From assembly GCA_013349825.1 (NCBI GenBank), contig DUYW01000001.1:1-57863 (forward strand): a stretch of DNA of 57,863 nt. The letters are read 5' to 3'. The DNA is from Gammaproteobacteria bacterium (GTDB lineage: Bacteria > Pseudomonadota > Gammaproteobacteria > GCF-002020875). Position numbers and translations under genes: made by a program. The notes under the pieces were generated by a model. That model was not told the origin of the DNA. It ran no database searches and saw only the letters and a program-made list of their open reading frames with translations. Position 1 is the first letter of the stretch; each line of letters opens with the position of its first letter. Shown one piece after another: positions 1 through 57,863 of this stretch.

Positions 1-255
1 GATCAAGGCGAAGATCGCAGCCAATAGCAGGCTATTAGCAAGGTTTTCAACGAAGATATTGGACGCTATGGGCGTTAGGCATTTACACATGACTTATTCA
101 GGGGTTCCTTAACTTTCCACCTACGGACCGGACATCTTTTTCAAGGATGATATAGTTTTCTACAGTTCGACAAGAATATAAGCACGAGTGGTGAATGAGG
201 CTGCTATTCTAGCCCCCGATATCTTTCCTCAACCAACACGATCCATACTGCCCCA
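1..255. other. left-edge intergenic segment, possible gene remnant
   Basis: No convincing gene. One plus-strand frame stays open from base 2 to a TAA at 111-113 (about 36 codons), which could be the tail of a gene entering from the left. Frame 1 instead carries TAG codons at 25-27 and 76-78. Bases 62-108 resemble the minus strand of 53243-53289 (see repeats). A coding origin cannot be decided without the sequence to the left. Confidence 0.3.
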
Positions 256-786
256 ATGAGACACCTTTTTTTCTCTTTCCTCTTTGCCATTTTCTTCTCA
301 CACACTTCAGTTGCCGATCCACTACAGAGCCGTGATCTTTCGCAAATTGCTGCCACAGCCCATGAGAAGAGTGTCCCCATCCTGTTGATTGTCTCCCAGC
401 ACTATTGCCCATTCTGTGAGCTGCTCAAGGAGGAGATCATCTACCCCACACAAAAGAGTGGTGGCTATGATGGTAAAGCGGTGATTGCTGAGATTCTGAT
501 CGACTCCCCCAAAGAGATCCGCGATTTCAGTGGCGACCCGGTCAAGCCTGCTGTACTTGCCGAGACCTATCAAGTTTGGGTGACACCGACCCTACTCTTT
601 CTCGACCACACTGGCAGAGAGATTCACAAACGTATGTTGGGGGTCAATACCATTGAGCTGTATGACTACTATCTGGACGAGTCTCTGACCGCTGCATTAC
701 AGGCCGTTCGTGGTGGCGACCGCAGTTATGAGACCACCCATGAGGATGTTGTTGGAGATGCACCGGGTTATGATCAGCTCCACTGA
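256..786 (+). CDS. periplasmic thioredoxin-fold protein
   Basis: Predicted exported thiol-disulfide protein. Residues 1-20 look like a signal peptide (short basic start, Phe/Leu-rich core, cleavage near SVA-DP). The redox motif CPFC is at residues 51-54 and the cis-proline loop VTPT at 109-112, both in the right places for a thioredoxin fold, and the segment before CPFC (ILLIVSQHY) is the usual buried strand. At 176 residues it matches SoxW/thioredoxin_7-like proteins that reduce periplasmic disulfides, but no partner gene lies nearby, so the substrate is unknown. The ATG at 256 has no clear ribosome binding site; it was chosen because it begins the signal peptide. It stands alone, with a C9 tract in the spacer after it. 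Confidence 0.75.
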   Translation: MRHLFFSFLFAIFFSHTSVADPLQSRDLSQIAATAHEKSVPILLIVSQHYCPFCELLKEEIIYPTQKSGGYDGKAVIAEILIDSPKEIRDFSGDPVKPAVLAETYQVWVTPTLLFLDHTGREIHKRMLGVNTIELYDYYLDESLTAALQAVRGGDRSYETTHEDVVGDAPGYDQLH

Positions 787-938
787 TCTCGACGCTCACC
801 AAGTAAATTCACCCCCCCCCTCTGGATGAGGGCAATATTCGCCACCTCTATCGATCTGCATTTCCAAGCTCTTCCACCAACCTAAGGATCGAGAGCACGG
901 TTGCATAGATACCCATGAAAACCGAAGGATAACGCTCT

Positions 939-1166
939 TTAGTGCATTAAATTTGCCGCTGGAAAGACGTTACTTTGCAGATAAGACTCTGTAGGCACGA
1001 AGTTGCTGTTGTTGTACTCAATCACATCTTTCAACTCTGAGACCAGTTGTGCTATCAGGTAATCTGTACGGATTTTAAGTGTTTCAGTCATATTATTGTC
1101 GGCATACCGGGATACGCTTTCAACCAAGCTCTCCATTAATACGGTATCTTTATTGTCACTATTCAT
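939..1166 (-). CDS. small hypothetical protein, possibly frameshifted
   Basis: A 75-residue, mostly hydrophilic and acidic protein that I do not recognise. Support for it being real is a good ribosome binding site (ACGGAG about 9 bases before the ATG) and an amino-acid mix that looks helical (SLVESVSRYADNN, LIAQLVSELKDVIEY). No signal peptide, membrane segment or cysteine is present. Immediately after its stop, a second frame stays open for about 31 codons down to 848 (it contains the string RLVEELGNADR), so the gene may be the front part of a protein of about 107 residues that lost frame near 941. It has no neighbour on its strand, and dusB diverges from it. Confidence 0.5.
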   Translation of the reverse strand: MNSDNKDTVLMESLVESVSRYADNNMTETLKIRTDYLIAQLVSELKDVIEYNNSNFVPTESYLQSNVFPAANLMH

Positions 1167-1469
1167 TGAGTAATTTCTCCGTAATTGATTATTGGGGTAA
1201 ACAATTACCTGTAGGATTCAAACTTCTGTTCAAACCTCTGTAGGGTCCATCCATTGGACCTGTTTACTAACGGCTACGAATACAATTCCTTAAGTAAGGA
1301 GTTCTTTACTGTTGGAGATCAGGCAAACCACATCATCGACACAAAATTGATCGACCCGGACTCCAAATCAGCGTATGATCTGCCTCTTTTTTAGGCACAC
1401 TGAGTCCCAAAAGAGTTCCATGAACTCAAACCGACTCCGCTAGCCGTAGCAGACAACCTTTCAGACACT
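1167..1469. other. intergenic region between the small ORF and dusB
   Basis: 303 bases without a gene. It holds a hairpin with arms GGTCCA/TGGACC and a 5-base loop at 1244-1260, a weak sigma-70-like promoter for dusB (TCGACC at 1351-1356, 17-base spacer, TATGAT at 1374-1379), and directly after that a short TGCCT/AGGCA stem around a T6 loop at 1381-1397. The long leader (about 85 bases) before dusB has no strong ribosome binding site. Confidence 0.4.
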
Positions 1470-2459
1470 ATGCAGATTGGCCCTTACACACTCAAAAATG
1501 GTCTCATCCTCGCACCAATGGCAGGGGTGACAGACCGCCCGTTTCGTCAGTTGTGCCGAAGTTTGGGGGCAGGAATGGCGGTCTCGGAGATGGTCTCCTC
1601 TAACTCACTATTATGGGGCAGCGAAAAAACCAGACGTCGTGCAGACCATCGGGGTGAAGAGACTCCGCGTTCTGTACAAATTATGGGGGCTGATCCCGCG
1701 ATGATGGCTGAGGCTGCCCAATACAATGCGGATAACGGGGCGCAGATTATTGATATCAACATGGGCTGTCCCGCCAAGAAAGTGTGTAATGTTGCTGCTG
1801 GCTCTGCACTGATGAAAGATGAACCGCTGGTGAAAAAGATTCTTCAGGCGGTTGTCGCTGCAGTGGAGGTTCCAGTCACGCTGAAGATTCGTACCGGCTG
1901 GGATCAGGAGAACCGAAATGCGCTACAGATTGCACAGATAGCGGAGCAGTGCGGTATTCAGGCGCTGGCAGTTCATGGGCGCACCCGTGCAGATGGTTAT
2001 CGTGGTGATGCGGAGTATGAGACAATTGCTACCATTAAACAGCAGGTCTCGATACCAATCATCGCCAACGGGGATATCACCACCCCCGAGAAGGCACTTG
2101 AGGTACAACAGAAAACAGGGGCCGACGGGCTGATGATTGGGCGGGCTGCACAGGGAAGACCGTGGATCTTCCGCTCCATCCTCTACTATCTGGAGCATGG
2201 TAAACAGTTAGCGGAGCCGGGGCCGGAAGAGATACGCGATCTACTGTTGGGACACCTTGAAAACCTTTACGACTTTTATGGAGAGCGTACCGGTGTGCGT
2301 GTTGCCCGTAAACATATCTCCTGGTACAGCAAGGGACAACGTCACGGTGCCGCCTTCCGCCAGCAGGTCAACCGTGTGGAATCGACTGAGGAACAACTAC
2401 AAATGACCCGTAACTTCTTTGAAGAGATTATCCAGTCACAACAAGAGATTGCTGCATGA
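1470..2459 (+). CDS. dusB: tRNA-dihydrouridine synthase B
   Basis: FMN-dependent enzyme that reduces uridine to dihydrouridine in the D-loop of tRNAs, using NADPH, in the cytosol. The protein has the usual length (329 residues) and all family marks: the N-terminal barrel start ILAPMAGVTDRPFR, the catalytic loop NMGCPAKKV with the proton-donating Cys100, KIRTGWD, the HGRTR motif, and the FMN phosphate loop GADGLMIGRAAQGRPWIF. The C-terminal helical domain that grips tRNA follows (VRVARKHISWYSKG). It overlaps fis by four bases (ATGA), the classic dusB-fis arrangement in gammaproteobacteria, where dusB transcription drives growth-phase control of fis. The start gives a canonical N-terminus although no clear ribosome binding site precedes it. 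Confidence 0.97.
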   Translation: MQIGPYTLKNGLILAPMAGVTDRPFRQLCRSLGAGMAVSEMVSSNSLLWGSEKTRRRADHRGEETPRSVQIMGADPAMMAEAAQYNADNGAQIIDINMGCPAKKVCNVAAGSALMKDEPLVKKILQAVVAAVEVPVTLKIRTGWDQENRNALQIAQIAEQCGIQALAVHGRTRADGYRGDAEYETIATIKQQVSIPIIANGDITTPEKALEVQQKTGADGLMIGRAAQGRPWIFRSILYYLEHGKQLAEPGPEEIRDLLLGHLENLYDFYGERTGVRVARKHISWYSKGQRHGAAFRQQVNRVESTEEQLQMTRNFFEEIIQSQQEIAA

Positions 2460-2731
2460 GCGAACAGGGAGACAAGCGCTGTAACTCAATGCGTGACTGC
2501 ATCCGCAGTAATCTACAAGAATTTTTTGAGCATCTGGAAGATGCCAAGACCTATGACCTCTACCAGCGTATCCTGCATGAGGTCGAACAGCCGATGCTTG
2601 AGCTATCTCTGCAGCGTTGTGGCTGGAATCAGTCACGTACTGCCAAGATGTTGGGGATTAACCGCAACACTCTGAAAAAGAAGATCGACCAATACAATAT
2701 TCAACCCACCCCTCAACAACCATCTGAATAA
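2456..2731 (+). CDS. fis: DNA-binding protein Fis
   Basis: Nucleoid-associated dimeric protein that bends DNA and activates rRNA and other growth-linked promoters. The C-terminal helix-turn-helix is clear: WNQSRTAKMLGINRNTLKKK matches the Fis/NtrC-type HTH, preceded by the dimer helices (DLYQRILHEVEQPMLEL). With 91 residues it is close to the enteric 98. The start overlaps the dusB stop (ATGA), so translation is probably coupled; an internal Met at residue 12 is an alternative start. It is followed 21 bases later by purH. The N-terminal beta-hairpin used in recombinase activation is poorly conserved here, which is common outside enterics. Confidence 0.95.
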   Translation: MSEQGDKRCNSMRDCIRSNLQEFFEHLEDAKTYDLYQRILHEVEQPMLELSLQRCGWNQSRTAKMLGINRNTLKKKIDQYNIQPTPQQPSE

Positions 2732-2752
2732 CACCACCAAAGGATTGAACGC

Positions 2753-4309
2753 ATGAAAATTACCCGCGCACTGATCAGTGTCTCTGATAAAACCGGAATT
2801 GTCCCTTTCGCTGAGCAACTGGCACAACAGGGTGTTGAGATTCTCTCTACCGGAGGCACGGCCAAACTTCTTGCTGAAAGTGGCGTGGCCGTCACCGAGG
2901 TCTCTGACTATACCGGCTTTCCTGAGATGATGGATGGGCGGGTCAAGACGTTACACCCCAAGGTCCATGGTGGACTGCTCGGTCGTCGCGGTGTCGATGA
3001 TGCGGTGATGGAAGAACATGCGATTCCACCGATTGATCTGGTGGTTGTTAATCTCTACCCCTTTGAGGCGACTATCGCCCGTCCAGACTGTGATCTGCCG
3101 ATGGCGATTGAGAATATTGATATTGGTGGCCCCACCATGTTGCGTGCTGCTGCGAAAAATCACCTGGCTGTAACCGTTGTAGTCGACAGTGCTGACTATG
3201 AACTGATCTTGAATGAGATGAGGGAAAATGGGGGTGGCGTGAGCGATGATATCCGTTTCCACCTTGCGGTGAAGACCTTTGAACACACTGCCGGCTATGA
3301 TGGGGCAATTGCCAACTACCTCGGCTTCTTTAATAAAGATGGTGCCAAATCAGAGTTCCCTCACACTTATAACAGCCAATACATCAAGGCGCAGGAGATG
3401 CGCTACGGTGAGAATCCTCACCAGAAGGCTGCCTTCTACGTGGAGGCCAATGCTGCAGAGGGTTCCATTGCCACCGCCAAACAGGTTCAGGGCAAAGAGC
3501 TCTCCTACAACAATATCGGAGATACCGATGCTGCTCTGGAGTGTGTAAAGCAGTTTGATGAGAGCCCCGCCTGTGTCATCGTCAAACATGCCAACCCCTG
3601 TGGAGTTGCGTATGGTGAGAGCCTGCTGGAGTCCTATGACCGCGCCTATGCCACTGACCCTGAGTCTGCTTTTGGTGGCATCATCGCCTTCAACCAGCCT
3701 CTTGACGGAGAGACAGCACGCGCCATTATAGATCGCCAATTTGTCGAGGTGATCATCGCACCAGCGATATCCGATGAGGCGGTCGCAATCATCAGTGAGA
3801 AAAAGAATATACGACTTCTGGTCTCTGGCTCTTGGGCTGAGAACCAAACACGCATCGACCTGAAGCGCGTCAATGGTGGACTGCTGGTACAGGATGCTGA
3901 CCTGCTACTCACCAACGAGATTCAAGTTGTCACCAAGCGTGAACCCACACCACAGGAGATGGATGACCTGCTGTTTAGCTGGAAAGTGGCCAAATTTGTG
4001 AAATCCAATGCCATTGTCTATGGCAAGAGTAATATGACCATCGGTGTAGGAGCGGGCCAGATGAGCCGTATCAATTCGGCCCGTATCGCTGGCATCAAGG
4101 CCGAACATGCCGGTCTGGAGGTTCCTGGGTCGGTGATGGCCTCTGATGCCTTCTTCCCGTTTCGTGACGGCATTGATGCCGCACAGGAGGCGGGTATCGT
4201 TGCGGTAATTCAGCCCGGTGGCTCAATGCGTGATGATGAGGTGATTGCTGCTGCAGATGAGCATGGAATGGCCATGGTGTTTACCGGGATGCGTCACTTC
4301 AGACACTAA
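2753..4309 (+). CDS. purH: AICAR transformylase / IMP cyclohydrolase
   Basis: Bifunctional enzyme for the last two steps of IMP synthesis: formylation of AICAR with 10-formyl-THF, then ring closure. The 518 residues carry the N-terminal MGS-like cyclohydrolase domain ([10 protein letters not shown] at the start, [22 protein letters not shown]), and the C-terminal transformylase domain with the KHANPCG motif (catalytic Lys-His) and SDAFFPFRD. The ATG follows an AGGA site at a good distance. It is 21 bases downstream of fis and 178 bases upstream of purD, the usual purH-purD order, so a shared purine-responsive transcript is likely although I see no convincing PurR box. Confidence 0.98.
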
Positions 4310-4403
4310 TCACCTGAATTCAAACGCTCTTATTCAGTCAGTTTTGCTGTACTGAAGAGAGCTAGTTATAAAGTGTTGCATAAATTCATGCTCTCTACCC
4401 CAG

Positions 4404-4426
4404 CCCTCCCCCTGCAGAGGGAAGGG
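4404..4426. repeat. GC-rich hairpin between purH and purD
   Basis: An imperfect palindrome centred on CTGCAG with arms rich in CCCT/AGGG, followed by GTTTG. It could be a weak terminator or processing site after purH, or one copy of the CCCTC...GAGGG-type intergenic palindromes common in proteobacteria. Only this copy was noticed in the window. Confidence 0.4.
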
Positions 4427-4487
4427 TTTGGTGTATGAAGAAACTTATGCAGCTATTGATAAAGAGTCACTTAGAGAGTTAATAGAG

Positions 4488-5771
4488 ATGAAAATACTGG
4501 TCATTGGAAGTGGTGGGCGTGAACATGCATTGGCCTGGAAGGCGGCACAGTCAAACAAAGTTGAGCAGGTCTATGTAGCCCCCGGAAACGCCGGTACCGC
4601 AGGTGAGCCAAAACTGGAGAATGTTGCGATTGATGTAGAGGCGATTGACCGGTTGGTCGAGTTTGCCGCTGACCATGCTGTTGATCTCACCATTGTGGGG
4701 CCAGAAGTGCCTTTGGTACTGGGTGTGGTGGATGCCTTCCAGAGCGCAGGACTGCGCTGTTTTGGTCCAGGGAAAGGGGCTGCACAACTGGAGGGGTCTA
4801 AATCCTTCACCAAGGATTTTCTGGCACGCCATAACATCCCTACGGCTGCCTACGGTAACTTTACCGATATTGATAAGGCGATCCGCTACCTGCATCAGGT
4901 GGGGGCACCTATCGTAGTCAAGGCTGATGGACTGGCGGCAGGCAAGGGGGTGATTCTGGCCCAGACTATCGAACAAGCGGAGTCTGCAATACGTGATATG
5001 TTGGCCGGTAATGCCTTTGGTGATGCCGGTCACAAGGTGGTAATTGAAGAGTTTCTCATGGGCGAGGAGGCCAGTTTTATTGTGATTGCCGATGGCAAGA
5101 ATGTGCTGCCGATGGTCACCTCTCAAGACCACAAGGCGCGAGATAATGGTGATCTGGGGCCCAATACCGGCGGCATGGGTGCCTACTCCCCTGCACCGGT
5201 AGTCACTCAAGAGATTCATGATCGAGTGATGAAAGAGGTGATCTACCCAACTATCGAGGGGATGGCTGCTGAAGGAAATGCATTTACCGGCTTTCTCTAT
5301 GCCGGTCTGATGATCGATTCTGAGGGGACACCCAAGGTACTGGAGTACAACGTACGTTTTGGAGACCCTGAGACTCAACCGATCATGCTGCGTCTACAGT
5401 CTGACCTGGTTGACCTCTGTAACGCCGCAATTGATCAGGAGTTGGACCAGATCGAAGCTGTGTGGGACCCTCGCCCCTCGCTGGGGGTTGTGCTGGCCGC
5501 AGGTGGCTACCCGGAAAGTTACCGTAAGGGAGATACCATTTACGGGCTCCCCAGCGAAGAGTTGACCGATATGAAGGTATTCCATGCCGGTACTGCCGAA
5601 CTGGATGGTGAGGTGGTTACAGCGGGGGGCCGTGTACTCTGTGCCTGCGCACTGGGTGAAACGGTCTCTGAGGCACAACAAAAGGCGTATACGCTGGTAG
5701 AGCAGATCCAGTGGGATCAACTCTATTTTCGTACTGACATTGGTTATCGTGCGATTGCCCGCGAGAAGTGA
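4488..5771 (+). CDS. purD: phosphoribosylamine-glycine ligase
   Basis: GAR synthetase: ATP-dependent joining of glycine to phosphoribosylamine, second step of purine synthesis. The 427 residues from this ATG match the family length (E. coli 429) and begin with the N-domain motif MKILVIGSGGREHALAWK. ATP-grasp features follow: FTKDFLARHNIPTA, VVKADGLAAGKGV, LGPNTGGMGAYSP and the metal-binding EYNVRFGDPETQ. An in-frame ATG at 4428 would add 20 residues that fit nothing in the family, so the start at 4488, with AGAG upstream, is preferred. It ends the plus-strand dusB-fis-purH-purD group and faces the ankyrin gene. Confidence 0.97.
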   Translation: MKILVIGSGGREHALAWKAAQSNKVEQVYVAPGNAGTAGEPKLENVAIDVEAIDRLVEFAADHAVDLTIVGPEVPLVLGVVDAFQSAGLRCFGPGKGAAQLEGSKSFTKDFLARHNIPTAAYGNFTDIDKAIRYLHQVGAPIVVKADGLAAGKGVILAQTIEQAESAIRDMLAGNAFGDAGHKVVIEEFLMGEEASFIVIADGKNVLPMVTSQDHKARDNGDLGPNTGGMGAYSPAPVVTQEIHDRVMKEVIYPTIEGMAAEGNAFTGFLYAGLMIDSEGTPKVLEYNVRFGDPETQPIMLRLQSDLVDLCNAAIDQELDQIEAVWDPRPSLGVVLAAGGYPESYRKGDTIYGLPSEELTDMKVFHAGTAELDGEVVTAGGRVLCACALGETVSEAQQKAYTLVEQIQWDQLYFRTDIGYRAIAREK

Positions 5772-5845
5772 TAGGGGTTCTGAAGATGGCTCTTGAGTGT
5801 AGATCTTGAGTATGCCTGTTGAGGCTGCCTCTAATAATGCATTTT

Positions 5846-6424
5846 TCAGCGATGACCGTAACTCTGCAGTAACTCATAGATCGTCTGCTGCTTGCGCCAT
5901 GATGATTCCGTCAATGCCGTCTCTCCATAATTGTTGGCTTGATTTGGGTTTGCCCCATACTTTAGCAACAGCTTAACCATCTGTAGCTGGTCACGTTGCA
6001 CCATAAGCAGCAACAAGGTATCCCCAAACTGGTTGGCTAGCAGGGGGTCTGCCCCCTGATTTAGTAGCAGTTGTAACATCTCGGGTGACTGTGCCAGTAA
6101 AATCGCGAACTGCCCGCTGGCACTGGGCTGATTGATAAGCAGTGACAGTGACCTCTGTCGCGCAAATTTACGCAGCCCTGAAAAATCGTCGGTCCAGACC
6201 AGATGGTGTAACTCGCTCAATAGTGCTGAATCATCCGTTTCCAGAGACTCCGACCTTCCCCAGGAGGAGCTGCTCAACGCCTGTTCACCCCACCAGCCAC
6301 GCATCACCCCAATCTCATCCCCAAGAGCTACCACCGCTCCAGGAGTGATACATGAAATTACCAGCAGAAAAGCCCACAGATGTCTTACAACGCCCCCTGT
6401 TTTATCCACGCATTTAATCCCCAT
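5846..6424 (-). CDS. exported ankyrin-repeat protein
   Basis: A 192-residue protein with a hydrophobic N-terminal segment (HLWAFLLVISCITPGAVVAL, about residues 15-34) that could be a signal peptide or anchor, so the rest likely faces the periplasm. Two to three ankyrin repeats fill the C-terminal half, seen as LLLNQGADPLLANQFGDTLL and LLLKYGANPNQANNYGETAL, a fold used for protein binding. The partner is unknown. It has no ribosome binding site of its own: the ATG abuts the TGA of a tiny upstream ORF (TGAATG), so it is probably translated by coupling. The stop lies 74 bases from the convergent purD stop. Confidence 0.8.
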   Translation of the reverse strand: MGIKCVDKTGGVVRHLWAFLLVISCITPGAVVALGDEIGVMRGWWGEQALSSSSWGRSESLETDDSALLSELHHLVWTDDFSGLRKFARQRSLSLLINQPSASGQFAILLAQSPEMLQLLLNQGADPLLANQFGDTLLLLMVQRDQLQMVKLLLKYGANPNQANNYGETALTESSWRKQQTIYELLQSYGHR

Positions 6425-6523
6425 TCAGTACTGCAAGTGCGCTCTTCCACAATCTTTACAGGCCAAACGGAGAACAACTACCACGGTTACGACCCCTAAT
6501 AAAACCAATACTGTTGTTCCCAT
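6425..6523 (-). CDS. tiny membrane protein with CxxC tail
   Basis: A 32-residue ORF: one transmembrane helix (VLVLLGVVTVVVVLRLA) and a short tail with CKDCGRAH, which could bind metal or form a disulfide. A run of eight G just before the ATG supplies an AGGGG ribosome binding site. An in-frame ATG at 6544 would give 39 residues, with the G tract inside the coding region. The stop touches the start of the ankyrin gene, and the 63-residue ORF ends about 25-45 bases upstream, so the three look like one operon. No family is recognised. The evidence is position and composition only. Confidence 0.45.
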   Translation of the reverse strand: MGTTVLVLLGVVTVVVVLRLACKDCGRAHLQY

Positions 6524-6569
6524 ACCCCCCCCTGTGCTTATCATATGCTTACTGATCAACTACCATAAC

Positions 6570-6761
6570 TCAGTGATTGCTGTGCTTGTATACATAACCA
6601 CCACTGCGTGCCATTACACGCATAAAACGGCGTGTCACCCCTGCCTTCCACCCTATTTCACACTCATGCGAGAAACCACCTATCGCCTCATCTGCTTTTT
6701 TTCTCGCAGCTGTATTCTGCTCACAACTAACTTCCCGATCAAATCTTGGAAATGGTGCCAT
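6570..6761 (-). CDS. small hypothetical protein, first gene of ankyrin operon
   Basis: A 63-residue basic protein with no recognised family. It is called because a perfect AGGAGG sits six bases before its ATG, one of the strongest ribosome binding sites in the window. It has no signal peptide or membrane segment. The C-terminal half is rich in Arg, Gly and aromatic residues (TRRFMRVMARSGGYVYKH), suggesting nucleic-acid or membrane-surface contact, which is a guess. Its leader carries a solo copy of the arm of the 166-bp repeat (6772-6793) ending exactly where the ribosome binding site starts. It precedes the tiny membrane ORF and the ankyrin gene. Confidence 0.5.
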   Translation of the reverse strand: MAPFPRFDREVSCEQNTAARKKADEAIGGFSHECEIGWKAGVTRRFMRVMARSGGYVYKHSNH

Positions 6762-6771
6762 AACAAACCTC

Positions 6772-6793
6772 CTATTCTCGGACAGTTACCTAG
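6772..6793 (-). repeat. solo terminal arm of the 166-bp repeat
   Basis: 22 bases that match the left arm of the repeat at 35183-35205 in 19 positions, in inverted orientation (plus strand begins CTATTCTCGGACA and ends ACCTAG). No partner arm or repeat body was found next to it. It fills the leader between a candidate promoter and the ribosome binding site of the 63-residue ORF. Confidence 0.6.
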
Positions 6794-6820
6794 TTATAGC
6801 CCAACCAAATAATTACTCAA
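6793..6820 (-). promoter_or_regulatory. candidate sigma-70 promoter of small-ORF/ankyrin operon
   Basis: On the minus strand TTGAGT (6820-6815), a 16-base spacer and TATAAC (6798-6793). Just upstream, 6820-6837 is an imperfect palindrome (ATACGTATA facing TATGCGTAT) that could be an operator. Transcription would start inside the solo repeat arm. Confidence 0.4.
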
Positions 6821-6840
6821 TACGTATATATGCGTATTTT

Positions 6841-7035
6841 ATAATCAAGAGCATTACCCGTAGAGTGATATTGGCTGCACGATGTGGTGGAGAGAAGTTT
6901 GCAATTATTCTTCCAAATACCATTAGTAGTAAAGCACTAACGGTTATTGATCAAGGGCTTTATGCGGAAAAAGAGAGGGCTGGAAACCACTCATCTATCT
7001 ATCCACAGAGAGGTATCGGGCTAAGGAACCCCTGA
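6841..7035 (+). pseudogene. remnant of a GGDEF diguanylate cyclase domain
   Basis: The plus-strand frame beginning at 6841 reads LAARCGGEKFAIILPNT, which is the active-site core of a GGDEF domain (usual form RYGGEEFAxILPNT), and after only seven more residues VIDQGLYAEKERAGNH, which matches the domain's terminal helix (ADxALYxAKxxGRN). The roughly 60 residues normally between these two blocks are missing and no start codon or upstream half is present, so this is a decayed, internally deleted fragment. It ends at a TGA that lies in the hairpin behind tatC. The parent gene probably made cyclic di-GMP. Confidence 0.75.
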
Positions 7036-7041
7036 GGTTCC
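7025..7041 (-). terminator. weak hairpin after tatC
   Basis: Arms GGAACC/GGTTCC with a 5-base loop immediately after the tatC stop, followed on the minus strand by TTAG rather than a long T run. It may end or protect the his-tat transcript, but it is not a strong intrinsic terminator. Confidence 0.4.
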
Positions 7042-8184
7042 CTAACTCTTTTCTGAACCACCCGAACCTGAACTATCCGAATCTACACCGCCATCCATCA
7101 TCTCAAGCTCCTCATCGAGCAACTTCTCTGATGCTTCATCAAGTGGGCCATAACGGTCTGAGAGAGGCGGTTCGTAGTGGTCAAGCCGTACATTGTCAGC
7201 AATTTTCTGTGCCTCTTTACGGGCGCGTTCTTCACGTTCCCGTGCCTCCTCAGCATCCTCTTCGGCCTCAATTTTATCCAGCTCTGCCTCCATCTCTTCC
7301 TCTGTGGGGCCAACGTCTACAGCACTCTTTTCCGCTGATGCAGGGGATGACTCTGAATCAGTATGGCTGCTCTTGTCCTGAGCGCTCTCTGACGCAGGGG
7401 CACTCTTCTCTATCTCAGGATCTGTCTCAGGGTCTGGATCATCCTCTTCCTCCTTGGACATAAAGAGAGGCGCAAAGAGAATCCCCGCCTCGAACAGTAG
7501 CCACATTGGAATGGCCAACAGTGTTTGTGAGATCATGTCAGGAGGCGTTAGCAACATACCCAACACAAAGGCTCCAACGATCACATAGGCGCGCTTCTCG
7601 CGCAGTTTATCCGGTGTTGTGGTTCCCATCCAGCACAGCAATATGGTCGCTATGGGTACCTCAAAAGCGATCCCAAAGGCAAAGAAGAGCTTCAACACAA
7701 AGTCCAGATAATCTTTCATATCCGGCATGACCTCGACACCCTCAGGCGCCGTGGTGGTGAGGAAAGCAAAAATCAGCGGGAAGACCACATAGTATGCGAA
7801 AGCCATTCCGATGTAGAAAAGAAGTGTACTGGAGACCGCCAACGGCATCACCAGCCTTCGCTCATGTTTGTAGAGTCCTGGCGCGACAAAACCCCATACC
7901 TGGTAGAGCACATAGGGGATTGCGATATAAAAAGAGAGAACCAGCGTCAGTTTAAACGGGGTCAGGAACGGAGAGATCACACCGGTTGCCACCATGCTCT
8001 GCCCTTCCGGCAGTAGCTCCATTAATGGAGTCGCAATATAGTGGTAGATATCATTGGCAAAGGCAAATAGCCCAAGAAAGAGAATCACAATAGCCAGCAC
8101 GATGCGCAGCAGTCGATCCCGCAACTCAATCAGATGGCTGACAAACGGTTGCTCAGCCCCGATACCACGTCCGGCATCACTCAT
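7042..8184 (-). CDS. tatC: Sec-independent translocase subunit TatC, long acidic tail
   Basis: Receptor subunit of the twin-arginine pathway, which binds RR signal peptides and exports folded proteins across the inner membrane. The first 245 or so residues have the six-helix TatC core: the N-terminal [14 protein letters not shown], conserved PLxxxLPEG and the cytoplasmic loops with FEVP. The remaining about 130 residues are an extension far beyond the usual 250-residue family size, almost all Glu, Asp, Ser and Lys/Arg, with a probable charged helix ([20 protein letters not shown]). It should lie in the cytosol. The start overlaps the tatB stop by four bases. Last gene of the his-hinT-tat run. 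Confidence 0.96.
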
Positions 8185-8552
8185 AAACGGTGCTCATTCT
8201 GCGCTTCTGTAGAGGTCCCGTGATCGCTGTCACTACTCTCGCTATTCTGAGGCAACGCATTGGTTGCACTCACTGCCTCTTCTGTTGCCTGATGAAACTC
8301 CTGCAGGTCAGCCTTTGTCTCTTCAAGGATCTCATGCATTCCCGCTGTTGCAGCATGCTTCTCCATCACTTTTTTCATCTCATCGGCTTTGAGTTCACGA
8401 TCAATATCTGCCTTGACCGAACCAATAAAACGGGAAATTTTTCCAAACCACTTACCTGCTGTTCTCGCAAGACCGGGCATACGCTCAGGTCCCACCACGA
8501 TCAGTGTAACCACACCGATAATAGCCAGTTCCCAGAATCCAATATCAAACAT
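8181..8552 (-). CDS. tatB: Sec-independent translocase subunit TatB
   Basis: Forms the TatBC receptor complex. The N-terminus [20 protein letters not shown] is the canonical TatB membrane helix, followed by the hinge [15 protein letters not shown] and a long amphipathic helix, then a loose Ser/Glu-rich tail. Total 123 residues. A TTG four codons upstream (8564) is open but would spoil the typical MFDIGF start, so the ATG at 8552 is used. It overlaps tatC by four bases and is separated from tatA by 92 bases that hold two hairpins. Confidence 0.95.
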
Positions 8553-8567
8553 AGAGAGATCCAATAG

Positions 8568-8584
8568 AGGGGCGAAGCGCCCCT
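8568..8584 (-). promoter_or_regulatory. 7-bp hairpin upstream of tatB
   Basis: A perfect AGGGGCG/CGCCCCT stem with a 3-base loop, 15 bases before the tatB start. It has no T run, so it is more likely an mRNA-stability or translation-control hairpin than a terminator. Confidence 0.45.
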
Positions 8585-8621
8585 AGTCAAGAGTTTAAGA
8601 GTTAAGATTGTGTGGAGTGGT

Positions 8622-8637
8622 GGGTGCCGCAGCACCC
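8622..8637 (-). promoter_or_regulatory. hairpin directly after tatA
   Basis: GGGTGC/GCACCC stem with a 4-base loop seven bases after the tatA stop. Together with the hairpin at 8568-8584 it could protect tatA mRNA and keep TatA in excess over TatB and TatC. Confidence 0.45.
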
Positions 8638-8644
8638 CTCACCA

Positions 8645-8884
8645 TTAAACTTTCTCTTTCTCTTCGACCTTTTCACCTTCAACCACATTCTCTTCAGCCT
8701 GGTTGAGTTGAGGGGCCTCAGCAGTCTTTTCAGCACTGCCTCCATCTTTGACAGCCGATTTAAAACTCTTGATTGCACCACCAAGATCGCCACCTACATT
8801 TTTCAGCTTTTTGGTTCCAAAAATAAGGATTACCAAAACCAAAATGATCAGCAACTGCCAGATTCCAATACCTCCAACGCCCAT
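8645..8884 (-). CDS. tatA: Sec-independent translocase subunit TatA
   Basis: Pore-forming subunit of the Tat system, 79 residues. It shows the family order: a single N-terminal membrane helix ([14 protein letters not shown]), the FGTKKL hinge, an amphipathic helix with [15 protein letters not shown], and an acidic tail ([16 protein letters not shown]). The distinct [14 protein letters not shown] separates it from TatB. It lies 68 bases after hinT and 92 before tatB. Confidence 0.96.
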
Positions 8885-8952
8885 TGTAACAACTCCCTTC
8901 TTTATTATGATGTGGTCGGCACGACGTAACCGAGCCGGTGATTATAATGTCT

Positions 8953-9291
8953 TTATCCAAATCCGGGGAGACTTTTCCCTCCCAGTAGATGAATGTGCAG
9001 ATGGAAGACCACCTGACCTCCACCCGGACCAGTATTGATGATGGTCCGAAACCCCGTTTCCAACCCCTGTTGCTCTGCAATTTCCGGTAATTTACGCATC
9101 ATTCGCGCAACCACACCGTCATCGCTCTGAGTCAATGTGGCCAAACTCTCGGTGTGTTGTTTGGGGATCATCAACAGATGAACCTCTGCTTTAGGGTAGA
9201 GGTCCTTAAACACCAAGACCTCATCATCCTCATACACCACATCTGCAGGCACATCGCCCTCTACCATTTTACAAAACAGACAGTCACTCAT
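8953..9291 (-). CDS. hinT: HIT-family purine nucleoside phosphoramidase
   Basis: HinT-type hydrolase of AMP-linked phosphoramidates, about 112 residues as usual. Marks are the N-terminal CLFCKMVEGDVPADVVYEDD with a possible zinc-binding CxxC, KAEVHLLMIPKQH, and the histidine triad VFHLHIHLLGG near residues 97-103, where the central His is the nucleophile. It lies between hisE and tatA in the same direction, an order conserved in many gammaproteobacteria. The 99-base spacer before it (9292-9390) shows no clear terminator, so it may share the his transcript. Confidence 0.96.
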   Translation of the reverse strand: MSDCLFCKMVEGDVPADVVYEDDEVLVFKDLYPKAEVHLLMIPKQHTESLATLTQSDDGVVARMMRKLPEIAEQQGLETGFRTIINTGPGGGQVVFHLHIHLLGGKSLPGFG

Positions 9292-9390
9292 GTTCTACTC
9301 CAAACCAGTACTCTGGCAAGCTAGGATTAACGATAGTCAGAGAAGCCCATGAGCTTGTCCGAAAAAAGAGAGCCCACTGCGGGAAAGCTC

Positions 9391-9705
9391 CTAACCACGC
9401 GAGGCCTTCTCTTCATGCCCTGAAAGACCGAAGCGGCGCTCCAGCTCTTCCAGAACCTGATCATGCCCAATCTCTTGTTGCGAGAGCAGCACCATACAGT
9501 GAAACCAGAGATCGGCCATCTCATAAATCACCTGCTCCCGCTCCCCCCCCTTGGCGGCAATCACCGTCTCCGTCGCCTCCTCTCCAATCTTCTTCAGAAT
9601 GGTATCTAACCCTTTCTGATAGAGATGGGATACGTAAGAACTCTCCGGTTCGGCCTGCTTCCTCTGCTCCAGCACTTCTGCCAGCGCATTCAATACTTCA
9701 CTCAC
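9391..9705 (-). CDS. hisE: phosphoribosyl-ATP pyrophosphatase
   Basis: Second step of histidine synthesis, hydrolysing PR-ATP to PR-AMP. The 104 residues show the all-alpha MazG-like fold with the metal-binding [14 protein letters not shown] and the later [14 protein letters not shown]. It starts with GTG at 9705, preceded by GGAGAG, and overlaps the end of the SYLF gene by eight bases. HisE is separate here rather than fused to HisI, and one unrelated gene splits the pair. Confidence 0.96.
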
Positions 9706-10423
9706 CTGTCTCTCCCACTTTCTGGCTTTCTGTTTTCTGATTGAGTAGCTCTTTCAAACGACGTAGACCACTGGAACGATTCTTGACAGGTCGCTTGATA
9801 ATCTCCTCCGTAGTGATGCCAGGCTGATCATAAAAGGCGCTATTCGCCTCTTCATCAATGGTTAATGCAGAACCATCCAACGCTACGCCCACAAATAACC
9901 CACGGCTACGGGACCAGGAGTAGATCTCACTATCCAGTGAGGTATCTGTCGCTAACGTCGCATCCCGACCCACAGGACCCGCACTGATTGCCGCATCCAC
10001 ACCTAAAGTCAGTTTTCCATCCAACAGACTGTCGATGCTGTAGGGGCGCTTGAAGGAGAGAATCAAATCACTGGACTGTGCCCCGATCTGATACCCCACA
10101 CTGGCGCCACTCATAGAGACAAAGACAGGATCATTCCACCCTTCTCCCTGCCGAAACAGCATAATACCGCTACCATGGCTTAACCCCACACCCCAGCCGA
10201 CACTGAGCATACCCGGCAAAATCACCACACCATCCCCCTGCTGTAGCAGAGAGGCTGGAATAGAATCTTCATCAGGTTCATTCAGAATATCTTCCAGTAC
10301 CTGAACGGCTGACCAGATGGTTGCGGTCTCTTGTCCACCGGCAATCCCCTCCAGAGGAAGCAACATCGACAGCAGTAGAACCAGCGTCGTGATGAGTGGC
10401 GATTTCCGCAAGGCCAGTCTCAT
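9698..10423 (-). CDS. exported SYLF/Ysc84-domain protein inside the his operon
   Basis: A 241-residue protein with a signal peptide (residues 7-28, [20 protein letters not shown]) and a SYLF domain, recognised from [48 protein letters not shown] and the end pattern [17 protein letters not shown] with the following NSAFY. SYLF proteins bind lipids or phosphoinositides in eukaryotes. In bacteria they are mostly periplasmic or lipoprotein of unknown role. It overlaps hisI by four bases and hisE by eight, so it is co-translated with histidine genes although nothing suggests a part in that pathway. The C-terminus is basic and polar. Confidence 0.85.
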
Positions 10424-10818
10424 TTTTTATACATCTCAGCCGGATCTTTCAGTACTGGTGCCGTAGTCTCCCACTGCTGCTCGCTATTCAATTGACGATA
10501 AAAACAGCTATGACGTCCAGTATGACATGCGACCCCGCCCCGTTGCTCTACCGTTAGCAGCACCACATCTTCATCACAGTCTACGCGGATCGACCGGACC
10601 ACTTGCTGATTTCCAGACTCCTCCCCTTTGTGCCAGAGCCGTTTGCGTGAACGTGACCAGTAAACGGCGTGACCACTCTCTTGAGTGAGTTGTAGCGCCT
10701 CTCGATTCATCCAGGCAAACATCAGGATATCTCCACTCTCTGCCTCTTGTGCAATCACCGGTACCAGGCCATTACCATCCCAGCGCACCTCACCCAGCCA
10801 CAGCTGTTCACCACTCAT
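10420..10818 (-). CDS. hisI: phosphoribosyl-AMP cyclohydrolase
   Basis: Third step of histidine synthesis, opening the adenine ring of PR-AMP; a zinc enzyme. The 132 residues hold the motif run [45 protein letters not shown] and the zinc cysteines in [11 protein letters not shown]. It overlaps both hisF (upstream) and the SYLF gene (downstream) by four bases. Not fused to HisE. Confidence 0.97.
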
Positions 10819-11588
10819 AAACGAACCTCGATCCCCTGTTGGGCCATAAAGGCCTTGGCCTCACCCACGGTATACTCTGCAAAATGGAAGATACTGGCGG
10901 CAAGCACTGCGTCAGCCCCCCCTTTGAGGACTCCATCCGCAAGATGTTGAAGGTTTCCAACACCACCCGAGGCGATCAACGGTACTGAAACCGCTTCACT
11001 CACCGCCTTGTTAAGCGGTAGATTAAACCCTTGCTTGGTACCATCACGATCCATGCTGGTCAGCAGAATCTCACCCGCACCGTACTCCACCATCTTCTGT
11101 GACCACTCTATAGCGTCAATTCCAGTCGCCTTGCGCCCGCCATGGGTGAAAATCTCCCATTTAAGTGGCTCTCCATCGGCAGAGACCCTTTTTGCATCCA
11201 CTGCAACCACAATGCACTGTGAACCAAAACGATTAGAGGCCTCTCTCACAAACTCGGGGTTAAACACAGCGGCTGTATTAATCGCCACTTTATCTGCACC
11301 CGCATTGAGCATACGCCGTACATCAGCTACCTCGCGGATCCCTCCTCCCACGGTAAGCGGGATAAAGACCTGACCTGCCACCTCCTCGACTACATGGACA
11401 ATGGTGTCGCGCCCTTCGTGGCTGGCCGTAATATCAAGAAAGGTGATCTCATCAGCCCCTTCCTCATCATAACGACGCGCCACCTCGACCGGATCACCCG
11501 CATCGCGGATATCGACAAACTGCACTCCTTTAACCACTCGCCCTTGATCTACATCCAGACAGGGAATAATACGTTTCGCAAGACTCAT
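10815..11588 (-). CDS. hisF: imidazole glycerol phosphate synthase, cyclase subunit
   Basis: Partner of HisH: uses ammonia from HisH to turn PRFAR into IGP and AICAR. The 257-residue (beta/alpha)8 barrel starts [16 protein letters not shown] (catalytic Asp near residue 11) and has VVAVDAKRV (second catalytic Asp near 130), phosphate loops VGGGIR and ASGGVGN. The AICAR by-product feeds PurH, encoded in this window. It is nine bases after hisA. Confidence 0.98.
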
Positions 11589-11597
11589 TGTTTGATC

Positions 11598-12332
11598 CTA
11601 CTGTTGGTTATCGGAGTAGGACTGCGCTTCAGCAAAATCGAGAGTCCCCTCATAGATAGCACGCCCTGTAATCGCCCCCATAATGCCGTGGTCAGCTACG
11701 GCGCAGAGTCCCTCAATATCCCCCATGTTGGTGATACCACCCGAGGCAATAATGGGGATATTGACTGCATCAGCCAGATTGCGAGTGGCCTCTACGTTAA
11801 CACCCTGCATCATGCCATCACGACTGATGTCCGTGTAGACGATGGCTGAGACGCCATCCGCTTCAAACGATTTGGCCACATCGGTTGCATTCTGATTTGA
11901 GACCTCAGCCCAGCCCTTGATCGCTACCATGCCGTCTTTGGCATCGATTCCGACAATCACATGGCCCGCAAACTCTCTACAGAGTGCGCGGATAAAGTCC
12001 GGCTCTGTGATCGCCTTGGTGCCAATAATGACATACTGCACACCGGCATCAATATAGGTCTGTACGGTCTCACGGGTACGAATTCCACCACCAATCTGAA
12101 TCGGCAGGTCCGGATAAGCGGCTGCAATGGCGTGAACCACATCCGCATTCTTCGGTTCGCCATCAAAGGCTCCATTGAGATCAACCAGATGGAGACGCCG
12201 TGCACCCTGTTCTACCCACTGTGCTGCCATCGACACCGGGTCATCCGAAAAGACCGTTTCATCTTCCATAATGCCCTGACGAAGGCGAACACACTTCCCA
12301 TCTTTCAGATCAATGGCGGGGATAATTAACAT
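11598..12332 (-). CDS. hisA: phosphoribosylformimino-AICAR ribotide isomerase
   Basis: Amadori isomerase making PRFAR, a (beta/alpha)8 barrel homologous to HisF. It starts [20 protein letters not shown] (catalytic Asp at residue 8) and has the phosphate motifs [12 protein letters not shown] and [12 protein letters not shown], with [10 protein letters not shown] carrying the second catalytic Asp. A TTG at 12350 would add six residues. The ATG at 12332 gives 244 residues, the usual length, with a GAGAA site upstream. It is 63 bases after hisH. Confidence 0.97.
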
Positions 12333-12342
12333 AGATAGGTTC

Positions 12343-12376
12343 TCACGCAAAAACGCCGAGGCGCAAAAAGTTAAAG
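12343..12376. repeat. CTCACGCAAA-type intergenic motif between hisH and hisA
   Basis: The spacer reads CTCACGCAAAAACGCCGAGG then CGCAAAAAG, with a CGCCGAGGCG core. It resembles the loosely conserved CTCACGCAAAGnCGCAAAG intergenic sequences seen in many bacterial genomes. Function is unknown, and only this copy was noticed. Confidence 0.35.
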
Positions 12377-12395
12377 AGAGACCAATGGAACATGG

Positions 12396-13043
12396 TTACT
12401 TACCATTCCACTGGGTAAAATTTTGCAGCAGCTGTAACCCTGCATGTTGACTTTTCTCTGGGTGAAACTGAGTGGCAAAGATGTTGTCGCGCTGCAGCGC
12501 ACAGGCAAACTCAAAACCGTAACAGCTGGTTGCTGCGACTTCGTCATCACTATCAGGAACCACGTAGTAGCTATGGACAAAATAGAAGCGGCTCTGATCT
12601 TCAATTTGAGACCACATTGGGTGGTCGGACTGCTTTACCTGATTCCAACCCATATGAGGGATCTTTAACCGCGCCTGAGTCTCACTCTCCGGATCAATCA
12701 GTGGCTTTGGAAACCGCTTTACCTCCCCCGGTAAAATCGATAACCCCTCTGTTCCCTCATTCTCTTCACTGTAGTCAAGCAGCAGTTGCATTCCCAGACA
12801 GACCCCCAAAAAAGGGCGATCAAGCGCTACTTCTTTAATGATCTCAACCAGAGATCGATTCCGCAGTTCCAGCATACAGTCACGCATCGCCCCCACACCG
12901 GGAAAGACAATCCGCTCCGCACTACGAATCACCGACACATCATCGGTCACCACAACATTGAGATCCGGGGCAACATGTTCCAGCGCCTTGGAGACAGAGC
13001 GCAGGTTTCCCATGCCATAATCAATCACCGCAATGGTCGACAT
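12396..13043 (-). CDS. hisH: imidazole glycerol phosphate synthase, glutaminase subunit
   Basis: Class I glutamine amidotransferase that supplies ammonia to HisF. The 215 residues show the oxyanion region YGMGNLRSVSKAL, VFPGVGAMRDCM, the nucleophile elbow FLGVCLGMQLLLD (catalytic Cys near residue 82) and the His-Glu pair in FATQFHPEKSQ. The start overlaps the hisB stop by one base (TGATG), so translation is coupled. Confidence 0.98.
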   Translation of the reverse strand: MSTIAVIDYGMGNLRSVSKALEHVAPDLNVVVTDDVSVIRSAERIVFPGVGAMRDCMLELRNRSLVEIIKEVALDRPFLGVCLGMQLLLDYSEENEGTEGLSILPGEVKRFPKPLIDPESETQARLKIPHMGWNQVKQSDHPMWSQIEDQSRFYFVHSYYVVPDSDDEVAATSCYGFEFACALQRDNIFATQFHPEKSQHAGLQLLQNFTQWNGK

Positions 13044-13636
13044 CAGAGTGCGCCCTTGGTGGTGGGTAGTTGACTACCCATCCGCTGATCCGCCGTCAGT
13101 GCCATACGCAAGGCACGTCCAAAAGCCTTGAAAATGGTCTCAGCAATATGGTGACTGTTTCTCCCACGAAGGGCATCAATATGGAGCGTCGCCCCAACAT
13201 GGTTGGTAAACCCCTGGAAAAACTCAAAGAAGAGTTCTGTCTCAAAATTCCCTATGGTTCCCGCAGGAAAGTCCACATGGAACTCAAGACCAGGGCGACC
13301 GGAAAAGTCGATAACAACCCGTGACAATGCTTCATCCAGTGGCACATAGGCATGGCCATAACGCGCAATACCACGCTTATCCGATAGTGCCTGCGCAACT
13401 GCCTGACCTATAGCGATACCGATATCTTCAACCGTGTGGTGCCCATCAATATGGAGGTCACCTTTAGCAGAAACCTTAAGATCAATCAGCCCATGACGCG
13501 CCACCTGATCCAGCATATGTTCCAGAAACGGTACACCGGTATTGAGATCAGAAGATCCATTGCCATCCAGATCTACCGAGACCTGAATCTGAGTCTCCAA
13601 AGTATTTCGCTCAATGGTTGCGGTACGATTTGTCAT
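13043..13636 (-). CDS. hisB: imidazoleglycerol-phosphate dehydratase
   Basis: Dehydrates IGP to imidazole acetol phosphate; a manganese enzyme. The 197 residues correspond to the stand-alone dehydratase, without the HisN-type phosphatase domain fused in enterics. Metal-binding motifs are [25 protein letters not shown] and [15 protein letters not shown]. It is the first gene of the run to tatC. The upstream 312-base gap is shared with divergent fnr. hisG, hisD and hisC are not in the window. Confidence 0.97.
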
Positions 13637-13705
13637 CAGCAGCTCGATTTCTCTTCTAAATAATTACGGTTTTCAATTGGTAGAATACCTTGTTACGGCT
13701 CCAGT

Positions 13706-13734
13706 TTGAATACTTGAGTAGTCAATGCTATAAA
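13706..13734 (+). promoter_or_regulatory. fnr promoter
   Basis: TTGAAT (13706-13711), a 17-base spacer, and TATAAA (13729-13734) preceded by TGC, an extended -10. The predicted transcription start is near 13741, at the FNR-like box. Confidence 0.6.
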
Positions 13735-13736
13735 AA

Positions 13737-13750
13737 TTGATTAAGATCAG
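13737..13750. promoter_or_regulatory. FNR-like binding site
   Basis: TTGAT-TAAG-ATCAG, one base off the symmetric consensus TTGAT-N4-ATCAA. Its centre falls at about +2 of the predicted fnr start, a position that would repress. Confidence 0.6.
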
Positions 13751-13948
13751 TAGCAGGAGAGGGTTCAAACCATATTTAGGGCATCCCTAATAGATAGTAT
13801 TTTTCTTATGAGATTCAGACTACAGTGCTCAAGGCAGCGCCGTGTAGAAACAAATATATAAAGTTTTGAGTCTGGAGCTAATGCCAAATCATTGAGAGAA
13901 GTACACTATTTTAGAGACGCTCTTTAAAGGAAAAAACAGGTTGTTTCA

Positions 13949-14644
13949 ATGACACAACAAAAACTGACAGCAGTAGACTGCCCACAATGTGAACTGAGCG
14001 ATGTATGCCGCCACCATGGTGAGGATGTGGCAAGCGCGACATTGGGAGAACAGACCCCGAAAAATAGTCTTCCCAAAGGGGAGTTTGTCTGCATTGAGGG
14101 GGAACCCTTTGAAAATCTTTACGCCATTCACCAAGGGGCTTTCAAAAGCGTTGTTTCGCTCTCTTCTGATGAAAATCGAGTAACCGGATTTTATTTCGCT
14201 GGTGAAATTATTGGATCAGAGGCAGTCTGTGCCAATGAATATGGGCGTTCTGTTGTTGCGCTACAAGACAGTGAAGTCTGCATCATCGAAAAAAGTGCCT
14301 TTTCAATCGATGGCGACGATCAGCAGGTGATCCGTCAGGGTTTGCTGGTTGCCATGAGCCATCAGGTGAGAAATGAGCAGTGGACAGGACTAATGGCAGC
14401 TCACCGTGCAGAATCTCGCGTTGCCCTATTTCTCTTTATGGTCTCTAAGCGACTTGAGTTTCATGGCTTTCCCACCAATGAATTTAGACTACCCATGTCC
14501 AGAGAGGATATTGCCAGTTATCTCGGCCTTGCTGTTGAGACTGTTAGCCGCTCCTTTCAAAAACTGAAAAATGCGGGGCTGATTCAGGTCAGTGGCCGCA
14601 ATGTAACCTTGGTAAGCCGATCGGCTCTGCAAGATTTTGAGTAG
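13949..14644 (+). CDS. fnr: FNR-type oxygen-sensing transcription regulator
   Basis: CRP/FNR-family regulator that senses oxygen through a [4Fe-4S] cluster. The 231 residues hold the N-terminal cysteine group CPQCELSDVC (Cys11, 14, 20) and a fourth ligand at Cys111 (SEVCIIEKS). Cys48 and Cys94 are additional. A cyclic-nucleotide-type beta-roll is followed by a long dimer helix and the winged HTH MSREDIASYLGLAVETVSRS, whose recognition residues E-xx-SR match E. coli FNR, so TTGAT-N4-ATCAA is the expected target. Such a site overlaps its own promoter. nnrS, often controlled by FNR-family proteins, lies elsewhere in the window. Confidence 0.94.
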   Translation: MTQQKLTAVDCPQCELSDVCRHHGEDVASATLGEQTPKNSLPKGEFVCIEGEPFENLYAIHQGAFKSVVSLSSDENRVTGFYFAGEIIGSEAVCANEYGRSVVALQDSEVCIIEKSAFSIDGDDQQVIRQGLLVAMSHQVRNEQWTGLMAAHRAESRVALFLFMVSKRLEFHGFPTNEFRLPMSREDIASYLGLAVETVSRSFQKLKNAGLIQVSGRNVTLVSRSALQDFE

Positions 14645-14690
14645 TTGCCCTCAGCTATTTTTCCTTTAGGTCTAACTACAGCTTTGACGA

Positions 14691-15128
14691 TCAGACCTGC
14701 AATATAAAGGTTGCCGGCCCTTCGTTCACCAGAGAGACCCGCATATCCGCACCAAACTCACCCTGCCCAACCTCGGCATGTGCGGTGTGGGCATGTGCTA
14801 CCAATAAATTATAGAGCCGCTCCCCCTCTGCAGGAGATGCTGCTGTAGAAAATCCGGGGCGTAACCCCTTTCGGGTATCGGCTGCCAGGGTAAATTGTGG
14901 CACCAGCAGCAGCCCCCCCTCAATCTGCTTCAAAGAGTGGTTCATCTGCCCACCCTCATCCTCAAAGACCCGATAATTCAAAATTTTGTGCAGGAGTTTA
15001 TCAACGCTGGAATCTATATCTTGTGGCTCAATACCCACCAACACCAACAGTCCTGCACCAATCTTTCCTATCCCCTTGCCCGCTACAGAGACCTCAGCTT
15101 GTGAGACACGTTGCAGTAAGCCGATCAC
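14691..15128 (-). CDS. dtd: D-aminoacyl-tRNA deacylase
   Basis: Removes D-amino acids (and glycine from tRNA-Ala) mischarged on tRNA. The 145 residues match the family length. The two motifs that build the active site across the dimer are present: VPQFTLAADTRKG (SQFTL-type, with P in place of S) and NEGPATFILQ (NxGPxT-type). The N-terminus MIGLLQRVSQAEVSV is typical. The start overlaps the stop of the methionine-rich gene by four bases. The gene faces fnr. Confidence 0.95.
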   Translation of the reverse strand: MIGLLQRVSQAEVSVAGKGIGKIGAGLLVLVGIEPQDIDSSVDKLLHKILNYRVFEDEGGQMNHSLKQIEGGLLLVPQFTLAADTRKGLRPGFSTAASPAEGERLYNLLVAHAHTAHAEVGQGEFGADMRVSLVNEGPATFILQV

Positions 15129-15673
15129 CGGGCAAATGGAAACATCAACTTCTCCGGCTCGGTAAACAGATTAATATCATACGCCATGCGCCCCATATTC
15201 TGGTCCATCCTCGCCATCGCACCACTCATCATGTTGATGTCCTGACTCATACCGGTGATAGAACTGGACATATCACCAATATTGACGGTCATTCCATCAA
15301 TACGTCCCGCCATGGTCGCGATATTGAGGTTTAACTGATGCATATCCTGACTCATTCCCCCCATATTGGCAGACATCGACTGCATCCCAATACGAACTTT
15401 TCTGAAATCCTCAGACATCACCGCCTGCCCCTGCTCCATGCTCACGGCCATTGTGGACATCCGGGTACGCATATCCCGCATATCCTGAGACATGCTGGTG
15501 ACATCCTTACCCATCTGTACTACAGCGCTGGTCATCTGGTGCATGTTGACCCCCATGCTGAACATGAAGAGCCCCATTCCTCCACCAGCCACTATGGCTG
15601 CTAACAGAAGTGGTTTGCTTACACTACTCTTCTCCGGAGAAGTACCGGAGGATTCTGATTTAATTGGATCCAT
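15125..15673 (-). CDS. methionine-rich, single-pass coiled-coil membrane protein
   Basis: A 182-residue protein of unknown function. After a polar N-terminus of about 20 residues comes one membrane helix (LLLAAIVAGGGMGLFMFSMG, about 21-42), then a helix-prone segment of about 130 residues rich in Met, Ser, Asp, Gln and Gly with recurring SQDM and GM/NM units (MSQDMRDMRTRMSTM, MGGMSQDMH, ITGMSQDINMMSG). About 30 residues are methionine. The regular spacing suggests a long coiled coil. Met side chains could also bind copper(I) or take up oxidants. It is nine bases after a rhodanese gene and overlaps dtd. No family was recognised with confidence. Confidence 0.75.
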   Translation of the reverse strand: MDPIKSESSGTSPEKSSVSKPLLLAAIVAGGGMGLFMFSMGVNMHQMTSAVVQMGKDVTSMSQDMRDMRTRMSTMAVSMEQGQAVMSEDFRKVRIGMQSMSANMGGMSQDMHQLNLNIATMAGRIDGMTVNIGDMSSSITGMSQDINMMSGAMARMDQNMGRMAYDINLFTEPEKLMFPFAR

Positions 15674-15682
15674 GATGCTATT

Positions 15683-16111
15683 CTAACACTGCTCCCACGG
15701 TAATTGACGATATCTCCATCCACCCACGCTACTTCGTTGGTGTTTTTCGTTGAGCTCCCCCTCGAACCCCTCATCAATATTATAAATTTCAGTAAACCCA
15801 TCTTCAACCAGCCGCTTGCCCGCTTCCAGAGAACGCTTACCACTACGGCAGATCAGAATCACCGGTGCGCTGTTAAAGGTGGAGCCCTCATGAACTCCAC
15901 CCAGTAACAATTTGCGAATATCGGTCGTGAATTCCGGGTTGATCTCCCAATCCGGCTCATCAATCCATGGAATATGGACCGCCCCCACGGGGTGCCCGAC
16001 AAAAAGAAATTCCATGCTGGAACGTACATCAACCAGCAGAATACGTGGATTATCCTGTACCATCTGCCATGCTTCGGCTGGTGTGACTGATTTGATCTCA
16101 TTTGAAGTCAT
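15683..16111 (-). CDS. rhodanese-like sulfurtransferase
   Basis: Single-domain rhodanese of about 142 residues. The fold marks are VTPAEAWQMVQDNPRILLVD, the VDVRSSMEFLFVGHPVGAVH block, and the active-site loop CRSGKRS, whose Cys carries a persulfide. The C-terminal NIDEGFEGELNEKH with GWRYRQLPW is typical of a small cytosolic rhodanese group. An upstream TTG at 16132 is in frame, but the ATG at 16111 has a strong AGGGGGAG site. First gene of an operon with the methionine-rich protein and dtd, and divergent from a TtcA-type thiolase by 83 bases. Confidence 0.93.
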   Translation of the reverse strand: MTSNEIKSVTPAEAWQMVQDNPRILLVDVRSSMEFLFVGHPVGAVHIPWIDEPDWEINPEFTTDIRKLLLGGVHEGSTFNSAPVILICRSGKRSLEAGKRLVEDGFTEIYNIDEGFEGELNEKHQRSSVGGWRYRQLPWEQC

Positions 16112-16194
16112 TGTCTCCCCCTTGAACGGCAAGCGCCGTATATTTTGATCAGATGCCTAATATTAATTGAGTTTTCTCAAAGAGTAAAAAAAGC

Positions 16195-16935
16195 GTGCAA
16201 AACCGACTCCATCATAAACCTCCAAAATCACTATTGCGTCAAGTAGGTCGAGCCATTGCTGACCATGAGATGATCCATGAAGGGGACCGACTGATGCTCG
16301 GTCTCTCAGGCGGAAAAGATTCTCTCTCACTACTACACATCCTGCTTCATCTACAGCGTCATGCTCCCATCCACTTTGAGATTGCTGCGATCACGGTTGA
16401 TCCACAGATGGAGACCTTTAAACCGGCTGTGCTGCGGGAATATATGGCTTCACTGGGGGTCACCTGGTTTATGGTGGAGCAACCCATTATGGCACAGGCT
16501 GAAAATCATATGAAAGGGGACTCTTACTGCTCCTGGTGTGCGCGAATGAAACGGGGGGTGATGTACACCACCCTGCGCAGAGAGGGTTACAACGTTTTGG
16601 CGCTGGCGCAACATCTGGATGATCTGGCTGAGAGCTTTCTGATGTCAGCCTTTCATGAGGGGCGGCTCAACACCATGAAGGCCCACTACACCATTGCAGC
16701 AGAAGACCTTCGGGTGATACGACCTCTGGTCTATGCACGGGAGCGCCAACTGGCTGACTTTGCGGTTGAAGCAGACCTGCCCGTTGTGGCTGAGAACTGC
16801 CCAGCCTGCTATACCAAACCGACGCAACGCGCACACATGAAGGCACTACTGGCCCAAGAGGAACAGACCACTCCTCACCTATTCAAAACGCTGCTTTCAA
16901 CCATGAAACCACTGCTGGAACGAAACTCAGCCTGA
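16195..16935 (+). CDS. ttcA: TtcA-family tRNA thiolation PP-loop ATPase
   Basis: Adenylates a base in tRNA (C32 in the case of TtcA) and swaps oxygen for sulfur using a bound Fe-S cluster. It carries the PP-loop SGGKDS (residues 38-43), VDPQMETF, the cluster motif CSWCARMKRG, HLDDLAES and a C-terminal CPAC. At 246 residues it is shorter than E. coli TtcA (311), mostly at the C-terminus. The start is GTG. A sulfurtransferase diverges from it, which would fit a sulfur-relay pair, though IscS usually serves this enzyme. Assignment to TtcA rather than a close PP-loop relative is likely, not certain. Confidence 0.85.
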   Translation: MQNRLHHKPPKSLLRQVGRAIADHEMIHEGDRLMLGLSGGKDSLSLLHILLHLQRHAPIHFEIAAITVDPQMETFKPAVLREYMASLGVTWFMVEQPIMAQAENHMKGDSYCSWCARMKRGVMYTTLRREGYNVLALAQHLDDLAESFLMSAFHEGRLNTMKAHYTIAAEDLRVIRPLVYARERQLADFAVEADLPVVAENCPACYTKPTQRAHMKALLAQEEQTTPHLFKTLLSTMKPLLERNSA

Positions 16936-16960
16936 GAAGCTTAAGGAACCCGTTTGCTGA

Positions 16961-19900
16961 TCACTCTGCAGAATCCTGTATCAGTGCCAACATCTGATCA
17001 ACCGAGAGCTTACCGCTCTGATCACTTCCTTCCAGTAGCTGATCAGCAAGGTCACGTTTATGCTGATGGAGATCAACAATTTTCTCTTCAATCGTACCCT
17101 TTACCACCAACCGGTAGATGGTAACCGGTCGGGTCTGCCCCATCCGATGGGCACGATCAGAGGCTTGATCTTCAACCGCCGGGTTCCACCAGGGGTCCAT
17201 GTGAATCACATAGTCCGCTGCCGTCAGGTTGAGACCTGAGCCACCCGCTTTAAGGCTAATCAGAAACAGCTCCCCCTCCCCCCCCTGGAAGGCATCCACT
17301 GCCTGTTTTCGCTTGCCAACCGGGGTAGAGCCATCGAGATACTGGTAACCAATTCCCCGGTTATCCAGGTATTCACGAATCAGGCTGAGGTGGCTGACAA
17401 ACTGGCTGAAGACCAGAGCACGATGACCGTTTTCCAATAGTTCCTCCACCACTTCAGCAAAAACACGATGCTTGGCACTGGTGATGGCAGATTCAGAATC
17501 GATCAACCTGGGGTGACAGCAGGCCTGACGCAAGCGGGTAATCTCCGCCAAAATCTGTAAATGTTGTGGCCCGCCGGATGCACCTTGTCGCAACATATTG
17601 ATGCGCTCGACCGAGCGTTGGCGCAGCGCCTCCATAAATACCGCCTCCTCTTCACGCATCTCCACATGCAGGGTGATTTCGGTACGCGGTGGTAACTCGG
17701 AGAGTACATCACGTTTCAATCTACGCAGAATAAAGGGGGCAATCAGACTCTTTAACTGCTGTCGCGCATCCTCACTTTTATCCACTTCAATCGGACGTGC
17801 GAAGCGTTGATTAAAGCGCTCCAGTGAACCCAGCAGCCCCGGATTGATAAAACGGAACAGATTCCATAACTCTCCCAGATGGTTCTCGATAGGGGTACCG
17901 GTAGTAACTACCCGAAAGTTGCCCTGCAGCCCCATCACCGTTTTTGAGCGTTTGGTCGCTGCATTTTTTATTGCCTGTGCCTCATCAACCACCACCGTCT
18001 GCCACTCTATCGATTGTAGTAGTTTGGCTTCACGCTGTAACAGACCATAACTACAGATCACCAGATCATAGGGGGCCAGCTGTTCAATTAATACCGTACG
18101 CTCCCCGCCGCTGTACTCACCAAAAATCAGCGGGCGCAAGGTCGGGGCAAAACGGCTGGCCTCCTCACTCCAGTTCATACAGACCGAGGTTGGAGCCAAC
18201 ACCAATGTTGGCCCTTGTGCACTGCGTGACAGCGCTATACTCAACGCCTGTAGTGTTTTTCCCAGCCCCATGTCATCGGCAAGACAGGCACCTGCACCCC
18301 AGTGGGCAAGACGCGCCATCCATTGGTAACCCTGGAACTGGTAGTCACGCAGATCGGCCTCTAATGTTTTTGGCAGCTCAGGCTCAAGATGGTATGCCTC
18401 TTCGATCTTCTCCCGTTGCTCCTCCCAACTGTGATTGGCCTGAAACTCCATCCCTTCCAGCGCCTCTTCCATCGCCGATAGGGCCAATGGATGCACCTTT
18501 CCCTCTTCCCCCCCAAAACTTCTCAACATCTCCAGCCGCTTCTGCAGCTCTCGGCTCAGCGCAAGAATTTCACCATCTTCCATCTTCAGAAAGCGTCCAT
18601 TGGTGTGCTCCATCATCCCCCAAAGCTCTTTGAGCGCAACCACCTGCGTCTGACTCACCTGCAACGTACCTTCCAGCGCAAACCACTCACGGCTCTCCTG
18701 CACCCCAACCCGCATCTGCCCCAGGTTAATCTCACTCATTCTCGGGATCTTGGCACCACGCGGCCAATCCAACAGTACCTCTTCATCGGAAAGACTACGC
18801 AGGTAGAAGAGCATTTCGAGCGCCTCTTGCGGATCCTCCACCACGCGCTCATCCAGCAGATTATCCTCTTCTACCCCGATAAAGAGTTCCGGTACGATTG
18901 ACTCGATACCATTCACAATCTCCATCGCACGATGCTGCTCCTGCTGCAGGCTGCGGTGTGCCTGTACCTGTTTTCCATCCACCACGCCAAAAACAACACT
19001 GCCCCCCTTGCCGGGATAGAAGCGTGGTCCTGAGGGTCCCAATGGAGCCACCCAAAAACTGAAACGAATTCCATCAGACTCTGGCAAAAGGTGAATATGA
19101 GGAATGGTCTCCCCTTGTAGCTGTTTGACCCCCTCGGCAGCACCTCCAATCGCCGAATGTATGGTCAGTAGTGGAGCAATTGCCGTTATGCTCTCCAGTA
19201 GCCGCTGCTTGGCAGCCATTGGAATGGTGACCCCAGCTTGCCCCAAAATCTGCGCAACCCTCAAGTGTGGCGGTTCAAAACGGGAAATCACCAGACGACG
19301 CCCACCCTCCCAATGAGAACCAATCGAGCCATAACTCCCACTATCCTGCTGTGGAGGATAGGGGGTCAGTTGTACTCTGAGAGACTCTCCCAGCTCAACT
19401 TCGACCACCTCCAGCGCTGGCTCCTGCTGCACCACATCGACAGATATCGCACTCTTGTTGTCCAGCTCTACAGCAGGATGGTTGATCAGCTCCCAGAGAG
19501 CCCGTTCCAGATTGAGCTCATGAACCAGCTTACGCTGATAACTACTGCCGGAGTAACTCTGTCGTTCACTGATGGTATTACAGATACGATGGTCTTGATC
19601 ACTCAAATAGGGATACTGATCGCGCTCTTCATGGAGCTTCTTCAGTGCGATTGAACGACCTCGGCTCCAGCCTCCACTCTTGCCCAGTTTCTGCTCTCTG
19701 GGATGGAGCAGCGGCAATCCGCGCTCCTGCTTTTCAATACGCCACGCCAGCCGTTTGACCTCTTGCTCTTGCGGTGCCACCTCCTGCTGCTGTGCCATAC
19801 CTGAAATGGCATCCAGCACCATCTCCCATCTCTGTTTAGGGCGAATCAGGCTGGCCCAACCCTTCAATTCTGTTGATTGCAGACCACTCTCTGTCTCTTG

Positions 19901-21187
19901 AATCTGCTGTTGTAATTGATCAAACTGTTGACGATAGAGTCCGATGCCCACCTCATCTGCTCGAGCCAGGTACTGCTGTAACGACTCCAACAGCTCCACA
20001 CTCAAGGTTTCACCGGTCCAAAAACGGGCAATGGCCTGAATCAACTGATCCCATGCGGAGTGGATACGCCCCCGTTGCAGTAGCGCACACTGCTTGACCT
20101 CGATCTCCCCCATCAATAGCTGCGCAACCTCTTTCATCATTGCCACTGAGAGTGTAAAGGTATCATCCAACAGTGATCCCAGTTCTGACTCCAGCATGTT
20201 CGCATGTTGATCAGCCAGCACCACCACACGCTGTAGTGATGCAAAATCACCCGCCCTCAGATAGAGCATTTGTAAAAATAGCGGACCCGGCCCATCCACC
20301 AGTACCTCTTGCTCTTGAGTGGGTTCCAGCAGAGTCTGTGCAGTATCATATTCCCCCCGGACCATGGCACACCAGCCACGCAACTGATTGCTGCGGGGAT
20401 CATCCAGCCCCTCCAACAGAGCCAGAGCCTCAGCTGCCTCCCCCCGATAGATGCGAAACAGTGCAGCCGTGTGTGCGACCGCAATCTGCTCTCCACTACT
20501 GGGTTCAACCTGGTTAACCCAAAAATCCCATAACAGCGGTGTTCCATCCACCTCCAACAGATCTGTACGGATCGCCCCCACCAAGGCATGGTAGTGGAGC
20601 CAATCGGGGAGTCTTTGCAACCACTGCTGCTGTACCGGAAAATAACAGAAGTTGGTAATCACCTCCTCTTTGTCTGCCGTAAGCAGCCCCTGCCAGGGAT
20701 CGCTTTGATCCAGATCCAACCACCTCTTGAGGTACTCCATATCCCCGCGATAGAAGGCAAGGCGCAGTGGACGCATCTCCGGGTCAACACCAGCGGCCCA
20801 ATAACCGGCACTGATCTGGCGGTTGATCACACGGGTCACCTCCTCTACCAAGCCGTCCAATACCAGCTGTCGAGAAAGCAGGTCGACTAAAAATCGACTG
20901 CAGCGCAGACGCTCTCCATCATCGGTGATCCACTCCTGCTCCTCCCACTTTCTACGCCATTGTGGCAGCATTTTTTTATAACGTGAGGCCAGGGGCGTCT
21001 CATCTGTGCTTTTCCACTGTAGTAGGGCCAGCAGCCGCTCCAGGGTTGCTGAAGGCAGAGGTAAATCTGCCAGTGACAGCACCTGCAACACACGCTGCTC
21101 ATCTGCTGAACAGTCACTCTCAAAGGCGCTGTAATAGCTCTCGAATCCAGGCCAATGTGGCTGGTTATCACTACTGTTTGTATTCAT
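16961..21187 (-). CDS. giant SNF2-family helicase
   Basis: 1408 residues. The C-terminal third is a SNF2 ATPase: Walker A DDMGLGKTLQAL near residue 970, DEAQAIKN near 1069, TGTPIENHLGELWNLFRF, then the second RecA-like lobe with FSQFVSHL, YLDGSTPVGKR and the arginine-finger motif DQASDRAHRMGQ near 1330. The first 900 residues have no recognised catalytic motif; residues about 100-420 look like helical repeats (AAALFRIYRGEAAEALALLEG-like pairs) and could bind proteins. Bacterial SNF2 proteins remodel or move on DNA or RNA polymerase; RapA is shorter (968). It is 20 bases behind parE and faces ttcA. Confidence 0.92.
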   Translation of the reverse strand: MNTNSSDNQPHWPGFESYYSAFESDCSADEQRVLQVLSLADLPLPSATLERLLALLQWKSTDETPLASRYKKMLPQWRRKWEEQEWITDDGERLRCSRFLVDLLSRQLVLDGLVEEVTRVINRQISAGYWAAGVDPEMRPLRLAFYRGDMEYLKRWLDLDQSDPWQGLLTADKEEVITNFCYFPVQQQWLQRLPDWLHYHALVGAIRTDLLEVDGTPLLWDFWVNQVEPSSGEQIAVAHTAALFRIYRGEAAEALALLEGLDDPRSNQLRGWCAMVRGEYDTAQTLLEPTQEQEVLVDGPGPLFLQMLYLRAGDFASLQRVVVLADQHANMLESELGSLLDDTFTLSVAMMKEVAQLLMGEIEVKQCALLQRGRIHSAWDQLIQAIARFWTGETLSVELLESLQQYLARADEVGIGLYRQQFDQLQQQIQETESGLQSTELKGWASLIRPKQRWEMVLDAISGMAQQQEVAPQEQEVKRLAWRIEKQERGLPLLHPREQKLGKSGGWSRGRSIALKKLHEERDQYPYLSDQDHRICNTISERQSYSGSSYQRKLVHELNLERALWELINHPAVELDNKSAISVDVVQQEPALEVVEVELGESLRVQLTPYPPQQDSGSYGSIGSHWEGGRRLVISRFEPPHLRVAQILGQAGVTIPMAAKQRLLESITAIAPLLTIHSAIGGAAEGVKQLQGETIPHIHLLPESDGIRFSFWVAPLGPSGPRFYPGKGGSVVFGVVDGKQVQAHRSLQQEQHRAMEIVNGIESIVPELFIGVEEDNLLDERVVEDPQEALEMLFYLRSLSDEEVLLDWPRGAKIPRMSEINLGQMRVGVQESREWFALEGTLQVSQTQVVALKELWGMMEHTNGRFLKMEDGEILALSRELQKRLEMLRSFGGEEGKVHPLALSAMEEALEGMEFQANHSWEEQREKIEEAYHLEPELPKTLEADLRDYQFQGYQWMARLAHWGAGACLADDMGLGKTLQALSIALSRSAQGPTLVLAPTSVCMNWSEEASRFAPTLRPLIFGEYSGGERTVLIEQLAPYDLVICSYGLLQREAKLLQSIEWQTVVVDEAQAIKNAATKRSKTVMGLQGNFRVVTTGTPIENHLGELWNLFRFINPGLLGSLERFNQRFARPIEVDKSEDARQQLKSLIAPFILRRLKRDVLSELPPRTEITLHVEMREEEAVFMEALRQRSVERINMLRQGASGGPQHLQILAEITRLRQACCHPRLIDSESAITSAKHRVFAEVVEELLENGHRALVFSQFVSHLSLIREYLDNRGIGYQYLDGSTPVGKRKQAVDAFQGGEGELFLISLKAGGSGLNLTAADYVIHMDPWWNPAVEDQASDRAHRMGQTRPVTIYRLVVKGTIEEKIVDLHQHKRDLADQLLEGSDQSGKLSVDQMLALIQDSAE

Positions 21188-21207
21188 TGACAGGTTCTGC
21201 TGAGGGG

Positions 21208-23094
21208 TTAAACCTCGGCCAGATCTCCCCGCTTCTCTAACCAGCTCTTACGATCAGAAGCACGTTTTTTCGCCAGCAGCATATCCATAATCGAGTGGCT
21301 ATCATCTCCTGATTCGATGGTCAGTTGCACCAAACGTCGGGTCTCTGATGCCATGGTGGTCTCTCTCAGCTGTAACGGGTTCATCTCACCCAGCCCTTTG
21401 AAACGCTGTACGTTAACTTTACCTCGCTTTTTCTCGGCGGTAATTCGATCCAAAATCCCCTGTTTCTCGGCATCATCCAGGGCGTAATAGACCTCTTTCC
21501 CTACATCAATACGATAGAGAGGCGGCATCGCCACATAGACATGCCCCGCCATCACCAGGTTTGGGAAATGGCGCAAGAAGAGTGCGCAGAGCAGTGTAGC
21601 GATATGAAGTCCATCTGAATCTGCATCCGCAAGAATACAAATTTTTCCATAACGTAGTCCACCAAGTTCACTGCTCCCCGGCTCCATCCCCAAGGCTACC
21701 GAGATATCATGCACCTCTTGAGAAGCGAGCACCTGCATCGGGTCAACTTCCCAGGTATTCAAAATCTTGCCACGTAGCGGCATAATCGCCTGAAATTCAC
21801 GGTCACGCGCCTGTTTGGCGGAACCGCCTGCTGAATCACCCTCTACCAGAAACAGCTCCCCCTGCATGGGGTCTGCTGTAGAGCAGTCTGCCAATTTACC
21901 TGGCAAGGCTGGCCCACTGGTAATCTTTTTGCGCACCACTTTTTTACGGCTGCGCATCCGGCTCTGTGCATTATTGATCGCCAACTCGGCAATCTGCTCA
22001 CCCAGGGCAGGGTGCTCATTCAGCCAGAGGCTAAAGGCATCTTTAACTACCCCGGAGACAAAGGCGGCCACCTCTCTGGAGGAGAGACGCTCTTTAGTCT
22101 GCCCGGCAAATTGTGGATCTGCCATCTTGACTGAAAGGATGTAACTCACCCGTTCCCACACGTCTTCTGGCGTCAGCTTGACTCCCCGTGGTAACAAATT
22201 ACGAAATTCGCAAAATTCACGCACCCCTTCCGTTAATCCTGCTCGCAAGCCATTTACATGAGTCCCTCCCTGTGGGGTTGGTACCAGATTCACATAACTC
22301 TCATTGACCGATTCGCCCCCCTCCGGTAACCAGGCCACGGCCCACTCTGCCCCCTCATGTTCACTGTTACTGACCCCCATAAAGGGCTCTTCTTCCGGCA
22401 CAGAGGGCAGATCCCCGATCTGGCTCATCAAATACTGCTTGAGACCATCCTCATAGTGCCAATCATCTTCTTCACCACTCGCCTCATCTTTAAGGATGAT
22501 ACGCAGCCCAGGCTGCAGCACCGCCTTGGCACGCATCAGATGACGTAGTTTAGGTAGTGAAATCTTAGGGGAGTCAAAATACGAGACATCGGGCCAGAAG
22601 CGGATGGTAGTGCCGGTATTACGCTTTCCTACCGTACCGATCTGTTCCAGGTCACTGCGCTTTTCACCATTGGCGAAGGCCATATTCATCTCTCGACCAT
22701 CACGGCGTACCCACACCTCCAGATTTTTAGAGAGTGCATTGACTACCGAGACCCCAACACCATGAAGGCCTCCGGAGAACTGGTAGTTGTTACCGGAGAA
22801 TTTGCCGCCTGCATGGAGACGGGTGAGGATCACCTCGATACCGGGCACCCCCTCTTCAGGGTGTATATCCGTGGGCATGCCCCGCCCATTGTCCTCAACT
22901 GAAACAGAACCATCTTTGTGGATCATTACCTGAATACGGTCGGCGTGACCTGCCATCGCCTCATCGACGCTATTATCCAGCACCTCCTGAATCAGATGGT
23001 TCGGACGGGTGGTATCAGTGTACATCCCTGGACGTTTGCGGACCGGGTCCAGACCGGAGAGTACCTCAATCGCTGAGGCGTCGTAGTTAGACAT
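21208..23094 (-). CDS. parE: DNA topoisomerase IV subunit B
   Basis: ATPase subunit of topoisomerase IV, which decatenates daughter chromosomes. The 628 residues match E. coli ParE (630). The GHKL fold is seen in NSVDEAMAG, VEDNGRGMPTDIHPEEGVPG and GGLHGVGVSVVNALS; the TOPRIM domain in LVEGDSAGGSAKQARDR and ADADSDGLHI; the C-terminus ends RFKGLGEMNPLQLRETTM. The short acidic region and absence of the gyrase insert separate it from GyrB. It lies between the CNP1-like gene and the SNF2 gene; parC is not in the window. Confidence 0.97.
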   Translation of the reverse strand: MSNYDASAIEVLSGLDPVRKRPGMYTDTTRPNHLIQEVLDNSVDEAMAGHADRIQVMIHKDGSVSVEDNGRGMPTDIHPEEGVPGIEVILTRLHAGGKFSGNNYQFSGGLHGVGVSVVNALSKNLEVWVRRDGREMNMAFANGEKRSDLEQIGTVGKRNTGTTIRFWPDVSYFDSPKISLPKLRHLMRAKAVLQPGLRIILKDEASGEEDDWHYEDGLKQYLMSQIGDLPSVPEEEPFMGVSNSEHEGAEWAVAWLPEGGESVNESYVNLVPTPQGGTHVNGLRAGLTEGVREFCEFRNLLPRGVKLTPEDVWERVSYILSVKMADPQFAGQTKERLSSREVAAFVSGVVKDAFSLWLNEHPALGEQIAELAINNAQSRMRSRKKVVRKKITSGPALPGKLADCSTADPMQGELFLVEGDSAGGSAKQARDREFQAIMPLRGKILNTWEVDPMQVLASQEVHDISVALGMEPGSSELGGLRYGKICILADADSDGLHIATLLCALFLRHFPNLVMAGHVYVAMPPLYRIDVGKEVYYALDDAEKQGILDRITAEKKRGKVNVQRFKGLGEMNPLQLRETTMASETRRLVQLTIESGDDSHSIMDMLLAKKRASDRKSWLEKRGDLAEV

Positions 23095-23109
23095 AGCTTT
23101 TTTTAGTTC

Positions 23110-23637
23110 TTAACGGTTATATTTAATTTGATCAATAATCTCTGCAACACTCTTCGGGCTATCCGTAATTCGGTCACAGACCATGCCTTTCAAGAGTGCC
23201 TTGCGGAAGAAGTCGCCCCCTTTAATGGCCTTCCATGTTGCACTCTCATTGAGCATAAATTCACCATTCACTCCGAAGGCATAGTTTTTGTACTCTCTGA
23301 CTGTGCAGCGCAACCCGTCATAAAACACGTTGGTCGCCCCACTACGTGTCTGGATTGCCACTGAATAACGGACCACATAATCATCCGCAATGGAGAGAGA
23401 CCGAGTATCGAGGAAGTACTGATGGTGTTGTGTAGCCGGGTTGTCCACTGTGAACTCTAACAAGTTCTCTTGTTGTGGATAGGGCGGAATGGTCACTTCA
23501 GCCTCCTTCCAGGCCTCTCCCTCTTCAAACCATTCATTCTTGCCACTGTTATCCCACCACTCTCCAGCGGCATATGCCGTGATTGGTAGGCAGATAAATA
23601 TCAATAGAGTCGGTATAATCGTCTGCTTCATCTGCAT
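23110..23637 (-). CDS. CNP1-like exported protein
   Basis: A 175-residue protein beginning with a signal peptide (MQMKQTIIPTLLIFICLPIT, cleavage near AYAAG). The body matches the CNP1-like family: an acidic-aromatic start (WWDNSGKNEWFEEGEAWKEA), then LDTRSLSIADDYVVRYSVAI, GLRCTVREYKNYAFG with a conserved Cys, and a later Cys in GMVCDRIT that could pair with it. The function is unknown. Two Met codons (23637, 23631) are equally good starts, while the frame is open to a GTG at 23667. It is 15 bases upstream of parE and diverges from xseB. Confidence 0.8.
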   Translation of the reverse strand: MQMKQTIIPTLLIFICLPITAYAAGEWWDNSGKNEWFEEGEAWKEAEVTIPPYPQQENLLEFTVDNPATQHHQYFLDTRSLSIADDYVVRYSVAIQTRSGATNVFYDGLRCTVREYKNYAFGVNGEFMLNESATWKAIKGGDFFRKALLKGMVCDRITDSPKSVAEIIDQIKYNR

Positions 23638-23684
23638 ATTATCTATTGAATTCGATCTTAAACCCACCTTAATTAGCTAGAAAA

Positions 23685-23930
23685 ATGGCCCCACGTAAAA
23701 AAACTGCTGTTAAAAATGAGAACACTCCATTTAACTTTGAGAAGACCCTCAATGAGTTAGAGCAACTTGTGTCCTTAATGGAAGGTGGTGAATTACCGCT
23801 TGAGGAGTCTCTAAAAAAGTTTGAACAGGGCATCCAGCTAATTCGAGGCTGCCAGGTTGCATTAACCGAAGCTGAACAGAAAGTGGAGATCTTGACCCAG
23901 CAAGGGTTAAAACCTTTCGACGCCGCATGA
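23685..23930 (+). CDS. xseB: exodeoxyribonuclease VII small subunit
   Basis: Small helical subunit that binds XseA in multiple copies to form the single-strand exonuclease. The 81 residues include the family core FEKTLNELEQLVSLMEGGEL and PLEESLKKFEQGIQLIRGCQ. The stop overlaps the ispA start by four bases, the standard xseB-ispA-dxs order. xseA is not in the window. Confidence 0.96.
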   Translation: MAPRKKTAVKNENTPFNFEKTLNELEQLVSLMEGGELPLEESLKKFEQGIQLIRGCQVALTEAEQKVEILTQQGLKPFDAA

Positions 23931-24799
23931 ACGACCACTTTCAACAATGGCAACAGCGTGTCGAAGCCACCATCAAAAGATCTCTTCCTACTGTAGAAAC
24001 TCACCCCGAGCGACTTCATCAGGCAATGCATTATGCACTGTTTAATGGCGGTAAACGAATCCGTCCAATGATTACCTACGCTACCGCAGAGTTGTTGGGC
24101 ATCGAGCTAGAGCAGGTCGACCCCGCTGCTGCTGCCATTGAGATGATTCACGCCTACTCACTGATCCATGATGATCTACCTGCCATGGATGATGACGCAC
24201 TGCGCCGGGGCCAACCCACATGCCATATGGCATTCGATGAGGCCACCGCCATCCTGGCAGGCGATGCACTACAAACAGCTGCATTTGAGACTCTGGTGAT
24301 GACAGATGCCTCCAGTGAAATTCGTCTGGGGTGGATACAACAGCTGGCCTTCGCCAGTGGTGCTGCAGGCATGGTTGGTGGACAGATGATCGATCTGGAG
24401 TCTGAACAAAAGCACGTTGATGCCGATTCACTGCGGATGATGCATAACAAGAAGACCGGGGCACTGATTCAGGCCTCTGTCCTGATGGGTGCGACACCCG
24501 CCCAGCCAGGCTCTGATACTCTGGATAATCTACAACGATATGCAGAAACCATCGGTCTCGCCTTTCAGGTACAAGATGACATCCTCGACGTTGAAGGAGA
24601 GAGCGCTATCATTGGCAAGCCACAAGGGTCTGATCAACAGCAGGGGAAAAGTACATTTGTCAGCCTGTTCGGTGTTGATGGGGCAAAGCGGCAGCTCAGC
24701 ACACTCTACCAGCAGTCGATGGATAGCCTCTCTGCACTCAATGGCGGTACAAGCCAGCTTGCCGAAATCACACACTATGTGATTCAGAGAGACCACTGA
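23927..24799 (+). CDS. ispA: farnesyl diphosphate synthase
   Basis: Condenses DMAPP with two IPP to give FPP, the precursor of ubiquinone, undecaprenyl phosphate and other isoprenoids. The 290-residue short-chain prenyltransferase has the first aspartate motif HDDLPAMDDDALRRG, the second motif QDDILDVEG, and GGKRIRPM and MVGGQMIDLE. The residues before the first Asp motif (MIHAYSLI) favour a C15 product. It overlaps xseB by four bases and is six bases before dxs. Confidence 0.96.
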   Translation: MNDHFQQWQQRVEATIKRSLPTVETHPERLHQAMHYALFNGGKRIRPMITYATAELLGIELEQVDPAAAAIEMIHAYSLIHDDLPAMDDDALRRGQPTCHMAFDEATAILAGDALQTAAFETLVMTDASSEIRLGWIQQLAFASGAAGMVGGQMIDLESEQKHVDADSLRMMHNKKTGALIQASVLMGATPAQPGSDTLDNLQRYAETIGLAFQVQDDILDVEGESAIIGKPQGSDQQQGKSTFVSLFGVDGAKRQLSTLYQQSMDSLSALNGGTSQLAEITHYVIQRDH

Positions 24800-24804
24800 G
24801 AACC

Positions 24805-26685
24805 ATGGATAAGCCCACTCCACTGACCCCTCTTCTGGATCAGACCTCCAGCCCTCAGCTACTGCGCCAACTCAACTCTTCTGAATTACCGGAGCTTGCT
24901 CAACAACTTCGTGATTTCATGATTCACTCGGTTGAGAAGACCGGGGGGCATCTCGCCTCCAGCCTTGGCGTGGTGGAGTTGTCCATTGCACTTCACTATA
25001 TCTATAACACCCCAGAGGACCGCCTGGTATGGGATGTCGGACACCAGTGTTATCCACACAAGATTCTGACCGGACGTAAAGAGGCGATGACCACCCTGCG
25101 TCAGCAAGGGGGTATCTCCGGTTTTACCAAAAGAGGCGAGAGTCCATACGACCCTTTTGGTGCCGGTCACTCCAGCACCTCGATCAGCGCTGCACTGGGG
25201 ATGGCAATCGCCTCTAAACAGGCCTCTAACAATCGCCAGACGGTTGCAGTCATCGGTGATGGCGCTTTAACCGGTGGAATGGCCTTTGAGGCACTCAACC
25301 ATGCCGGTGAATCCAATGCTGACCTGTTGGTCGTGCTCAACGATAATGATATGTCGATCTCAGAAAATGTGGGGGGCCTCTCCCGTTATCTGGGGCGAAT
25401 ACTCACCAGCTCTACCTATAGCCAGATGCGGGAGACCAGTAAAAAGGTGCTGAGCCACCTACCCGGAGCGTGGGATCTGGCGCGTAAAACCGAAGAGCAC
25501 ATGAAGGGGATGGTGGTGCCTGGAACACTCTTTGAGGAGTTAGGGTTCAACTATGCAGGCCCTGTCGACGGCCATGATCTTCCCGCTCTGGTACGTGCAT
25601 TACGTACTCTGCATACCTTGAAAGGGCCACGGTTTCTCCACATTATCACCCAGAAAGGGCGGGGCTATACCCCTGCAGAACAGGACCCCCTGAAATATCA
25701 CGGTATAGGTCGTATCGAGCCTGCACTGAAAGTTAACCAACAACCTGACTCTAAGAATACTGTCACCTATACAGAAATCTTTGGTGAGTGGCTCTGCAAC
25801 AGCGTTGAGAAATATCCACAACTGATCGCCATTACCCCGGCGATGATGAGTGGCTCTGGAATGGTGAAATTTGCCAAACAGTATCCTGACCACTTTATTG
25901 ATGTCGGCATTGCAGAGCAACATGCCGTAACCCTGGCTGCAGGGCTTGCAACAGAGAACCGACACCCCATTGTTGCCGTCTACTCCACCTTTCTACAGCG
26001 TGGATACGATCAGTTGATCCATGATGTGGCACTACAAAACCTGCCCGTACTGTTTGCCATTGACCGTGCAGGGTTGGTTGGTGCAGACGGCGCAACCCAT
26101 ACCGGTGCATTTGATATCAGCTTTCTGCGTATTATTCCCAATATGGTGGTAATGACCCCTTCCAGTGGAGCAGAGTGTCAACAGATGCTTGACTGTGCGC
26201 TAGAACATCCTGGACCCGCTGCTATCCGCTACCCCCGAGCCACTACACCCGCTATTGCAGAGAAGCTTAATACTATTGACCCGATTAAACTGGGTAGAGG
26301 CGTGGTGTGTCGCTCAGGAGAAAGCACTGCTCTGCTGGTCTTTGGACCTCTGCTAGAACCCGCACTTATCGCTGCAGAGCAGATCAATGCCACTGTGGTC
26401 GATATGCGCTTTGTGGCTCCACTGGATCAGCAGCTTCTACTGCAGATCGCCCAGTCTCACCAACATCTGATAACCATTGAAGAGAATGTGGTTGCGGGAG
26501 GTGCCGGTAGTGGTGTTAATGAATTTCTGTTATCCAACCAGATCCAGTGCCCCATCCTTAACCTTGGCTTACCAAATCACTTTGTTGAGCAGGGAGAAAG
26601 AGATACACTACTGCGTTTATATCGGCTGGACAGTGATGGTATACTTGACTCTATTAGTCGGTTTCTATCGACTGAACAGCGATAG
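24805..26685 (+). CDS. dxs: 1-deoxy-D-xylulose-5-phosphate synthase
   Basis: First, flux-controlling step of the MEP isoprenoid pathway: pyruvate plus glyceraldehyde 3-phosphate to DXP, thiamine-diphosphate dependent. At 626 residues it is of normal length. Motifs: SSLGVVELSIALHYIYNTP, VWDVGHQCYPHKILTGR (catalytic His), the TPP signature GDGALTGGMAFEALNHAG with NDNDMSISENVG, and the transketolase middle domain IGIAEQHAVTLAAGLA. DXP also feeds thiamine and pyridoxal synthesis; thiL is in this window. It is co-transcribed with xseB and ispA. Confidence 0.98.
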   Translation: MDKPTPLTPLLDQTSSPQLLRQLNSSELPELAQQLRDFMIHSVEKTGGHLASSLGVVELSIALHYIYNTPEDRLVWDVGHQCYPHKILTGRKEAMTTLRQQGGISGFTKRGESPYDPFGAGHSSTSISAALGMAIASKQASNNRQTVAVIGDGALTGGMAFEALNHAGESNADLLVVLNDNDMSISENVGGLSRYLGRILTSSTYSQMRETSKKVLSHLPGAWDLARKTEEHMKGMVVPGTLFEELGFNYAGPVDGHDLPALVRALRTLHTLKGPRFLHIITQKGRGYTPAEQDPLKYHGIGRIEPALKVNQQPDSKNTVTYTEIFGEWLCNSVEKYPQLIAITPAMMSGSGMVKFAKQYPDHFIDVGIAEQHAVTLAAGLATENRHPIVAVYSTFLQRGYDQLIHDVALQNLPVLFAIDRAGLVGADGATHTGAFDISFLRIIPNMVVMTPSSGAECQQMLDCALEHPGPAAIRYPRATTPAIAEKLNTIDPIKLGRGVVCRSGESTALLVFGPLLEPALIAAEQINATVVDMRFVAPLDQQLLLQIAQSHQHLITIEENVVAGGAGSGVNEFLLSNQIQCPILNLGLPNHFVEQGERDTLLRLYRLDSDGILDSISRFLSTEQR

Positions 26686-26732
26686 CCCAGACCGAGAACA
26701 GTCTTGCAGCAAGGAACATTTAACTGACCGAA

Positions 26733-27110
26733 ATGGCCGGCCAATTTACATTACGAACCATCAGCGACTTTGCCGCTGCCCATAGCCTGCGAGAATACCC
26801 AGGGGACTGTCAGCGCCTGCATGGTCATAACTGGAAAGTTGAAGTTGAGATCTCAGCCAGCGAGCTGGATGCTCTCGGTATGGTGGTCGACTTCAAAGAG
26901 ATCAAAAAGGTGACTCGTGAAGCCACTGACCGACTCGACCACCGTTACTTGAATGAGCTAGAGCCTTTTAACCAAATCAACCCAACGGCAGAGAACATTG
27001 CCCGCACCCTCTACCAGCAGATTTCTGCTGGCCTGAATAGTGAGCGGGTCCATGTGGATGCAGTCACCGTATGGGAAACCGAGCGTGCCTCAGCACGCTA
27101 TTGTGAATAA
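26733..27110 (+). CDS. queD: 6-carboxytetrahydropterin synthase QueD
   Basis: Converts dihydroneopterin triphosphate to 6-carboxytetrahydropterin, the second step to queuosine. The 125 residues carry the zinc histidines (His17, and His30/His32 in LHGHNW), the catalytic Cys26 (GDCQRLHGH), and the Asp69-His70 pair in [10 protein letters not shown]. Plain PTPS proteins share the fold; the Cys spacing and the adjacent folE2 favour QueD. It lies 47 bases after dxs and 20 before folE2, the enzyme that makes its substrate. Confidence 0.92.
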
Positions 27111-27130
27111 CCAATAAAGAGAGAGTTTCC

Positions 27131-27916
27131 ATGAGCGATAACAGCATGGTTGATGTACAGAGCAGCACTGATACCCGTCAGATCCCCATCGACAAAGTGG
27201 GCATCAAGGATATCCGTCACCCGGTAGTCATCAAGGATCGCACCGGCAAGGAGCAGCACACCGTTGCCAACTTCAATATGTATGTCAGCCTTCCCCAGCA
27301 TTTCAAAGGGACCCATATGTCCCGCTTTGTACGCATCCTCAACCAGCATGACTATGAGATTACCACCGATAGCTTCAAAGCGATGCTCAGTGAAATGGTA
27401 GAGACACTGGAGGCTATGACAGGCCATATTGAGATGTCTTTCCCTTTCTTCGTCAACAAGAAGGCTCCTATCAGCGGGATCAAGAGCCTGATCGACTATC
27501 AGGTCACCTTTATCGGTGAGATCGTTGATGGTGAACCGGTCATCAATGTAAAGGTGCTGGTACCCGCCACCAGCCTCTGCCCCTGCTCCAAAGAGATCTC
27601 TGACTACGGTGCCCACAACCAGCGTTCACACATCACCGTTAATGCCTGCACGAAAGGCTTTATCTGGATTGAGGACATCATCGATCTTGTCGAGCAAGAG
27701 GCCTCTTGCGAGTTGTTTGGTCTTCTCAAGCGTCCCGATGAAAAATATGTAACAGAACGCGCCTATGACAACCCAAAATTTGTGGAAGACCTGGTACGTG
27801 ATGTTGCCAACCGCCTTAACAACGATAACCGCATTATCTCCTATATTCTGGAGGCAGAGAACTTCGAATCAATTCACAACCACTCTGCCTACGCACTAAT
27901 CGAGAAGACAAAATAA
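27131..27916 (+). CDS. folE2: GTP cyclohydrolase FolE2 (type IB)
   Basis: Makes dihydroneopterin triphosphate from GTP for folate and queuosine synthesis; the type IB enzyme does not depend strictly on zinc. The 261 residues have the FolE2 T-fold and the catalytic-cysteine segment [20 protein letters not shown] near residue 150, together with [12 protein letters not shown] and HNHSAYA near the end. A GAGAGAG site precedes the ATG. Placed with queD, it supplies that enzyme directly. No Zur box was seen. Whether a second FolE exists cannot be told here. Confidence 0.95.
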
Positions 27917-28029
27917 CCATACAAAGGCCGTAGAGAGTGGTCATTACAGATCCGGAAGATTGGGAAACAGCCCCACTCTTGCAGTACCCTCATAGTGCAT
28001 AAACCTACACTCAAGGAGCACACACCAAG

Positions 28030-29817
28030 GTGATTCACTACACAGTATCTACTGCAACTCAAGGGCACTACTTTGATATCTGCTGCACCATTGCCTACCC
28101 TGACCCTGAAGGACAGCAGCTCTCATTACCGGCATGGATTCCCGGTAGCTATATGATTCGGGATTTTTCCAAAAACATACTTTCAGTGACAGCAACCTCT
28201 GCCGGCAGAGAGGTCATTCTGGTTAAACTGGATAAACAGTTATGGCGTGCGATGCCCTGTAGCGGACCACTACAGATTGAGTATCGTGTCTATGCCAAAG
28301 ACCTCTCTGTGCGTACCGCCTACCTAGATGAGCAACACGGTTTTTTTAATGGTACCAGCCTTTTCCTCTCCGTTGATGGACAAGAGCAGCAACCGCACCA
28401 ACTCACGTTGATTCAAGCAGCTTCAAACCCAGACTGGAGTGTTGCCACAACTCTGCCGCCTCAGCAGACCGATGAAAATGGCTGGGGCCTCTATCAGTGC
28501 CAAAACTATGATGCACTGATCGACCACCCTGTTGAGATGGGCCCTTTCGAATGGGTCAATTTTGAAGTCTATGGGGTACCACACGCCATTGTATTAACCG
28601 GCGGAAAACAGGTTGATACTCAACGTCTGGTCAAAGATCTCACTAAAATCTGTAGACACCACACCCGCTTCTTTGGTGACAGTGAGCCGCCTGTCGACCA
28701 GTACCTCTTCCTCACCACTGTGGTGGAACAGAGCTATGGAGGTCTGGAACATCGTGACTGTTGCGCACTGATCTGTGCTCCGGAGGATCTGCCCCGTATT
28801 GGAGAAGTCGAAGTCAGCGATGGCTACCGAAAGTTTCTGGGACTCTGTAGCCATGAGTATTTCCATCTCTGGAACATCAAACGTATTCGTCCCGAATCCT
28901 TCACCCCCTACCAACTGGATGAGGAGTCCTATACCCGCCAGCTCTGGGCCTTTGAGGGGATCACCTCTTATTATGACGACCTCGCTCTGGTGCAGTGTGG
29001 AATCATCCCTGAAGAGAGCTATCTGGAGCTGCTGGGGCAGACGCTGACACGGCTACAACGCAGCCGGGGACAACTGGTTCAATCTGTGACTGACTCCAGT
29101 CTGGATGCCTGGACCAAATTCTATAAACAAGATGAAAATGCCAACAATGCGGTCATCAGCTACTATGTCAAAGGGGCTGTAATCGCCTTGATGGTTGATC
29201 TCTACCTGCGAGAGAAGAGCCACGGCGATATCTCCCTGAGGATGGTGATGCAACTACTCTGGGAGGTCTATGGAAAAACACAGTGTGGTGTGCCCGAAAC
29301 AACCATTGAACAGCTCTGCCACCAGGTTGCTGACTGCGAAATTCCATTTTTGGATGATGCCCTCTATGCGACAAAACCGCTAGAGCTTGGCCCCATTCTG
29401 GAGAAGGTGGGCATCCGTTATCGGCTCCGTCCTACAACCTCAAACCGTGATTCCGGGGGCTGCTGGATTGAAAAACAGCCAATCAGTTGGCTTGGCCTGC
29501 TCTATAAAGAGCAGACTAATTCAATCAAGGTTACCCATGTTTCTGATAACAGCCCTGCCCAACAGGCCCATATCGCCACAGGTGATCACATTATTGCCTT
29601 AAATCAATTACAGGCCAAACCAGAACGGGTACAAAGTATCCTCAATCAACAGTTACCCGGTAGCGAACTCCATCTCCACCTCTTCCGTCGTGGAGAGCTG
29701 TTGGAGAAGACCGTAATTTTAGCAACACCACCGGAAGATACCGTTGTACTGGAAAAAGTGGATCAGCCTTCCTCTACACAAACCACACTGCAACAGCAGT
29801 GGTTAGGAAGCTTCTGA
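28030..29817 (+). CDS. M61 family metallopeptidase with PDZ domain
   Basis: A 595-residue zinc peptidase of the M61 (glycyl aminopeptidase) family. An N-terminal beta domain begins IHYTVSTATQGHYFDICC and has PAWIPGSYMIRDFSKNI; the thermolysin-like domain has HEYFHLWNIKRIRP near residue 275 (HExxH) with the third ligand in WAFEGITSYYDD. A PDZ domain follows near 490-575 (IKVTHVSDNSPAQQAHIATGD). It has no signal peptide, so it is probably cytosolic, as are its close relatives. The start is GTG with AAGGAG 11 bases before it. Physiological substrates of the bacterial family are unknown. It precedes nnrS by 37 bases. Confidence 0.9.
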   Translation: MIHYTVSTATQGHYFDICCTIAYPDPEGQQLSLPAWIPGSYMIRDFSKNILSVTATSAGREVILVKLDKQLWRAMPCSGPLQIEYRVYAKDLSVRTAYLDEQHGFFNGTSLFLSVDGQEQQPHQLTLIQAASNPDWSVATTLPPQQTDENGWGLYQCQNYDALIDHPVEMGPFEWVNFEVYGVPHAIVLTGGKQVDTQRLVKDLTKICRHHTRFFGDSEPPVDQYLFLTTVVEQSYGGLEHRDCCALICAPEDLPRIGEVEVSDGYRKFLGLCSHEYFHLWNIKRIRPESFTPYQLDEESYTRQLWAFEGITSYYDDLALVQCGIIPEESYLELLGQTLTRLQRSRGQLVQSVTDSSLDAWTKFYKQDENANNAVISYYVKGAVIALMVDLYLREKSHGDISLRMVMQLLWEVYGKTQCGVPETTIEQLCHQVADCEIPFLDDALYATKPLELGPILEKVGIRYRLRPTTSNRDSGGCWIEKQPISWLGLLYKEQTNSIKVTHVSDNSPAQQAHIATGDHIIALNQLQAKPERVQSILNQQLPGSELHLHLFRRGELLEKTVILATPPEDTVVLEKVDQPSSTQTTLQQQWLGSF

Positions 29818-29854
29818 TCTCTGTTTTGTAAGCTGTTTTAAACGGAGAGAGACC

Positions 29855-31078
29855 GTGATACTTAATATTGAACAACCCTCTGATGCTCCACCTCCGTTCG
29901 CCCTGTTTCAACTTGGCTTTCGACCCTTTTTTCTGGGTGCGGCACTCTATAGTGTAATCGCTGTTCTATTCTGGACACTGGCCTACAGTTTTCAGTGGTC
30001 TCCAAGCGCAATCCAACAATGGGGAAACCCGTTCTGGTGGCATGGTCATGAAATGATCTTCGGTTATGGAATGGCAGTTGTGGCCGGTTTTCTGCTGACT
30101 GCCAGCATGAACTGGACCGGAGTTCAGACTATCCGCTTTACACCGCTGACTCTGCTCTTCGCAAGCTGGCTACTTGCCCGCCTTCTACCCTGGATACCTG
30201 GAGCAACACTCTCCATGGTAGCTCTATTTGATCTACTCTTCCTGTTGGCACTCACGGCTGCAGTCACTCATCCACTCTATAAGGCACGTCAATGGGATCA
30301 AGTACGGATTTTCACCTCAAAATTGAGCCTTGTTTTTGTCTGTAACCTCACCTTCTATCTCGGGATGTTCAACTACATTGAGGGGGGAGAACGAATCGGT
30401 CTCTACGGAGCAACCTATCTTATTCTGGCACTGATCCTCACCCTGGGTCGCCGTGTCTTCCCCTTCTTTATTGAAAAAGGGGTCAACCATGACGGCAGTG
30501 GCTCCTCCATCACACTCAAAAACTCCAAACTACTCGACCTCTCCAGTCTTACCCTATTTCTGCTATTTGCCCTGGCCGATCTATTTATCTCTCAAACACA
30601 GGTGATTGGGGGGTTGGCATTGGCACTTGTGGTCATACACAGTATTCGTTTCTACAACTGGTACACCCCGCATATCTGGAAAAAACCACTGCTCTGGGTT
30701 TTAATGGTGGGCTACGGTTGGATGATTATCGGCTTTCTGCTCAAGGCATTGGCAACTGCAGGGTTCGTCTCCCCTTACCTCGCTCTTCACGCCTTCACCT
30801 ACGGCGCAGTCGGGACCGTTACCATCGGCATGATGGCCCGGGTATCTCTGGGCCATACAGGGCGAAGTGTCTTCAATCCACCAAAGGGGCTCAATCTGAT
30901 TTTTGGACTACTGACCGCAGGGGCCTTTGTACGCATACTGCTGCCACTACTGTACCCACAACAGTCTATAAATTGGATGTTACTCTCACAACTGCTGTGG
31001 ACAGCCACCTTCTCACTCTTTGCATGGCACTATGCGACCATGCTGATTCGGCCCCGAATTGATGGTCGCCCCGGGTAA
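29855..31078 (+). CDS. nnrS: NnrS family membrane protein
   Basis: Polytopic (about 12 helices) haem- and copper-containing membrane protein that limits damage from nitric oxide in denitrifiers and pathogens. The 407 residues start with LFQLGFRPFFLGAALYSV and FWWHGHEMIFGYGMAVVAGF, the family signature with conserved His residues, and later GRRVFPFFIEKG and MARVSLGHTGR. The start is GTG after GGAGAG. No NO reductase is in the window, and no FNR/NNR box was found in the short spacer before it. It is the last plus-strand gene before the convergent thiL group. Confidence 0.93.
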   Translation: MILNIEQPSDAPPPFALFQLGFRPFFLGAALYSVIAVLFWTLAYSFQWSPSAIQQWGNPFWWHGHEMIFGYGMAVVAGFLLTASMNWTGVQTIRFTPLTLLFASWLLARLLPWIPGATLSMVALFDLLFLLALTAAVTHPLYKARQWDQVRIFTSKLSLVFVCNLTFYLGMFNYIEGGERIGLYGATYLILALILTLGRRVFPFFIEKGVNHDGSGSSITLKNSKLLDLSSLTLFLLFALADLFISQTQVIGGLALALVVIHSIRFYNWYTPHIWKKPLLWVLMVGYGWMIIGFLLKALATAGFVSPYLALHAFTYGAVGTVTIGMMARVSLGHTGRSVFNPPKGLNLIFGLLTAGAFVRILLPLLYPQQSINWMLLSQLLWTATFSLFAWHYATMLIRPRIDGRPG

Positions 31079-31349
31079 TTTGAACCATTACAGTATTGTG
31101 CTGAATAGTTGCTCTACAACTTACCCTGCTGCCTGCTCAATCAATTCATATGTCATCTGATAGCATTCGCGGCACAGTTCTTTGAATAGGTCATAATCAC
31201 TATTCACTGCGTTGCAGTGCGGTACGCACGATATACTGGATAGCGCCCCTTTGTCATCCGGACAACTCTATGACAGATACGGACATTTTAATATTAATAT
31301 GTCCGTTCTGTTGGCTGCATTCCCACAACTAGGGCTGCCCGAGGATCTA
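31079..31349. other. convergent gap between nnrS and thiL
   Basis: 271 bases. It holds a near-perfect 28-bp palindrome (31279-31306) and, on the minus strand, a frame open from about 31270 to a TAA at 31121 that reads YDLFKELCRECYQMTYELIE near its end and has only a GTG start (31207) without a ribosome binding site. This may be the remains of a small gene. No T-run terminator for either flanking gene was found. Confidence 0.4.
31279..31306. repeat. 28-bp palindrome
   Basis: Arms ACGGACAT and ATGTCCGT are perfectly complementary and the 12-base A/T-rich middle is almost self-complementary, so 26 of 28 positions are symmetric. It could be an operator, a hairpin shared by the two convergent transcripts, or a mobile-element scar. 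Confidence 0.65.
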
Positions 31350-32309
31350 TCAAAAGTGCTGATAACCCCGGCTGGCAGGACTCCAGTCACCACTCCATTT
31401 CAACTGGTTTCCCTTCTCGACCTCCCCCACTACCGTGATGGGCACCGCAATCTCTTCCAGCTCTCGGCAGAGTAGTGGGTACGCCTCTTGAGGCAGGGTA
31501 AAACAGAGCTGATATTCATCTCCGGCAACCAAAGCAAAGTTCAATTGCTGCTCTACACTCAGTTCAGCCAGTGCCGGATGGAAGGGAATAGACTCTAGGT
31601 CAAGTTTCGCACCCACTCCGCTTCGCTGCAGTATGTGCTCTAAATCTGCCAACAAACCATCCGAAACATCAACCATCGCTGAGGCATAACCCCGCAGTCG
31701 CAACCCTGCTTCGACACAAGGCATAGGACGCTCTAGGTGGTGACGAATGTTCGCTGCTTCTTGACCTTGCTGCAATTGCTGTAGAGCATAGCCTGCAGCC
31801 CCTAGCCGGTTGGTTACACAGATCAGATCTCCAGCTTGTGCACCATCACGACGGATGGCTTTTCCGACAGGCACAACGCCATGCGCCTGCAGTGTCAGCG
31901 TTAACGGGCCACGAGTGGTATCTCCACCCACCAGGTCAATCTGATAGTGTGATGCCAGTGCAAACAGCCCCTCTGCAAACTGCTGTAGCCATATTGAATC
32001 ATTTTCTGGCAGTGTCAGTGCCAATGTTACCCATCTAGGCTCGGCCCCCATTGCCGCAAGATCGCTCAGATTCACTGCCAATAATTTATGGCCCAGGGCC
32101 TTCGGATCTACATCCTTGAGAAAATGAACCCCTTCAACCATCGTGTCGACAGAGACCACCAACTGTTCTCCTGGCAGCAGCTGCAGCAGTGCTGCATCAT
32201 CTCCAATCCCCAACAGGGTCTCTGCGTGGTAGTGCTCCCTTTTCGAGAAGTAATCCTGAATCAGCGAGAATTCAGTTACGGCTTTTGCTCTGCTTTTTCT
32301 GCTTCTCAT
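31350..32309 (-). CDS. thiL: thiamine-monophosphate kinase
   Basis: ATP-dependent kinase making thiamine diphosphate, the cofactor of Dxs. The 319 residues carry the PurM-like motifs GIGDDAALL, VSVDTMVEGVHF, KLLAVNLSDLAAMGA, DLVGGDTTRGP and MVDVSDGLLADL. The frame is open further upstream, but family N-termini begin with EFSLIxxYF, and the ATG at 32309, with GGAG upstream, adds only about ten residues before that. This start lies inside nusB, giving a 38-base overlap. Last gene of the riboflavin-nusB-thiL run. Confidence 0.93.
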   Translation of the reverse strand: MRSRKSRAKAVTEFSLIQDYFSKREHYHAETLLGIGDDAALLQLLPGEQLVVSVDTMVEGVHFLKDVDPKALGHKLLAVNLSDLAAMGAEPRWVTLALTLPENDSIWLQQFAEGLFALASHYQIDLVGGDTTRGPLTLTLQAHGVVPVGKAIRRDGAQAGDLICVTNRLGAAGYALQQLQQGQEAANIRHHLERPMPCVEAGLRLRGYASAMVDVSDGLLADLEHILQRSGVGAKLDLESIPFHPALAELSVEQQLNFALVAGDEYQLCFTLPQEAYPLLCRELEEIAVPITVVGEVEKGNQLKWSGDWSPASRGYQHF

Positions 32310-32730
32310 GGGCAGCAAACTCCAGGGTACGCACCTCTCGTGCGACTTTATCCAGTGCTGCATTGATAAACTGGTGACTTTTTGCGGAGCCAAAAGTTTT
32401 TGAGAGGTTAATATATTCATTGAGCACCACTCGATAGGGGGTCTCGGGCAGATAGAGCAGCTCATACCCCCCTAAACGCAAGAGCGCTTTCTCCACTGGA
32501 TCGACCTGCTCAATCTCACGACTCAGATAAGGTGAAAGCTTCTGATCTACTGAGATAACCTCATCAATCAATCCACTGACCAGGTGCTCAAACAGCCCTT
32601 GATCTGCTTTATCCAGTATCCCCTCTTCATGAAACTGGCTAACAATCTCTGAAGCAGGCTGTGCCGAGATCGACCACTGATATAGTGCCTGTACTGCCGC
32701 ACGGCGAGATCTGGAACGCTCTTTACTCAT
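32272..32730 (-). CDS. nusB: transcription antitermination factor NusB
   Basis: Binds boxA RNA with NusE/S10 and supports rRNA antitermination. The all-helical 152-residue protein starts RSRRAAVQALYQW, the RNA-binding arginine-rich helix, and ends with LNEYINLSKTFGSAKSHQFINA, typical of the family. It lies 17 bases after ribH, as in most proteobacteria, and overlaps thiL. Confidence 0.97.
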   Translation of the reverse strand: MSKERSRSRRAAVQALYQWSISAQPASEIVSQFHEEGILDKADQGLFEHLVSGLIDEVISVDQKLSPYLSREIEQVDPVEKALLRLGGYELLYLPETPYRVVLNEYINLSKTFGSAKSHQFINAALDKVAREVRTLEFAAHEKQKKQSKSRN

Positions 32731-32747
32731 CGTAATGTCGGTATCCG

Positions 32748-33218
32748 TTATAGCTGCTTGAGCAGATTAACCATCTCAATTGCAGACATCGCCGCTTCAG
32801 CACCCTTGTTACCAGCCTTGGTGCCTGAACGTTCAATGGCTTGCTCAATAGTATCCACAGTCAACAGCCCGAAGGTAATGGGTACGCTGCTATCCAGCGA
32901 AACGGCTGCCAACCCTTTGGTCGCCTCTCCTGCAACAAAGTCAAAATGTGGTGTACCACCACGGATTACTGCACCAATGGCGATAATGGCATCGTAGTTT
33001 CCTTCCGCCATACGCTGCGCTGCAATCGGCATCTCAAAGGCTCCCGGAACACGGACCACATGGATATCTGTCACGTTCGCTCCATGACGAATCAGTGCGT
33101 CGATTGCACCATCCAGTAGGCTCTCAACAACAAAACTGTTAAAACGGGCAACTACAATGCCAAAACGCCCCCCCTCTACATTGAGATTAGCCTCTGTTAC
33201 CTTTATATCACTGTTCAT
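32748..33218 (-). CDS. ribH: 6,7-dimethyl-8-ribityllumazine synthase
   Basis: Penultimate step of riboflavin synthesis, an icosahedral or decameric enzyme. The 156 residues include [48 protein letters not shown] with the catalytic His, and [16 protein letters not shown] at 33221 and ATG at 33218 are adjacent. The ATG sits six bases from GAGGAG and is preferred. It is 70 bases after ribBX. Confidence 0.97.
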
Positions 33219-33288
33219 CACTTACTCCTCTCTTCTGCTGCTCTGTACACCCGATGGTGTCTGTTTATCAATATAGTGGAAACTCAGA

Positions 33289-34395
33289 TCAATATGACAC
33301 TGTCTCAGTCATCTCCAGACCAAACCCGGAGAGGGCATGCATCTTTCTGGGAGTTCCCAGTACACGCATTTTTCGTACTCCCAAATCTATGAGTATCTGT
33401 GCGCCCACACCAAAATCCCTCAACTCTCCTGAAGGCTGTTTTGTCTTTGGCTGCGCTGTGCCTGCCCGGTGGTTACGGATACGCTCCACCAGGTCGCTGC
33501 TATCGCCCTCTTTGCGCAGCAATAGCAACACGCCATTCTCCTCTTCTGCGATACGTCGCATATCACGATCCAGGGTACGCCCACACCCCTCTCCTTCAAC
33601 GGAAAAGAGATCACAAAGGGTGTCCAACATATGAACACGTACCAAAATGGGCTGTTCAGGATCAATGACCCCCTTAACCAAAGCAAGATGTACCTCTCCA
33701 TCAATGGATTCACGGTAGGCTTTGACATGGAAATCACCGTATTGAGTCTGGAGATCACTCTCCGCTTCTGCCTCAACGGTCTTCTCATTGCGAATCCGAT
33801 ACTCAATCAGGTCAGCTACAGTCCCCAGTTTCAGTCCATGCTGCTGTGCAAACACCTCCAAGTCGGGACGGCGGGCCATGGTGCCATCCTCATTCAGGAT
33901 CTCTACAATCACTGATGAAGGCTCCACTCCTGCCATCCTCGCCAGATCACACCCTGCCTCGGTATGTCCAGCTCGGGTTAATACACCGCCGGGTTGTGCC
34001 ATCAGTGGAAAAATATGCCCAGGCATCACAATATCTTCAGCTGTCGCATCTGCTGCGGTAGCCGCCTGTACAGTCACTGCGCGATCTGCTGCTGAGATAC
34101 CGGTTGTGACCCCCTGTGCCGCCTCAATCGAAACGGTAAAGTTGGTACCATGCAGATCACTGTTGGTACCAGTGACCATTAACGGTAAATTGAGCTGCTC
34201 ACAACGGTTTCGCGTCAATGTCAGGCAGATCAGACCACGACCATAACGTGCCATAAAATTGATATCTTCCGCGGTTGCCTTGGCGGATGCCATTATCAGA
34301 TCACCCTCATTTTCGCGATCTTCATCATCCATCAATACCACCATCTTTCCCTGGCGAATATCTTCAATAATCTCTTCCGGACTATTCAGTTCCAT
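33289..34395 (-). CDS. ribB: 3,4-dihydroxy-2-butanone 4-phosphate synthase with degenerate GTP cyclohydrolase II domain
   Basis: The N-terminal 200 residues are an intact RibB (DDEDRENEGDLIMASAK, GTNSDLHGTNFTVSIEA, TRAGHTEAGCDLA). The C-terminal domain has the RibA fold but lacks its active site: where GTP cyclohydrolase II has the zinc cysteines of SECLTGDxxGSxRCDCG, this protein reads RVHMLDTLCDLFSVEGEG. It is therefore of the RibBX type described in gammaproteobacteria, a working RibB with a silent RibA domain, and a separate ribA should exist elsewhere. Length 368. It stands between ribE and ribH. Confidence 0.94.
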   Translation of the reverse strand: MELNSPEEIIEDIRQGKMVVLMDDEDRENEGDLIMASAKATAEDINFMARYGRGLICLTLTRNRCEQLNLPLMVTGTNSDLHGTNFTVSIEAAQGVTTGISAADRAVTVQAATAADATAEDIVMPGHIFPLMAQPGGVLTRAGHTEAGCDLARMAGVEPSSVIVEILNEDGTMARRPDLEVFAQQHGLKLGTVADLIEYRIRNEKTVEAEAESDLQTQYGDFHVKAYRESIDGEVHLALVKGVIDPEQPILVRVHMLDTLCDLFSVEGEGCGRTLDRDMRRIAEEENGVLLLLRKEGDSSDLVERIRNHRAGTAQPKTKQPSGELRDFGVGAQILIDLGVRKMRVLGTPRKMHALSGFGLEMTETVSY

Positions 34396-34454
34396 CTTTT
34401 TTCTCTACTCCACGCTGACTCTGTCCAGTGATTCCATCACTGCCAATGAGTGCT

Positions 34455-35114
34455 CTATTTCATAAATCCATTTTCTGCCAGAAAATCAATACTGATCCCC
34501 TCAGCACCCGGTTCGGCTGCACGATCACCGAGCACCATTCGCTCCAGATAACGTGCAATCAAATCAACCTCAAGGTTTACTTGAGTACCCACCCTGAATT
34601 GATCCATGGTGGTCTCTTGCAGTGTATGAGGCACAATATTCAAATCAAACAATGCACCGTTCACACCATTCACTGTTAAACTAATTCCATTGACTGTTAT
34701 TGAACCCTTTTCAGCAATATAGCGCGCCAGCTCATCCGGCGCCTTGATCTGAAAAAAGATCGAGCGTCCATCCTCTGAACGTTGCTGCACTTCACCAACC
34801 CCATCCACATGACCACTCACCAGATGGCCTCCCAGTCGCGTGGTTGGCGTTAACGCCTTTTCCAGATTGACGAGTGCCCCTACGGTTAATTGAGCGAAAG
34901 CAGTACGTGAGAGCGTCTCACCAGAGACGTCGGCCACAAAGCTGTTTCCAGGCAGTTCAACCGCGGTTAAACAGACCCCATTCACCGCAATGCTATCACC
35001 CAACTGCACGTCTCTCAGATCCAGCTTGCCGGTCTCAACCGTAAAACGTGCATCAGCCCCTTTGGGTTCGATACGCGCAATTTTACCGATAGATTCAATG
35101 ATGCCTGTAAACAT
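34455..35114 (-). CDS. ribE: riboflavin synthase alpha subunit
   Basis: Dismutates two lumazine molecules to riboflavin. The 219 residues consist of two similar lumazine-binding barrels: MFTGIIESIGKI, VNGVCLTAVELPGN and LGGHLVSGHVDGVG in the first; the second has VNGISLTVNGVNG and LQETTMDQFRVG. The frame is open twelve codons upstream, but MFTGIIES is the family start. The bases before it (CCTCCCCCC) are the reverse of a ribosome binding site, so initiation is unusual or weak. No FMN riboswitch is visible upstream; instead the 166-bp repeat lies there. ribD is absent. Confidence 0.96.
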   Translation of the reverse strand: MFTGIIESIGKIARIEPKGADARFTVETGKLDLRDVQLGDSIAVNGVCLTAVELPGNSFVADVSGETLSRTAFAQLTVGALVNLEKALTPTTRLGGHLVSGHVDGVGEVQQRSEDGRSIFFQIKAPDELARYIAEKGSITVNGISLTVNGVNGALFDLNIVPHTLQETTMDQFRVGTQVNLEVDLIARYLERMVLGDRAAEPGAEGISIDFLAENGFMK

Positions 35115-35182
35115 GGGGGGAGGATAGTACCATAGAGTGACTGATTTCAAGACCTCACACTGACCTATTCCATAGCAAATCG

Positions 35183-35348
35183 TCTAGGTGGCTGCCCGAG
35201 AATAGAAGTCGTAGCGAGGGGAAGCTGATTTGAGGCAGATTTTGTCATCATTTGAGGCGAATAGTTCTATTTAACGAAAAGGATGGGAAAATATGGCCAA
35301 ATTCAGCTTTTCCGCAGCAGGCTCTCTATTCTTGGACAACCGCCTGGG
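35183..35348. repeat. 166-bp hairpin-forming intergenic repeat, copy 1
   Basis: Bounded by 23-base inverted arms: left 35183-35205 (starts TCTAGGTGGC, ends GAGAATAG), right 35326-35348 (starts CTATTCTTGG, ends CGCCTGG). Seventeen of 23 positions are complementary and most differences are transitions that keep G-U pairs in RNA. A second, inner pair (AAGCTGATTTG near 35223, CAAATTCAGCTT near 35298) extends the hairpin. The left 100 bases recur at 57758-57863. No ORF is inside. It fills the gap between the REC-GGDEF-EAL gene stop and ribE. It looks like a MITE or ERIC-like element. Confidence 0.8.
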
Positions 35349-35373
35349 ATGCGCCATTTCCTCACAACCATAG

Positions 35374-37149
35374 CTAAAACATCTCCAGGCTACCGGCCCC
35401 CACCTTGCCCTGAGTGATCAGCAACTGCTCAAACTCGTTTGCTGGAACAGGTTTCGAAAAGTAGAAGCCCTGTAACTCCTCACACTGATGTTCACGTAAA
35501 AAATCTGCCTGAACCTTCGTCTCCACCCCCTCTGCAACCACATCAAACCCCATACTGTGGGCCATCGCAATCACGGCCTTTACCAAGGTCATATCATCTT
35601 TTGACGAAGGGATCTCTTTGATAAATTGCTGATCAATTTTGATGATATCGACCGGAAGGCGCTGAAGATAATTTAGGGTTGAATAGCCTGTACCAAAATC
35701 ATCTACTGCAATCTGTATCCCCGCTGAACGGATTTTCTGCAGAGATCTTGCTGCCTGATCCAGGTTATCAATCGTTGTTGTCTCGGTAATCTCCAGCTTA
35801 AACCAGGGAGGGGAGATACCACTTTTTCGAATCACATCAATAAACCACTCTGCCAGAGTCTCCTCTTGCAGCTGAATTGCCGAGAAATTAACCGCAATTC
35901 GTACACCAGGAAAGCCTTTTCTAAGCCACTCCAGATGCTGTTCGATGGCCTGCTGCATGACCCACTCTCCGACCATACGAATCAACCCGTTCTGCTCCAA
36001 TAACGGGATAAAACGGTCTGGCGGTATCGCTCCCAAAGTAGGATGGTGCCAGCGAAGTAGTACTTCACAGCCCACAATCTGTTTATTGATACTGTCTACC
36101 TGAGACTGATAGTAGAGTTCAAATTCATTATTCTGCAGTGCTGTGTAGATCGAGCTATTGAGTTCTAGGTCAAACTGGACCTGATCTTTCATCTCCAGCT
36201 CAAAGAAAGAGTAACTGTTATCACCTTGCTGACGCGCATACTCCAAAGCCGTTCCTGCACAACGCAACATCGATTCTGCACTGTCACAGTGGCGGGGGAA
36301 AAGTGAAATACCTACATTCAGCCCCAGAATCACCTCATCACCACTCAGTTCATAGGGTGCCTTAACCGCGTCAATCACACCAGCAACCACCTGCTCAACA
36401 AACTCTATATCATCATACTCATCACAAAGAACAGCAAAATGGTCCCCACCAACCCGGGCAATCAGGCGCTCTTTTGCAACAGAATGTTGAAGACGGGCCG
36501 TAACCTCTTTGAGAATAAAGTCACCCAAAAGATGACCATAGACATCATTAATGCGCTTGAAATTGGCCACATCCATAATCAGCAACGCCATCTGCTGACC
36601 TCTTAATGAGGCCTCTTTGACCATCTGAGCAAGATAGACCAGAAAAAACTGTCGATTGGGCAGGTCCGTTAAAATATCATAATTGGTGATCTCATAGAGC
36701 TCTCTCTGAGTCTTCTTATGGTCTGAAATTGCCCACTCCAGCTGCTGGATATTATTCTGCAATGAGCCATTGAGCGCCTGGATACGCAACTGCGCATTAA
36801 TTTTTGCCTGTAGCAGAGAGGGGTTAAAGGGTCTGGAAATAAAGTCATCACCACCGGCATCCAGAGCTTGGGTAATCACCTTCTCATCATCCTCTGCCGA
36901 GATAAAGATAATGGGCACATAGGATTCACCCTGACTGGATTTGATCTGCCTCGCAGCCTCATACCCATCCATCAACGGCATATGGATATCCATCAGCACA
37001 AGGTCTGGTCCTACTTTCTGAAATAGCTGAACCGCCTCAAGGCCATTTTTTGCCTCAATCAATTCATAGCTCTCCTCTCCCAGAACGGCCTTAAGCTGTG
37101 CCCTGTTGATGCCGATATCTTCAACAACTAAAACTTTAATAACTTTCAT
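35374..37149 (-). CDS. response regulator with GGDEF and EAL domains
   Basis: 591 residues: an N-terminal REC domain (phospho-acceptor Asp54 in LVLMDIHMPLMDG), a coiled linker, a GGDEF domain (about 155-320) and an EAL domain (about 335-585). The GGDEF signature is GGDHF and the substrate loop is altered, so cyclase activity is doubtful. The EAL side keeps EVLLRWHHP, NFSAIQL, EITETT, DDFGTGYSTLNYL and VVAEGVET, so it is likely an active cyclic di-GMP phosphodiesterase switched by phosphorylation. No cognate kinase gene is adjacent. The repeat begins 26 bases after its stop. Confidence 0.93.
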   Translation of the reverse strand: MKVIKVLVVEDIGINRAQLKAVLGEESYELIEAKNGLEAVQLFQKVGPDLVLMDIHMPLMDGYEAARQIKSSQGESYVPIIFISAEDDEKVITQALDAGGDDFISRPFNPSLLQAKINAQLRIQALNGSLQNNIQQLEWAISDHKKTQRELYEITNYDILTDLPNRQFFLVYLAQMVKEASLRGQQMALLIMDVANFKRINDVYGHLLGDFILKEVTARLQHSVAKERLIARVGGDHFAVLCDEYDDIEFVEQVVAGVIDAVKAPYELSGDEVILGLNVGISLFPRHCDSAESMLRCAGTALEYARQQGDNSYSFFELEMKDQVQFDLELNSSIYTALQNNEFELYYQSQVDSINKQIVGCEVLLRWHHPTLGAIPPDRFIPLLEQNGLIRMVGEWVMQQAIEQHLEWLRKGFPGVRIAVNFSAIQLQEETLAEWFIDVIRKSGISPPWFKLEITETTTIDNLDQAARSLQKIRSAGIQIAVDDFGTGYSTLNYLQRLPVDIIKIDQQFIKEIPSSKDDMTLVKAVIAMAHSMGFDVVAEGVETKVQADFLREHQCEELQGFYFSKPVPANEFEQLLITQGKVGAGSLEMF

Positions 37150-37316
37150 TGAAAAACAGCTATCCAGATCCCCAACCCGGAAAATCTGTCTACGCTACTG
37201 TATTCACAATATAGTTTCACATTCATCGCTTAGCTCCTCCCCAAACATTTTATGCCCTCAGAGACTACATCCCCTTTCTCTCAAGTGCCAGAAAAAAATA
37301 TGGCCCGTTACATCAC

Positions 37317-38825
37317 TCACTGATCTCGGTCCAATTTACGAAAAGCGAGCGCCTCCGCAATATGGTCATGGCTGATCTCAACCTCTCCGGCCAGATCTGC
37401 AATAGTACGCGCAACCCGTACGATACGATGATAGCCACGACCTGAAAGCCCAAGACGATCAATTGCATGGCTTAAAAACTGTTTCAAACCATCATTCACT
37501 TGTGCATGTTGCTGTAACGCTTCTCCTTGTAGCTGGCTGTTCGCTTGTTGCTGACGCTGCTGTTGACGCTCTCGCGCCACTGCAACCCGTTGGCGCACCA
37601 ACTCACTGCTCTCAGAGACCGTCTCTTGCAGTCCGGTCAACACTTCCGATGCAACTCGCGGCACCTCTACATGAAGGTCAATGCGATCCAGCAGCGGACC
37701 GGAAATACGACCATGATATCGTTTAATTTGATCTGGAGAACAGTGGCACTTCCCTGAACTGTCTCCATGAAAACCACAAGGGCATGGGTTCATCGCAGCA
37801 ATCAATTGAAACTGTGCCGGAAATTCAGTCTGCGCAGCCGCTCGTGAAATAGTGATTTTTCCTGACTCAATGGGTTCTCGCAACACTTCCAAAACAGAGC
37901 GACTGAATTCAGGCAGTTCATCCAGAAACAGTACCCCCTGATGGGCCAGTGAAATCTCTCCGGGCCGGGGATGGCTACCACCTCCGACCAAAGCCACTCC
38001 AGAGGCTGTATGGTGTGGGGTTCGAAAAGGACGAACCCCCCAATGAGAGGGGTCAAAATGTGTCTGGTTGACTGAATAGATGGTGGCCGACTCTAATGCC
38101 TCCACCTCACTCATCGGTGGCAGGATTCCAGGAAGCGTTGATGAGAGTAGTGTTTTACCGGTTCCAGGCGGTCCAACCAGTAGTAGATGGTGTCCACCTG
38201 CAGCAGCAATTTCCAGTGCACGCCGAGCCATCTGTTGTCCCCGCACCTGAGAGAGATCTGTCGCCACACGCTGCTGCTGTCGTTGTGGTCGTCCAACCTG
38301 CAGCTCCAGTGGCTGCTGATGAAGCAGGTATGCAACCAACTGCTGAATACTCTCTACCGCTACAATTGAAAGCCCCTCTACATGACTGGCCTCTTCAGCG
38401 TTCTCTTTCGGCACAATCAGTATGCGCCCGGCATCTCTCGCCTCTAGTGCTGCGGGCAGAATGCCGCGCACAGGCCGCAGACGTCCATCCAGCGCCAACT
38501 CCCCCAATGATTCGTAGGGCTGTACCATTTCAGGGCTTAACTGTCCCGAGGCCACTAAAATACCCAGAGCAATAGGCAGGTCAAGCCGTGCCCCGCTCTT
38601 GGGCAGATCTGCCGGGGCCAGATTGATGGTGATACGCCGCTGAGGAATCTTATAGCCCCCACTGATCAATGCTCCCCGCACCCGGTCCTTGGCCTCTCGC
38701 ACGGCGGCTTCCGGAAGCCCAATAATGGAGATGCCGGGAAGTCCGCGACTGAGCATCACTTCGACCACCACCTCCGGCGCCTCTATACCGGCAAGTGAAC
38801 GACTATAGACTGCTGCTAATGACAA
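37317..38825 (-). CDS. comM: ComM/YifB family magnesium-chelatase-like AAA+ ATPase
   Basis: Hexameric helicase-like protein that promotes branch migration during natural transformation in Vibrio and Acinetobacter, present widely. The 502 residues comprise a Lon-like N-domain (SRGLPGISIIGLPEAAVREA), AAA+ core with GPPGTGKTLL, LFLDELPEF, a cysteine cluster NPCPCGFHGDSSGKCHCS, and the C-terminal Mg_chelatase_C domain. The frame is open for 38 more codons, but a TTG at 38825 with AGAGGTGAG upstream gives the canonical SLAAVYSR start. Divergent from the ABC transporter by 75 bases. Confidence 0.94.
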   Translation of the reverse strand: MSLAAVYSRSLAGIEAPEVVVEVMLSRGLPGISIIGLPEAAVREAKDRVRGALISGGYKIPQRRITINLAPADLPKSGARLDLPIALGILVASGQLSPEMVQPYESLGELALDGRLRPVRGILPAALEARDAGRILIVPKENAEEASHVEGLSIVAVESIQQLVAYLLHQQPLELQVGRPQRQQQRVATDLSQVRGQQMARRALEIAAAGGHHLLLVGPPGTGKTLLSSTLPGILPPMSEVEALESATIYSVNQTHFDPSHWGVRPFRTPHHTASGVALVGGGSHPRPGEISLAHQGVLFLDELPEFSRSVLEVLREPIESGKITISRAAAQTEFPAQFQLIAAMNPCPCGFHGDSSGKCHCSPDQIKRYHGRISGPLLDRIDLHVEVPRVASEVLTGLQETVSESSELVRQRVAVARERQQQRQQQANSQLQGEALQQHAQVNDGLKQFLSHAIDRLGLSGRGYHRIVRVARTIADLAGEVEISHDHIAEALAFRKLDRDQ

Positions 38826-38900
38826 GATCTCACCTCTCTGTTCAACCTCTATCCATTTCAAACTGATCCAACCCCATACAATCCGATAGAATGGCCCGCT

Positions 38901-39521
38901 ATGCAAGCGTTGACAGTGAAACAATTGGTTACATTTCATCTCGGCCCCATTGAGCTGAGTGTAGCCGAAGGAGAAACCGCCTCCATTTACGGCCCCTCCG
39001 GTAGTGGCAAAACACTGTTACTACGGGCAATTGCCGATCTCGACCCCCATCAGGGAGAGGTCTGGCTCAAGGGTCAGAAACAGTGTGATACCCCGCCCAA
39101 CCAGTGGCGCAAGGCAGTGGCCTACTGTGCTGCAGAGAGCCAATGGTGGGGAGATCTTGTCACTCACCACTTTCCTTCAGAGCATGATCCAGCCCACTTG
39201 AGCTTATGGTTTGAAATGGGTGGCTTTACGTCTGATGTGCTCAACTGGTCTGTTGATCGGCTCTCCAGCGGAGAGAAGCAGCGCCTCTCTATTATTCGTC
39301 AACTGGTGCGCCAACCGGAGGTGCTGCTACTGGATGAACCCACCGCAAACCTCGACCCTGACAATGGTCAACGTATTGAAGAGATGATCGCTCACTACCA
39401 GCTACATCAGAGAGCTACCGTAATTTGGGTAAGCCATAACCAGCTACAGCTAAACCGTGTCAGTCACCACATTTTCAGAATGGATAACGGCCAGCTTTAC
39501 CCTGCCGAGAAGAACAGCTAA
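38901..39521 (+). CDS. fetA: FetA/YbbL-like ABC transporter ATPase
   Basis: ATP-binding subunit, 206 residues. Walker A GPSGSGKTLLL, Q-loop region with AYCAAES, signature LSSGEKQRLS, Walker B VLLLDEP and H-loop WVSHNQ are all present. Its partner is the membrane protein encoded one base downstream (TAATG overlap). In E. coli the FetAB pair is reported to export iron and raise resistance to oxidative stress; that function is inferred here from family only. No Fur box was seen in the 75-base spacer shared with comM. Confidence 0.9.
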   Translation: MQALTVKQLVTFHLGPIELSVAEGETASIYGPSGSGKTLLLRAIADLDPHQGEVWLKGQKQCDTPPNQWRKAVAYCAAESQWWGDLVTHHFPSEHDPAHLSLWFEMGGFTSDVLNWSVDRLSSGEKQRLSIIRQLVRQPEVLLLDEPTANLDPDNGQRIEEMIAHYQLHQRATVIWVSHNQLQLNRVSHHIFRMDNGQLYPAEKNS

Positions 39522-40339
39522 TGGAGCAAAACACCCCTTCACTGGTCATTCTCTCAACCACCGACCTTATGCTCGCCGCACTGCTGATTGTGTTGCTGGC
39601 ACTGCTCTCACGATTTAACCAAAATGGCCTTGAAAAGCGGATGCTGTTTGCTTCAGTACGCGCCACACTACAACTGCTACTGATCGGTGTCGTACTTCAG
39701 ACCCTATTTGACCACATCAATCTGTTCTGGATTGCCATGCTCTCTCTACTGATGATACTGCTGGCCGGTCGTGAGGTTGAAGCGAGACAACAGTACCGAA
39801 TAGAGGGTGGATGGGGCTTTTTCAGTGGTACCTTTGCGATGTTTCTCTCCTCTATGGTGACAACACTGTTTGGACTGCTGGTGATTATTCAATACGATCC
39901 TTGGTATCACCCCCAGTATGCGATCCCGCTATTGGGAATGTTACTGGGCAATACCATGAACGGAATCTCCCTTGGAATGGACCGCCTCACCAGCTCTGTC
40001 TGGCAACAACGCAAACAGATTGATGCACGGCTTGCACTGGGAGAGCGCGCAGCAGATGCCATTCGTGTTCTGCGCAATGAGGCTATTCGTACCGGAATGA
40101 TCCCCATCCTCAATGCAATGGCTGCTGCGGGACTGATCAGTCTGCCCGGAATGATGACCGGTCAAATCCTTTCCGGAACGCCCCCCCTGGAGGCGGTGAA
40201 GTACCAATTACTGATCCTCTTTTTGATCTCTGCCGGTACCGGTTTCGGGGTGATGGCCGCAATTGCCATCTCCTCCAGAAAGTTTTTTGATGAGCGCGAA
40301 CGGTTGCGAACAGAGCGTATTTCGCAACGTAATCCGTAA
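39521..40339 (+). CDS. fetB: FetB/YbbM-like ABC transporter permease
   Basis: Membrane subunit of about 272 residues and seven predicted helices (UPF0014 family). Characteristic strings are ASVRATLQLLLIGVVLQ, AGREVEARQQYR, PLLGMLLGNTMNGISLGMDR and the coupling region ALGERAADAIRVLRNEAIRTGM followed by ISLPGMMTGQILSG. It overlaps fetA by one base and ends four bases from the convergent SPOR gene. Confidence 0.92.
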   Translation: MEQNTPSLVILSTTDLMLAALLIVLLALLSRFNQNGLEKRMLFASVRATLQLLLIGVVLQTLFDHINLFWIAMLSLLMILLAGREVEARQQYRIEGGWGFFSGTFAMFLSSMVTTLFGLLVIIQYDPWYHPQYAIPLLGMLLGNTMNGISLGMDRLTSSVWQQRKQIDARLALGERAADAIRVLRNEAIRTGMIPILNAMAAAGLISLPGMMTGQILSGTPPLEAVKYQLLILFLISAGTGFGVMAAIAISSRKFFDERERLRTERISQRNP

Positions 40340-40342
40340 ACC

Positions 40343-40942
40343 TCAGTGGCTGGCATATTTTTTCAGAAAGGAGTCGTAGCCTGCGCGCTTCAGTTGGCTC
40401 TGCCGATGCTCAGCACTGGAAAAACTCTGAAATGGACCAACATTGACCCGAAACAGTGAACCTTTGGCACTCTTAACGGTATCAATTTGCACATGCTCAA
40501 CACCCATTAAAATCAATTCCGCCTTATGTTGCTCTGCGGCATCGCGACGACGAAAGGCCCCCATCTGTATTTGGTAGTTACCCGTCGGCACTGCAGAATG
40601 CGCTGCCTTGGTAGGCACCGGCTTGCTCTTTTTGGCTCTCTCCTTTTTATTCACCGGCTTTTTCTTTGGCTGACTCTTCACCGCCTCCTTACGCTCCTCA
40701 ATACCGATGTACTCTTCATCTGGAAGCATGGAGAAAAAATCAAAGTGGAACTGATCATCACCACTACCAGCCTTTTTCGATACAGCAGGCTGTTTTTTGG
40801 TCAGCACCTGAATGGAGCTGGCACTATTTTTCAACCAGTATAGATAACCACTAAAGAGTCCTACAGCCACCACCACCAGCATCAGCAGAGCACCTCCAGA
40901 GAGGTAACCTGACTCGGGGCATACGCTGTTTGCTCCTTTCAT
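40343..40942 (-). CDS. membrane-anchored SPOR-domain protein
   Basis: A 199-residue bitopic protein: one membrane helix (ALLMLVVVAVGLFSGYLYWL, about 18-37), a Lys/Pro-rich periplasmic linker (KSQPKKKPVNKKERAKKSKP), and a C-terminal SPOR domain (NYQIQMGAFRRRDAAEQHKA to LKRAGYDSFLKKY). SPOR domains bind denuded septal peptidoglycan. The layout is that of FtsN, commonly found just after argS as here (five bases), so a cell-division role is likely. The linker is shorter than in E. coli FtsN. It is the last gene of the long minus-strand operon. Confidence 0.9.
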   Translation of the reverse strand: MKGANSVCPESGYLSGGALLMLVVVAVGLFSGYLYWLKNSASSIQVLTKKQPAVSKKAGSGDDQFHFDFFSMLPDEEYIGIEERKEAVKSQPKKKPVNKKERAKKSKPVPTKAAHSAVPTGNYQIQMGAFRRRDAAEQHKAELILMGVEHVQIDTVKSAKGSLFRVNVGPFQSFSSAEHRQSQLKRAGYDSFLKKYASH

Positions 40943-40947
40943 ATCTC

Positions 40948-42705
40948 CTACATCTCCTGCGGTGCCGAGACCCCAAGAATTTGCAGGCCATTGACAAACA
41001 CCTGTCGTGCAGCAGAGATTAGCGTAATTCGTGCATTTCTCAACTCTTGATCCTCCACAATAAAATGGTGTGCGTTGTAGTAGGTGTGTAACTCGTGAGC
41101 AAGATCACGCAAATAGTGGGCGATCTGGTGTGGTTCACGCTGTAACGCTGCACTCTCCAACAGCTCTGGATAGCGTGCAATCGCCACCATCAACGACTTT
41201 TCATGTGGCTCAACCAGTCGTGAAAACTGCTCGATACCCTGTTGCGAGTCCCACACCATCCCCTTGTCACGCAGCTGTCGCAACACGCTGTGAATACGTG
41301 CATGAGCATACTGGATGTAATAGACTGGATTTTCTGAAGATTCAGAGCGTGCCAGATCAAGATCAAAGTCCATATGTTGTTCGCTTTTACGCAACACATA
41401 GAAGAAACGGGCAGCATCATTTCCCACTTCATCCCGCAACTCACGAAGCGTGACAAAAGAGCCGCTACGGGTCGACATCTGTACCTTCTCTCCACCTCGG
41501 TAGAGGGAGGCAAATTGCACCAGCAGTACCTCCAGCGTACTCGCCTCTTCACCCATTGCCGTAAGGGCCGCACGTACCCGAGGTACATAACCGTGATGGT
41601 CGGCTCCCCAGATATCCACCATCTTGCCAAAACCGCGCTGTAACTTATTCATATGGTAGGCGATATCTGAGGCAAAATAGGTCTTGAGGCCATTATCACG
41701 CACCACAACACGGTCTTTCTCATCCCCATAGGCGGTGGAACGGAACCAGAGCGCACCTTTCTCCTCATAGATATCTCCACTCGCCTGCAACTTTTCAATC
41801 GCCCGGTCTACCACTTGAGAGTCCATCAAAGAGCGCTCAGAGAACCACTCATCATAAACCACCCCAAACTCCTCCAGGTCCTGGCGAATATCTCCCAGGA
41901 TCGCATCCGTAGCCACCTTATGGATGGTGTTGTAATCCTCTGCACCGAGTAACGCTCGTGCCTGTGCAATGATGCCATCGATATGAACCTCTTTATCCCC
42001 TGCCGGCTCATCCTCAACAACCCCCTCCATCACTTGGGCAATGGGGTGTAAAAACTGCTCTTGATGCTCGCGATGAAGCGATGCGGCAATATCCCAGATA
42101 TAATCTCCTCGATAGCCATTGGAGGGGAAGGTTACAGCCTCACCACACAGGTCGAGATAACGCAACCAGACACTCGCTGCCAGTATATCCATCTGCCGAC
42201 CGGCATCATTGACATAGTATTCACAATGGACCTGATAACCTGCAGCACGTAGTAGATTGGCTGTAGCTGCACCATATGCAGCACCTCGTCCATGCCCCAC
42301 ATGGAGTGGCCCTGTCGGATTGGCCGAGACATACTCCATCAATACCTTTTCACCACTGCCCACCTCACACCTTCCGAAACGCTCCCCCTGCTCCAGTACC
42401 GACTCGACCAGATCACTGTAGGCACTCTGTGTCAGGAAGAAGTTGATGAATCCCGGACCTGCAATCTCACATTTCAGCACCTGGCTGTTTTCAGGCAAGG
42501 CATCCATCACTAGCTGCGCCAACTCACGAGGATTACGTCGGGCCTGCTTTGACAACACCATTGCCACATTAGTGGCAAAATCACCATGCGCCTGATCACG
42601 GGTGCGTTCAATCAAAACAGTGGGAGGCTGCTCCAACTGCAGCGCTCCGGATGTTTGTAGAATATCCAGTGCTGCTGCTACCAGTTGCTGTAGTTGTTGT
42701 TTCAT
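40948..42705 (-). CDS. argS: arginyl-tRNA synthetase
   Basis: Class I synthetase charging tRNA-Arg, 585 residues. It has the N-terminal additional domain ([15 protein letters not shown]), the HIGH motif as [13 protein letters not shown], the KMSKS region as [13 protein letters not shown] (the frequent ArgRS variant without the second Lys) and the DALR anticodon domain ([19 protein letters not shown]). The start ATG opens a typical MKQQLQQLV. It lies 61 bases after yajL and five before the SPOR gene. Confidence 0.97.
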
Positions 42706-42766
42706 AATTGTAAATCTCGATCAGTCAATCGACCTTATTTCAGTCGTACAACTGTTGTTACTGTTA

Positions 42767-43318
42767 TTACTGTCGTACCAGAGGGGCCTCAACCTGCTCT
42801 CGTCTCTCTTCACCCAGCAGAAGGGCAATCAACTCCAGCGCAAAATCCATCGCTGTACCCGGCCCCCGAGAGGTGACAACCTTTCCATCAGTCACCACAC
42901 TCACCCCTTCAATCAACCGTGCCTGCGAAGGTTGCAACACCCCTGGATAGCAAGTGGCCTCTCGCCCCTCAAGCAGCCCCGCATCAGCCAGTACCTTGGG
43001 TGCTGCACAAATTGCTGCGGTATAACGCCCTGCAGCAGCCATCTTTTTCAACAGTTGGTGAATGCGTGGGTCTGCATTGAGGTGGTCTGCTCCCGGTAAG
43101 CCACCCGGCAGTACCACCATCTCGTACTCTCTCTGCAGCGCCTCATCCAACGTCATATCGGCTAAGTGGACAGTCTTCCGGCTGGCACGAACGGGGCCCG
43201 GTTTTAATCCGGCCACCACCACCTCAATCTCGGCCCGTCGCAGCAGATCAATAATGGTGATCGCCTCCAGTTCTTCAAACCCTTCAGCCAGAGGCACCAA
43301 CACCGAAGGTTGACTCAT
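42767..43318 (-). CDS. yajL: DJ-1/PfpI family protein YajL
   Basis: A 183-residue DJ-1-like protein. The conserved Glu in AEGFEELEAI and nucleophilic Cys in AAICAAPKVL form the family's oxidation-sensitive site; VLPGGLPGADHL and TSRGPGTAMDFAL complete the pattern and favour the YajL branch over PfpI proteases. Reported roles include chaperone and glyoxalase/deglycase activity, the latter disputed. It lies between ctpA and argS in the same operon. Confidence 0.92.
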   Translation of the reverse strand: MSQPSVLVPLAEGFEELEAITIIDLLRRAEIEVVVAGLKPGPVRASRKTVHLADMTLDEALQREYEMVVLPGGLPGADHLNADPRIHQLLKKMAAAGRYTAAICAAPKVLADAGLLEGREATCYPGVLQPSQARLIEGVSVVTDGKVVTSRGPGTAMDFALELIALLLGEERREQVEAPLVRQ

Positions 43319-43336
43319 GATCGCAAGCCCTGTTGA

Positions 43337-44722
43337 TTAACGTGAGACGTGAAGCAGGTGAAGACCTTTCAACATATTGAGTGCCTCATAGAGCATAAAG
43401 TCCTTCTCTGCCAAACTATTGATCTCTGACTCTTTGTCTTTAGTCTCTTGCTCATTAGCCTCTTTCTCTGTTGAACTTGTCTCTTTGCTATCTTCACTCT
43501 CCTCTTTTTCTTCAGCCTCTTTCTCCTCCGCATCACCACTCAGGTGACCGGTGAGATTACGCTCAGAGACACGGTGGTTGCCCTCTCCTTTCTCTCTCTT
43601 CTCCAGCTTCAGATTAGTCAGCTCAATATCAGGCTTCACACCCTCTGCCTGAATGGAGCGACCCGAAGGGGTAAAGTAGCGTGCCGTTGTCAGCTTCAGT
43701 GCCGCACCATCACGCATCGGCATAATGGTCTGAACCGAGCCTTTACCAAAGGTCTGCGAACCCATAATCACCGCACGTTTATGGTCTTGCAGTGCGCCCG
43801 AAACAATCTCAGAAGCTGAGGCAGAGCCATTATTGACCAATACCACCAGTGGAGCACCGTTCAACAGGTCCTCACCACCCGCTTTAAATTTTTGTGATGA
43901 GTCGTCAACACGACCATCGGTATAGACCACCAATCCATCTGTCAGAAAAGCATCCGACACATTAACAGCGGCACTCAATACACCTCCCGGATTATTACGC
44001 AGGTCCAGTACCATCCCTTTCAGGTTCTCACCCTCATTCTCATCAATCAGGGTATCGATATTGGCCTCCAGATTCTCTCCGGTATGCATCTGGAACTGGC
44101 TGATACGCACATAGCCAAAACCATCCTCCAACATCCGACTCTTTACACTGCGAATACGAATCACGTCACGGATAATCGTTACCGTTAACGCCTGGTCCTC
44201 TCCCTTGCGTACCACCGTTAACTTAATTTTGGTCCCTACCTTGCCGCGCATCATCTTCACCGCATCATTGAGTGTCATCCCCTGTACCGCAGTACCATCA
44301 ATACGGATAATCAGGTCACCTGCCTGCATTCCTGCACGCGATGCCGGAGTATCATCAATCGGGGAGATCACCTTCACAAAACCATCTTCCATTCCCACTT
44401 CAATACCGAGTCCACCAAACTCCCCCTTGGTGCTCACTTGCAGCTCGTTATGTGCCTCCGGTAACAGATAGGCTGAATGAGGGTCGAGGCTACTCACCAT
44501 CCCCTGAATGGCGCTATTGAGCAGATCCTTGCCTTCAACATCTTCTACATACTTCTTTTTGATCTCACTATAGACCTGACTGAATGCTCTCAGCTCATCC
44601 AGAGGCAGAGGAATTGCCTGCCCCTCCTCCTGTTTAGCAAAAACAGTGCGTTCCACAGCCAGAGAGAGACCGAGCAGCAGCCCGATCAATAGAATCATTA
44701 CATCACGCATTTTGGTTTTCAT
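43337..44722 (-). CDS. ctpA: carboxy-terminal processing peptidase (S41), acidic tail
   Basis: Periplasmic serine protease that trims C-termini of envelope proteins and peptidoglycan enzymes. A signal or anchor helix (MILLIGLLLGLSLA) is followed by a PDZ domain (GIEVGMEDGFVKVISPIDDT, GDLIIRIDGTAV) and the S41 core with the Ser in GSASASEIVSGAL and Lys in GSQTFGKGSVQT. Residues about 370-461 are an unusual Glu/Lys/Ser-rich low-complexity insert (EEKEAEEKEESED) before a final helix. It lies in the operon between anmK and yajL, with a 30-base gap before it. Confidence 0.95.
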   Translation of the reverse strand: MKTKMRDVMILLIGLLLGLSLAVERTVFAKQEEGQAIPLPLDELRAFSQVYSEIKKKYVEDVEGKDLLNSAIQGMVSSLDPHSAYLLPEAHNELQVSTKGEFGGLGIEVGMEDGFVKVISPIDDTPASRAGMQAGDLIIRIDGTAVQGMTLNDAVKMMRGKVGTKIKLTVVRKGEDQALTVTIIRDVIRIRSVKSRMLEDGFGYVRISQFQMHTGENLEANIDTLIDENEGENLKGMVLDLRNNPGGVLSAAVNVSDAFLTDGLVVYTDGRVDDSSQKFKAGGEDLLNGAPLVVLVNNGSASASEIVSGALQDHKRAVIMGSQTFGKGSVQTIMPMRDGAALKLTTARYFTPSGRSIQAEGVKPDIELTNLKLEKREKGEGNHRVSERNLTGHLSGDAEEKEAEEKEESEDSKETSSTEKEANEQETKDKESEINSLAEKDFMLYEALNMLKGLHLLHVSR

Positions 44723-44752
44723 CTGAATCCCTACACCTAATCGTTTTAGAAC

Positions 44753-45958
44753 TTATAAGACACCTGAGCGGTGTGTTGCACTACACTCTTGCGATTCTAC
44801 AGGAAAAATTGCACCCAGTATGACCGATTGATTGGCCCCGGTGACCGAAGGAATATTTCCATGCAGTCTGTGCAAAGTTTGGCGTGCCAACCAGGCAAAG
44901 GCCATCGCCTCAACCCAATCCGGGTCTGCTCCAATCGCTTCGGTGGTATTTACATTCCAGCCAGGAAGATAGTGGTTAACTCTCTGTAATAAAAAGCCAT
45001 TATGAGCACCACCCCCACAGACCCAACACGCTTTGGTAGTACCACTATAGTGCCTTAAGGCATCCGCAATGGTAACTGCGGTTAACTCAGTCAATGTAGC
45101 CGCGACATCATACGGAGAGAGCCTCTGCTGATGCTCACCTCGTGAGAAGGAGAGTGCTTCCAGCATCTCACTGACCCAAGCTGCATTAAAACGTTCACGC
45201 CCGGTACTCTTGGGAGGGGGTTGTGAGAAAAAAGGGTCCGATAACATCTGCTCTAATAGTGGCTGATAAACCACTCCCCGGCTGGCTAACTTACCGCCCC
45301 GGTCCATCGGTTCACCCCATTGTGCCAAAGCCCAACCATCGATCAGCACATTACCGGGACCGGTATCAAAGCCGATTACAGCCTCTTCTCCGCTCTCTGG
45401 AAGTAGCGTCACATTCGCCATTCCACCCACGTTGAGTACCACTCCGCCCCGGTCATGCAATAACCAGTGATGGTAAGCCGGAACCAGCGGTGCCCCCTGC
45501 CCCCCAACAGCGAGATCTCTTCGACGAAAATCAGCCACCGTGGTAATGCCACTGCGCTGAGCAATCACGTTGGGGTCTCCAATCTGCAGGGTAAACGGGG
45601 TCACTGCTTCAGGCTCATGTCGCACAGTCTGCCCATGGCTGCCAATGGCCACAATTTCACAAGCCTCAAGACCCGCCTGCTCAACCACCTGACAGGCTGC
45701 TTCAGCAAACAGCTCCGCCAACTCAACATCCAGTTGACCCAAACGCTCAATCTCATTCTCACCCTGCTGACAGAGAGCCAAAATACGCTGTTTAACCGGC
45801 TCAGTGATCGGCAGTGCCACTGCCGCACAACATCGGGGGGGGAAGGAGGCAAAATCGACTACAACGGCATCTATTCCGTCCAAACTGGTTCCAGACATTA
45901 AGCCCACCCAATATTCAGCCACCGACTGTGCCTCTGTTGATGATACATTGGATGCCAT
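44753..45958 (-). CDS. anmK: anhydro-N-acetylmuramic acid kinase
   Basis: Peptidoglycan-recycling enzyme that opens and phosphorylates 1,6-anhydro-MurNAc. The 401 residues include GLMSGTSLDGIDAV (phosphate loop), GSHGQTVRH, the catalytic region DFRRRDLAVGGQGAPLVP, NVGGMANVTLLP, GFDTGPGNVLID and WVCGGGAHN. The ATG directly abuts the stop of the histidine kinase (TGAATG), so translation is probably coupled. With the M23 peptidase at the head of the operon it gives the cluster a cell-wall turnover theme. Confidence 0.96.
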   Translation of the reverse strand: MASNVSSTEAQSVAEYWVGLMSGTSLDGIDAVVVDFASFPPRCCAAVALPITEPVKQRILALCQQGENEIERLGQLDVELAELFAEAACQVVEQAGLEACEIVAIGSHGQTVRHEPEAVTPFTLQIGDPNVIAQRSGITTVADFRRRDLAVGGQGAPLVPAYHHWLLHDRGGVVLNVGGMANVTLLPESGEEAVIGFDTGPGNVLIDGWALAQWGEPMDRGGKLASRGVVYQPLLEQMLSDPFFSQPPPKSTGRERFNAAWVSEMLEALSFSRGEHQQRLSPYDVAATLTELTAVTIADALRHYSGTTKACWVCGGGAHNGFLLQRVNHYLPGWNVNTTEAIGADPDWVEAMAFAWLARQTLHRLHGNIPSVTGANQSVILGAIFPVESQECSATHRSGVL

Positions 45959-48900
45959 TCAAAAATGGTTCTCATCACTCAGTCTGTAAGGCAGTTTAAT
46001 GACCATCTCCATCCCCTGGTGCAAACCCTCACTGTTCGCTGTCAAACTTCCACCAATACTGTTCACAAAATTTGCTGCCGAATGCAGACCATAACCACTG
46101 CCTTGTAACTTGGTTGTGTAGCGTGGCTTGAACAGACGCTCCATCGCCTCAGGGGCATGACCACAGCCATTATCACCAATCAACATCATTAAAAACCCAC
46201 TTTCATCCGATGGCTCCATCGAGAGGGTAATCTCCCCCTTTAGCTCTGCGTTGCTATGAAGCTCCTCGCTAATTGCTTCAACGCTGTTCTTCAACAGGTT
46301 CAGCAGCTGCTGCATCAGAGGATTTCGAGGAAGAAACAGCTCCTGTTGTGCCGGAGGCAACCTCATTGTTATCTGGAATCGAATCGTTCCGATACGATCT
46401 CCCAGCAAGTGCAAGGTATCATCCACCATCAACTGCAGATTAAATTCACTGGCATGCTGGGTAACACTGGTTTTACTCTTCTGTATGGTAATGATTTCGC
46501 GAATATGGTGAATTGTTGACTCCAGTTTTGCCAATGCACCCTGTCCACCTCGCTCGACCTCTCCCGCAACCTTCCCTAACATCTGTGCTGACTGGGTCAA
46601 CAACAGAGTTGTGTCTGCCAGTTTCTCTTGAAGCTGGGGTGCCGCAGTCTCTTCTGCTTTTATCGTACTCAGCTGTTGTGCAAAATCGCTTTGTGCCTGT
46701 TGAAGCTGGGTGACTAACTTACCCACATTAGCCAGCTGGGAGAGGTTACCGTTCATCCCGGTGACTGCATTGCCGATATTGTGAATGACCGAAGCGCCTA
46801 AATCTGCGATCCCTGCCTGAAAGGCTACATACTGCTCTTTCTGTTCGGCTCGAATACGCTCTCGCAGGTCATTCACCACCAGCACCGCACCCACCGCTTC
46901 ACCCCCAATACTATTCAATGCAGTGCTACTGACCTGTACCGGTATTTTTTTCCCACTCTGATGGTTCAAGGTACACTGCCGGGTGACCACCTGTCCTTCC
47001 AGCAGTTGTCCAAAGTGACTCTGCTCAAACAGTAGCTGCTGGCGCCGATTCGTATGCTCATTCAGTAACAGTATTATCCACTGCTCCTGTTGCAGCTTGA
47101 TTGGAACCAAGCCTACTTCAACTTGCTTAACCTGCTTCTCCCGAGTATAGAGTGAGAACGTACGCTCACTCCCCATCTTAAGTAATTTCGGATCTCTATA
47201 GTAGGCTCTAACCATCTCAGCATGACTCTGTCGAAAGTCCGGTGGGATCAGCTGTTCAAATGACTCCCCGACCAACTGCTCGGCACTCCAATCCGACAAC
47301 CACTCCATCTGACTATTCATTGCCACAACACGGCCATGAGGGTCAACCACCATCGAAGCAATTTGTGTCTCCTCACACAACGCCTCCAGCGCACTCTGAT
47401 CCTGAATCAAATTGTGGAGCTGATCAACCACACTCAACAAGCTATCCAACGCTCCTAAATCATTGGCACCTTCCAGAAACTCTTTCCAGTCCCTGCCAAC
47501 CATTTGCTCACTGCTAAAGCCGGATAACCCCAACCACTTGGGGTTTACCCGCTCAATCTTACCTGCCAGGTCAGTTACAATGAGTCCCTGATCCATAGAA
47601 CCCAAAATCTGATCCATCTCACTGTATTGCGCAGAAAGCTTCTCGGCATTCTCCTTGAGCATCAGGATTGAACCATTGATCCCCTGTTTCAATTGGTCCA
47701 GATCTCCTTGGAAGGCCTCTTCAATCGTGCAGCTATAGTCACCTACAGCAACACCATGGCTGACCCGAATAGCGCCCTGGATGGCTTGCTGTTGTAGCTG
47801 AAACAGCTCGTTCAACGCGGTTCCCATCCGTCCGATCTCATCCTTACTCTCTATCTCAATACGGATGGACAGATCTCCACTCTCACGGATACGGTCAATA
47901 GTTACAACACTCTGTTGAATTCTGCGATGTAAATGGTGCCCCAAATAGAGTGCAACCAGTGCTGACATAAGAATAATCAACAGCTTTGTAGAAAAATCGA
48001 AAAGATAACTCCAGCGGGCGTTGCGCGACTCTATCTCTACCTGATCTCTCAAACTGCTTTGAATAATCTCTGTCGCCTGCTTGAGCCGTTCAATACGAAG
48101 CGTTGCACTCTGAAACCAGCCATTTGAATCAACACCGGAGTGGAGAATCTGCTGGTCCAGCACCTCCAAAGCCTCCAGAGCAGATGAGTCATCTACCTGT
48201 ACCATCTGATCAATCTCAGCTGACGAAACACCTGATTTCAGCATCGAAACAACCTTCTCCACTTTTTTCTGATAGTCATCCAATGTCTCTTCAACTTTAG
48301 AGAGTGCCTCCAGCTCAACCTCGGTGACACCTTCCAGTTTCCAGTAGGAGTCGATGATGCTTTGTGCCTGCTGGTGTAGTTGAGCGATCTCTGCTTCCAA
48401 CAAGGTATCACTACGGAGCACCCTGTTTTTGAACAGATGGATCATCCCTCCATAGCCTATTAATGCACGTAACCGACTCATCACCTCCAGCTTCTCCATG
48501 CGCACCAGAAAGAGCTCCCGGTAATGCGAAACCTCGTCAATAACGGCCCCCTCCATCAACTGGTTCAGAGTATTGCGCTGTTTCTGTGTCGCATTACGCA
48601 TGAAGCTTCGAAGGTGGTTCTCCTGGTCCTGAATCAGAAAGTTGGCCTCTGCCGTCAAACGGGGAGCCAGCTCACCCATGGAAAATATTCGAGTCAATAC
48701 TGCCCGCTCTTGTCCCGCCCGCTCTTTAATCCACAAGAGTGCTGAAACCACACGAAGCTGTCGCTCCATATCCCCATCACGCACCTTTTGAATCACCTCT
48801 TGAACCAGATGAAGTCCATTACTGTTGATAAATGAGTAGTAATCATAGACCTCCATTGCTTGACGTGTCCCTGAATCGGCTTGATCCAATTGCTGGCGAA

Positions 48901-49306
48901 CCGTGCTTAAACGGGAGAGCGCAAGATCAAAGTCTGACAAAATTTGTTGGACAGTTGGGTCCTTGATTGACAGCTCCAACTGCTTTTGGATCGAGTGAAA
49001 ACGATCTCTCTGTAGATCAATTTTTTCACGATAATTCAACAGTACACGATTTATTTCTACCCGCTCACCACTCAACATTGCGATACTGAGCCCACGCTCA
49101 ATCGCCAACGAGTAGATCAAATCACCCAACTCTGTGATCCAGTTGACCACCTCGATAGAGATCACCACCTCTTCCAGGTCACGGCTCTCACGCTGTAGAT
49201 TATCCACCAGTACAGCACCCAGTGAGACCAAGGGGATAAAGAGCATCAAACCAACCTTCACCGAGATCGTGAGATTATTGATGATGTTCAGGAGTTTTCT
49301 TATCAT
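45959..49306 (-). CDS. NIT-HAMP-PAS-PAS sensor histidine kinase with HNIGN H-box
   Basis: 1115 residues. Membrane helix (about 13-35), periplasmic NIT nitrate/nitrite-sensing-type domain (LIYSLAIERGLSIAMLSG and LLWIKERAGQERAVL), second helix (about 439-455), HAMP (DEIGRMGTALNELF), PAS near 565 (MDQGLIVTDLAGKIERVN), PAS near 642 (MVVDPHGRVVAMN), a third PAS-like stretch, then kinase core. The phosphorylation box reads SVIHNIGNAVTGMNGNL: His is followed by Asn, not Glu/Asp. N-box NLLKNSVEAI, G1 DNGCG and G2 GSGYGLHSA are present. It overlaps glnE by four bases, abuts anmK, and has no response regulator next to it. Confidence 0.93.
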   Translation of the reverse strand: MIRKLLNIINNLTISVKVGLMLFIPLVSLGAVLVDNLQRESRDLEEVVISIEVVNWITELGDLIYSLAIERGLSIAMLSGERVEINRVLLNYREKIDLQRDRFHSIQKQLELSIKDPTVQQILSDFDLALSRLSTVRQQLDQADSGTRQAMEVYDYYSFINSNGLHLVQEVIQKVRDGDMERQLRVVSALLWIKERAGQERAVLTRIFSMGELAPRLTAEANFLIQDQENHLRSFMRNATQKQRNTLNQLMEGAVIDEVSHYRELFLVRMEKLEVMSRLRALIGYGGMIHLFKNRVLRSDTLLEAEIAQLHQQAQSIIDSYWKLEGVTEVELEALSKVEETLDDYQKKVEKVVSMLKSGVSSAEIDQMVQVDDSSALEALEVLDQQILHSGVDSNGWFQSATLRIERLKQATEIIQSSLRDQVEIESRNARWSYLFDFSTKLLIILMSALVALYLGHHLHRRIQQSVVTIDRIRESGDLSIRIEIESKDEIGRMGTALNELFQLQQQAIQGAIRVSHGVAVGDYSCTIEEAFQGDLDQLKQGINGSILMLKENAEKLSAQYSEMDQILGSMDQGLIVTDLAGKIERVNPKWLGLSGFSSEQMVGRDWKEFLEGANDLGALDSLLSVVDQLHNLIQDQSALEALCEETQIASMVVDPHGRVVAMNSQMEWLSDWSAEQLVGESFEQLIPPDFRQSHAEMVRAYYRDPKLLKMGSERTFSLYTREKQVKQVEVGLVPIKLQQEQWIILLLNEHTNRRQQLLFEQSHFGQLLEGQVVTRQCTLNHQSGKKIPVQVSSTALNSIGGEAVGAVLVVNDLRERIRAEQKEQYVAFQAGIADLGASVIHNIGNAVTGMNGNLSQLANVGKLVTQLQQAQSDFAQQLSTIKAEETAAPQLQEKLADTTLLLTQSAQMLGKVAGEVERGGQGALAKLESTIHHIREIITIQKSKTSVTQHASEFNLQLMVDDTLHLLGDRIGTIRFQITMRLPPAQQELFLPRNPLMQQLLNLLKNSVEAISEELHSNAELKGEITLSMEPSDESGFLMMLIGDNGCGHAPEAMERLFKPRYTTKLQGSGYGLHSAANFVNSIGGSLTANSEGLHQGMEMVIKLPYRLSDENHF

Positions 49307-52065
49307 GCCGGCAAAGTAAACATCAACCTGTGCCAGAGATCACTGACCTGCTTACGTTCTGTCACAAATTCCTCATCATTGACAACGGCCTTACGATTCT
49401 CCAGAAAGAGATGATAGGCTCGGCGACGGTAACCCAAGTAGTGTTGTTTCAATAGAGTGGCTTCGCCAGCTTCTAACCGTTGCTCCAGTGCCAACTGCTC
49501 CAGCAGACGGATATTGTCACTCCACTGCAGCAGGCCCGGGTATTGGTGCGCCCAACGTAATACCAGAAACTGCACTATAAATTCGATATCAACAATACCC
49601 CCCTCCATCTGTTTGAGATGAATCTCTCCTTCTCTGCAGTGGCCCAACGATTCGCGCATCTTTTCTCGCATCTCACACACATCACTGCGTAACTTCTCTG
49701 CATCACGTTGTTTGGAGAGTATCTCACGGCGCACCTGCTCAAACTGCTCCGTCGCCTCTCTGCCACCAAATACCACACGGGCACGTACCAGTGCCTGGTG
49801 CTCCCAGGTCCATGCCTCCTCCTGTTGATAGCTACGAAAACCCTGAAGGTCCGCAACCAACAGTCCTGAGTTTCCATTGGGGCGCAGACGAGAGTCAATT
49901 TCATAGAGTCGCCCACTGAGTGTCCGTGTACTCATCAGATGGATCATCCGCTGTCCAAGACGAATATAGAACTCCCTGCGACTCACCGGTGCCTGCTTGC
50001 GGCTGAATGGTGCATCCGGGTCACCATTATGGAGAAAGACAAGATCAAGATCTGAGCCATAACCCAACTCTAACCCTCCCATCTTGCCATAACCAATCAC
50101 CACAAAACCGGGTTCACCCGTCTGTTCAGAACGTTTTCTTGGTTGCCCCAAACGGTGGGTAATCTCCTGCCAGGAGAGACGAAAAGTGTGATCCACCAAT
50201 GCCTCTGCAACCCAGGTGAGTGCATCACTCACTTTCATCACCGGCAGTTGGTCCAGCACATCGGCAGCAGCCACCTTTAACAAATTGCGGCGTTGAAACT
50301 GGCGCATCAACTCCATCTGCTGTTCAAGATCATCCTCCTCTGCACGCTTTGCCACCAACTGCAACTCTGCCAGCAATGAATCCACACCACTCGGCATGGT
50401 AATGTTGCGGCTATCCATCAAATCTTCCAGCAGCATCGGCATCTGCGCCAACTGATCTGCAATCCACCCACTTCGCTGCAGCAGCGTCAACAGATGATCC
50501 AGTGCATGGCCATTCTCTGCCAACAAGGAGAAGTAGACAGAGCGACGACCAATCGCCTCAATCAGCCGTACCCCCCGTAACAGGCTCTGGTCCGGTTCCG
50601 CTTGCTGACTGGCTGACTCAATCAGCAGAGGCATCAGTCGATCCAATCGGACACGCCCCTCTCGGCTCATCGACTGAATCGAAGAAACCTCTAACAGCTG
50701 TTGAAGTGTCTCAAATACTCTCTGTTGATCTTCAAAACCCTCAACAACAACACTACATTCATCATCACTCAGCCCCTCCCAGAGCTGCTGTGCAACAGAT
50801 GCACTCTCCGTCTCTTCATCGAGAGCAAAGAGCTGCTCAAACTGCAACTCCACCTGTCTGCGGTGCTCATCCAGCTGCGCCTTGAAGAGGTCCCATGCGC
50901 CATAGCCCATCGACTCTGCAAGCAGTTGTCGTTGTTCATATTGGGCAGGAAGGCGCTGTGTCTGGCGATCCTCATACTCCTGAATCCGGTGCTCCGTATT
51001 GCGCAGAAAGAGATAGGCCTCTGTCAGCTTTTGATGCTGTTGCCCGGTCAACTCCCCACGCTGTTTCAGCAGTGGCAGTACACGCAACAGAGGGCGAATC
51101 TGTAACTCCGGTTCTGCACCACCACGCACCAACTGAAAAGCCTGACCGATAAATTCAATCTCACGAATACCGCCCGGCCCCAGTTTGACATCATCAGACA
51201 TCCCCTTCTTGCGCACCTGCCGTGCAATCATCTGCTTCATCTCACGCAGTGACTCAAAGGCGCTATAGTCAAAGTAGCGACGATAGATAAAGGGACGCAA
51301 AATCGAAAGCAACTGCTCTCCGGCAGCACTATCACCAGCAACCACCCGCCCCTTGATCCAGGCGTAACGCTCCCAGCTACGCCCATGAATCTGATAGTAG
51401 TCCTCCATTGCATCAAATGAGGATGCCAGCGCACCACTCTCACCAAAGGGGCGCAGTCGCATATCTACACGAAACACAAAACCATCTGCACGGTTGGCAC
51501 CAATGGCACGAATCAAGCGCCGTCCCAGATTGGTGAAAAATTCATAATTACTGATCCAGGGCTTCACCCCTCGGGTCTCCCCCTCTTCAGGGTAAGCGAA
51601 GATCAGATCAATATCAGAAGAGAAGTTGAGCTCTCGCGCCCCCAACTTACCCATCGCAACCACCACCATCTGCTGCGGTTTTCTACTCTGTTCCCCTTTG
51701 GGGGTTCCCTCTTCCCGACACTGCCATCGATAGAGTAGATCCAGCGTTTCAGAGAGTGTTACGTCAGCCAGCGCTGAGAGTTCTGCAACCGTCGTATGGT
51801 AATCACCCCATCCTGCAAGGTCTCGTAGCGCAATACGCACCATCTCTTGCCGTCTGAAACTGCGCAAAATTGTGGCCAATTCTGAATCACTGTTGACCCC
51901 TTTCAAGCGGCTGCTCAGGATCTGACGGTAGCTGGCCTCAGTGGTAACTTGCTGTAATCGCTCCTCCTCGATCAGACGATCCAGGAGCGACGCATCCTGC
52001 TGGCAACTCTGCTCGATAAAGGGGCTGAACCTGAAGAGTGCCTCAATTTCAGCACGTTTTAGCAT
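49303..52065 (-). CDS. glnE: glutamine synthetase adenylyltransferase/adenylyl-removing enzyme
   Basis: Adds and removes AMP on the regulatory tyrosine of glutamine synthetase under control of PII and glutamine. The 920 residues contain two nucleotidyltransferase domains: NFSSDIDLIFAYPE in the N-terminal (deadenylylating) half and LGYGSDLDLVFLHNGD in the C-terminal (adenylylating) half, with FRVDMRLRPFG and DSRLRPNGNSGLL. Its target glnA, 4 kb away, keeps the acceptor Tyr. It abuts the M23 gene stop (TAGATG) and overlaps the kinase start. Confidence 0.97.
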   Translation of the reverse strand: MLKRAEIEALFRFSPFIEQSCQQDASLLDRLIEEERLQQVTTEASYRQILSSRLKGVNSDSELATILRSFRRQEMVRIALRDLAGWGDYHTTVAELSALADVTLSETLDLLYRWQCREEGTPKGEQSRKPQQMVVVAMGKLGARELNFSSDIDLIFAYPEEGETRGVKPWISNYEFFTNLGRRLIRAIGANRADGFVFRVDMRLRPFGESGALASSFDAMEDYYQIHGRSWERYAWIKGRVVAGDSAAGEQLLSILRPFIYRRYFDYSAFESLREMKQMIARQVRKKGMSDDVKLGPGGIREIEFIGQAFQLVRGGAEPELQIRPLLRVLPLLKQRGELTGQQHQKLTEAYLFLRNTEHRIQEYEDRQTQRLPAQYEQRQLLAESMGYGAWDLFKAQLDEHRRQVELQFEQLFALDEETESASVAQQLWEGLSDDECSVVVEGFEDQQRVFETLQQLLEVSSIQSMSREGRVRLDRLMPLLIESASQQAEPDQSLLRGVRLIEAIGRRSVYFSLLAENGHALDHLLTLLQRSGWIADQLAQMPMLLEDLMDSRNITMPSGVDSLLAELQLVAKRAEEDDLEQQMELMRQFQRRNLLKVAAADVLDQLPVMKVSDALTWVAEALVDHTFRLSWQEITHRLGQPRKRSEQTGEPGFVVIGYGKMGGLELGYGSDLDLVFLHNGDPDAPFSRKQAPVSRREFYIRLGQRMIHLMSTRTLSGRLYEIDSRLRPNGNSGLLVADLQGFRSYQQEEAWTWEHQALVRARVVFGGREATEQFEQVRREILSKQRDAEKLRSDVCEMREKMRESLGHCREGEIHLKQMEGGIVDIEFIVQFLVLRWAHQYPGLLQWSDNIRLLEQLALEQRLEAGEATLLKQHYLGYRRRAYHLFLENRKAVVNDEEFVTERKQVSDLWHRLMFTLPA

Positions 52066-53193
52066 CTACTTTGCCCAGGCTAGCTGCTGATTCTGCCGAG
52101 TTAAAAGCGCCCTGCGCAGTGCAATCGTAGACTGATAGAAGTGTTTGCGCTCATCGGTTGTCACCTTGCGCTTCTGCGGCAGAGCCACCTTCATCGCATC
52201 TCGGTACTCACCATCTTCACGAAACTCATAGTGGAGATGTGGGCCGGTTGAGAGTCCGGTACTCCCTACATAACCGATCACCTGACCCTGTTGGACAGGG
52301 GTTCCCGGTTTCAAACCACGCGCAAAGCGAGACAGATGTGCGTAAACCGTGGTGTATTTTCCACCCTGGTGTGCCAGAAAGATCACATTGCCATAACCAC
52401 TCTGCTGTTCTCGTATCTCTACCACACCATCCGCCGTTGCCATTACCCGCGTACCCGTCTTGGCCTTAAAGTCTGTGCCCCGATGAGGTCGATAGGTCTT
52501 TAACACCGGATGGTAACGACTCAAGGTAAAGTGTGAACTCACCTTGGCATTTTTCAATGGAGTCCTCGAAAAGTCAGTTCCCACCGGCTCCCCCCTGCCA
52601 CTATAAAAGCGGGTAACTCCTCGGCGATCCGTATGGCGAATGAGCTTTACCGGAGAGCCACGACGCTCCAGCTCGGCGGCCAGTACCGTGCCACGCTCCA
52701 GTGTCCCATCCTTTCCAGGCTGAATAATCGCAGTAAAACGGTCTCCTCTGCGTAGATCTCTACGAAAATTAACCTGTTCTGCAAACAGTGACTCCAGACG
52801 CTGCACTTGACCCGAAGGGATACCTGCAGAGCGCGCTGACTGAGAAAAGGTTCTGTTGATTTTACCCGTTTTAACAACCCAGTTACGACCACCCGCCCTC
52901 TTGGAGGATTGAGTTTTAGTAAGTTTCGTGCCGCTCTTGACCACCTGAGCTGTAGAAGCCCTGTTGATGGTCTGTGCTGTGGGAGCCACGGCAACGGCTA
53001 ACTGTTTTTTGTTACGCTGAGGGGGCTGGCTTACCGTCTGCTTGATCTTGCGCTCTTGTTTGAGCAGAAAACCATTGAACTTAGAGACGTTGTGAAGCCC
53101 ACAGCCACTCACCAGCGCGCCCATAACCGTTATTAAGGCTACAGTCCTCAGTTTACCCCGCAATTGTAGTCGAGTATTTTTTCCCGCCGACAA
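52066..53193 (-). CDS. M23 peptidoglycan endopeptidase lipoprotein
   Basis: Zinc endopeptidase that cuts peptidoglycan cross-links, or an EnvC-like activator. N-terminal signal LITVMGALVSGC ends in a lipobox, so Cys31 is probably lipidated. A basic linker leads to an OapA-like segment and the LytM/M23 domain with HRGTDFKAKTGTRV (HxxxD), GYGNVIFLAHQ, TVYAHLSRFA and GPHLHYEFR: all four zinc/catalytic residues are present, so it should be active. 375 residues. The start is TTG with GGAGAG seven bases before it. First gene of the eight-gene operon ending with the SPOR protein. Confidence 0.92.
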   Translation of the reverse strand: MSAGKNTRLQLRGKLRTVALITVMGALVSGCGLHNVSKFNGFLLKQERKIKQTVSQPPQRNKKQLAVAVAPTAQTINRASTAQVVKSGTKLTKTQSSKRAGGRNWVVKTGKINRTFSQSARSAGIPSGQVQRLESLFAEQVNFRRDLRRGDRFTAIIQPGKDGTLERGTVLAAELERRGSPVKLIRHTDRRGVTRFYSGRGEPVGTDFSRTPLKNAKVSSHFTLSRYHPVLKTYRPHRGTDFKAKTGTRVMATADGVVEIREQQSGYGNVIFLAHQGGKYTTVYAHLSRFARGLKPGTPVQQGQVIGYVGSTGLSTGPHLHYEFREDGEYRDAMKVALPQKRKVTTDERKHFYQSTIALRRALLTRQNQQLAWAK

Positions 53194-53393
53194 GAGTGCT
53201 CTCCGTCAATCTGCTTCAAATTACCGCTTCAAATCATATATGGGTAGCTCTGAACAGGCCATGCACAATTGCCTCACGCCCATAGCGCCCATAGAATCTG
53301 CATAGTGTACCATGTAACCGATTGAACGCTATACAACAGATCTGTAATTCGCTCGCAGAACGGCTACAGACACGGCTCCACCGTTGAGGGTGG
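53194..53393. other. spacer between ntrC and the M23 operon
   Basis: 200 bases. The minus strand should hold the promoter of the M23-glnE operon, but no clear -35/-10 pair was found. A CCACC/GGTGG stem lies right after the ntrC stop. Bases 53243-53289 resemble bases 62-108 of the window (35 of 47 identical, opposite strand), with two CTATGGGCG units in tandem at the left edge. Confidence 0.4.
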
Positions 53394-54809
53394 CTACCCG
53401 GAACTGAGCTGCAGCTCTTTAATCTTTCGGGTTAAGGTATTGCGCCCCCACCCCAATAGACGTGCTGCCTCCTGACGTTTACCTGCGGTATGCTCCAAGG
53501 CTGCATTGATCAAGATACGCTCCATGGTGGGCACCACCTGATCCAGTAACCCTTCTTCTTGATTGTTCAGGTGGCTGCGAATCCACTGCTCCAGTGACTT
53601 CTCCCACCCATCACCTGCAGAGCTCTGCTCTGAGCGTAACTCAATCGGTAGATCTTCTATCCGTACCTTACGGCTCGGTGCCATCACGGTAATCCAGCGG
53701 CAAGTGTTCTCCAGTTGTCGCACATTCCCCTTCCACTCCAGCCGTGACATGTAGTGTACGGTCTCTGCCAACAGCTCTTTCTCCTCCACCTCCAGCTCTT
53801 TTGCCGCGAGCCGTAAAAAGTGGTTTGCCAGCAATGCAATATCTTCACGCCGTTCTCGCAGTACCGGTACATGGACACGAATGACGTTGAGTCGATGGTA
53901 GAGATCTTCACGAAAATCTCCTGCCTGAACGGCCGCCTCCAGATTCTGGTGTGTTGCCGCAATAATGCGCACATCGACCTTCACCGGAGCATGGCCACCC
54001 ACCTGATAAAACTCCCCTTCAGAGAGAACACGCAGTAGATGCGTCTGTGTCTCCAGGGGCATATCTCCAATCTCATCCAGAAACAGGGTACCACCATCGG
54101 CCTGCTGGAATCGCCCTTGACGCACCCCGGTCGCCCCGGTAAACGAGCCTTTCTCATGACCAAACAGCTCTGAATCCATCAAGTCTCTCGGTATAGCTGC
54201 CATATTCAGTGCAATAAAGGGGTGGGTTGCCCGTGGACTGTGACGATGCAGCGCCTGTGCTACCCGCTCTTTTCCTGTACCGGACTCTCCGTTGATCAAC
54301 ACGGTCATATTGGAGTGGGCCAAACGACCAATGGCCCGAAATACCTCCTGCATCGCAGGAGACTCACCGATAATTCCGGTAGAGCCTTCTACCTGTTTTG
54401 AACTGCGGCTCTCGGCCCGCTTGCTCCTCACCTGTTCAACCGCACGTTGAACCAGGCTCAACGCCTCATCAATATCAAACGGCTTGGGCAGATACTCAAA
54501 GGCTCCACTCTCATAGGCAGAGACGGCACTATCCATGTCAGAGTGGGCGGTCATGATGATCACCGGCAGATCAGGGCACTGCTCACCAATCTCACGCAAT
54601 AACTGCAAACCATCGATTCCCGGCATCCGTATATCACTGACAATCACGTCTGGCGCCTGTCTTTTCAGCTTTTCCAGGATTTCACTACCATCACTGAAGG
54701 CGACAACCTCCATACCGCCTTTCTGTAGCGCCCTCTCTAACACCCATCGAATAGAGCGGTCATCATCGATCACCCAAACCGTCCCTTTCAACTCTCTATT
54801 TTCAGTCAC
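53394..54809 (-). CDS. glnG: nitrogen regulation response regulator NtrC
   Basis: Sigma-54-dependent activator of nitrogen genes. 471 residues: REC domain with phospho-acceptor Asp59 ([13 protein letters not shown]), AAA+ domain with [29 protein letters not shown] and the sigma-54 contact loop GSFTGA, where most NtrC proteins have GAFTGA, and a Fis-type C-terminal HTH ([20 protein letters not shown]). The start overlaps the ntrB stop by four bases. Predicted binding sites lie upstream of ntrB and glnA in this window. Confidence 0.97.
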
Positions 54810-55870
54810 TTGGTACTCTCCAGTGGTATGAGCAGGGTGAAAACAGTCTCTCCGGGGCGAGACTCACACTCAATCACCCCCCCCTGTCGGTGGATGATCG
54901 ATTGAGCAATGGAGAGCCCCAACCCTGTACCATCCGGACGCCCCGTCACCATCGGTAGAAACAGCGTATTCTGCAACTCTGCCGAGATACCCGGACCATC
55001 ATCTTCAATCTCCAGACTACAGACCAGTCGGTGACGCTGAGTCCCAATGGTCACTTGTCTGCGTATACGACTTCGCAACCGGATCTGCCCGCGCCCCTGC
55101 AGAACCTGTGCCGCATTTTTCACAATATTGAGCAGTGCCTGAATCATCAGCCCGCCATCTGCGGCAAAGCTGGGAATACTGGGGTCATAATCCCGCACAA
55201 TGGTTAACTCGCCTGTCGTGGCCTCAGCCAATACCAGAGTACGAACCCGCTCCAGCACCTCATGGATATTGGTCTCCTCCATTTGAGGCAAGCGGTTTGG
55301 CCCCAACATCCGATCCAACAAGGTCTGCAGACGATCTGCCTCACCGATGATGATGTCGGTATACTCCTTGAGTGATTCATCCTCCAGCTCACTCTCCAGC
55401 AGCTGTGCTGCACCACGCAATCCACCCAGTGGGTTTTTAATCTCATGAGCAAGACCACGTACCAGATCGTTTGAGGCACGTGACTGTGTCAGTAGGTGCT
55501 CTTCATGTTTAATTCTCAGGTGCTGATCAACTCGCTGCAGTTCAATCAACACAAACTTTCCATCCAATGGGATCAGTGAGCAGTCGACAATAGAGTGCTC
55601 ACCACCCAGCAGGTGTAGCTCAATTTCTCGCTCGGTATAGGGGAAATCGGTCTCAAATACCCGCTGCAGCCCCTTCTCCATATCGCAACGCAGACACGCG
55701 ATTCGGTCAAATACCTGCTGCAGCGCCTTGTTGGCACTCACTCCGATAAGCACCTCTGCCGCCGGATTGAGATAGTGAACCTGCTTGTTACGGTCCACCA
55801 CAAAGTGAGCCACACTGGTCTGCTCCAGAACCAGATTGCGTAGTACGGTATTTTGGGCCTCATCCTTCAT
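54806..55870 (-). CDS. glnL: nitrogen regulation sensor kinase NtrB
   Basis: Cytosolic kinase/phosphatase for NtrC, governed by PII. 354 residues: an N-terminal PAS (VAHFVVDRNKQVHYLNPAAE), the DHp helix with H-box LAHEIKNPLGGLRGAAQLLE, N-box NIVKNAAQVL, and G-boxes DDGPGISAEL and GTGLGLSIAQSI. No membrane helix, as expected. It overlaps ntrC by four bases and follows glnA by 210 bases that contain a terminator and an NtrC-like site. Confidence 0.97.
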   Translation of the reverse strand: MKDEAQNTVLRNLVLEQTSVAHFVVDRNKQVHYLNPAAEVLIGVSANKALQQVFDRIACLRCDMEKGLQRVFETDFPYTEREIELHLLGGEHSIVDCSLIPLDGKFVLIELQRVDQHLRIKHEEHLLTQSRASNDLVRGLAHEIKNPLGGLRGAAQLLESELEDESLKEYTDIIIGEADRLQTLLDRMLGPNRLPQMEETNIHEVLERVRTLVLAEATTGELTIVRDYDPSIPSFAADGGLMIQALLNIVKNAAQVLQGRGQIRLRSRIRRQVTIGTQRHRLVCSLEIEDDGPGISAELQNTLFLPMVTGRPDGTGLGLSIAQSIIHRQGGVIECESRPGETVFTLLIPLESTK

Positions 55871-56005
55871 CTCTGTTCACTTTGCAATCACTATACCAAG
55901 ACCCCAAAGAATGATAAAAATCATATTATTCAGTTAAAATACAGTGTGTTATAAAAATACAACTTCAATAATCAGCTCTCACACAGTGTACGCTCTCCCA
56001 CCTTA

Positions 56006-56022
56006 CGCACTATTATAGTGCA
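56006..56022 (-). promoter_or_regulatory. NtrC site overlapping a -10 box upstream of ntrB
   Basis: On the minus strand TGCAC-TATAAT-AGTGCG: dyad arms fit the NtrC consensus TGCACC-N5-GGTGCA, and the centre is a perfect sigma-70 -10 hexamer. No good -35 is seen because the glnA terminator occupies that place. The arrangement would let NtrC repress ntrBC, as described for glnLp in enterics. Confidence 0.6.
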
Positions 56023-56023
56023 A

Positions 56024-56060
56024 TAAAAAAGCCCCCCCTGAAAACAGGGGAGGCTTTTTC
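56024..56060 (-). terminator. intrinsic terminator of glnA
   Basis: On the minus strand AAAAAGCCTCCCCTG, a TTTT loop, then CAGGGGGGGCTTTTTT: a GC-rich stem of about 11-13 pairs with a T6 tail, 20 bases after the glnA stop. It separates glnA from ntrBC. Confidence 0.9.
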
Positions 56061-56080
56061 AGGCAAAAGAGCCTCTGCGA

Positions 56081-57487
56081 CTAAACGCTATAGTACATAT
56101 CAAACTCAACGGGGTGGGTCGTCATACGCAGACGAGTCACCTCTTCCATCTTCAGATCAATATAGCTATCGATGAAGTCATTGGTAAACACACCGCCCTG
56201 CATCAGGAATTCACGATCTGCATCCAACTCTTCCAACGCCTGATCAAAGGAGTGGCAGACCTGTGGAATCGCATTAGCCTCTTCCGCCGGGAGGTCATAC
56301 AGATCCTTGTCCATCGCCTCACCCGGATCAATCTTGTTCTTGATACCGTCAAGGCCCGCCATCAACATGGCAGAGAACGCAAGGTATGGATTTGCTGTTG
56401 GATCTGGGAAACGAACCTCAATACGCATCGCCTTCGGTGTTGGAACAAATGGGATACGGATTGAAGCAGAACGGTTACGGGCAGAGTAGGCCAGCATTAC
56501 CGGAGCCTCAAAGCCAGGAACCAGACGCTTGTAAGAGTTCGTCGAAGCATTCGTGAATGCATTCAGCGCACGGGCATGTTTGATAATACCACCAATGTAG
56601 TAGAGCGCTTCCTGAGAGAGGCCACCATACTTGTTACCGGAGAAGATGTTCTTGCCCTTCTTGGCAATCGACTGGTGAACATGCATACCGGTACCGTTAT
56701 CACCAACAATTGGCTTCGGCATAAAGGTCGCGGTCTTGCCATAGGCATGCGCCACATTATGGATGACATACTTAAGGATCTGCACCTCATCACTCTTTTT
56801 AACCAAAGTGTTGAATGCGGTCGCGATCTCATTCTGGTTCGCTGTTGCTACTTCATGGTGGTGCGCTTCAATGGTCAGTCCCATATCTTCCATCACCAGA
56901 CACATCGCAGTACGGATGTCCTGAGTAGAGTCTACCGGAGGAACCGGGAAGTAACCGCCCTTAACCCCCGGACGGTGACCCATGTTACCGCCTTCGTATA
57001 CTTTTTCTGTATTCCAGGAGGCCTCTTCAGAGTCCACCTTGCAGAAAGAGCCGCTCATGTCTGCGCCCCAACGGACATCATCAAACAGGAAGAACTCTGG
57101 CTCTGGACCAAAGTACGCTGTATCACCGATACCGGTAGACTTGAGGTAGGCCTCTGCACGTGCTGCAACAGAACGTGGATCGCGCTCGTAGCCTTCCATT
57201 GTGGCTGGCTCTACGATATTACAACGAATAATTACCGTTGGCTCTTCATAGAATGGGTCTAGCAGTGCTGTATCCGCATCTGGCATCAGAATCATGTCAG
57301 ACTCATTGATCCCCTTCCAGCCTTCGATGGAAGAACCATCAAACATCTTGCCTGCTTTAAAGAAGCCGGCACTGACTTCTGTTGAAGGAATAGTTACGTG
57401 CTGCTCCTTGCCCTTGGTATCCGTAAAACGGAGATCAACAAACTTGGAGTTGCTCTCCTTGATGAGCTTGAGTACTTTCTGAGACAT
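56081..57487 (-). CDS. glnA: glutamine synthetase type I
   Basis: Dodecameric enzyme making glutamine from glutamate, ammonia and ATP. The 468 residues match the GSI-beta group: [58 protein letters not shown], the ATP motif [10 protein letters not shown], and the adenylylation site [10 protein letters not shown] near Tyr397, the target of GlnE. The ATG has AGGGAG seven bases upstream. It is transcribed from a sigma-54 promoter with two NtrC sites and probably a second sigma-70 start, and ends at a strong terminator. Confidence 0.98.
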
Positions 57488-57564
57488 GAATGGCTCCCTG
57501 ATTCAAAAAAAAATATAGACCCCCCACAGCCCTGTGAGTCGGCCCCTGAAAAAAACGGATAACG

Positions 57565-57573
57565 ATTGTAGCA
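57565..57573 (-). promoter_or_regulatory. possible sigma-70 extended -10 of glnA
   Basis: TGC-TACAAT on the minus strand, about 80 bases before the glnA start. No good -35 is visible. It could give basal transcription, similar in role to glnAp1. Confidence 0.4.
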
Positions 57574-57613
57574 GTGCCACAATTCACATCCTGAGATTTG
57601 TGCACGATTATAT

Positions 57614-57629
57614 AGCATAAACCATGCCC
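57614..57629 (-). promoter_or_regulatory. sigma-54 promoter of glnA
   Basis: Minus strand GGGCATGGTTTATGCT: GG and GC lie exactly ten bases apart, and the flanks fit TGGCACG-N4-TTGCW well. The predicted start is near 57603, leaving a leader of about 116 bases. Confidence 0.75.
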
Positions 57630-57691
57630 ACTACATAACCTTATGATTACAATAATTAAAAATTAATCCCCTTAAAAATAGACAGACTAAT

Positions 57692-57708
57692 TGCACCATT
57701 TATGTGCG
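57692..57708. promoter_or_regulatory. NtrC binding site 1 of glnA
   Basis: TGCACC-ATTTA-TGTGCG, close to TGCACC-N5-GGTGCA. The centre lies about 97 bases upstream of the predicted sigma-54 start. Confidence 0.7.
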
Positions 57709-57722
57709 GTATTTTTTCAAAA

Positions 57723-57739
57723 CGCACCGTTTTGGTGCC
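57723..57739. promoter_or_regulatory. NtrC binding site 2 of glnA
   Basis: CGCACC-GTTTT-GGTGCC, a strong dyad. The centre is 31 bases from site 1, about three helical turns, matching the paired enhancer of enteric glnAp2. Confidence 0.75.
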
Positions 57740-57757
57740 TTCAGATGCCGACGCGGT

Positions 57758-57863
57758 TCTAGATGGTTATCCGAGAATAGAAGTCGTAGCGAGGGGAAGC
57801 TGATTTGAGACAGATTTTGTCATCATTTGAGGCGAATAGTTCCACTATTTAACGAAAAGGATG
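57758..57863. repeat. 166-bp hairpin-forming repeat, copy 2 (cut by window end)
   Basis: From the left arm (57758-57780) to the last base it follows copy 1 with very few changes: small differences in the arm, one G/A change, and a 3-base CAC insertion near 57843. The right arm lies beyond the window. It begins 19 bases upstream of the outer NtrC site of glnA. Confidence 0.85.

Follow-up and report, generated by a model that had tools for sequence, protein, structure and literature searches.

The window, a stretch of 57,863 nucleotides that makes up a whole contig (G000:C1:1-57863), contains an intact imperfect palindrome (covariance-model match, E 1.1e-38) and a second, incomplete copy of it. 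The neighbouring genes encode riboflavin synthase, a GGDEF/EAL response regulator and glutamine synthetase, and all lie on the - strand. The second copy shares 92% identity over query positions 14-116 and stops at 57863 because the contig itself ends inside the repeat. The + strand of the intact copy folds into one long hairpin with a minimum free energy (MFE) of -74.2 kcal/mol (shuffled mean -45.0, sd 4.2; z -7.0; 0 of 200 shuffles as good), whereas the - strand is less stable (MFE -49.9, z -4.0). In both copies the more stable strand runs antisense to the adjacent genes, ribE and glnA. The original prediction, which described two near-identical copies and a unit folding as a single long hairpin, is borne out on both points. 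Its statement that differences between the arms preserve G-U pairing holds for the + strand, the - strand folding more weakly. The limits it gave (35183-35348) need correction at the ends, as the unit also takes in a CTAG at its left tip and a decayed form, CTGG, at its right (Table 1). The solo tip listed in Table 1, which brings the traces of the family in the window to three, appears to be a relic or a deletion derivative of another copy.

Table 1. Parts of the hairpin element and related features in the window.
Feature	Position	Strand	Basis
Intact hairpin element (putative MITE)	35182..35348	+ (strongly folding strand)	match to covariance model R1; MFE
CTAG, putative left copy of the duplicated target site	35184..35187	.	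sequence; CTAG at both tips family-wide
Left terminal inverted repeat GTGGCTGCCCGAGAATAGA	35188..35206	+	matches TIR type of the L294 IS1182-family element
Conserved internal-loop strand GTAGCGA	35211..35217	+	near-invariant alignment columns; unpaired or weakly paired in consensus
Conserved apical hairpin TGAGGCGAATAGT...CTATTTAACGA	35253..35277	+	family alignment and consensus; missing in 106-bp variant
Conserved internal-loop partner strand CCGCAGCAG (family form CCGCAGTAG)	35312..35320	+	alignment, consensus
Right terminal inverted repeat	35325..35343	-	sequence, pattern search
CTGG, decayed right CTAG target copy	35344..35347	.	sequence compared with other copies
Second copy, cut by contig end	57758..57863	+	92% identity
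Solo tip with CTAG, CCTATTCTCGGACAGTTACCTAG	6771..6793	-	pattern match, 1 mismatch

Copy number, distribution and conserved structure

The genome from which the window comes (2.87 Mb, 274 contigs) yields 44 BLAST matches, or 40 when four opposite-strand self-matches are left out, so the family is not limited to the two copies first noticed. About half of the matches touch a contig end, as expected because the repeat breaks the assembly. With up to 2 mismatches allowed, the solo tip (TGTCCGAGAATAGA) matches the same genome 102 times and the reversed control pattern 17 times. The original prediction suggested looking for a transposase gene flanked by the arms; in this genome, the 1.8-kb arm pair in contig C13 encloses ordinary genes. 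In genome G325, there are about 70 element-end matches per strand. A 106-bp subfamily that lacks the apical portion of the hairpin recurs at several sites in G325 (L352, L366, L360, L372, L346, L349, L338), hence copying can proceed without that portion.

Full-length homologues, 73-88% identical, are present both in further members of the genus and beyond it, in other families. The covariance model finds the ~169-nt unit in 92 of 370 Gammaproteobacteria, representing 75 of 272 genera, and the length of its matches is near-constant (168-172). In a phylum-wide sample the element is present in 34 of 397 genomes, other classes included. Hosts named in a search with the apical hairpin as pattern include Nitrosomonas, Pseudomonas, Methylomonas, Sedimenticola, Candidatus Thiodiazotropha, Marinobacterium, Motiliproteus, Pseudomaricurvus, Salinisphaera and Thiohalomonas, and one homologue is located on a Pseudomonas plasmid. 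Phage or plasmid cargo was rejected as an explanation, given no phage record, a single plasmid and no viral contig with the core motif. Chance or a longer ordinary duplication was likewise rejected on the basis of the fold z-score, the many copies in the same genome and the full-length homologues elsewhere.

An alignment of 26 sequences gave a hairpin consensus of 64 pairs, the copy sets used being biased to the best-scoring matches. Compensatory changes, in which both sides have changed and pairing is kept, are seen in 45 of the 64 pairs. Paired cells amount to 96.1%; shuffling the 3' letters lowers this to 80.0%, and sliding the partners to 49.5% at most. The features conserved throughout the family are the CTAG at both tips, the internal loop formed by GTAGCGA and CCGCAGTAG, and the apical hairpin. 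MITEs and IS1182 are already known. For the hairpin family, Rfam returned no match of any kind, and no earlier description was found in the open-access literature, including that on IS1182 with MITE or CTAG. The family is nevertheless present in about a quarter of the Gammaproteobacteria sampled (92/370) and repeats often enough to fragment draft assemblies.

Element ends, CTAG target and relation to IS1182

The tips of the hairpin, CTAG followed by GAGSCTGTCSGA, are identical to the termini of insertion sequences of the IS1182 family. ISAzo1 and its relatives share with the hairpin the CTAG target, the tip pattern CTAG-(C/G)AGnCTGTCSGA and the occurrence of two types of terminal inverted repeat (TIR). 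Tips of the first type (GTCGGACTT in short; CTAG followed by CAGCCTGTCGGACTT) are found in ISAzo1 and in plasmid and chromosomal IS1182 elements, the intact ones being bounded by CTAG. Tips of the second type (GTCCGAGAA; CTAG followed by GAGGCTGTCCGAGAA) are those of the present genome and of an IS1182-family element at L294 in genome G111. The ends of the latter read GGAGGCTGTCCGAGAA, and its transposase matches the NCBIfam IS1182 model with 384 bits, where 270 is the cut-off. TIR identity between the hairpin and IS1182 is limited to the outer ~15-18 bp. In contrast to the hairpin, IS1182 elements are ~1.5-1.8 kb long, with a DDE transposase gene and no 169-nt hairpin core. On plasmid pMPC6-328K, the right CTAG of a hairpin doubles as the left terminus of an IS1182 relic (CTAG followed by CAGCCTGTCGAACTT).

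The target was read from sites with and without an element. When the two flanks of one plasmid IS1182 are put together with only one CTAG between them, the resulting sequence is present in 114 plasmid records, in 109 cases at ≥99% identity; this insertion sequence thus duplicates CTAG (4 bp). Proven for this one member, the duplication parallels the presumed target behaviour of the hairpin and, the ends being the same, supports the left CTAG of the window copy as a target copy. Sites lacking the hairpin were also found within its own genus, where the flanks are too diverged for the target to be read, and closer congeners were used for this reason. In G112 the sequence runs ...CACCACATCCGCTAG into the element, and the sites without it read ...CACCACATTCGCTAG and ...CATCCGCTAG in the congeners G302 and G218; the CTAG here supplies the stop codon of the gene. 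At the best site, the right CTAG of the hairpin has decayed to CATAG.

Stop codons are a recurrent location. The TAG of a tip serves as the stop of the neighbouring gene in 57 of 201 elements. Counted by tips, this is 60 of 402 (15%), while control readings of CTAG from the flanking sequence give 54 of 1,178 (4.6%; p 1e-15), using open frames of at least 100 codons and simple ORFs as gene calls near the copies. Part of this excess must reflect survival, because insertions inside genes are lost. The window contains 26 CTAG, where base composition predicts ~222. Stop-codon targeting explains how a mobile element can build up between genes at little damage.

The element has the features of a MITE, as originally predicted: it is ~169 bp long with no coding capacity, its copies are dispersed over ~40 places in one genome, its terminal inverted repeats are common to an autonomous transposon (IS1182), and a target is documented by the hairpin's empty sites in relatives and by the CTAG duplication in IS1182. 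A length of 169 bp is too short for a transposase; the hairpin element could only be an IS1182 derivative and not a full member. IS1182 relatives and the hairpin co-occur in 20 genomes (11.2 expected, p 0.002). Considering ends, target and co-occurrence together, the hairpin is most likely mobilised in trans by an IS1182 transposase. A search of the host genome's assembly detected no IS1182 transposase closely similar to the query, and PF13751 gives a single sub-threshold match on a short contig; the helper is missing, unassembled or lost. Many-copy genomes such as G325 contain only decayed IS1182 pieces, with no IS-sized pair of identical ends seen in G325. Among the largest clusters listed for 1,002 ORFs around copies, none was a transposase cluster. 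Other bacterial MITEs (reviewed in PMC10969869, a text that mentions neither CTAG nor Ypal; MITEAba12, PMC6382973) are similarly gene-less, with inverted ends, a duplicated target and presumed mobilisation in trans. What sets the hairpin apart from them is an interior that shows conservation and covariation in many host families.

Strand asymmetry and the role of the hairpin

Family-wide, the non-Watson-Crick cells of the stem comprise 375 G-U and 44 A-C when read on the + strand. To remove the bias of + strand folding, the - strand was used to derive structures as well, and G-U still exceeds A-C (101:59 and 182:54). Pairs common to the structures of both strands give 100:24 and 177:37 (277:61 together). 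This excess on strand-neutral pairs indicates that the fold of one strand is selected, and the selection on single-strand structure put forward in the original prediction is therefore upheld at the family level, by covariation and strand asymmetry.

Mutations private to single resident copies present another picture. On strand-balanced pairs, the private mutations of G325 full, G325 short and G000 together comprise 25 G-U and 18 A-C, without significant bias, in a small set of 43 transitions. Earlier counts were 19:19 and 7:10, and the private mutations include 56 pair-breaking transversions. The orientation of copies is random with respect to genes, with 26 sense and 34 antisense at stop codons and 26 versus 29 in co-directional gene pairs. 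Taken together, the G-U excess in the family, its weakening in private mutations and the random orientation argue against a host regulatory role; the same contrast argues for a step in propagation that involves the folded + strand. The simplest reading is that structure would matter when a copy spawns others, and would count for far less, or for nothing, once the copy has landed. Contrasting older changes with private ones in this way tells host use from element use as the reason for a conserved hairpin, and the approach may be extended to ERIC, NEMIS, YPAL and other such families, over whose function there is a long-standing debate.

The explanation we favour, with a probability of about 0.7, is that the hairpin is an IS1182-type MITE moved in trans, its one-strand structure being selected during propagation and not for host control. 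According to this model, a ~169-bp non-autonomous element with IS1182-family ends would be moved by IS1182 DDE transposases, which would insert it at CTAG and duplicate those 4 bp. Many surviving copies would be located at stop codons because CTAG is rare in genes and insertion at ...C-TAG spares the stop. The rest of the element would form a long hairpin with conserved internal loops, selected on one strand during propagation, with selection weak or absent once a copy has landed. The hairpin would thus serve the element's own spread via a folded single-stranded + strand, and not the host genes. We infer the single-stranded intermediate from the strand asymmetry, which fits RNA and single-stranded DNA alike. 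A more specific version, in which a DDE-type (IS1182) MITE spreads via a folded strand of fixed polarity whose internal loops are read by the transposase or a host factor, is only a tentative proposal. To our knowledge, a single-strand or RNA step has not been described for DDE-type MITEs; as a point against the model, DDE transposases are not known to require a folded strand.

Palindromes are prone to hairpin-templated correction, which would yield double changes. The element could then be an ordinary IS1182 MITE whose palindrome is held by template-switch (quasi-palindrome) correction, structure and strand being irrelevant to its spread. Mirrored tip variants do occur (GTGGTT/AACCAC, GAGCTT/AAGCTC), and deletion derivatives show that the hairpin is unstable. 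However, such correction would neither make G-U outnumber A-C at least 4-fold on one strand of the element nor retain internal-loop motifs across families, which makes this explanation unlikely.

A hairpin cotranscribed as an ERIC/NEMIS-like RNA element, acting through RNase III processing or mRNA stability and selected at the level of the host, would account for the very stable RNA fold, the strong covariation with tolerance of G-U, and the intergenic location near gene ends. It is improbable in view of the lack of orientation bias at stop codons, the position of the window's stable strand antisense to ribE and glnA, and private mutations that lack a G-U bias (25:18) and include many structure-breaking transversions. 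ERIC and NEMIS have TA-type targets, compared with CTAG for the hairpin family. ERIC (RU-1; 127 bp) and NEMIS/Correia (106-158 bp, PMC2267715) resemble the hairpin as dispersed intergenic palindromes able to form long hairpins, but differ in length and ends, on a comparison of their descriptions. Two proposals of the original prediction consequently find no support: membership in an ERIC/NEMIS-like family, given the different tips, target and sequence, and a role as processing site or regulator of ribE or glnA, given the random orientation to genes and private mutations that do not keep + strand pairing. The Yersinia palindromic sequences (YPAL/RU-2) are intergenic, 167-169 bp long, and form a long stem-loop with a reported strong structural signal (PMC2267715, PMC2759123). 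They come close to the hairpin in length and general shape, but their tips differ and their predicted fold has extra side hairpins. Homology was rejected, as the family profile (nhmmer) does not match the published 168-bp RU-2 sequence.

Least credible is movement by a Y1 (HUH) REP-associated transposase reading single-stranded hairpins, with the IS1182-like ends coincidental or secondary: such an enzyme would impose strand-specific hairpin selection, the internal loop has conserved GTAG motifs, and a REP-associated tyrosine transposase-like gene (340 aa, L294 2123-3145) adjoins the IS1182 element in L294, but this transposase type, common in Gammaproteobacteria, is unassociated with the hairpin (19 common genomes, 15.9 expected, p 0.20), the window's own genome yielded no example of it, and the element's tips and target fit IS1182. 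REP/REPIN sequences with their RAYT are, like the hairpin, palindromic extragenic repeats, and their hairpin is recognised as a single strand. REP/RAYT membership was rejected: REP/REPIN units measure 20-40 bp and carry a terminal GTAG or CGTC tag (PMC3733652), whereas the hairpin has 169 bp, CTAG tips and no co-distribution with the RAYT type tested.

Structural variants and nested repeats

Mini-derivatives of 34-48 bp (e.g., CTAGGTGGCTGTCCGAGAATAGAGAGCCACCTAG) occur at L070 (~740-775), L074 (~648-700) and in the L003 flank (~1465-1500). They keep one arm and both CTAG tips, and look as if they had arisen by interior deletion between short direct repeats. At L129 (3268-3599) and L143 (6776-7057), paired hairpin elements stand head to head with one CTAG common to both, as expected if one element had inserted into the target copy of the other. 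The hairpin copy at L394 1233-1500 (G112:C16), at a site common with G302, has two extra stretches, one in the arm and one in the apical region, possibly a nested mobile element. A separate repeat of ~117 bp (GGGATGTAGAAGAAG...TTCTACATCCC), located at the L045 flank (query 912-1030 in the search of genome G082), has about 20 copies in G082, one of which hosts a hairpin element.
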